DNA from: a virus
Strand: one strand, 5' to 3'
Length of the DNA: 23,636 bases
IMG/VR virus record: IMGVR_UViG_3300000928_000505
Location: 3,952-27,587 of that record
Every line of letters starts with the position of its first letter. The first letter of the stretch is position 1. Shown piece after piece: positions 1 through 23,636 of the stretch. The position numbers and the translations under genes were made by a program. The notes under the pieces were generated by a model. That model saw only the letters and a list, made by a program, of their open reading frames with translations. It was not told where the DNA came from and ran no database searches.

Positions 1-3000
1 GAACGCATAAATGGTACAAGCGCAACATCGACTACACGATCACCAACAATTTCACGAATAGTTTCACTCAATACGACACGGGAAACAGCAGTCGTTGTTT
101 GCGTCTCAGTACCACTTTCGGCCATATTCCAGGCTTGCCCTGCACCGCCGCGGCGAGTAAAGTTAACTTGTAGCGAAGAAGTAGATTGATTAACAACCTG
201 ACCAATGCTCAAGTTGTTTGCGTCTGTTCCACCCCAGTTCCACTCCCAATTATTCCACAGCTGAGATTGCGTAGTATCAAGGCGATTACCGCCATCGATA
301 ATACGATCTGCGCCACGTACTGTCTCACGCCAGTTATCAGATGCCGGCGAAAGCGTTACATTGCCTAGATTTGTAATAGCAGAAAACGGGTTAATGTTAA
401 TTGTACCAGAGGCTTGTGGCTGCGTAATGTATTCTTGCTCGGTGTGCTTGATATAAATGTTATCGCCTTTTTTAATAACATTAGAAGAAGCATTTGAATC
501 ATACTTGAGCAATACACTGTTTTCAATAAACGACGGACGTAGGATTTTGTCGCGTGGATCAATCGATGCGCGGTATTCTACGTTACGAGTATCTGACGCC
601 AGCTGGTCTGAGAAGTTATCTACTAGGAAACCAGCCTTAGTTCTATCTGTGCCAGTCGAATCAAATACTAATAAGTTTTTAAGATCAAGCTCAAGCAACG
701 AAAGTGTAGCCATTTCTTCGACTTGATCTATTCTTTGTTCAAGCTTACCAATGTCACTCATTGTGTATTTTTTAGTTTCGATAGGCGTGACTGACATATC
801 AGTAGCGCCGATGGTATACGGATTCATTTTGACACGATAAAATTCTAAACCATTGTTTGGCGTCTCAGGATATTTAGGTGTCAAAGCAGATTTACCTTCG
901 ATCGCAGTAATTTCACCTTCTGGTGTCGCGATGATTTTATCGAACCGTGGCAAATAATATTCTGTATCAAACGTGATTAGATCTGTGTTATCTGGCAGTT
1001 CGTTGATACGAGCAGTAGCAGATGTAAAGTCAGAGTCTCGATCTGTTTTACGAGGACGGAAATCAAGGACGTTACGCAGTTGTACAACAGAACCGTCGTT
1101 CTTTGTATGTGATGGAATATCTTCGTAATTAACTTGACCCTGATATGAGTTAACTGCAAAGAAATCGCCAGACGCACCGTGCGTAAAATATTTAAATCGT
1201 ACAAACACGTTGCCTGCAGGTTTAGTCACGCCACCTTTAAGATTAAGGCGCGCCGGAGCGTAGAAATTATCGCGCTGGCCATTATCGATAATAAATCGAT
1301 TATATAGGCTCGCACCGTTTGAGTCTGAATCTGTTAACCGAACAACAGAATACAAATCTGGTTTATCAAGATCAATATAGTCATTGCCAAGGCCATCTGA
1401 TTCAATAGCCGCGCTAAGCGTAGTTTCTACTAGAGTTTTAGTTCTGACCGCACCGGCTGACTTATTAACCTTTGCAATTACTTCGACGTTTGTTGATGTC
1501 GGACCACCTGAGATAGTGGCAGACTGTGTTCCAGCTCCACTGAGTGTAGGTGATATGATATCACCGTCTGAGTCAACCGACAAAATCCAGTCACTGGTAT
1601 TTGCAAATGTTTCTCCTGATGCAGTAAGTGTAAGTGATGCGTTGCCCGACGGATCGAGCGTAGCATTAAATTTACGCTGTACTTCAAGCGAAATGTCTGA
1701 TATAAGCTTTGGCCGCTCTGTCGGAAGAGAAAACAGCAGATTATTATCACTTACTTCTTTTAACACTGCTTTACTGTTCTCAAGTAGTAGATCAGCATAA
1801 TCGATGATCGAACCGCCAATAGATTTAACGTCGCGGAAAGACTGGCCAGCATCCATCTTAATTTCAAAAAGATACAACCTAAAATTGGCTCCGTCTTTCT
1901 CAATAGCCCTAATTCGGCATGTGCCAATAGTGCTGCCACCATGAGTGACGGCTGACCGCAAGTTTCTTTGTTGAAACACATTGACGTTCGGCGTACCAAC
2001 TAAGTTATTTACAACAATGTAATTGCCATATGTAGCAGCCACAACATCGTTATTAACCGAAATAGTTTCACGAGATTTATTTACATCAAACTGTTTAGGC
2101 GTAGATAACTCAACACGATACCCTTGAACATAGGCTACGCCAGGACTTATTGTAAGTTTGAGCTTTGTATCGTCGGTTGCGTGTGGCACATATTTTATTT
2201 TAAAAGGCTTGGCAATAAAGTCGCCAGTTATTTCGCGAGTGCGCCTTGCAAGTCTGTCTTCAAGTAAATTGTAGCTTTTGTTGCCTGTGACTGTTTCGAC
2301 TACTATGCCATCAACTACTTTACAGAAGAATAGGAAGTTCTCGTCAGAGTCGACTAAGTCTTGAGTTGTAAGTTGTAGACGAATCCGATAACGATCTGCG
2401 CCTGGAGCAGACCTGTTGGGCGTTGCACCCTGGTTATCAAACAATGCTTCAAAGTCACCAGAGCCTACAATATCTTGTGATACAATAAATCCTACAATAG
2501 CGCTTGGTGTTGATGTATATTTTGACAGCAACATTTCTTGCTTTGCCGCAAATACAAAATGCCCTTGCGTAAAATAATCCCCGCCACGCACCGAAATCTT
2601 ACAACCTTGGCCAACAGCAGGGTTAGCAACTGTGTTTGTTGTCTGGGCCGTAACTGTAACACCAGATGATCCGCCAATCAGGTTTTCGCCTGGGCTCATG
2701 CGTATGGGATCAGCCGTAGCAGTTGCGCTTAACGTATTTGTATAATTGACGTAAAGTGTTGCAGGATCAGACGCAGTTGCAGCAATAACTTCAAGGACTT
2801 TAAATTTTACTGACGATGTCTGACCAGTAAACTCATCTCCGACCATAGGTTGTGTATCTGCAGGCAGCGCGTTTGTAGTGGTGTCGAGTTTAATAAACTC
2901 ATACCGAGTATTAATAGTTAGGCCGCCAGGATTAACTGATGCGCCCTCTTTAAATATGTTACGGCCAAAGCGTTCGATCTCGCGCTGAATAATAGTTTGA

Positions 3001-3128
3001 GATTGCGTCAACTCTCGTGCTTGAAGCGATTTGCCAGAGTTAAAAAGGACTCGATGATAGTGGTCACTATCTTTAAAATCGTCTTTGTACGTCGTAGCGA
3101 AAAGCGTGTTTGTGTATTTTACTGACAT
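1..3128 (-). CDS. DUF4815-type virion structural protein (C-terminus beyond window)
   Basis: An open frame of 1042 codons starts at the ATG at 3128 and runs off the left edge, so the C-terminus is missing. The N-terminus (MSVKYTNTLFATTYKDDFKDSD, then RVLFNSGKSLQARELTQ, then RFGRNIFKEG near residues 54-63) is the signature of the DUF4815 family of large structural proteins in marine T4-like phages. Near the cut end it has a Trp-rich stretch (WNNWEWNWGG) and then VALVPFMR, also typical of that family. I infer a baseplate-peripheral or fibre-attachment role in the position where T4 keeps its gp9-gp12 genes; no enzymatic motif is visible. It begins 12 bp after the gp8-like gene, with GAGAG as a modest ribosome binding site, so it is probably cotranscribed. 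I translated both ends and sampled the middle, finding no stop. The family call is fairly safe; the exact function is not known. Confidence 0.8.
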   Translation of the reverse strand, partial: MSVKYTNTLFATTYKDDFKDSDHYHRVLFNSGKSLQARELTQSQTIIQREIERFGRNIFKEGASVNPGGLTINTRYEFIKLDTTTNALPADTQPMVGDEFTGQTSSVKFKVLEVIAATASDPATLYVNYTNTLSATATADPIRMSPGENLIGGSSGVTVTAQTTNTVANPAVGQGCKISVRGGDYFTQGHFVFAAKQEMLLSKYTSTPSAIVGFIVSQDIVGSGDFEALFDNQGATPNRSAPGADRYRIRLQLTTQDLVDSDENFLFFCKVVDGIVVETVTGNKSYNLLEDRLARRTREITGDFIAKPFKIKYVPHATDDTKLKLTISPGVAYVQGYRVELSTPKQFDVNKSRETISVNNDVVAATYGNYIVVNNLVGTPNVNVFQQRNLRSAVTHGGSTIGTCRIRAIEKDGANFRLYLFEIKMDAGQSFRDVKSIGGSIIDYADLLLENSKAVLKEVSDNNLLFSLPTERPKLISDISLEVQRKFNATLDPSGNASLTLTASGETFANTSDWILSVDSDGDIISPTLSGAGTQSATISGGPTSTNVEVIAKVNKSAGAVRTKTLVETTLSAAIESDGLGNDYIDLDKPDLYSVVRLTDSDSNGASLYNRFIIDNGQRDNFYAPARLNLKGGVTKPAGNVFVRFKYFTHGASGDFFAVNSYQGQVNYEDIPSHTKNDGSVVQLRNVLDFRPRKTDRDSDFTSATARINELPDNTDLITFDTEYYLPRFDKIIATPEGEITAIEGKSALTPKYPETPNNGLEFYRVKMNPYTIGATDMSVTPIETKKYTMSDIGKLEQRIDQVEEMATLSLLELDLKNLLVFDSTGTDRTKAGFLVDNFSDQLASDTRNVEYRASIDPRDKILRPSFIENSVLLKYDSNASSNVIKKGDNIYIKHTEQEYITQPQASGTININPFSAITNLGNVTLSPASDNWRETVRGADRIIDGGNRLDTTQSQLWNNWEWNWGGTDANNLSIGQVVNQSTSSLQVNFTRRGGAGQAWNMAESGTETQTTTAVSRVVLSETIREIVGDRVVDVALVPFMR

Positions 3129-3140
3129 CTAGTTCTGCTC

Positions 3141-4517
3141 TCAGAGTTGAATAATGATTTTTACGTCTTCGGTTTGGTCAACTGATCGTGTGATCGCAGC
3201 CCTATTATCTAAGTACAAGATAGAACCTGACATATTATTAACAGTTGGCAATGTATATGCATAATCGTCACCATCTATACCGGCAGCATCAAGGATGCCG
3301 TTGCCGTTGCCGTCGGCTTCAGTTACTGTTTCGCCTTCTAAAAACGGCGTGAATCCAGTTGTTTCTGTCTGGTGATACCAAACATAGCTTGAGTCGGCTT
3401 TGTCTACATATGCGCTTGCAGCCGAAGTTGCACCTACCAAAATTTTATCGGCCGAAAAGTTAGCACTAATAGAACCGAAGTGCAATCTATTTAAAACGTT
3501 TGCTGACGATTGTTCCCAGTCAGAATCAGTCGACAGTGGACCAACTTTAGGATCTCGAATGAGTGCAATTTGCCTGTAATCGTTACCTGTAATTACTGAG
3601 TTTGTTTCATCACCGGTCAATTGTGCATTAAACATAAGAGCGGTTGACCGCAAATCATCCCTTGGATCGCCGCCAATACCGGCGGGCGGAGCTAAAACAA
3701 CTCTAACCTCCGCGCCGGATCCGCCGCCACCAGATAATGTTGCTGCACCATATTTATAACCGCGGCCAAAAGCTTTGCCAGCGCCAGAATCGTTCATCTC
3801 AACTTTTACAATTGCACCGCCTGATATTGTTGCAGTGGCCGCTGCCTGTTTTACACCGTTACCTGTGAACGAAACAGTAGGCGCAGAAGTGTAACCTGAA
3901 CCTGGCGATACTACTTTTACGCCAATGATCTCACCTGCAATTGCACCGTTCTGGATACCTTTTTGTTCGATCTCAAGAGCCGAAGAGTTTGAGTCTGTTG
4001 TTCCTACAAGTTCAACTGGCATGTAGTTTGATGAAACAAACTTGGTAGCTCTCAGCGCGCCGATCGTATAGAGATATTTCCATACATATCCGTCCGGCGT
4101 TTTAAGCGGATCGACTGTAGTGCCGTTTGGCTTTGTTGTCGATGTAACAGCATTACCTGCCGCATCACGGCCTTGTTGCAGACAAATGTAAACAGCGTTT
4201 TCGTCAGTAAGAACATAATAGGCGTTAGTAGGATAACCTGCTACATAGTCGTCATAACCAGCATAAATTGTACCTGACGACCAGTTATTTCGTGGAATAA
4301 CATATGAAACATCTTCGCCAGACTTCATCGCCTGCATTGAATTTCTAAAATCACGCACGTCTTTTAACGTATTGGTTGGCGTAACTGCATTGTCGCTACT
4401 ATCCCATTGTTCACTGCGGCCTATACCAATATAGTATGACGCGTTCGAGTCTTTGACGCTAGTAAAGATATTATCTAATACTTGTCTTTTAAATGCATCT
4501 GTAATAATTGCAACCAT
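3141..4517 (-). CDS. 8: Baseplate wedge protein, gp8-like
   Basis: The 458-residue protein has an N-terminal half like the gp8 baseplate wedge proteins of marine T4-like phages: ITDAFKRQVLDNIF, SNASYYIGIGRSEQW, SYVIPRNNWSSGTIY, VYICLQQG and DGYVWKYLYTI. In T4, gp8 (334 residues) dimerises in the wedge with gp6, gp7, gp10 and gp53. This version is longer because of a Gly/Ala-rich beta segment around residues 200-280 (GSGYTSAPTVSFTGNG, later SGGGGSGAEV), a repeat type common in marine phage structural proteins. The ATG at 4517 has an AGGAA ribosome binding site (TAGGAA at 4524-4529). It sits between the fibre-like gene and the DUF4815 gene, near the end of the gp25-gp6-gp7-like series, matching T4 order 6-7-8. 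Assignment to gp8 is by family resemblance; the inserted segment has no assigned role. Confidence 0.72.
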   Translation of the reverse strand: MVAIITDAFKRQVLDNIFTSVKDSNASYYIGIGRSEQWDSSDNAVTPTNTLKDVRDFRNSMQAMKSGEDVSYVIPRNNWSSGTIYAGYDDYVAGYPTNAYYVLTDENAVYICLQQGRDAAGNAVTSTTKPNGTTVDPLKTPDGYVWKYLYTIGALRATKFVSSNYMPVELVGTTDSNSSALEIEQKGIQNGAIAGEIIGVKVVSPGSGYTSAPTVSFTGNGVKQAAATATISGGAIVKVEMNDSGAGKAFGRGYKYGAATLSGGGGSGAEVRVVLAPPAGIGGDPRDDLRSTALMFNAQLTGDETNSVITGNDYRQIALIRDPKVGPLSTDSDWEQSSANVLNRLHFGSISANFSADKILVGATSAASAYVDKADSSYVWYHQTETTGFTPFLEGETVTEADGNGNGILDAAGIDGDDYAYTLPTVNNMSGSILYLDNRAAITRSVDQTEDVKIIIQL

Positions 4518-4529
4518 TGTCTGTTCCTA

Positions 4530-5516
4530 TTACGCTATTGTCGCGCCATGCTGGGCAAGCAGATTCCAATTGGTTCCGTCCCATATGAGTGTTGATGTAT
4601 CGTGTTGGTCTAATGCAACCGATGTTCCTTGTGCAAAGTTATTAGGTGTCACTGTAGCAGCACCTGCACCTTTGTTTGTAAAGATCTTATATTCGCCTAT
4701 CGTAGTTCCGTCGGCTACAGATATCGCTATAGTGCTGCCACTGTTTACTACTATATATGTAGACGTTGGATCAGCCGCACCTGCCGCAGTCTGTGTATTA
4801 GATCCATACGCAACTTTGTCTATTGAGACTGAACCAGTTCCCTTACCTTTAATATCAATATTAAAATCAGTGTCAGTACCATCAGCAGCAATCACCGGAT
4901 TGCTGCCAGTCGCCGCATTAGACACGTCGATATGATTGACAGCACTAGCTACTGGCGTAATACCAAAAATCTCTGCTCCGTTAGCATCGTTAATTGCTAT
5001 TTGAATTCTAGGTTCTGTCAGTGTAGACGATGTTAAAGTTTTGTTTGTTAACGTTTGTGCAACAGTTGCAAATACAAATGTGTCGTCACTCGCAAGCACT
5101 GGCAGCGCAATATTGCGGTTTGCTACAAGCTCACCGGCCACAACATTATATGTGTGATCTGACGACAGGTCATTAATTTTAGGTGTCGTCAGCAGAGGGG
5201 TTGTAAGTGTTTTATTTGTAAGTGTCTGCGTTGCAGTATCTAATATAATTATTCCGGTCGCATTAGGCAATGTAGCAGTACGATCTGCTGTAGGATTTTC
5301 TACAACAAGAGTTGTTTCAAAGTCGTCTGCAGCAGAGCCTTCAAACTGTAGGCCTGAATTTGTTACAGAAATTTGTCCGGACAATGAGCTGCTGTCTCCG
5401 CCAAGCTTTTGATACAGCTCAACAAAGTTTGCATTGATCTTCGTACCAGTATCTCTCAGTGTATCGCCAGTGCCATCATTTGCTGAGGCGCCAACACCTA
5501 TATTCTGACGAGCCAT
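4530..5516 (-). CDS. Fibre-like structural protein with LTNKTL repeats
   Basis: The 328-residue protein starts with a motif seen at the N-terminus of many phage fibre or baseplate-attached proteins (ASANDGTGDTLRDTGTKINANF, continuing VELY). The centre has two copies of a repeat with the core QTLTNKTLT, followed by L(T/S)xP(K/R)I, around residues 96-115 and 153-172. The end (GEYKIFTNKG, then SVALDQHDTSTLIWDGTNWNLL) resembles a small beta-rich terminal domain common in marine phage structural proteins. It has no enzymatic motif and no cysteine. It has its own late promoter (TATAAATA at 5545-5552) and a strong GAGGA ribosome binding site at 5524-5528, so it may be expressed separately from the wedge genes upstream. 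I infer a short tail fibre, wedge decoration or host-contact protein; the exact role is unknown. Confidence 0.6.
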   Translation of the reverse strand: MARQNIGVGASANDGTGDTLRDTGTKINANFVELYQKLGGDSSSLSGQISVTNSGLQFEGSAADDFETTLVVENPTADRTATLPNATGIIILDTATQTLTNKTLTTPLLTTPKINDLSSDHTYNVVAGELVANRNIALPVLASDDTFVFATVAQTLTNKTLTSSTLTEPRIQIAINDANGAEIFGITPVASAVNHIDVSNAATGSNPVIAADGTDTDFNIDIKGKGTGSVSIDKVAYGSNTQTAAGAADPTSTYIVVNSGSTIAISVADGTTIGEYKIFTNKGAGAATVTPNNFAQGTSVALDQHDTSTLIWDGTNWNLLAQHGATIA

Positions 5517-5544
5517 TCAATTGTCCTCTTAAATAAGTTATCTG

Positions 5545-5552
5545 TATTTATA
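5545..5552 (-). promoter_or_regulatory. T4-type late promoter (TATAAATA) before fibre-like gene
   Basis: A perfect TATAAATA on the minus strand lies in the 42-bp gap before the start at 5516. T4 late promoters consist essentially of this octamer, read by gp55-bearing RNA polymerase with gp33 and the sliding clamp. The predicted start is about 30 nt before the ATG. It is one of three exact copies, all in intergenic gaps of this operon. Confidence 0.75.
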
Positions 5553-5558
5553 GTGTTT

Positions 5559-6515
5559 TTAACCAGAGTCTGCACCATGAGTGTAAGTATTCTGATCCAT
5601 AGTCTCGACATGGTTGCTCATGCGAATACCGTGGTTTGCAAGATCATCACTATATGTATCATCTGACATTCTTGGTGAGTTGACATGCATAGCTTTGTCG
5701 ATCCGCGCGTAATTTAGCATAAACACTTCAGCCGGCATATCTGCAAACTTAGCAGCAGTTGCAGCAAGACTAATGTATTCAATACGCGAATCTGCATCTT
5801 CGTCGTCTGGCAATTTGCCTATAAGCTCGCTCAATCCAAACGGCGCAGTAAGCGTAGCAGCACCAACTATAGTTAAAGGTGGCGGAGGTGCCGGAACACT
5901 TTCTGGCATTGCATTAAGCAGAGAGTTAGTGGACGGTAGCTCAAGAACAACCTGTCCACCTAAAAAAAATCCAGCCGGGTGCACAAACTTTTTATATAGT
6001 TCTCGCCAGCCACTGATAGGAATCGATGACTTAATAAGAACAGAGAAGATTTGATATAGTGCACCGTTCTGGATAAAACGTAATGATTCTGTACCAATTT
6101 GTGATTCACCTACAATAAATAGGTTATCTTTCGGGTGTTCGATCTGTATGTCTTCTGCAAAGAAAGCTCGGAAAAATCCTTCGGCCGAGTACTTTGTACC
6201 TTTAACTCGATAAAACTGGGCAAAGTTGCGAAGCACTTCACGCGGATCTGAAAAGTATCCGCTGTTTGCACCATCAGCAATCATGCCAAACAAATATTCT
6301 AAGTTGTCAAGTGAGGTTCGCTCAATATCAAATACTGATTGAAGATCACGTATAACTGATAATGTATCGTCTTCTTCGGCATTGTTGTAGTATCCTTCAA
6401 GGAAAGATATCAACATAGGATAATCATCAGTAAAGTGCTCAGGCAATACTGATTTGACCTGATACTTTCTTAGATTAACGTCAACGCGATTAAGATCTAT
6501 TTGTGCATATGCCAT
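5559..6515 (-). CDS. Baseplate wedge protein, gp7 / P2 gpI-like
   Basis: The 318-residue protein has the sequence style of P2 gpI / gp7-core baseplate proteins: an N-terminal region containing LPEHFTDDYPMLISFLEGYY, then DNLEYLFGMIADGANSGYF, FAQFYRVKGTKYSAEGFFRAFF (about residues 107-128) and GWRELYKKFVHPAGFFLGG. In contractile injection systems such a protein forms the (gp6)2-gp7 core wedge. T4 gp7 has 1032 residues, so if this is gp7 it is a minimal version. It lies directly after gp6, as in T4 (6-7-8), with 1 bp between the stop of gp6 and this ATG. It has an acidic linker (PDDEDADSRIEY) after a Pro-rich stretch (PAPPPPL) near residue 210. The family match is from memory, not from a search; the wedge assignment rests on motifs plus gene order. 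Confidence 0.62.
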   Translation of the reverse strand: MAYAQIDLNRVDVNLRKYQVKSVLPEHFTDDYPMLISFLEGYYNNAEEDDTLSVIRDLQSVFDIERTSLDNLEYLFGMIADGANSGYFSDPREVLRNFAQFYRVKGTKYSAEGFFRAFFAEDIQIEHPKDNLFIVGESQIGTESLRFIQNGALYQIFSVLIKSSIPISGWRELYKKFVHPAGFFLGGQVVLELPSTNSLLNAMPESVPAPPPPLTIVGAATLTAPFGLSELIGKLPDDEDADSRIEYISLAATAAKFADMPAEVFMLNYARIDKAMHVNSPRMSDDTYSDDLANHGIRMSNHVETMDQNTYTHGADSG

Positions 6516-6516
6516 T

Positions 6517-8388
6517 TTAAGAACCGAGTGTTGAAATTACGCCTACGCCCGAACCAAGAGCAATATCAGTCTGTTGTCTATCAATTGCGCCTGATGCAAA
6601 TGATGGGCCTTGGTCAATATCAAGAATATAGCTTCGCAATGGTCTAACAGTCGATTGATTAGATGGTAGAGCTGTCACTTTAAGAAAGTCAACGCCTGCA
6701 GTAATCGATGCAGGCGCAAAGCCTGTAATAGTAACTTTACCTTGCAAGTTATCAAACGATCCTATATTATCTACTTCAATTTCGCCGGTCGAACTAATAA
6801 TCTGCAGTTTAGTGTCATTCAATTTATTTTTGATTGTACAAACTTTACCATTAAATCGAAAGGTTGAAGTCGAGACAACATGCTGTGTAGCACCTGGCGC
6901 AGCTAATTCATTTGGAAAGAATATATCATATGATGTAATAGTATTGAGTGCAGGCAAAAAGCGTTGCTGCATTGCTACTGAGACACGTGAGTTCAAGATA
7001 GCTGCACTGATGTCATCGATCTCGGCAAGAAGCTCTGACCGTCTAAATACTCCGCCAAACTTCTTTAAATTAGTGCTTACATATGAGTTTACAGTATCTG
7101 TAACTGCAGATTCAGTAGACTTAATAGTCGCGCCAGTGAGGTTTGGATCAAAATTAAATGTCACAACAAGTTCTAGAAATGTCGTAGTAGGATCTGCAAA
7201 TTCTGTGTCGATCGATATAATTGATAGGTTATCAGTAACATCAGCAACGATCTTATCTTTAATAGCAACCTTTGCAGCATCTGATGTGTTATCTGCAAAT
7301 ACTAATGAAACAAAAACCTTACCATATTCGGCCGGCGTATTATCTTCTCCGCCCCATGCAATGGCGTCTATTACAGCCGTGAAGTTACTTTGAATAGTAG
7401 CACGATAGTCGTCTGCAGTAACAAGCCGTTGCTGTGCCGCAAAGGCAATAGGCGCGTTTTGTCGAATAGATTCAATACTTTGTTTTGCTGCACCCATTGC
7501 AGAGTTTGATACTGTTGTTGTAGCAAGAGGATAGCTGCTACCATTTATGTTCACACCGCTTGAAGCAGTGAACGTTACCGCACCGTTTGCTTCTCCGCCT
7601 AGGCATGAGAGGTATGAAACAACAATTTTGTTACCAGCAACTGGCGCTGCACCAAACGATATGCCGTCACCAAAGTTAAGTTCATAATAACCATTAGGCG
7701 CTTCTGACATTGCATAATATCTTGATTTTGCAGTAACTGTAACAGCCGATGTAATAGGTGTATATGCATTAAATGCAGTACCATTTGGTGCGTCAAACAC
7801 ATTGACCGCTGCAGTTGATGTGTCAATTGTGTCATCCGGAATAACATACAATTGTCGCTCACCGACTTCGCCAACATAAAATGTCTTAGTTTTCTGCGAG
7901 CCTTCATAGATAGGAATAGTAGTTGTACCTACTTTACTTAAAAACTGATAGAGACCAAATCCGTTATCAGTAGCCGCATAGTCCTCGATCGTTTGATAAG
8001 TGTATGTGACATCGCCGACCGAAGCAGTAAATGTAGTTCCGGCACCAAGCACAACTGACGTGGGCCTATTTGCAACGCCGTTTAGATTAAGTGAGAGAGT
8101 AACCTCGGCCCGACTAGCTGTCCTGCTTCGTGGTTCATATCCCAATGTAGCAGCATGGGATACAACAGATGATCTTAATTGTGCAGTCGAGAGGAACGAC
8201 TCATTTAATGCAAAGTTAGCAGTTAGTGCATTAAAGTGTGTGTTATATGCCAATACGTCTAAAACATTAGACAGCCCAGATGCTTCAAAGTTATAATCTG
8301 AGAATTCAGTGTTCTGAGCAAAATAAGTTTTAAGTTTAGACTTAATATCGTCAAAGTCTAATTTGGATGTTGCTACTGTAGTTGCCAT
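6517..8388 (-). CDS. 6: Baseplate wedge protein gp6
   Basis: At 623 residues it is close to T4 gp6 (660). The N-terminus is diagnostic of gp6/P2 gpJ proteins of T4-like phages: KLDFDDIKSKLKTYF, SDYNFEASGLSNVLDVLAYN, NESFLSTAQLRSSVVSHA and LGYEPRSRTASRAEV (about residues 9-95). The middle has RLVTADDYRATIQSNF and AIAWGGEDNTPAEYGKVFVS (residues about 314-354), the conserved gpJ-type region. gp6 dimers clamp gp7 and form the continuous ring holding the six wedges together. It abuts gp25 (stop at 8390, start at 8388) and the gp7-like gene, giving the conserved 25-6-7 string. It starts at the ATG at 8388; no other ATG precedes the conserved N-terminus. Confidence 0.93.
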   Translation of the reverse strand: MATTVATSKLDFDDIKSKLKTYFAQNTEFSDYNFEASGLSNVLDVLAYNTHFNALTANFALNESFLSTAQLRSSVVSHAATLGYEPRSRTASRAEVTLSLNLNGVANRPTSVVLGAGTTFTASVGDVTYTYQTIEDYAATDNGFGLYQFLSKVGTTTIPIYEGSQKTKTFYVGEVGERQLYVIPDDTIDTSTAAVNVFDAPNGTAFNAYTPITSAVTVTAKSRYYAMSEAPNGYYELNFGDGISFGAAPVAGNKIVVSYLSCLGGEANGAVTFTASSGVNINGSSYPLATTTVSNSAMGAAKQSIESIRQNAPIAFAAQQRLVTADDYRATIQSNFTAVIDAIAWGGEDNTPAEYGKVFVSLVFADNTSDAAKVAIKDKIVADVTDNLSIISIDTEFADPTTTFLELVVTFNFDPNLTGATIKSTESAVTDTVNSYVSTNLKKFGGVFRRSELLAEIDDISAAILNSRVSVAMQQRFLPALNTITSYDIFFPNELAAPGATQHVVSTSTFRFNGKVCTIKNKLNDTKLQIISSTGEIEVDNIGSFDNLQGKVTITGFAPASITAGVDFLKVTALPSNQSTVRPLRSYILDIDQGPSFASGAIDRQQTDIALGSGVGVISTLGS

Positions 8389-8389
8389 A

Positions 8390-8836
8390 TTATCTTAGCC
8401 TTGATAGAGATGTTTCAAGTGTTATTACTTCTGATGTATTAATCACACCAAATTTAACACGCACATCAAGTGAATTGCGATCTGGGTTTGCCTGCACATC
8501 GATGTTAGCGATTACTGCTCGCGGTTCAAATGCTTTGATTGCAGCACGTATATTAATTTCGGCGTTAAATGCAGTAAGCTCATCCATTGGTTCAAACAGA
8601 ATATCACCAAGTCCGCCGCCAAATGATTTTTTAAATGGCTTTTCATTTAAGCCTGTCATAATAAGGTTCTTGACAGCTTGCTTTACTGCTGCAGCATCAT
8701 TTTTCCTATATATGTCACCATCAGGCCGTGCCACAAACGATAGATCTAAATCTTTGTAGTCTTTTGTTCGTGTTGTAATGAGAGTTTGGGCTCCGAGTTG
8801 CCCGTCCTCTGCTGCAAATGCACGTGAAGTTGCCAT
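8390..8836 (-). CDS. 25: Baseplate wedge protein gp25
   Basis: The 148-residue protein carries the gp25/lysozyme-like fold signature of contractile tails: KDLDLSFVARPDGDIYRKND (about 28-47), AVKQAVKNLIMTGLNEKPF, a Gly-rich FGGGLGDILFEP and the EPR motif at residues 104-106 (KAFEPRAVI). The EPR motif packs gp25 against the gp6 trimerisation region and the sheath. gp25 is not a working lysozyme despite the family name. T4 gp25 has 132 residues. It leads the gp25-gp6-gp7-like string and has its own late promoter at 8861-8868. The ribosome binding site is weak (AGAGTAG upstream of the ATG at 8836). Confidence 0.93.
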   Translation of the reverse strand: MATSRAFAAEDGQLGAQTLITTRTKDYKDLDLSFVARPDGDIYRKNDAAAVKQAVKNLIMTGLNEKPFKKSFGGGLGDILFEPMDELTAFNAEINIRAAIKAFEPRAVIANIDVQANPDRNSLDVRVKFGVINTSEVITLETSLSRLR

Positions 8837-8860
8837 GATACTACTCTAATTAGTTTAAAC

Positions 8861-8868
8861 TATTTATA
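8861..8868 (-). promoter_or_regulatory. T4-type late promoter (TATAAATA) before gp25
   Basis: A perfect TATAAATA on the minus strand lies in the 38-bp gap between the unknown structural gene (stop at 8875) and gp25. It is followed by GTTTAAAC, part of a 12-bp perfect palindrome TAGTTTAAACTA at 8851-8862 that overlaps the promoter. The same octamer followed by GTTAAAAC appears before gp48, so an extended TATAAATAGTT(T/A)AAA form is shared by two promoters. Confidence 0.78.
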
Positions 8869-8874
8869 TGTCTT

Positions 8875-9519
8875 TTAACCAAGTATTTCTACTAACTCGC
8901 CTGAAGACTGCAAGTTACCGTTAAAACGTGTTTCTAATTGCTTTTTAAATGTAGCGGTAAAGGTAGAAGATATTATAGGCATCTGCAATATGACATGACA
9001 CTCAAGACTTCCGTCTGGATTAAACTTATCATAGTCCATAATAATTTTGTCATATAGTAATGAATCTTTCCAGTAGACCGCAAGATCAAACATTGCGGCA
9101 TGATCTGGCACTCCGTTCTTATCGATTAACTGATACACCACGACCTGTCCTTTTGTGGCAAGATCATTTAAGCCGCCAGATACAAGTGTTTCATCTGCTG
9201 CCTTACGATATAGTCCTTCGACCACAATTAATCGATATGCTCTAAACTGACCTTGACTGCGGTTAACAGTCGACATAGCCTCGGCCTGCAAGTAAAACTG
9301 CCTTGCTATCTGTAATTTGTCTGCTGCATTTGTTACATGATTAAGATTAGTAAACTCACCAGACGCGCCAAGAAACTTACCCATCGTTACGCCTTTAGAC
9401 AATTTAGTTGCAGCCGTAATCGCCTTAGCATTGTTAGGATTATAAGTCGGATCTGGGATGACTGTCTTGATGCCAGGATTAGGAACAAAGCGTTGTATTG
9501 TCTCAGGGGATTGTGCCAT
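8875..9519 (-). CDS. Unrecognised phage structural protein (hub-wedge interval)
   Basis: I do not recognise this 214-residue protein. It starts MAQSPETIQRFVPNPGIKTVIPDP and has no cysteine, no transmembrane segment and no enzymatic motif I can name. The C-terminal third (KFNPDGSLECHVILQ is the exception, with one Cys; then MPIISSTFTATFKKQLETRF and GNLQSSGELVEILG) reads like mixed alpha/beta structural protein. Its ATG shares one base with the stop of the spike gene (TAATG at 9519), implying translational coupling, and a late promoter separates it from gp25. The position between the spike and the first wedge protein suggests a baseplate component or hub-wedge connector, which is inference from context only. 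Similar hypothetical proteins sit between gp5 and gp25 in marine T4-like phages. Confidence 0.75.
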   Translation of the reverse strand: MAQSPETIQRFVPNPGIKTVIPDPTYNPNNAKAITAATKLSKGVTMGKFLGASGEFTNLNHVTNAADKLQIARQFYLQAEAMSTVNRSQGQFRAYRLIVVEGLYRKAADETLVSGGLNDLATKGQVVVYQLIDKNGVPDHAAMFDLAVYWKDSLLYDKIIMDYDKFNPDGSLECHVILQMPIISSTFTATFKKQLETRFNGNLQSSGELVEILG

Positions 9520-11060
9520 TATTGAACACCTATGTGTCTATGATTTTCTTGAGGAGTATATTCAGGACCTACTGTTCGGCCGACCTTTCCAGGCGTAGCT
9601 TTTGTATAGTCGCCTGCAATTTTACCTTCGCCCACTTGCACTGCCATAAAATCTGTATTGTTAAGCGTACCATTGTCACGCATCTTAGATCGAGCTTCTG
9701 ATGTAGTCAATTGACGCGATGCAATACCTCCGGTAGATCCAGTTCTATCGATTGCGCCAAGCAAATCTCCGTTCGGATCTACAAGCACTTTCTGGATACC
9801 ATACGAAGACTTCTGATAGGCCTGCATCAACTCTCCGTCAGGCAATGCAGTATGCCCTGTGTCGTGTGCAAGTATGTCTGTATCGATAGCATTGTTTGTG
9901 ATGGGTGCGCCAGGTGAACCTACATTACCACCTGATCCTGGACCTGTATCTGGGTCAGAATACAACTGATGTCTGGACTGCCGTGCTTCTTCTGCAACAC
10001 CGTCAAGATCGCCATGAAATGTCGGGCTTGTCACGCTGTTACTTGCTACAATATCACCAGTCACTTCGACACGTGTTGCTGTAATTGTATCAACCGCAAG
10101 GGTGCCGGCCGTACCTGGACTACCGTCGCCTAGCCATACTGTATTACCGATATGTGCATTGTAAGAATATAGTGTTACGTTCTTACCGCCAAATGTTCCT
10201 TTGTCGCCAAAGACAGATAACTCGTTGGCCGCAATATTAGTGTCAGGGCTTGTCAAGTTCTGCCGAACCTCAGACGTCATTCGCATTTCGTCACTTGAGA
10301 ATAGATTACATGCTCCTTCGACCGATGTCGCCCATGCACCTTTCACTGCAGCAGTAAACCCGCCAAGATACGTATCGACTACGCCTTTTGCAACTGTCGT
10401 AAATTTGCCGCCCTTTACAATCAGGCCATCGTTCTTCTCGATGTTATATCGACGCGCGCCATCGATATCGGCTCGTTCATCTCCGGCAATAAATTTATTG
10501 TAGTTGCCTGCGACATTTAAGTTGTAATCACCGGTCACATCTACATTTAGATTACCTTGATGTGTCATATGCGTATTGCCTTCAACAACTATATGTGCGT
10601 CGTCTGCAGCTGAGATTAAAAGATCTTTGCCACTCGATATGTACACAGTGCCGTCTGGCTTGATCTCGATACCCGATCCACTCTTATGATGAATCAACAT
10701 CCGCTCGTTGCCAATTGTATCGTCCATCTCGATAATATGTCCACCCGGAGTTTCTATAACTTGGTTGTGTGGATAGGTCGATGCCGTCGCACTATTGTAC
10801 TGCCCGGCTGCCTTGGCGTCTCGTATAATCTTATCTTGATACACGTCTTCTTTTTGCAGCGTGGGTATGCCGCCATTTGTAGTAAGGTCATTGCGCTTAG
10901 TACCAAGCGACGCCATGTTGAGTGAAGACTTATAGAAGTAATCTGCTCGAGGATACAGACCAGAAGGATCTTGAAATCCTACCGGAAATACATTTTGTTT
11001 CTCGGCGCTCTTGCCGCTTTTTAAGATCCGGTCTTCAAGTTCGTCATTTTCTGTTGTCAT
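9519..11060 (-). CDS. Baseplate spike protein, gp5 C-terminal beta-helix type
   Basis: This 513-residue protein matches the beta-helical spike part of T4 gp5 (VgrG-like). After an N-terminal region of about 95 residues comes TPGGHIIEMDDT, ERMLIHHKSGSGIEIKPDG and TVYISSGKDLLISA (104-152). A run of about twelve in-register octapeptides with the T4 pattern VxGxxxxx then covers residues 159-254, for example VEGNTHMT, VTGDYNLN, VAGNYNKF, IAGDERAD, IDGARRYN, VKGGKFTT and VKGAWATS. Such repeats build the trimeric membrane-piercing needle below the hub. There is no OB fold or lysozyme domain here; those lie in the gene at 12656-13513. The C-terminal 150 residues are Gly/Asp-rich and probably capping or partner-binding. 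The gene overlaps the amidase gene upstream by 4 bp and the next gene by 1 bp. Confidence 0.85.
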   Translation of the reverse strand: MTTENDELEDRILKSGKSAEKQNVFPVGFQDPSGLYPRADYFYKSSLNMASLGTKRNDLTTNGGIPTLQKEDVYQDKIIRDAKAAGQYNSATASTYPHNQVIETPGGHIIEMDDTIGNERMLIHHKSGSGIEIKPDGTVYISSGKDLLISAADDAHIVVEGNTHMTHQGNLNVDVTGDYNLNVAGNYNKFIAGDERADIDGARRYNIEKNDGLIVKGGKFTTVAKGVVDTYLGGFTAAVKGAWATSVEGACNLFSSDEMRMTSEVRQNLTSPDTNIAANELSVFGDKGTFGGKNVTLYSYNAHIGNTVWLGDGSPGTAGTLAVDTITATRVEVTGDIVASNSVTSPTFHGDLDGVAEEARQSRHQLYSDPDTGPGSGGNVGSPGAPITNNAIDTDILAHDTGHTALPDGELMQAYQKSSYGIQKVLVDPNGDLLGAIDRTGSTGGIASRQLTTSEARSKMRDNGTLNNTDFMAVQVGEGKIAGDYTKATPGKVGRTVGPEYTPQENHRHIGVQ

Positions 11061-12652
11061 GCTGTTGATGTCCCTCTTGCTGACGCGATCTCTGCAACGG
11101 TCAACGGTTGTGTAGTTCCGCCTGTAATATTAGTTTTATTAAACTTATTCTTCACATACTGCGGCACGCTAAATCCAGGATCAATTTTGCCACGTGGATC
11201 TGTATCGCTATGGCCAAAGGCCTGTCCGCCTGGATATACTATGTAAAACGCGCCAAGAAATAACTCAAGCGCATTCATTTGAGCCGCATTAATTGATTCA
11301 GCCCCTACTAATTTTTCATATCCGGCCGTACCAGAAAGGCAAGTGTAACCGCCGACAAGCGATATGCCTATTGATTTATTGTTGTGTCCATTTGCTTTGG
11401 CATGCGCGCCTGTTCTGTTAATAGGTCTACCGCGCTGTATTCTACCATCGCGCCGTATAAGGTAGTGATAACCCATACCACTGAAGCCTCGAGCCAAATG
11501 CATGTTGTGTATATCTTGTGAGCTGTGATCTTGATCGAGAAACGAAGCAGTCCAGTGAACAACTACTTCTGTTATCTCACGTGTAGGACTTCGTAAATCT
11601 GCTTCAAGTTCTTCGACACCTGATATAAATGTAAATTCATAGGGCGAAGACGAACTTCCGCCGCCACCGCCAGCAGTCGAGCCGGTACTGGCTGGCGGCC
11701 TATACTGTGATGTTGGTGTTTGCACACCGTCCCAGCCCTGCGCATTTGATCCTATCTCAAAATCAGGTAACTGTTGTGATTGTGATCCTAAGACTTGATT
11801 ATAGTCTACACGATCTGACAACTTAGTGCTCAGATTACCTATGCCTGATTCTACTTGTGAAATAGGTAATGACGACACGCCTGCTACTGTAGCAATAGCC
11901 TGAGTAAAATCTCCTGTTTCAATAAGACGGGCGATCGAATTCATCTCTGCAGTTTTAAGTTTGCCTTGTGTAAGGGTAGATATCACTTGCACGATCGGCG
12001 TATCAATAGCATCAACAATGTTTTGTAGGGTCGAGCTAAGTGCAGTGCCAATACTAAGATTAGCCCTTACATTAAACTCTGCAATTACTGGACCAAGCGT
12101 TTGGCCAATTGCTCCAGCAAAGGCTTGTTGCACAAATGCTTGCGCAGATGCACCTTGCACTGCAGATACTGCAGCAAGCAATTGGCTGACAGGTTTACCA
12201 GTTGCAGTGCCAAGTAAACGTTGTATAGCCTGTCCGCCTGAACCTGAGAAATAACTTTGTAAAAATGGTGTAGTGGTCGGACTTCCGTTAGTTAACGCAG
12301 CAAGGGCGCCTGCAGTCGTCAGCACATCTGTAAATTGACTATGTTGTGCATCACCTCCAGAAAACAATTCTGATATATCTGTGATAAGAGAATCGACTAA
12401 TCCTGGTACAGTACCGGTCAACGCTGTTGTGACTGTGCCAAATATATTATCGCCAAACTGTCCAGGATAATCTTCGCCTGCCGTAAGTGCTTGGATGCCA
12501 TTTACTACTTCTCCTTGGAGCGCACCAAGCTTAGATGTGAGCTGCACGTTATATTGGCCAGCAACCTGGTTTGCTGCGTCAATAAGTGGAGTAGACGGAA
12601 ACCTTTGCTCAAATGTAGATAATGTATTGTTTAGTTTTGTAAATGATACCAT
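11057..12652 (-). CDS. Tail-associated N-acetylmuramoyl-L-alanine amidase with long N-terminal region
   Basis: This 531-residue protein has two parts. Residues 1-310 are helical-looking, Ala/Gln/Ser/Thr-rich and free of cysteine. A Gly/Ser linker (about 321-337) leads to a C-terminal amidase_2/PGRP domain (about 355-500) that aligns by eye with T7 lysozyme: EVVVHWTAS (H366), MGYHYLIRRDGRI (Y395), AHAKANGHNNKSIGISLVGG and GHSDTDPRGKIDPGF (H481, K489, D491). H366, H481 and D491 would bind zinc, with D491 replacing the T7 cysteine, while Y395 and K489 correspond to the catalytic Tyr and Lys. Such enzymes cut the MurNAc-L-Ala bond. Sitting between the gp5 OB-fold gene and the spike, it is probably a virion enzyme for entry rather than an endolysin for host lysis. 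The role of the N-terminal part is unknown. Confidence 0.85.
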   Translation of the reverse strand: MVSFTKLNNTLSTFEQRFPSTPLIDAANQVAGQYNVQLTSKLGALQGEVVNGIQALTAGEDYPGQFGDNIFGTVTTALTGTVPGLVDSLITDISELFSGGDAQHSQFTDVLTTAGALAALTNGSPTTTPFLQSYFSGSGGQAIQRLLGTATGKPVSQLLAAVSAVQGASAQAFVQQAFAGAIGQTLGPVIAEFNVRANLSIGTALSSTLQNIVDAIDTPIVQVISTLTQGKLKTAEMNSIARLIETGDFTQAIATVAGVSSLPISQVESGIGNLSTKLSDRVDYNQVLGSQSQQLPDFEIGSNAQGWDGVQTPTSQYRPPASTGSTAGGGGGSSSSPYEFTFISGVEELEADLRSPTREITEVVVHWTASFLDQDHSSQDIHNMHLARGFSGMGYHYLIRRDGRIQRGRPINRTGAHAKANGHNNKSIGISLVGGYTCLSGTAGYEKLVGAESINAAQMNALELFLGAFYIVYPGGQAFGHSDTDPRGKIDPGFSVPQYVKNKFNKTNITGGTTQPLTVAEIASARGTSTA

Positions 12653-12655
12653 AAT

Positions 12656-13513
12656 CTAGCTCCAGTTCTTAATAGCTTTGGCACTAGCCGGAATACCATC
12701 ACGCACGCCAATGCCGGCCGGTTTTCTTCCGTACCAAGGACCCCAGCCGCCGGTTGCAACCTTGTCAAGAGCATATCGCACTTGGTTTGTTACACCGTCA
12801 CGCGTATTGTCATTTCTCAAATCGCGATTAGTCGCTGATTCATAATCATTACCCATGCCACCACCTACATATAATTGAAATGGTCCGTATGACGCTTCAC
12901 GCCCGCCGCGCTTGAGTTGGTTGCCGGCTGTCACACTTGATTGATATATGCCTCCACCTTCGGCCTTCCATAGGCGCACTGCAATATTAGGATCTATGCC
13001 TCGAAGATTTGACTCTTGTCGGATTTGTTGCTCGATCCATGCATTTGACACATCAGAAGGATATTGTGGAATACCTGTGTTAGATGTAGTGCTGCGAGAT
13101 GATCCGGCAGTATTGTAATTAACACTATTCTCACGCGCTGTGGCCGGATCTGTTTGATCTACACCATAGCCAATGTCTCTATTCTGTGATGCGACTAGCT
13201 GCTGTTCAGACGGTATTTCAATGCGTGGCACTACTCCTAAGACAAGAGGCAATTGGCTTTCGGCGCCGTCCATAAAAAACCCTACGACCTGCGCACCCGG
13301 TAAAATCTGCGGCATTGCGCCTATACCAGATGTGCCGCCAGATGTTGTTGGTTGCATGACACTTGCCCAAGGTAGTTGTGAGTTCTGGATCGCATCATGA
13401 TTACGATTATGTATTCCAAAAATACGTACTTGCACGCGTCCTAATTGTAAAGGATCAAGGTTATTCACCACAATCCCAACAAACCATCTAAATGAATCAC
13501 CATAATGCTGCAT
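12656..13513 (-). CDS. 5: Baseplate hub gp5: OB fold plus lytic transglycosylase-like domain
   Basis: The 285-residue protein has an N-terminal gp5/VgrG OB-fold hub domain (residues about 5-100: YGDSFRWFVGIVVNNLDPLQLG, RVQVRIFGIH, QLPWASVMQPTTSGG, MDGAESQLPLVLGVVP). A Ser/Thr/Asn linker (100-155) follows. The C-terminal region (about 155-285) looks like a goose-type or SLT-type muramidase/transglycosylase: IDPNIAVRLWKAEGGG with candidate catalytic Glu185, then EASYGPFQL at 207-214, the usual G-P-x-Q(L) element. The OB fold should dock on the gp27-like hub encoded just upstream, and the enzyme should cut glycan strands during infection. T4 gp5 (575 residues) has OB, lysozyme and beta-helix in one chain; here the helix is encoded separately. 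The ATG overlaps the upstream stop by 1 bp. The OB part is certain; the enzyme class is less so. Confidence 0.85.
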   Translation of the reverse strand: MQHYGDSFRWFVGIVVNNLDPLQLGRVQVRIFGIHNRNHDAIQNSQLPWASVMQPTTSGGTSGIGAMPQILPGAQVVGFFMDGAESQLPLVLGVVPRIEIPSEQQLVASQNRDIGYGVDQTDPATARENSVNYNTAGSSRSTTSNTGIPQYPSDVSNAWIEQQIRQESNLRGIDPNIAVRLWKAEGGGIYQSSVTAGNQLKRGGREASYGPFQLYVGGGMGNDYESATNRDLRNDNTRDGVTNQVRYALDKVATGGWGPWYGRKPAGIGVRDGIPASAKAIKNWS

Positions 13514-14883
13514 TAACTTACGCCTGTATTGCCTTTATAGTTTGTAATCTTAATGAGGCTCATCTTTATTTTATAAGATTCTTTACCCATTATGTGATTA
13601 CAACCATATACTAAATAATCGCCTGACCGCTTTTGATCTATATTTGGTTCACCTTTGGTGGCTTGTTCGTTTGCCATAGTCAATATCGAAATCATGTTAC
13701 CTACAGTACGATGATCGCCCTGCGGGAAAAATTGTCTGCCGGCAACAAGTATTTGGACTGGCGATTTTTTAGCCAAATTTCGAAATGATTTACTAATAGC
13801 CTTTGCGCTTTGCCGTGCAGTAGTGCCTTCCTCATATATATTGCCTACACCAGCCTCATATATTGATGTAGTAGCGATCTGAGTAATGCGCTGTGATCTA
13901 TATTCATTTGCACTCTTGTTATTAAATTTAGTCTGTGTATCAAATACAGGTGCTGCATTTGCCGGTAAGACCTGTTTAAACACTTTGCCAATATCATATG
14001 CAAATGCCTGCTCGATTGCTGCAGTAGTATCCACATATTCGTACTGTGCACCAATGTCTCCGTTCATGATAAGCCGCAGTGCATTTTCGCTAGACCGTAT
14101 TTCCATCTCTTCGATGTTAAGTGCTAATGCATCACCCGTAGCTTCGGACGTCGAAACTGCAGCGGCCGATCGCAGCAACGGATTTTCCGCGTTAATAGAA
14201 GACTGCGTTATGAGAGAATATAGATCAAAGAATCTAAGATTATTATCACTCAATGACGCATAGCAATAACAAGGCATGCCGTTTGTACCTGTAGCACGTC
14301 TGGTCATGGTGTCAATTACTTGATATGGCGACTTGTTCGGAACAATATAGCGCATGCTATTTTGTAATTCTTTTGCCTGACTAAAAAATCCATCGGCATT
14401 AGGGTTATTTGATTCTGCAGTCGTACCACCGCGGTTGAGAGTTTTATTTGCGCCAAAGTTATCTTGCAACACATGTGCAATAATCTCTGAAGGTCTGCCT
14501 TCGTAGACTTTGTTCACATTAATGAGCGAAGATATATAGGCATCGATATCAATAAGAGCAAGAGCTACTGCATCGCTTGTGTCAGTTGCCGGCGTAATAC
14601 CTGTAACTTGTCGTATTGCAAATTCTTTTTTTATCTTAAAATCAGTCTGATGCATGGCAACGACAATCGTAACTTTCTCTGTGCCATTGAAATCAATTGC
14701 CTCAACAACCCTTGCGTCATCAAGAAACGTCAGTGCGCCAGTGATATATGTACGTTCCATATGTTCGTACAACTCGATCTCAATGACGGCCGCTGTAATG
14801 TCAAACTCATGCTCATTTCGGCCATGAGATATTATAACGCTCTCAAGCTTATACTCGGTAGGACTACTTGGTGAATATTCCAT
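13513..14883 (-). CDS. 27: Baseplate hub protein, gp27-like
   Basis: This 456-residue protein sits directly before the gp5 OB-fold gene. It has the beta-rich content of gp27/P2 gpD hub proteins: YKLESVIISHG, FDITAAVIEIELYEHMERTY and ITGALTFLDDARVVEAIDFNG (about 11-66), then EKVTIVVAMHQTDF and VYEGRPSEIIAHVLQDNF, where the fold is interrupted by a helical insert, and SGDYLVYGCNHIMGKESYKI near the C-terminus (about 420-439), typical of the second tube-like domain. gp27 trimers adapt the hexameric tail tube to the trimeric gp5 spike. T4 gp27 has 391 residues. Junctions overlap by 1 bp on both sides, giving tight coupling gp53-gp27-gp5. The identification rests on position plus motif style; the family diverges strongly in sequence. 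Confidence 0.72.
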   Translation of the reverse strand: MEYSPSSPTEYKLESVIISHGRNEHEFDITAAVIEIELYEHMERTYITGALTFLDDARVVEAIDFNGTEKVTIVVAMHQTDFKIKKEFAIRQVTGITPATDTSDAVALALIDIDAYISSLINVNKVYEGRPSEIIAHVLQDNFGANKTLNRGGTTAESNNPNADGFFSQAKELQNSMRYIVPNKSPYQVIDTMTRRATGTNGMPCYCYASLSDNNLRFFDLYSLITQSSINAENPLLRSAAAVSTSEATGDALALNIEEMEIRSSENALRLIMNGDIGAQYEYVDTTAAIEQAFAYDIGKVFKQVLPANAAPVFDTQTKFNNKSANEYRSQRITQIATTSIYEAGVGNIYEEGTTARQSAKAISKSFRNLAKKSPVQILVAGRQFFPQGDHRTVGNMISILTMANEQATKGEPNIDQKRSGDYLVYGCNHIMGKESYKIKMSLIKITNYKGNTGVS

Positions 14884-15617
14884 TAGCTAAGTTCTTCTCG
14901 AAAGGCCTTAGTAATTTGTCCTACTTGTGCAGGTTTGATTACTCGTATAGCTTTAAGACTGTCGTTCTGCTTACGATAAAACTCTAGGTTGGTCACAGGT
15001 GTATAGGATGCCGGTACGATGCCACTATGAGGATCGATATCAACTTGTGCCAGTGTCTCATCAATATAATGTTTAGTTGCGTTAGCCTGATCTATCGAGT
15101 TTGTCAATCTAATAGACTCGACTATTTCTCCGACCTGCGATGTGATAACTTCACTATTATTAAATGTGCCTGATAGCGTGCTTGCATCGATGACCAATTG
15201 CCCCAGATCCAAATTACGTTTTAAAATCTTGCCGGTCGAACCTGTGCTTGATCCTGAAACTATTTGGCCGACCTTAAACTTGCCAGTGAGTTCTGCAGTC
15301 GTGGTAAGTACTCGATGTGGCAGGTCTGCTGCAGCGCGCTCTTTTAGCTGCAGCTCTGTTAATGGCCAGCCTTGTTCACGGATGTTGTCGTTCATCAAGA
15401 AAAACGTCCAATAATAATCAGGCGTATTATACAATTGCGTCGATACCTGATCTGGCCTATCGCCTTCTTGGATGTTATGCTTTGTATAAAACGCAACTAA
15501 ATTCTTGACGTTATCAATAATTTCAACATATGCAGATATGTTCTGCACACCAATATCAGGTAGATTATTCCCAAACGAATAGCCTGTGACCGGAAAGTCT
15601 TTAAAATAAGTGCTCAT
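14883..15617 (-). CDS. 53: Baseplate wedge protein gp53
   Basis: The 244-residue protein shows the gp53 signature of T4-like phages: YFKDFPVTGYSFGNNLPDIG, VAFYTKHNIQEGDRPDQVS, then LYNTPDYYWTFFLMNDNIREQG and WPLTELQLKERA (about residues 4-95). T4 gp53 (196 residues) contains a LysM-like fold and locks adjacent wedges together through gp6-gp7-gp8 contacts. The extra length is a beta-rich insert at about 105-170 (KVGQIVSGSSTGSTGKIL and a second similar segment), common in marine homologues. The C-terminal YRKQNDSLKAIRVIKPAQVG is also typical. The gene begins at the base where gp48 ends (1-bp overlap), so the two are probably translated as a coupled pair. Confidence 0.88.
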   Translation of the reverse strand: MSTYFKDFPVTGYSFGNNLPDIGVQNISAYVEIIDNVKNLVAFYTKHNIQEGDRPDQVSTQLYNTPDYYWTFFLMNDNIREQGWPLTELQLKERAAADLPHRVLTTTAELTGKFKVGQIVSGSSTGSTGKILKRNLDLGQLVIDASTLSGTFNNSEVITSQVGEIVESIRLTNSIDQANATKHYIDETLAQVDIDPHSGIVPASYTPVTNLEFYRKQNDSLKAIRVIKPAQVGQITKAFREELS

Positions 15618-16612
15618 TAGAACGGTACCTCGTCATATGTCGAACCTTCATATTCTACTTGTTTCTGAAGGAAGGTTTCCCACCACTCTTTGTTATTACC
15701 GCCAAGTGGGTCTAGATCGTAGGTTATGTCGGCCTTTGACATTGTTCTGTATTCTACAAACGACAGATTCAAGTCAACTTCACTGAACGATCCGTCTTTA
15801 TAAAAACTCTGTGATGTGCCATTATATGTTGTACTAACATTTTTTAGATATGATGGCAGCAACTTTTGGCCGATCTGGTTGCCATTATATAGCATTTGCA
15901 TCGCAAACGGATTAGGGAATTTATAACCTACCGATATGCCGCCAAGATTAATATTTTCTGGATATAGCTCAGATCTAAAATACTTGATGATTTTTACTAT
16001 TTCATCTGCTTCTGCTTTGTTGCGTGGTAAGAATTTAAATGAAAACGAATGTTCACGATGGTTAACTGTTTTAAAGGTGGCGCGGGTGTTTGGATTAGTA
16101 GTTGTTCTAAGAGCATTGCTCACGACGTTACCTGCAGCATCACCAGGAACAGCGCTTGCCAGTTTAGCTGCCAGTGCAGCGCCAACATCCTTATTTCCCT
16201 TTGCTGCAGCGATCATACGATCGATCCCGCCTTCATTGCCAAACCCTGCTACAGCTGCAGCTGTTGCTATTACTTGATTAGCAGCACCTTCGGCATCGTT
16301 AAAAGCTTTAAGACCAGCAACACCACTTGCACCAAGCTGTGCATTTTCAAAGTTAACACCATCCTGAAACTGCAGTGCGGCAGGCATGTACAGCATACAC
16401 GAGTCGCCTTCAAGGCCGTACTGTGCATTGAGATTTGATACAAGGTTATTCAATAGTGTGTCAACCCAGTTATTGAATATGTTACCTGAAGATTGCCGGC
16501 GGTTGGCCTGTACAAATTCCATTTGAGTTGGATCTGATACTAGCGTTCTAAATAATATCTTAGCTTTATAGTCATCTTGATCGCTGAGTGGAAATCTATA
16601 ACTTTTGCCCAT
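15617..16612 (-). CDS. 48: Baseplate tail-tube cap gp48 (gp48/gp54 family)
   Basis: This 331-residue protein opens the minus-strand baseplate operon. Diagnostic stretches are SYRFPLSDQDDYKAKILFRT at the start, GDSCMLYMPAALQFQDGVNFEN (about 69-90), and the C-terminal tail-tube-like half NTRATFKTVNHREHSFSFKF, LPRNKAEADEIVKIIKYFRSEL, YPEN and FKFPNPF-like YKFPNPFAMQMLY, then SYLKNVSTTYNG. gp48 caps the baseplate hub and starts tube polymerisation with gp54; both share the tube fold. No second gene of this size is present, so gp54 may be supplied by the small tube-family gene at 17753-18334 or lie elsewhere. T4 gp48 has 364 residues. The ATG at 16612 has an AGGAAA ribosome binding site and a perfect late promoter at 16649-16656. 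Confidence 0.85.
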   Translation of the reverse strand: MGKSYRFPLSDQDDYKAKILFRTLVSDPTQMEFVQANRRQSSGNIFNNWVDTLLNNLVSNLNAQYGLEGDSCMLYMPAALQFQDGVNFENAQLGASGVAGLKAFNDAEGAANQVIATAAAVAGFGNEGGIDRMIAAAKGNKDVGAALAAKLASAVPGDAAGNVVSNALRTTTNPNTRATFKTVNHREHSFSFKFLPRNKAEADEIVKIIKYFRSELYPENINLGGISVGYKFPNPFAMQMLYNGNQIGQKLLPSYLKNVSTTYNGTSQSFYKDGSFSEVDLNLSFVEYRTMSKADITYDLDPLGGNNKEWWETFLQKQVEYEGSTYDEVPF

Positions 16613-16623
16613 GTGAATTTCCT

Positions 16624-16631
16624 GATAAATA
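16624..16631 (+). promoter_or_regulatory. Probable late promoter (GATAAATA) for gp4 operon
   Basis: GATAAATA differs from the T4 late consensus TATAAATA by one base and lies 34 bp before the GTG start of gp4. The expected transcription start would give a leader of roughly 28 nt. It is the only late-like motif on the plus strand before this cluster. Confidence 0.5.
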
Positions 16632-16648
16632 CTGTAAATTGTTTTAAC

Positions 16649-16656
16649 TATTTATA
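16649..16656 (-). promoter_or_regulatory. T4-type late promoter (TATAAATA) for gp48 operon
   Basis: A perfect TATAAATA on the minus strand, followed by GTTAAAAC, lies 36 bp before the gp48 ATG at 16612. It lies downstream of the plus-strand GATAAATA, so the two transcripts would diverge with overlapping 5' ends, each promoter being within the other's leader region. Confidence 0.8.
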
Positions 16657-16665
16657 GGTAATTTA

Positions 16666-17163
16666 GTGGCTTACTCTGGTAAATACGTAGTGAAAAATCC
16701 TGCTAAGTACAAAGGCGACTCTTTAAATGTAGTATATCGATCGCTCTGGGAGAAATATTGCTTCAAGTGGTGTGACACAAATAAAGACGTCAAATCATGG
16801 AGCAGCGAAGAAGTTGTTGTACCGTATTACTATGATATCGATAAAAAATATCATCGATACTTTGTTGATCTTAAGGTTACTTATGGCAACGGTAAGACAT
16901 GGCTAATCGAGATTAAACCTGAGAAAGAGACGCAACCACCAAAGGGTGACAAGCGTACAAAGCGATACCTGCAAGAAGGTATGACATATGTTAAGAATAT
17001 GAACAAGTGGGAGGCCGCAAATAAGTATGCGCTTGACCGCAAGTGGGAGTTTCACATATGGACAGAAAAAACCCTACAAGAAATGGGTTTAATGTCAAAA
17101 CCGCTCAAGAAATTAAAACCTTTGCCTAAGCCGAAAAAAACTCCGAGAAAAAAGCATAAATAG
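16666..17163 (+). CDS. 4: Head completion protein gp4 (PD-(D/E)xK nuclease-like)
   Basis: The 165-residue protein is a clear gp4-type head completion protein: YSGKYVVKNPAKYKGD, VVYRSLWEKYCFKWCDTNKD, WSSEEVVVPYYY, HRYFVDLKVTYGNG and TWLIEIKPEKETQPP. T4 gp4 has 150 residues and acts after DNA packaging, allowing the head to join the tail. The fold is TnsA-like, and the candidate PD-(D/E)xK residues are E29, D68, E82 and K84 (E-I-K). The C-terminus is strongly basic (KPLKKLKPLPKPKKTPRKKHK begins near 145). I chose the GTG at 16666 because it is preceded by AGG at 16656-16658 and gives the conserved N-terminus; no ATG is available upstream. It is the first gene of the plus-strand cluster and is followed after 5 bp by gp2. 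Confidence 0.88.
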   Translation: MAYSGKYVVKNPAKYKGDSLNVVYRSLWEKYCFKWCDTNKDVKSWSSEEVVVPYYYDIDKKYHRYFVDLKVTYGNGKTWLIEIKPEKETQPPKGDKRTKRYLQEGMTYVKNMNKWEAANKYALDRKWEFHIWTEKTLQEMGLMSKPLKKLKPLPKPKKTPRKKHK

Positions 17164-17168
17164 AGTTT

Positions 17169-17753
17169 ATGAGCAATATATTTCAAAACCTAGAATACGA
17201 AGCCTTTAGAGCTGGCATAACCCCACGGTCAAAAGAATCAATCAAATGGTTCCGCCAAAAAGCGCAAGCCATGGGAAAAGTTAGTCGAAAAGCACTGATG
17301 AACGAAGAGCCTGTGAAATTAAAAGGTCGCAGCGCCGTCGGCAATATGTACATGTATTTCTACGACCCAAAGGGTAAAGATACATTGCCGTTTTATGATA
17401 GCTTCCCGTTGACCATTGTCATTGGTCCGGCGAAAGGCGGTTTTATGGGGTTGAACTTGCATTATCTTCCGCCGATCCTTCGAGCACGTATGCTTGATGC
17501 ACTGATGGATATTACAAGCAATAGTAAGTACGACGAGACAACTAAGTTCCAGGTATCATATAACCTGTTGCAGTCTACCTCAAAACTCAAGTATTATAAA
17601 CCATGTGTCAAACATTATTTAACTGCACATGTAAGAAGTAAGTTTGCATACGTGCCTCCGCCCGAGTGGGAGATCGCTACGTTCCTGCCGACTGCAGACT
17701 TCCAAAAACAAAATAAGGCTTCGGTCTATAAAATTTCACGGAGCATGATTTAA
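17169..17753 (+). CDS. 2: DNA end protector, gp2-like
   Basis: The 194-residue protein resembles the proteins annotated as DNA end protector in marine T4-like phages: MYMYFYDPKGKDTLPFYDSF, FPLTIVIGP, GFMGLNLHYLPPILRARMLDAL, FQVSYNLLQSTSKLKYYKPCVKHYL and VRSKFAYVPPPEWEIATFLP. T4 gp2 (274 residues) rides on the packaged DNA end and shields it from RecBCD on injection; the sequence link to T4 gp2 is distant, so that role is carried over from family annotation. In T4, genes 2, 4, 53 and 5 are adjacent; here 2 and 4 are on the opposite strand from 53 and 5 but still next to them. The stop overlaps the next start (TAATG at 17751-17755), implying coupling. Confidence 0.65.
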   Translation: MSNIFQNLEYEAFRAGITPRSKESIKWFRQKAQAMGKVSRKALMNEEPVKLKGRSAVGNMYMYFYDPKGKDTLPFYDSFPLTIVIGPAKGGFMGLNLHYLPPILRARMLDALMDITSNSKYDETTKFQVSYNLLQSTSKLKYYKPCVKHYLTAHVRSKFAYVPPPEWEIATFLPTADFQKQNKASVYKISRSMI

Positions 17754-18334
17754 TGTCATTTTCAATAGACGAATTTAAAGGTGCAGTCAGCAAGGGTATT
17801 GCTGTACCAAACATGTTTCGCGTGTATTTGCCGTCGCTTCCTGGTATTGTTACTACGCGCCAGCTAAACCTATTGTGCAAAGATGTAGTGCTTCCTGGTC
17901 GTCAGATCTTGACTAACGAACGCGTCATTGGCATGAAGCAGGTGAAGCAGGCATATGGTTATGCACAAGAAGACGTGTCAATGACTTTTTATGTGACTAA
18001 TGACTATGCACTTAAAGAATATTTTGAGGCGTGGCAAGATCTTATCATAACAGATAAAGAATTAAATTACCCAGATGAATATGGCTATGAAGTACGTATC
18101 GAGCAACTTGAAAAGGGCGCTGCTCTTGACTTGCCTTTAGATATTAACTTTAGTTTATTTGGTTTAAATATTGATATTGATATAGATTTATTTAAGTCGT
18201 CCAAGTCGATATATACATGTATATTAGACAAAGCATTTCCTACATCTATGAATGCTATCCAACTAAATAGTGATGCAAATGGCATCGTTGAATTGAACGT
18301 ACAATTGTCCTATAAGGACTGGAGATCAGTATAA
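17753..18334 (+). CDS. Tail-tube-family protein (gp19/gp54-like)
   Basis: The 193-residue protein has the tail tube fold signature of T4-like phages: NMFRVYLPSLPG, LLCKDVVLPGRQIL, YGYAQEDVSMTFYVTNDYALKE, YFEAWQDLI, then the end strand YTCILDKAFPTSMNAIQL and ELNVQLSYKDW. T4 gp19 has 163 residues. The normal gp19 gene sits beside gp18 and gp20, so a copy placed directly before gp26 and the tape measure is more likely a paralogue serving as tube initiator (gp54 function) or another hub-tube adaptor. An insert rich in Asp/Ile/Phe (INFSLFGLNIDIDIDLF, about residues 127-143) interrupts the C-terminal part and is absent from ordinary gp19. The stop is followed after 1 bp by the gp26 ATG. Confidence 0.7.
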   Translation: MSFSIDEFKGAVSKGIAVPNMFRVYLPSLPGIVTTRQLNLLCKDVVLPGRQILTNERVIGMKQVKQAYGYAQEDVSMTFYVTNDYALKEYFEAWQDLIITDKELNYPDEYGYEVRIEQLEKGAALDLPLDINFSLFGLNIDIDIDLFKSSKSIYTCILDKAFPTSMNAIQLNSDANGIVELNVQLSYKDWRSV

Positions 18335-18335
18335 A

Positions 18336-19046
18336 ATGGCTTTACCTAAGTTAAACGCAGTACCAAAGTACGACATTGTCGTACCGTCAACACAGCAAGC
18401 TGTCCGCTTTCGGCCGTATCTTGTAAAAGAAGAAAAAGTCTTGATGCTCGCAATGGAGTCTCAGGACCAGAAACAATCGTTAAATGCAATTGTAGACACA
18501 ATTGTCGCATGCGTCAGCGAAGACATTGAGCGCAATAAGCTTACTACATTTGATGTTGAATATATGTTCACACAGATTAGATCTAAGTCTGTGGGTGAAA
18601 CATCTAAGGTGTCTATCAAATGCAAAGAGTGCGATCACTCAAACGAAGTTGTGATTCCGCTCGAGTCAATTAAAATCAATATGCCTGATAATATTGTCAC
18701 GCTAATCGAGCTGACACCTGAAATTTCGGTACAACTCAAATGGCCGACATATTCTGATTTAGGCAACCTTGATATGAGCGAAGGTGCAAGTCAAGTTAAG
18801 CAGACCTTTGAAATGATTTCTAAATGCATCGATTCAGTTCTTACTGGTGATGAACGCATTAGTATGAAAGATGAACCAAAAGAAGAAGTCATGGACTTCA
18901 TTGAATCGCTTACATCTGAACAGTTTGATAAGATCCGTGAGTTTGTTGAACAAATGCCTAAACTAAAGCATGATGTGGAGTTTACATGCACGTCGTGTAG
19001 CGAAGCAAATAAAATTACCTTGGAGGGTATGAACGATTTTTTCTAA
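18336..19046 (+). CDS. 26: Baseplate hub assembly chaperone gp26
   Basis: The 236-residue protein matches the T4 gp26 family (208 residues in T4): MALPKLNAVPKYDIVVPST, VRFRPYLVKEEKVLMLAMES (about 23-42), TTFDVEYMFTQIRSKSVGE and VSIKCKECDHSNEVVIPL. Two CxxC pairs, C96/C99 and C218/C221, make a zinc-ribbon-like Cys4 site. In contractile and siphophage tails the gene pair just before the tape measure encodes tail assembly chaperones made by frameshifting; gp26 has exactly that place here. It ends Asp-Phe-Phe-stop on a slippery heptamer (see the frameshift site at 19022-19046), so a fraction of ribosomes should continue into the gp51 frame. The start ATG is 1 bp after the tube gene's stop. Confidence 0.88.
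   Translation: MALPKLNAVPKYDIVVPSTQQAVRFRPYLVKEEKVLMLAMESQDQKQSLNAIVDTIVACVSEDIERNKLTTFDVEYMFTQIRSKSVGETSKVSIKCKECDHSNEVVIPLESIKINMPDNIVTLIELTPEISVQLKWPTYSDLGNLDMSEGASQVKQTFEMISKCIDSVLTGDERISMKDEPKEEVMDFIESLTSEQFDKIREFVEQMPKLKHDVEFTCTSCSEANKITLEGMNDFF
19022..19046 (+). promoter_or_regulatory. Programmed -1 ribosomal frameshift site (gp26 to gp51)
   Basis: In the gp26 frame the codons are GAT TTT TTC TAA. The last T of GAT plus TTT TTC form the heptamer T TTT TTC (19037-19043), a canonical X XXY YYZ -1 slippery sequence. The stop codon follows at once (19044-19046). A Shine-Dalgarno-like GGAGGG (19022-19027) lies 9 nt upstream, the geometry known to stimulate -1 shifting in E. coli dnaX. After slipping, reading resumes as CTA ATA GCC and stays open for 63 codons. 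I see no convincing downstream hairpin. This is inferred from sequence only. Confidence 0.78.
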
Positions 19047-19234
19047 TAGCCCTTTCCCACGAATCTCTGATCGGATACTTTAAGACTAATTTCTCTTTGA
19101 TGCAACATCATCATTACTCATTAACCGAAATAGAAGAGATGATACCATGGGAGAGGGAAGTATATTTAACAATGCTCATTGAACATATAAAAGAAGAAAA
19201 TGAACGAGCCAAGGAACAGCAAAGTAAAAGATAA
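19043..19234 (+). CDS. 51: gp51-type extension of gp26, reached by -1 frameshift
   Basis: A frame one base back from gp26 is open from 19043 to the TAA at 19232-19234, encoding LIALSHESLIGYFKTNFSL, MQHHHYSLTEIEEMIPWERE and VYLTMLIEHIKEENERAKEQ, then QSKR. This resembles the short gp51-type baseplate hub assembly proteins of marine T4-like phages, whose conserved part begins at ALSHxSL. No ATG, GTG or TTG with a ribosome binding site precedes that part. The only in-frame ATG near its start (19100) would remove 19 conserved residues and has no Shine-Dalgarno. I therefore read it as the C-terminal part of a 299-residue gp26-gp51 fusion, join(18336..19043,19043..19234). Its stop overlaps the tape measure ATG (TAATG at 19232-19236), so only shifted ribosomes would reinitiate there by coupling. 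Confidence 0.78.
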   Translation, partial: LIALSHESLIGYFKTNFSLMQHHHYSLTEIEEMIPWEREVYLTMLIEHIKEENERAKEQQSKR

Positions 19235-21561
19235 TGGCTGAAAAAACAACACTGTCTGAAATAAAACGCGAAATTGCAAAAGGCAATAAGGCGCAGTCAA
19301 ATACGACTGATGCTCTCCTTACGCTCAACGCTACATTTGTTAGGCAGTTTAAGTTAGAAGCAGACGCAAATAGCTCCGGCGATAGACTTGAAGATAAGCT
19401 AGAAGGTGCTAAAACCCCTAAGCTCGAACAAAAACCTATGACCGGCTTTAAACCATTAGACGATGCCGGCGCTAATATTACAGCCGTGTTTGCTAGGCTT
19501 GCTAATTTAGGCAAGCTTGTCGCAGGCTTTACAGCAGGCCTTGCTGCTGTAGCTGCTGCATTTGCGGGCATGCGCGGGTGGGAACTTCCTGTTTTAAAAC
19601 GAATTAGCAATATTAAGTTTGACAATCTTTTCCCAGAGTCATTATCCAAAACCCTTCAACAGAAATTTTTAAATGTTCGGGCACGTGTTTTAAGGTTCTT
19701 TAACATGAGTGCTGTTCTTCCTAAGGGAGAGGATGGCAAACAGATCAAATCTATTGGCGGGCAAATAGCTAATTCATTTAAGAATGCCAAGGCAAGTATA
19801 CTCAAAGGATTTGGTATCGGCGCTGATGGAAAGCTTATTGCTTTGCAGGGCGAAGATGGCAAATTCAAGTCTCCGAAGATCGGTCGGTTCCTTATCCAGA
19901 TGAGATCGCTGTTTAGTCCTATCACTAAAGTTGGGGCTGCGATTGGTGAATTCTTTACGAGTGGTTTTGGATCAAAGATAGTTACCTTTATGAAGGGTGG
20001 CGCAACAAAACTTTTAGCAGTATTTGGTAAAGTACTTTGGCCTATCGGTGTTCTGGTGTCAGCCTTTAAAGGTGTCACAGACTTTATGGATACTGAAGGA
20101 ACGTTTTATGAAAAGTTTACGGCCGGTATTAGTACTGCAGTTGCAGACTTCGTTGGTGCTCCGCTAAACCTTTTAAAAGATCTGATTGCATGGGGTCTAA
20201 AGAAGCTTGGCTTTGATGAAGGCGCCGAATGGCTGGAAGGCATTGACTTTGTTAAACCAATAAAAGATATGATTACTAGTGTCATGGAATGGTTCGGTAC
20301 GCTGTTTACAGATCCTGTAACAGCATTAAAGCAATTATGGACTGGTGCACTTAACCTATTAGTTGCAGGTGCAACAACACTGACAGATATATACTTCTAT
20401 CCAATCAATAAAGTAATAGAGTGGATTGGTTCTATGTTCGGTTGGAAAACGACTGACGAAGAAGGTAACCAATTTAAGCTACAGACATTTATAGGAGATG
20501 CAATCTCTGATGTTGTGACATGGGTTAAAGGGGTGTTTGCAAATCCGGTTGAGTCTTTAAAGGCATTATGGACAACACTTCTTGATGGCGTGGCCAGCAT
20601 AGGTGCGTGGATATATGATAATGCTATAAAACCTGTATTTGATTATTTCACCGGTATATTCAAGTGGTCTGTAGACGGTGTAACAAAGGTTACTGATAGC
20701 ATCGCAACTATAGTAGGAGATATGGTAACCGGCGCATGGAATTATGTCAAAAAGCTATTTGTATTTGATGAGGGTATCGAAGGCATCATTGCGTCACTAA
20801 TCAATGTGACGACAATCGTACCTAACCTTGTCAAGGATGCGATATTAGGCATTACATCATGGCTAGCCGGAAAATTAGGATTTAGTGAAGAAGCCGAAGA
20901 GCTTTCTAAGTGGAAAGACTACAGTATAGGCGCACTTGCCGTACTAGCATTTAAAAATGTCAAAGAGTGGCTTAAGGGTAAGTTTAGTGGTGAGATTAAT
21001 CTAGGCGGACTGTCATTTAGCCTGACTGATATAGTCACGGCTCTTAGTGACAACATTGGCCTGATGAAGGATATCTTAGTAGCACAGATCTCATACAGTG
21101 TTAAAAGGTTGGTTAACGGATTTAAGATAAGCTTCGAAAGGGCTGCTAACTTCATAGCAAATCTTGGTGATGAACTATACTTAATGATATCTGAGAATTT
21201 CAGATTTAAACTTCCTGAAATTAATATTCCTGAAACATTTCTTACACCGGCGTTTAATCTTATTCCAGCAATTGATGTAGGCGTAGGCGATGCATCAACA
21301 AGAATTGCGGCCAGAGATCGGATCCAAGGTAGGGATCTCGCCAGTGAAAATAAAATTAGTGCGCTGCAGAAAGAAACTGGCAATGAGTTATCAAATGTTC
21401 AGGCATTGCAAGCACAGCTGGCTAGTAATATAAGCCAAGTAATAAACGTCGCGCCGGTTACCGCAAATACAAGCAATAACAACGTCCAGTCACAAACAAT
21501 AAATGGAGCCACTTCTTCAAGCGACTCCATGTTTGATCTTGTCGGTGCTGGTCCTGGTTAG
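19234..21561 (+). CDS. 29: Tail length tape measure protein (gp29-like)
   Basis: This 775-residue protein is the longest in the plus-strand cluster and sits right after the chaperone pair, the universal place of the tape measure gene. It has long Ala/Gly/Leu-rich hydrophobic helices, for example ARLANLGKLVAGFTAGLAAV continuing to about residue 113, and KVLWPIGVLVSAFKGV further on. It also has many amphipathic helices and only a Gln/Asn/Ser-rich tail after residue 710. An internal repeat pairs residues about 347-373 (ITSVMEWFGTLFTDPVTALK) with 424-450 (ISDVVTWVKGVFANPVESLK), both ending in LW. There is no cysteine. T4 gp29 has 590 residues; length scales with the tail in tape measures generally. 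The stop overlaps the gp32 stop on the other strand by 4 bp. The role is assigned from composition and position, not from sequence match to T4 gp29. Confidence 0.82.
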   Translation: MAEKTTLSEIKREIAKGNKAQSNTTDALLTLNATFVRQFKLEADANSSGDRLEDKLEGAKTPKLEQKPMTGFKPLDDAGANITAVFARLANLGKLVAGFTAGLAAVAAAFAGMRGWELPVLKRISNIKFDNLFPESLSKTLQQKFLNVRARVLRFFNMSAVLPKGEDGKQIKSIGGQIANSFKNAKASILKGFGIGADGKLIALQGEDGKFKSPKIGRFLIQMRSLFSPITKVGAAIGEFFTSGFGSKIVTFMKGGATKLLAVFGKVLWPIGVLVSAFKGVTDFMDTEGTFYEKFTAGISTAVADFVGAPLNLLKDLIAWGLKKLGFDEGAEWLEGIDFVKPIKDMITSVMEWFGTLFTDPVTALKQLWTGALNLLVAGATTLTDIYFYPINKVIEWIGSMFGWKTTDEEGNQFKLQTFIGDAISDVVTWVKGVFANPVESLKALWTTLLDGVASIGAWIYDNAIKPVFDYFTGIFKWSVDGVTKVTDSIATIVGDMVTGAWNYVKKLFVFDEGIEGIIASLINVTTIVPNLVKDAILGITSWLAGKLGFSEEAEELSKWKDYSIGALAVLAFKNVKEWLKGKFSGEINLGGLSFSLTDIVTALSDNIGLMKDILVAQISYSVKRLVNGFKISFERAANFIANLGDELYLMISENFRFKLPEINIPETFLTPAFNLIPAIDVGVGDASTRIAARDRIQGRDLASENKISALQKETGNELSNVQALQAQLASNISQVINVAPVTANTSNNNVQSQTINGATSSSDSMFDLVGAGPG

Positions 21562-22457
21562 TCGTCTTGAGCCAATTTAGCAAAATACGACATTGTATCG
21601 TCGTCGCTTGAAAGCTCACCAACCGACTCGGCAGTCATAGGCTGATTTGCCATTGGATCAGGTGCAGGCTCATTCATCTGAGCTGCTTGAGCAATTGACT
21701 GCGCGCCAGCATCTACTGATTCACCAAGCACTCGCTGCAGTTTAGCTTGTAGCTCAGAGTATGTTTTGTAGTTAGCCGGATCTTCAAACTCACCAAGATT
21801 ATACATTCCGTTATACAAAGACTCAAGTTTTGTATCGTCATCAGAAATAGCTTTTGGTGAAGCAAATTCTGATTTGTCATAGTTACGATAACCTTCGACA
21901 TTACGGATTTTGAGTTTAAAGTCTGCACCTTCCCACATATCAAATGGATTTGTAGGAGTTTCGTCTGCAAACTCTGGTTGCATCATATCCATGATTTTGT
22001 CATGGATTTTCTTGCCATATTGATAGAGCATGATTTTACCTTCACGCTCAGGATTAGCAGGATCGGATACAACAAGAACATTTGACACATAGTGTAGCCG
22101 CCGCTTCTGCATGCGTGCAGTAGCTTTATCTTCTTCGATGCCTGTGTTCCATAGTTTAGAATTAAGTTCACCAACAGGATCTGCTTGGCCGATAGATGTA
22201 AGAGAACGTTCGATGTACCATTGGCCAGTTGGGCCTTTGAAACCGTGATCCCAGTACCGTGCCCAAGGTAGTTCTTGACCTTCGCCGGCAGGAAGGAAAC
22301 GAAGAATAGCGTAACCGTTGCCGGCCTTATCTACTGTTGGTTTCCATACACGATCATCTCCGTAGCTTTTCTTTTCGCTACCACCGCCTGCAGACTCGGC
22401 TGCTTGGATGAGTTTAGAGATGTTAGATTTATTACGTTTTAGATTTGCAAAAGACAT
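21558..22457 (-). CDS. 32: ssDNA-binding protein gp32
   Basis: The 299-residue protein (T4: 301) is gp32. The N-terminus SFANLKRNKSNISKLIQAAE holds the Lys/Arg-Ser cooperativity (LAST-like) motif at residues 7-11. The core has GNGYAILRFLPAGEG, YWDHGFKGPTGQWYIERS, HYVSNVLVVSDPANPEREGK, MLYQYGKKIHDKIMDMM and FDMWEGADFKLKIRNVEGYRNY, all aligning with T4. The C-terminus is acidic (SSDDDTMSYFAKLAQDD), the segment T4 uses to bind replication and recombination partners. T4 gp32 binds zinc through His64, Cys77, Cys87 and Cys90; here that loop reads RSLTSIGQADPVGELNS and the whole protein has no cysteine, so the zinc site is lost. The start at 22457 has AAGGAAA as ribosome binding site and an extended -10 promoter upstream. 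Confidence 0.93.
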   Translation of the reverse strand: MSFANLKRNKSNISKLIQAAESAGGGSEKKSYGDDRVWKPTVDKAGNGYAILRFLPAGEGQELPWARYWDHGFKGPTGQWYIERSLTSIGQADPVGELNSKLWNTGIEEDKATARMQKRRLHYVSNVLVVSDPANPEREGKIMLYQYGKKIHDKIMDMMQPEFADETPTNPFDMWEGADFKLKIRNVEGYRNYDKSEFASPKAISDDDTKLESLYNGMYNLGEFEDPANYKTYSELQAKLQRVLGESVDAGAQSIAQAAQMNEPAPDPMANQPMTAESVGELSSDDDTMSYFAKLAQDD

Positions 22458-22495
22458 ATGTATGTTTCCTTATTTGCTGTAGTATTGACTGAATT

Positions 22496-22504
22496 ATTAT
22501 ACCA
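22496..22504 (-). promoter_or_regulatory. Extended -10 host-type promoter for gp32
   Basis: In the 82-bp gap before gp32 the minus strand reads TGGTATAAT, a perfect -10 hexamer with the TGn extension, about 39 nt before the ATG. No good -35 box is visible at 17 nt, which an extended -10 can tolerate. It would let the host sigma-70 polymerase express gp32 early. Confidence 0.6.
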
Positions 22505-22528
22505 CGTTCATGCGTCGCAGTACACCCT

Positions 22529-22536
22529 TATATATA
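22529..22536 (-). promoter_or_regulatory. Possible late promoter (TATATATA) before gp32
   Basis: TATATATA on the minus strand differs by one base from TATAAATA and lies about 72 nt before the gp32 ATG. T4 gene 32 is itself served by several classes of promoter, so a late one would fit, but AT-rich octamers like this also arise by chance. Confidence 0.3.
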
Positions 22537-22539
22537 CGT

Positions 22540-23565
22540 TTATTCAAAAACAATTACGTCACCATCGGAATAAACGCTGGTCATTTCTTCGTATTGGACC
22601 TTATCGATAGAGACGCTTTGACAAGCACCCACTGTACTACATGGATAACCTATCTTTTCAAAGTTTTGCATCTTTAACTGATTAACAAAGTTAATCCGCC
22701 TTTGTGACTGCCAAACTTCTAATACTGTTTGTTCTTTTAAATTGCCAAGCACAAGATCCTGATTATCATCAAGGCAACATGCATAGTAATCACCATTTGG
22801 TGCTATGTACATCACTTCTTGTATCGCTGATATGAGCGGGCATTTTAAATCGGGTTGTGACTTATATTCTCCGGATTTAAATTTAGATCTTTCGGCCCAT
22901 AAGCCTGATTCACTATGCCTGACTAGCGTGAGCGAATCATATATGTGTTCACCCAATTCGTCTTTAAGCATTTGTGTCACAAGCTCGTGAGAGCTAAATG
23001 GCACTGATGTTCCTGGTTTTACTTGAGCCGGATATTTATTAAATACAGTGAACACTGTAGTAGCGTATTCAAAAGCAGGCATTACATTAATCGCAAAATT
23101 CATTTCAGGATAATGTTTGGCGCGCAACTCTAAAAAATGTTTTAGATTTTTCATCACTGATTTGAGTGGAATACCTTTCACTGCACCGTATGAATCTTGA
23201 TTGTGCCCATCAACGTTGACTTGAATTGAATAGAAAAGTTTTTCCTTCACTAAGATCTCTGCAACCTTTTTAGACATGAGTCCAAAATTACTTAGCATAT
23301 CAACTTCGGTGTTTGGCAATTTCTTTTTTATGTATCGTAGAATTTCAATAAAATCTTTATGATATAGTGCCTCACCATTCTCACTCATATGCATATTTTT
23401 AATCTCATACGGAAATGCCGGATCAGAAATCTCATCAACGATCTTAAAGACCAAATCTTTATCCATGTCAAAATGCAATTTGGTGCCCCGAGAACTAGGA
23501 CACCAAATACATGTTGCATTACATCTGTTAGATAAGATAAAATTTATATTGCGCAGCGGCTTCAT
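22540..23565 (-). CDS. Radical SAM enzyme with SPASM-like C-terminus
   Basis: The 341-residue protein has the radical SAM cluster motif CxxxCxxC at C15, C19, C22 (FILSNRCNATCIWCPSS) and the SAM-binding NGE in MSENGEALYH (63-65). TIM-barrel strands follow, for example EVDMLSNFGL and SIQVNVDGHNQDSY. The C-terminal region carries C242, then IAPNGDYYACCLDDNQDLVLG with C263/C264, NLKEQTVLEVWQS, and C309/C315 (PCSTVGAC), the pattern of a SPASM/twitch extension that binds a second Fe-S cluster. Such enzymes modify peptides or small molecules; nothing here identifies the substrate, and no adjacent precursor peptide is visible. The ATG overlaps the upstream gene's TGA by 4 bp (ATGA), so it belongs to the gp33-gp32 transcription unit. 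T4 has gene 59 at this place. Enzyme class is secure; function is not known. Confidence 0.88.
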   Translation of the reverse strand: MKPLRNINFILSNRCNATCIWCPSSRGTKLHFDMDKDLVFKIVDEISDPAFPYEIKNMHMSENGEALYHKDFIEILRYIKKKLPNTEVDMLSNFGLMSKKVAEILVKEKLFYSIQVNVDGHNQDSYGAVKGIPLKSVMKNLKHFLELRAKHYPEMNFAINVMPAFEYATTVFTVFNKYPAQVKPGTSVPFSSHELVTQMLKDELGEHIYDSLTLVRHSESGLWAERSKFKSGEYKSQPDLKCPLISAIQEVMYIAPNGDYYACCLDDNQDLVLGNLKEQTVLEVWQSQRRINFVNQLKMQNFEKIGYPCSTVGACQSVSIDKVQYEEMTSVYSDGDVIVFE

Positions 23566-23636
23566 TCAAATGTTAACTCATTTCCACGAGGCAGATAATT
23601 GAGTTTCATCGCCTCGGCTTCAATCTTATCCTTAAT
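23562..23636 (-). CDS. 33: Probable late-transcription co-activator gp33 (C-terminal 24 codons)
   Basis: A frame open from the right edge ends in TGA at 23562-23564 and encodes IKDKIEAEAMKLNYLPRGNE, then LTFE. From memory, T4 gp33 ends with a similar series (IIEKIQSEAIDENLLRP, later TNTLDFLL), and short gp33 homologues of marine T4-like phages end in the same KIExEAxxxNLLxR pattern. gp33 bridges RNA polymerase and the sliding clamp, the last residues binding the clamp. In T4 the transcription order is 33-59-32, matching this position upstream of gp32. Only a short fragment is visible, so the call is tentative. The TGA overlaps the radical SAM ATG. Confidence 0.5.
   Translation of the reverse strand: MKDKIEAEAMKLNYLPRGNELTFE

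Follow-up and report, generated by a model that had tools for sequence, protein, structure and literature searches.

The gp5 chain of bacteriophage T4 is cut during maturation in the stretch between its lysozyme and its beta-helix. The protein comprises an OB domain (residues 1-129), a lysozyme (174-339) and a beta-helix (389-575) (PMC4576200). A split gp5 has been published for the rhizobial T4-like phages Atu_ph04, phiM9 and vB_RleM_P10VF (PMC6630229). In phage P1, gp5 lacks a lysozyme and an SLT domain is found on the tape measure protein Sit (PMC9024508), and gp13 of phi29 unites lysozyme-like and endopeptidase parts (PMC9863714). A study of pelagimyophages described gp5 as unusually divergent and tentatively linked this to the host wall (PMC7029224), and a review places tail lysins that cut peptides almost exclusively among phages with Gram-positive hosts (PMC6116005). 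Here, we analyse a locus in which a T4-type hub and needle are likely to be built from separate chains bearing two wall enzymes that are predicted to attack different bonds; virion location, docking, catalysis and specificity are what we infer. Splitting of gp5 is already published; the present hub combines separate chains with exchangeable enzymes and an added amidase protein of predicted tail function.

The window, i.e. the whole stretch of 23,636 nucleotides that was analysed, covers bases 3952-27587 of a 27.6-kb virus fragment in IMG/VR (IMGVR_UViG_3300000928_000505) and comes from an uncultured T4-like virus. It is a T4-like baseplate region, in which gp8, gp6, gp25, gp53 and gp48-like genes, T4_baseplate and gp32 were recognised by Pfam and PHROGs. 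A gene for a radical SAM/SPASM protein lies at 22540-23565, beside gp32. The three central genes were confirmed as open reading frames, all on the minus strand, and encode an OB protein of 285 residues, an amidase protein of 531 residues and a spike protein of 513 residues. With their neighbours, they are arranged in the window as follows.

12656-13513, minus strand: hub protein with a T4 gp5-type OB domain (residues ~1-105), a linker and a lysozyme-like domain (148-285)
12659-13072, minus strand: the lysozyme-like lytic domain, with predicted catalytic Glu185 and the motifs YQS and G-x-EAS-x-GP-x-QL
11057-12652, minus strand: second enzyme protein with a lineage-specific N-terminus and a zinc amidase (357-493)
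9519-11060, minus strand: free-standing gp5C-type central spike, with octads at 159-254 and an extra C-terminal extension (300-513)
13513-14883, minus strand: gp27-like hub protein, adjoining the OB gene (PHROG_350 'tail protein', 2.5e-39)
14883-15617, minus strand: gp53-like baseplate wedge (Pfam Phage_gp53, PHROG_232)
15617-16612, minus strand: gp48/54-like tail tube cap (Pfam T4_tail_cap, PHROG_230)
8875-9519, minus strand: protein of 214 aa encoded between spike and gp25, conserved and syntenic in relatives reaching there (56-77% identity); no family match in Pfam or PHROG
8390-8836, minus strand: gp25-like baseplate wedge (Pfam / PHROGs)
6517-8388, minus strand: gp6-like baseplate wedge (Pfam / PHROGs)

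The tight coupling that the preliminary description had reported for the three genes is evident from junctions of 1-4 nt. On the minus strand, the stop codon of the gp27-like gene overlaps the OB start by 1 nt (TAATG), a gap of 3 nt separates the OB gene from the amidase gene, the amidase and spike genes overlap in ATGA, and the spike gene overlaps the following gene by 1 nt. We call the product of 13513-14883 gp27-like on the basis of its PHROG, its position and weak matches: a profile search of the PDB gave nothing significant, and a weak profile match (7e-4) leads to a protein of vB_OspM_OC for which the depositors' HHpred annotation is to 1WTH chain D, which is gp27.

Relatives in IMG/VR were collected by the OB protein, the gp27-like protein and the amidase. 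An OB-domain relative is encoded on 534 candidate stretches, and clustering of the OB proteins at 95% identity leaves 65 non-redundant loci. The complete order of gp27, OB plus enzyme, amidase-type protein and spike is found in 45 of these 65, with junctions mostly between -4 and +10 nt.

The OB domain is matched by Gp5_OB of Pfam (1.3e-8), by PHROG_430 (3e-33) and by T4 gp5 itself (~3e-14, phmmer), with residues 4-93 aligning to residues 4-98 of T4 gp5; its model agrees with 1k28 at a VIA-align Z of 11.6 (rmsd 3.3 over 97 residues). The spike protein matches Gp5_trimer_C of Pfam and, by profile, residues 382-551 of T4 gp5 (4e-14 to 3e-13), and it carries 12 octads in succession at residues 159-254, a score reached by none of 2000 shuffles. 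Both the OB fold and the free-standing octapeptide spike of the preliminary description are borne out by these matches. Within PHROG_430, the gp5 family, positions 11-108 are matched by the OB protein and 325-505 by the spike protein; since these are separate parts, the two point to one ancestral protein encoded in two genes. OB, lysozyme and spike are not on one polypeptide, as the amidase gene lies between the two genes that encode them. Since this amidase gene is no piece of gp5, gp5 occupies two genes that flank a third, and the dispersal over three genes claimed earlier holds for the separateness of the genes, but not for their number. The proposal of a gp5 equivalent made of separate chains nevertheless stands, given the matches to different parts of gp5 and the order kept in 45 relatives. 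Compared with the T4 domains, the gene break falls between the lysozyme and the beta-helix, within the stretch where T4 gp5 is cut during maturation, so that the hub of this phage would mature without such a cut. That the split is an artefact of sequencing or assembly, with a frameshift breaking one gene, has negligible probability, and nothing was found in its favour: every open reading frame has its own start and stop, the frame between the gp5 halves encodes an unrelated amidase, and identical boundaries recur in 45 non-redundant loci, a recurrence on which we reject it.

Residues 148-285 of the OB protein matched no Pfam family, and a profile search of the PDB found no significant solved homologue of this lytic domain. 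AlphaFold gave the OB protein a pLDDT of only 30 from the single sequence; with a 35-sequence alignment, pLDDT is 91-98 over residues 151-285, and a lysozyme-like fold is modelled for residues 148-285. The refuting outcome named in the preliminary description, structural models with no lytic fold in residues 155-285, thus did not arise. E185 stands directly after the helix 175-184 in this model, and Glu185, YQS and G-x-EAS-x-GP-x-QL are invariant among 26 relatives. VIA-align superposes the model on c-type lysozymes over about 105 residues (Z 7.1-7.5, rmsd 2.7-3.7) and on the phi6 lysin (Z 6.8), a likeness that is moderate and at the level of the fold only, as the values of 7-7.5 lie below the tool's own caution line of Z 8. 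At one locus (L068) the domain is fused to PG_binding_1, and at another (L077) it belongs to a base_V/OB protein that contains a further lysozyme. The fold model, the invariant Glu at the helix end and these two fusions together argue for the lysozyme superfamily, a predicted class that spans transglycosylases and hydrolysing muramidases; the label 'transglycosylase-like' given to the domain earlier can be narrowed no further than the superfamily. A homologous domain (39-43% identity) is present in internal virion or tape-measure proteins of Sulfitobacter phiGT1, Ochrobactrum OH and Sinorhizobium phiM5, yet these proteins are outside any gp5-type hub. For the phiGT1 virion protein, the depositors' HHpred match is to FlgJ and other muramidases. 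This Pfam-less lysozyme-like domain seems to represent a lytic family that is widespread in phages but has no name. It recurs at four loci (L065, L068, L077 and L084), where its company includes PG_binding_1, base_V/OB proteins and a weak match of PAAR type.

The amidase protein contains Amidase_2 at residues 357-493 (Pfam, 4.5e-16), with a match to T7 lysozyme (5e-13) and further matches to PHROG lysis families. All five known amidase positions are intact, namely the zinc ligands H366, H481 and D491 and the catalytic Y395 and K489. A separate amidase protein had been proposed here, and the present matches confirm it; neighbouring genes of the hub cluster encode two enzymes whose predicted target bonds differ, as was also claimed. 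The N-terminus (the first ~320-340 residues) has no match among 50,697 phage records at E up to 1, and it is conserved across the IMG/VR relatives. An origin of this N-terminus in the middle of a fused gp5 (P-SSM4, vB_OspM_OC, Mosig or ORM_20) was rejected, there being no significant similarity. The N-terminal domain is retained in relatives even where amidase ligands have been lost, which fits a structural role.

Amidases of the T7 type are usually endolysins. The main rival to a tail function is that the amidase gene encodes a phage endolysin, serving to lyse the host late in infection and parked in the baseplate cluster, and that the OB protein is the sole tail enzyme. The T7-lysozyme type of the domain, with its matches to lysis families, fits such an endolysin, as does the lack of a second amidase in a 135-kb relative (G001). 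Moreover, no other endolysin was found in the longer relatives among the families tried (M15_3/M15_4, Phage_lysozyme, SLT and CHAP; the controls were silent for two families). However, this endolysin is unlikely in view of an N-terminal domain that is conserved and without counterpart in phage records, a place between hub and spike that is fixed in 45 loci, and several relatives that keep the N-terminus while losing amidase ligands; one relative (L146) even has an N-terminal-only reading frame followed by a separate amidase frame. These two frames (L146:6801-8968) are ~600 bp apart, a possible insertion or a real fission. From its gene position and conserved N-terminus, we infer that the amidase protein is part of the virion. 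Both catalytic domains might be in the virion with one or both being inactive relics that serve wall binding or structure, and five relatives (L056, L062, L063, L011 and L142) do keep the gene despite the loss of the catalytic Lys or of zinc ligands. Such relics are nevertheless decidedly improbable, with all five amidase positions intact in the window and Glu185 and the motifs invariant in 26 homologues.

The 45 loci differ in their enzymes. The hub enzyme is of the window type in nine and Phage_lysozyme2 in 36 (one by Pfam only). Two relatives, L014 and L015, share 66-72% identity with the window in the best segment of the OB part and have a lytic domain of a different family, which is a clean domain exchange. 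The five amidase positions are all intact in 25 of the 45. Arg replaces the catalytic Lys in L011, where an M15 peptidase lies behind the amidase; an M15 match behind the amidase is likewise found in L167, and at the end of the spike in L139 and L148, all three with altered amidase positions. In the latter two (L139:3226-5709 and L148:5738-8320), it is the spike protein itself that carries the M15 peptidase domain, at its C-terminus. Five more relatives (L056, L062, L063, L054 and L142) combine altered amidase sites with extra C-terminal domains bearing an M15-like motif. For the first four of these, Pfam found no M15 and hhalign was not significant, and their assignment, by resemblance to a zinc motif, is a lead only. 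An intact amidase is found in 0 of 9 cases with an M15 or M15-like domain versus 25 of 37 otherwise (hypergeometric 2.7e-4), a value that ignores sequence kinship and takes in the motif-only cases, so that the counts are descriptive; the four profile-supported M15 cases alone give 0.03, again with kinship ignored. Predicted enzyme types are thus exchanged within a cassette common to dozens of related uncultured viruses.

By analogy with T4, in which gp5 and gp27 form a 3:3 complex, the OB protein would dock as a trimer on a ring of the gp27-like protein, and the spike protein would trimerise alone to form a gp5C-like beta-helical needle below the OB trimer. The conserved N-terminal domain of the amidase protein probably attaches to the hub or spike, although its docking is a guess. 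Once the sheath contracts, both enzymes would be active at the point where the tube passes through the peptidoglycan: the lysozyme-superfamily domain on the OB protein is predicted to cut glycan strands, and the zinc amidase is predicted to sever the link between glycan and stem peptide. It is possible, and we suggest it tentatively, that a large uncultured T4-like lineage possesses this as a cassette, with a glycan cutter on the OB protein and a stem-peptide cutter on a dedicated adaptor, which would itself be a structural subunit between the OB trimer and the free spike; selection would then keep the pair of activities and swap the families (lysozyme-like or Phage_lysozyme2; amidase or M15). 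If T4-like phages keep an amidase or M15 enzyme in their hub cluster as a conserved partner, many uncultured viruses would form an exception to the near-restriction to phages of Gram-positive hosts stated in the review cited above. The locus also shows where the T4 puncturing device is separable into independent chains and which of its enzyme modules are exchangeable, which bears on the adaptation of tail tips to host walls. As for the thick or unusual wall suggested in the preliminary description, no evidence on the host wall was found.

T4 gp5, with gp27, shares with the window the OB domain, a lysozyme-superfamily domain, the octapeptide beta-helix and a gp27-like neighbour. The differences are that T4 gp5 is one chain cut after synthesis, whereas in the window gp5 is divided between two genes, the lytic domain belongs to a different family and an amidase protein is added. 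The rhizobial T4-like phages (phiM9, vB_RleM_P10VF and Atu_ph04; also ORM_20 and OLIVR5) likewise encode the spike apart from an OB-plus-enzyme protein, which has ~300 aa. In ORM_20, however, the hub enzyme is a CHAP domain and no amidase gene lies between OB and spike; its spike gene is found beside the terminase, >100 kb from the OB-CHAP gene in the record. Close homologues of this OB-CHAP protein occur in phiM9, OLIVR5, P10VF and others. Among deposited genomes, the nearest gp6 is that of Phage C48C1 (OQ984149; 44.5%). The gp5 of C48C1 (L105:8839-9429) has 196 aa, with an OB domain, a weak hint of needle repeats and no recognised enzyme.

P1 resembles the window in having a needle without its own lysozyme and another tail protein that supplies the enzyme, but there an SLT domain on the tape measure does so and OB and needle remain fused. 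In phi29, gp13 similarly brings a lysozyme-like domain and an endopeptidase to the tail tip, although as one chain, in a short-tailed phage of a Gram-positive host. In the Ochrobactrum isolate vB_OspM_OC (Kyanoviridae; MT028491), a single gp5 of 808 aa (L104:3510-5936) unites OB, M15, Phage_lysozyme2 and spike. This gp5 occupies the same place after gp48, gp53 and gp27 and also has a predicted glycan cutter and peptide cutter, but it holds all four domains in one chain, with M15 for the amidase and Phage_lysozyme2 for the lytic domain of the window. The predicted domains of this chain support it as a precedent for a glycan cutter and a peptide cutter within a gp5 protein.

Follow-up and report, generated by a model that had tools for sequence, protein, structure and literature searches.

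The tail assembly chaperones of phage lambda, G and GT, are encoded between the tail tube and tape measure genes, and the lambda slip site is G-rich. According to the text available from PMC5009743, G is a short product and GT a -1-frameshifted long product, neither of which remains in the virion. In the stretch of DNA analyzed here (the window; 23,636 nucleotides, positions 3,952 to 27,587 of the uncultivated virus record IMGVR_UViG_3300000928_000505), a gp26-type and a gp51-type reading frame overlap. The initial annotation proposed that a programmed -1 frameshift joins them into a T4-like version of the lambda pair. Are these frames two genes, as in T4 nomenclature, or one gene with two products?

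All features of the locus are on the plus strand, and a PHROG scan of the window gave the gene order tail tube, gp26, gp51, tape measure. The tail tube protein (17753..18334; phrog_45, E 7e-33) lies upstream of the gp26-type ORF (18336..19046; 236 aa), which ends T TTT TTC TAA. Read in the zero frame, the slippery heptamer T TTT TTC occupies 19037-19043 and the stop codon 19044-19046, so that the adjoining heptamer and stop described in the initial annotation were exact to the base. A GGAGGG, an internal Shine-Dalgarno-like (SD-like) element, is found at 19022-19027, and with the heptamer starting at 19037 the spacing is therefore 9 nt, as annotated. The -1 frame is bounded by TAA stops at 19010-19012 and 19232-19234, giving an ORF of 73 codons plus stop (19013..19234); an in-frame X XXY YYZ heptamer thus lies inside the overlap. 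After the slip this frame stays open for the 63 codons previously noted (19043-19231), beginning CTA ATA GCC, and the predicted fusion, with the junction ...NDFF-LIALSH..., would be 299 aa long. Its stop shares one base with the ATG (19234-19236) of the next gene in the sequence TAATG, again as first described. This next ORF (19234..21561) encodes a probable tape measure protein of 775 aa; its best PHROG match was the unnamed phrog_27688 (E 1e-10), and the matches to tail length tape measure families were weaker (phrog_6090, E 4e-6; phrog_305, E 5e-6). As judged from these matches, a tail tube gene precedes the pair and a tape measure gene follows it.

The gp26 product belongs to the T4 gp26/gp51 family PF12322 (T4_baseplate; E 8e-63). 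In a profile search it scored 212.5 bits against a curated cut-off of 24.5, as compared to 215.6 for T4 gp26 and 177.5 for T4 gp51, and it matched phrog_150 at E 1.9e-65. The -1 product matched phrog_634, "baseplate hub assembly catalyst" (E 2.2e-29), in agreement with its gp51-type designation; it further aligned with phrog_150, "baseplate hub", over the C-terminal part of that family (E 4.9e-7). A Pfam scan of this product gave no family at E 1, and its identity was therefore taken from PHROGs and homologues. The two predicted products would share their N-terminal part, with a C-terminal extension on one: a short, lambda G-like form (TAC-N) and a long form carrying the "gp51/T" extension. 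We also compared the N-terminal part of an AlphaFold2 model of gp26 (pLDDT 86.5) with solved structures, where 3fgx (Z 7.7), 2ob9 (Z 6.7) and 3klu (Z 5.9) ranked first and the next row had a Z of 2.7. The match to 2ob9, the HK97 tail assembly chaperone, covered 83 of 107 residues at an rmsd of 4.2 with a Foldseek E of 1.4, and a Z below 8 can reflect a common arrangement. Used as a sequence query against solved structures, the gp26 profile gave a single match, at E 0.67.

Conservation of the junction was assessed in 162 related records. Three records with gp26 but no gp51 match (L006, L044 and L075) were dropped. Of the 159 remaining loci, 53 duplicated others across a 120-base stretch at the junction; with these removed, 106 distinct junctions were counted. 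These were all found by similarity to the window, and are mutually related; they were drawn from the best 80 of at least 599 matches in each of two scans together with three isolates. In this set, every junction (106/106) preserved the -1 relation together with T TTT TTN in frame. An independent collection of genome contigs gave the same result for all 39 readable junctions of its 40 loci; at L239 the junction bases were masked. One locus in this collection, L207, had no domain match, yet its -1 frame was open and the slip site was present. The second codon of the slip encodes Phe at 67 and Leu at 39 of the 106 junctions, and the Leu codon is TTA or TTG in 39/39, in contrast to the roughly even Leu usage of gp26 overall (888 TTR versus 813 CTN). 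Both wobble Ts were kept in all 47 clusters formed at less than 60% identity, for which the expectation is about 1e-14 if the remaining relatedness is ignored, against a background in which TTT makes up 78% of Phe codons and T-ending codons 64% of the preceding codon class. The heptamer and the -1 relation are thus not due to chance. In 104 of the 106 junctions, which were used for profiles and for this count (L001, a duplicate of the window, represented it in the profile comparison), entropy at codon positions 1, 2 and 3 of the -1 frame was 0.84, 0.47 and 1.28 bits, again within the best 80 of at least 599 matches per scan. This pattern indicates that the -1 frame is coding and constrained at the protein level.

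Taken together, the sequence evidence makes a programmed -1 frameshift producing gp26 and gp26-gp51, a chaperone pair of the lambda G/GT type, the best explanation of the locus and very probably the correct one. As the initial annotation suggested, this would be one gene with two products ahead of the tape measure gene.

The alternative that fares best is that gp51 is translated separately, by termination and reinitiation at the gp26 stop. The close overlap of this stop with the downstream frame would suit reinitiation, and gp51 is annotated as a gene of its own in several records. In the window, however, the earliest ATG, GTG or TTG of the -1 frame, a TTG, lies 18 codons beyond the slip, and a restart would have to begin at a non-standard codon, for example ATA at 19046. 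Likewise, at 94 of the 106 junctions, the window's among them, conserved residues come before the first standard start, and its distance from the slip is no less than 8 codons; this start lies 1-3 codons past the slip at 5 junctions and upstream of the slip at 7. The earlier statement that no start precedes the conserved N-terminus of gp51 therefore holds in the window and for the majority of its close relatives, but many isolates depart from it. Among 22 phage records (L159-L180), 18 have the -1 layout, 3 of them also among the 106 junctions, and 4 have two genes (T4, RB49, IME13 and Acj61). The T6 slip site is present in 14 of the 18, including KVP40, S-PM2, Pelagibacter phage Mosig, Stenotrophomonas phage Moby and rhizobial phages. 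In nine of these 14, an ATG or GTG follows the slip at a distance of 2-3 codons (R10Z, KVP40, Moby, phiM7, RHph_I46, XG4, S-PM2, S-CAM7 and S-N03). In 8 of the 18 (the first six of these phages, Ds16CZ and D492), the final base of the gp26 stop is part of an ATG, and in S-PM2, S-CAM7 and S-N03 an ATG follows 1-2 codons later. Of the features to be compared across relatives, the heptamer and the -1 relation were kept throughout the 106 junctions, whereas the missing start was not universal. Restart may occur where a standard start lies just past or upstream of the slip, but not in the window. Reinitiation would also leave the in-frame T6 without a role, yet it is kept in 106/106 junctions and in the nine early-start isolates. 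Furthermore, the annotated gp51 starts in C48C1 and Mosig sit well inside the conserved domain, and gp51 of the T4 type is a continuous protein of N- and C-terminal parts. We therefore consider reinitiation improbable as an account of the window.

Slippage of RNA polymerase on the T run, rather than of the ribosome, might also yield both forms, and a seventh T at 33 of the 106 junctions, making a run of eight where the stop adjoins, would favor such stuttering. However, the run is exactly six Ts, followed by C, A or G, at the other 73 junctions, including that of the window, and six Ts are short for efficient polymerase slippage. The run is also always phased as X XXY YYZ, with an SD-like element at a dnaX-like distance, and transcriptional slippage is accordingly very unlikely. 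The idea that the gp51 frame is what remains of a decayed gene, or that faulty assembly split a gene which is continuous in T4-type relatives, is refuted by the conservation of the -1 break, found at the same place in 106/106 and 39/39 junctions and in isolate genomes, in a frame under coding constraint, and this reading carries practically no weight.

Under programmed frameshifting, ribosomes translating gp26 would pause at UUU UUC directly before the stop codon, and the upstream SD-like element may aid pausing or slippage. In the window this element stands at the spacing known for dnaX, a position that would suit a stimulator, as initially proposed. By strength of pairing, 7.9% of synonymous shuffles equaled the window's own element, which is not significant alone. 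Among 63 representatives, GG at -11/-10 was invariant, and pairing to the anti-SD exceeded the synonymous-shuffle mean in 50. A downstream stem-loop or pseudoknot was dropped as a candidate stimulator: no stable downstream RNA structure was found in the window (z +0.78), and the signal across the 63 representatives was weak, with a mean z of -1.48 versus -0.86 for a control stretch and values below -2 in 24/63 versus 10/62. Some ribosomes would then slip back by one base, pair anew (U UUU UUC to UUU UUU) and read the -1 frame for 63 codons. We infer slippage at an efficiency giving a product ratio of much gp26 (236 aa) to some gp26-gp51 (299 aa). If the pair acts like lambda G and GT, the N-terminal part common to both forms would cover the tape measure protein while the tail is being built, and tail tube subunits would be brought in by the C-terminal part.

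The likeness to lambda is one of layout, a short product and a -1-frameshifted long one. Unlike lambda, the window has T TTT TTC as its slip site, and the N-terminal part, of about 236 aa, holds two invariant CxxC pairs. Another counterpart, compared by description in the text available from PMC12846349, is the chaperone of the Vandenendeviridae/Andersonviridae (phage Adele), which similarly has a conserved poly-T -1 site at the end of TAC-N and an open -1 frame before the tape measure gene, although its motif is GTTTTT. In T4, RB49, IME13 and Acj61, gp51 is a complete second copy, a gp26 paralogue on the opposite strand with the N-domain and the C-terminal domain in frame, the C-terminal part of Acj61 being detected only at E 8e-4. 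Because these phages encode the N- and C-terminal parts as one continuous ORF, the fused protein exists in relatives. As in the window, T4 gp26 corresponds by homology to the short form and T4 gp51 to the long form; T4 gp51 is needed for assembly and is not in the particle, according to the portion available of PMC3004832. In contrast to the window, T4 has two paralogous genes on opposite strands, and its gp26 ends GAG TTC TTT GAG TTA CTA TAA, with no slip site, so that a frameshift is unneeded. The suggestion that two T4 genes equal one frameshifted gene consequently needs correction, in that T4 gp51 corresponds to the full long form and not to the extension alone.

A third arrangement was seen in the Ackermannviridae (18 loci, 5 of them duplicates), which keep the gp26-gp51 -1 layout without T6 and have the fixed junction GA[AG] ATT TTC AT[TC] TAA. 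Tentatively, and with considerable doubt, one chaperone family might reach a short and a long form by three routes: six-U slippage in marine T4-like and many other phages, duplication into opposed genes in the T4 group and, in the Ackermannviridae, slippage at a non-canonical site or else a restart at ATT/ATG. In an unrooted tree of hand-picked rows, in which other marine rows stand near the place of the absent window, 27 rows with the -1 layout, KVP40 among them, were split from 8 two-gene rows by one branch (support 98/92; long branches). Intermixing of the two states on the tree was therefore rejected.

The initial annotation left open how widely a T4-like version of G/GT had been described; it is already credited to Vladimirov, Gautam and Davidson (2022, Virology 566:9-15). 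As cited in the available text of PMC12846349, they described T4-like TAC-N genes with poly-T -1 frameshift signals, and as cited in that of PMC10885494, other T4-like phages carrying a short gene and a fused longer gene. As far as these citations convey, both agree with the poly-T sites and the T4 two-gene pattern seen here. The study is also in the reference list, as available, of PMC12671138; nothing on the locus was found in the available portions of PMC9247103 and PMC8718954. Among open-licence papers, we found no cyanophage report of programmed frameshifting in a tail assembly chaperone, and no cyanophage paper on ribosomal frameshifting that, by its title, concerned this locus.

The mechanism as such is thus not new, and the window is a further, uncultivated case. 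The comparison does clarify a misleading name: since T4 gp51 corresponds to the long form, the short marine ORF called "gp51" would be only the end portion of its equivalent. Some public records place the gp51 start inside the conserved domain in C48C1, Mosig and OLIVR6, and omit the second part of the locus in S-CAM1 and S-CAM7. Across marine phages, the locus offers a well-conserved natural U6 frameshift site.

The 3' end of gp26, the probable short-form tail chaperone gene of the window (18336-19046; a PF12322/phrog_150 protein), reads ...ACC TTG GAG GGT ATG AAC GAT TTT TTC TAA, with the heptamer T TTT TTC (19037-19043) directly before the TAA stop (19044-19046) and GGAGGG (19022-19027) upstream. 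The -1 frame spans 19013 to 19234, closing with TAA (19232-19234); this stop shares one base with the start codon of the following gene (ATG at 19234), and 63 codons remain after a -1 slip, beginning L-I-A-L-S-H. The initial annotation, which proposed that a programmed -1 frameshift joins gp26 to gp51, had described all these elements correctly. A tail tube protein is encoded upstream of gp26 and a probable tape measure protein downstream. The -1 product matched phrog_634 (E 2.2e-29) and positions 227-281 of phrog_150, of which gp26 matched positions 5-232; thus, phrog_150 seems already to include long proteins that carry both parts.

The junction was compared across 162 records, comprising 158 IMG/VR loci (from the best 80 of at least 599 matched stretches in each of two scans), three GenBank loci and the window. 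Both parts were present in 159 records, which held 106 distinct junctions, and in all 106 the C-terminal part lay in the -1 frame with an in-frame T TTT TTN within the overlap. The seventh base was C in 34, T in 33, A in 22 and G in 17. The second slip codon encoded Phe or Leu, and Leu was always TTA or TTG (39/39), as compared to 888 TTR versus 813 CTN codons in gp26 bodies. In a separate collection of GTDB genomes, mostly metagenome bins with phage DNA, 40 loci were located; the slip site was kept in all 39 that were readable, and the domain was recognised in the -1 frame in 38 of these. Among isolates and other named records that have the -1 layout, 14 of 18 kept the T6 run; three of the 18 (C48C1, Mosig and S-CAM1) are also counted among the 106 junctions. 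The fetched stretches of Moby and OLIVR6 have GC contents of 54% and 48%, and their gp26 genes favour TTC for Phe, yet the junction is TTT TTC; in such phages, it holds the sole T6 on that strand within the fetched stretch.

Variability in the -1 frame at codon positions 1, 2 and 3 was 0.84, 0.47 and 1.28 bits (104 ORFs), which is the pattern of a coding frame. As a much less likely alternative to slippage, gp51 might be translated separately, by restart after gp26 termination. The first ATG, GTG or TTG came at least 8 codons past the slip site in 94 of the 106 junctions, 1-3 codons after it in 5 and upstream of it in 7. A start codon 2-3 codons past the slip was found in nine of 14 T6-bearing isolates, including S-PM2, S-CAM7 and S-N03; all nine retain the T6 site, and in them restart could supplement or replace slippage. 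In 8 of 18 named relatives with the -1 layout (R10Z, KVP40, Moby, phiM7, RHph_I46, XG4, Ds16CZ and D492; records L165, L166, L169, L172, L173, L174, L176 and L180), the final base of the gp26 stop is also the first of an ATG (TAATG or TGATG), so restart may coexist with slippage there. Among the records examined, those of C48C1, Mosig and OLIVR6 place the gp51 start inside the domain, and those of S-CAM1 and S-CAM7 omit the second part.

Possible stimulators of programmed slippage were analyzed in 63 representatives with less than 70% identity. GG at -11/-10 was invariant, and mean pairing to the anti-SD was -6.8 kcal/mol, as against -5.4 when codons were shuffled synonymously and -3.2 in windows elsewhere in gp26; in 50 of the 63, pairing was stronger than the mean of their own shuffles (sign test, 1.5e-6, ignoring relatedness). 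Taken alone, the SD-like pairing of the window was not significant against synonymous shuffles (7.9%). Downstream RNA structure was sought in the window and none was seen, and its signal across the 63 representatives was weak.

Four of the 18 isolate or named records (Vi01, Ds16CZ, PWKp5 and D492) lack T6 despite the -1 layout. The -1 relation was likewise retained in all 18 IMG/VR loci of Ackermannviridae (L182-L199; 13 distinct junctions), where the junction is GA[AG] ATT TTC AT[TC] TAA, without T6, and the gp51-like C-domain match is weak (15-19 bits). At this junction, ribosomes might slip on U UUC or else restart at ATT/ATG. The gp26 end GA[AG]ATTTTCAT[TC]TAA, without T6, was observed in L182-L199 and in records L164, L176 and L177, which are likewise from Ackermannviridae.

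In the structural model of gp26 (pLDDT 86.5), residues 1 to 86-96 aligned best with three structures: 3fgx at Z 7.7, the HK97 tail assembly chaperone 2ob9 at Z 6.7, and YqbN (3klu) at Z 5.9. The match ranked below these reached Z 2.7. Foldseek alone gave E 1.4 for 2ob9. The top named matches in a viral structure library were mostly gp26-type proteins, one being named baseplate hub assembly chaperone. The model supports, short of proof, a tail chaperone fold. Four invariant cysteines form two CxxC pairs that look like a zinc ribbon.

T4 carries genes 26 (208 aa) and 51 (249 aa) on opposite strands, and the end of T4 gp26, read by eye on the complement strand (GAG TTC TTT GAG TTA CTA TAA), has no slip site. 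Both T4 proteins matched PF12322 over its full length, and T4 gp51 also matched phrog_150 up to position 280 and phrog_634. The -1 domain profile matched the gp51 C-terminus of IME13 (E 1e-10), RB49 (1e-8) and T4 (1e-6), and weakly that of Acj61 (8e-4). In four-sequence searches, the gp26 and gp51 profiles of T4, RB49, IME13 and Acj61 matched each other (E 4.6e-8 to 1.5e-22); BLASTP of T4 gp26 against gp51 gave E 2e-6. Judging from domain content, gene 26 would supply T4 with the short form and gene 51 with the long one. In an unrooted tree, one branch divided the two-gene rows from the -1-layout rows (support 98/92), a split compatible with a single switch between layouts.

Elsewhere in the window, a GTG-start ORF at 16666-17163 (+) encodes a TnsA-like endonuclease domain (E 2.3e-17) and occupies the position of the gp4 head completion/closure gene of related phages. 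At 11057-12652 (-), a 531-aa protein of the baseplate region carries an Amidase_2 domain and adjoins a gp5-OB-domain protein (12656-13513); at 22540-23565 (-), the phage encodes a radical SAM protein that includes a SPASM domain and adjoins a gp32-like ssDNA-binding gene.

G-T frameshifting is stated in PMC5009743 to be widely conserved, T4 excepted. According to PMC10885494, which cites Vladimirov et al. 2022, some T4-like phages instead pair a short gene with a longer, fused one, and PMC12846349 cites the same work for slippery poly-T stretches within the TAC-N genes of T4-like phages. Given these statements, a frameshifted chaperone of this kind is already known in T4-like phages, and what is new is that the window and its IMG/VR relatives are members.
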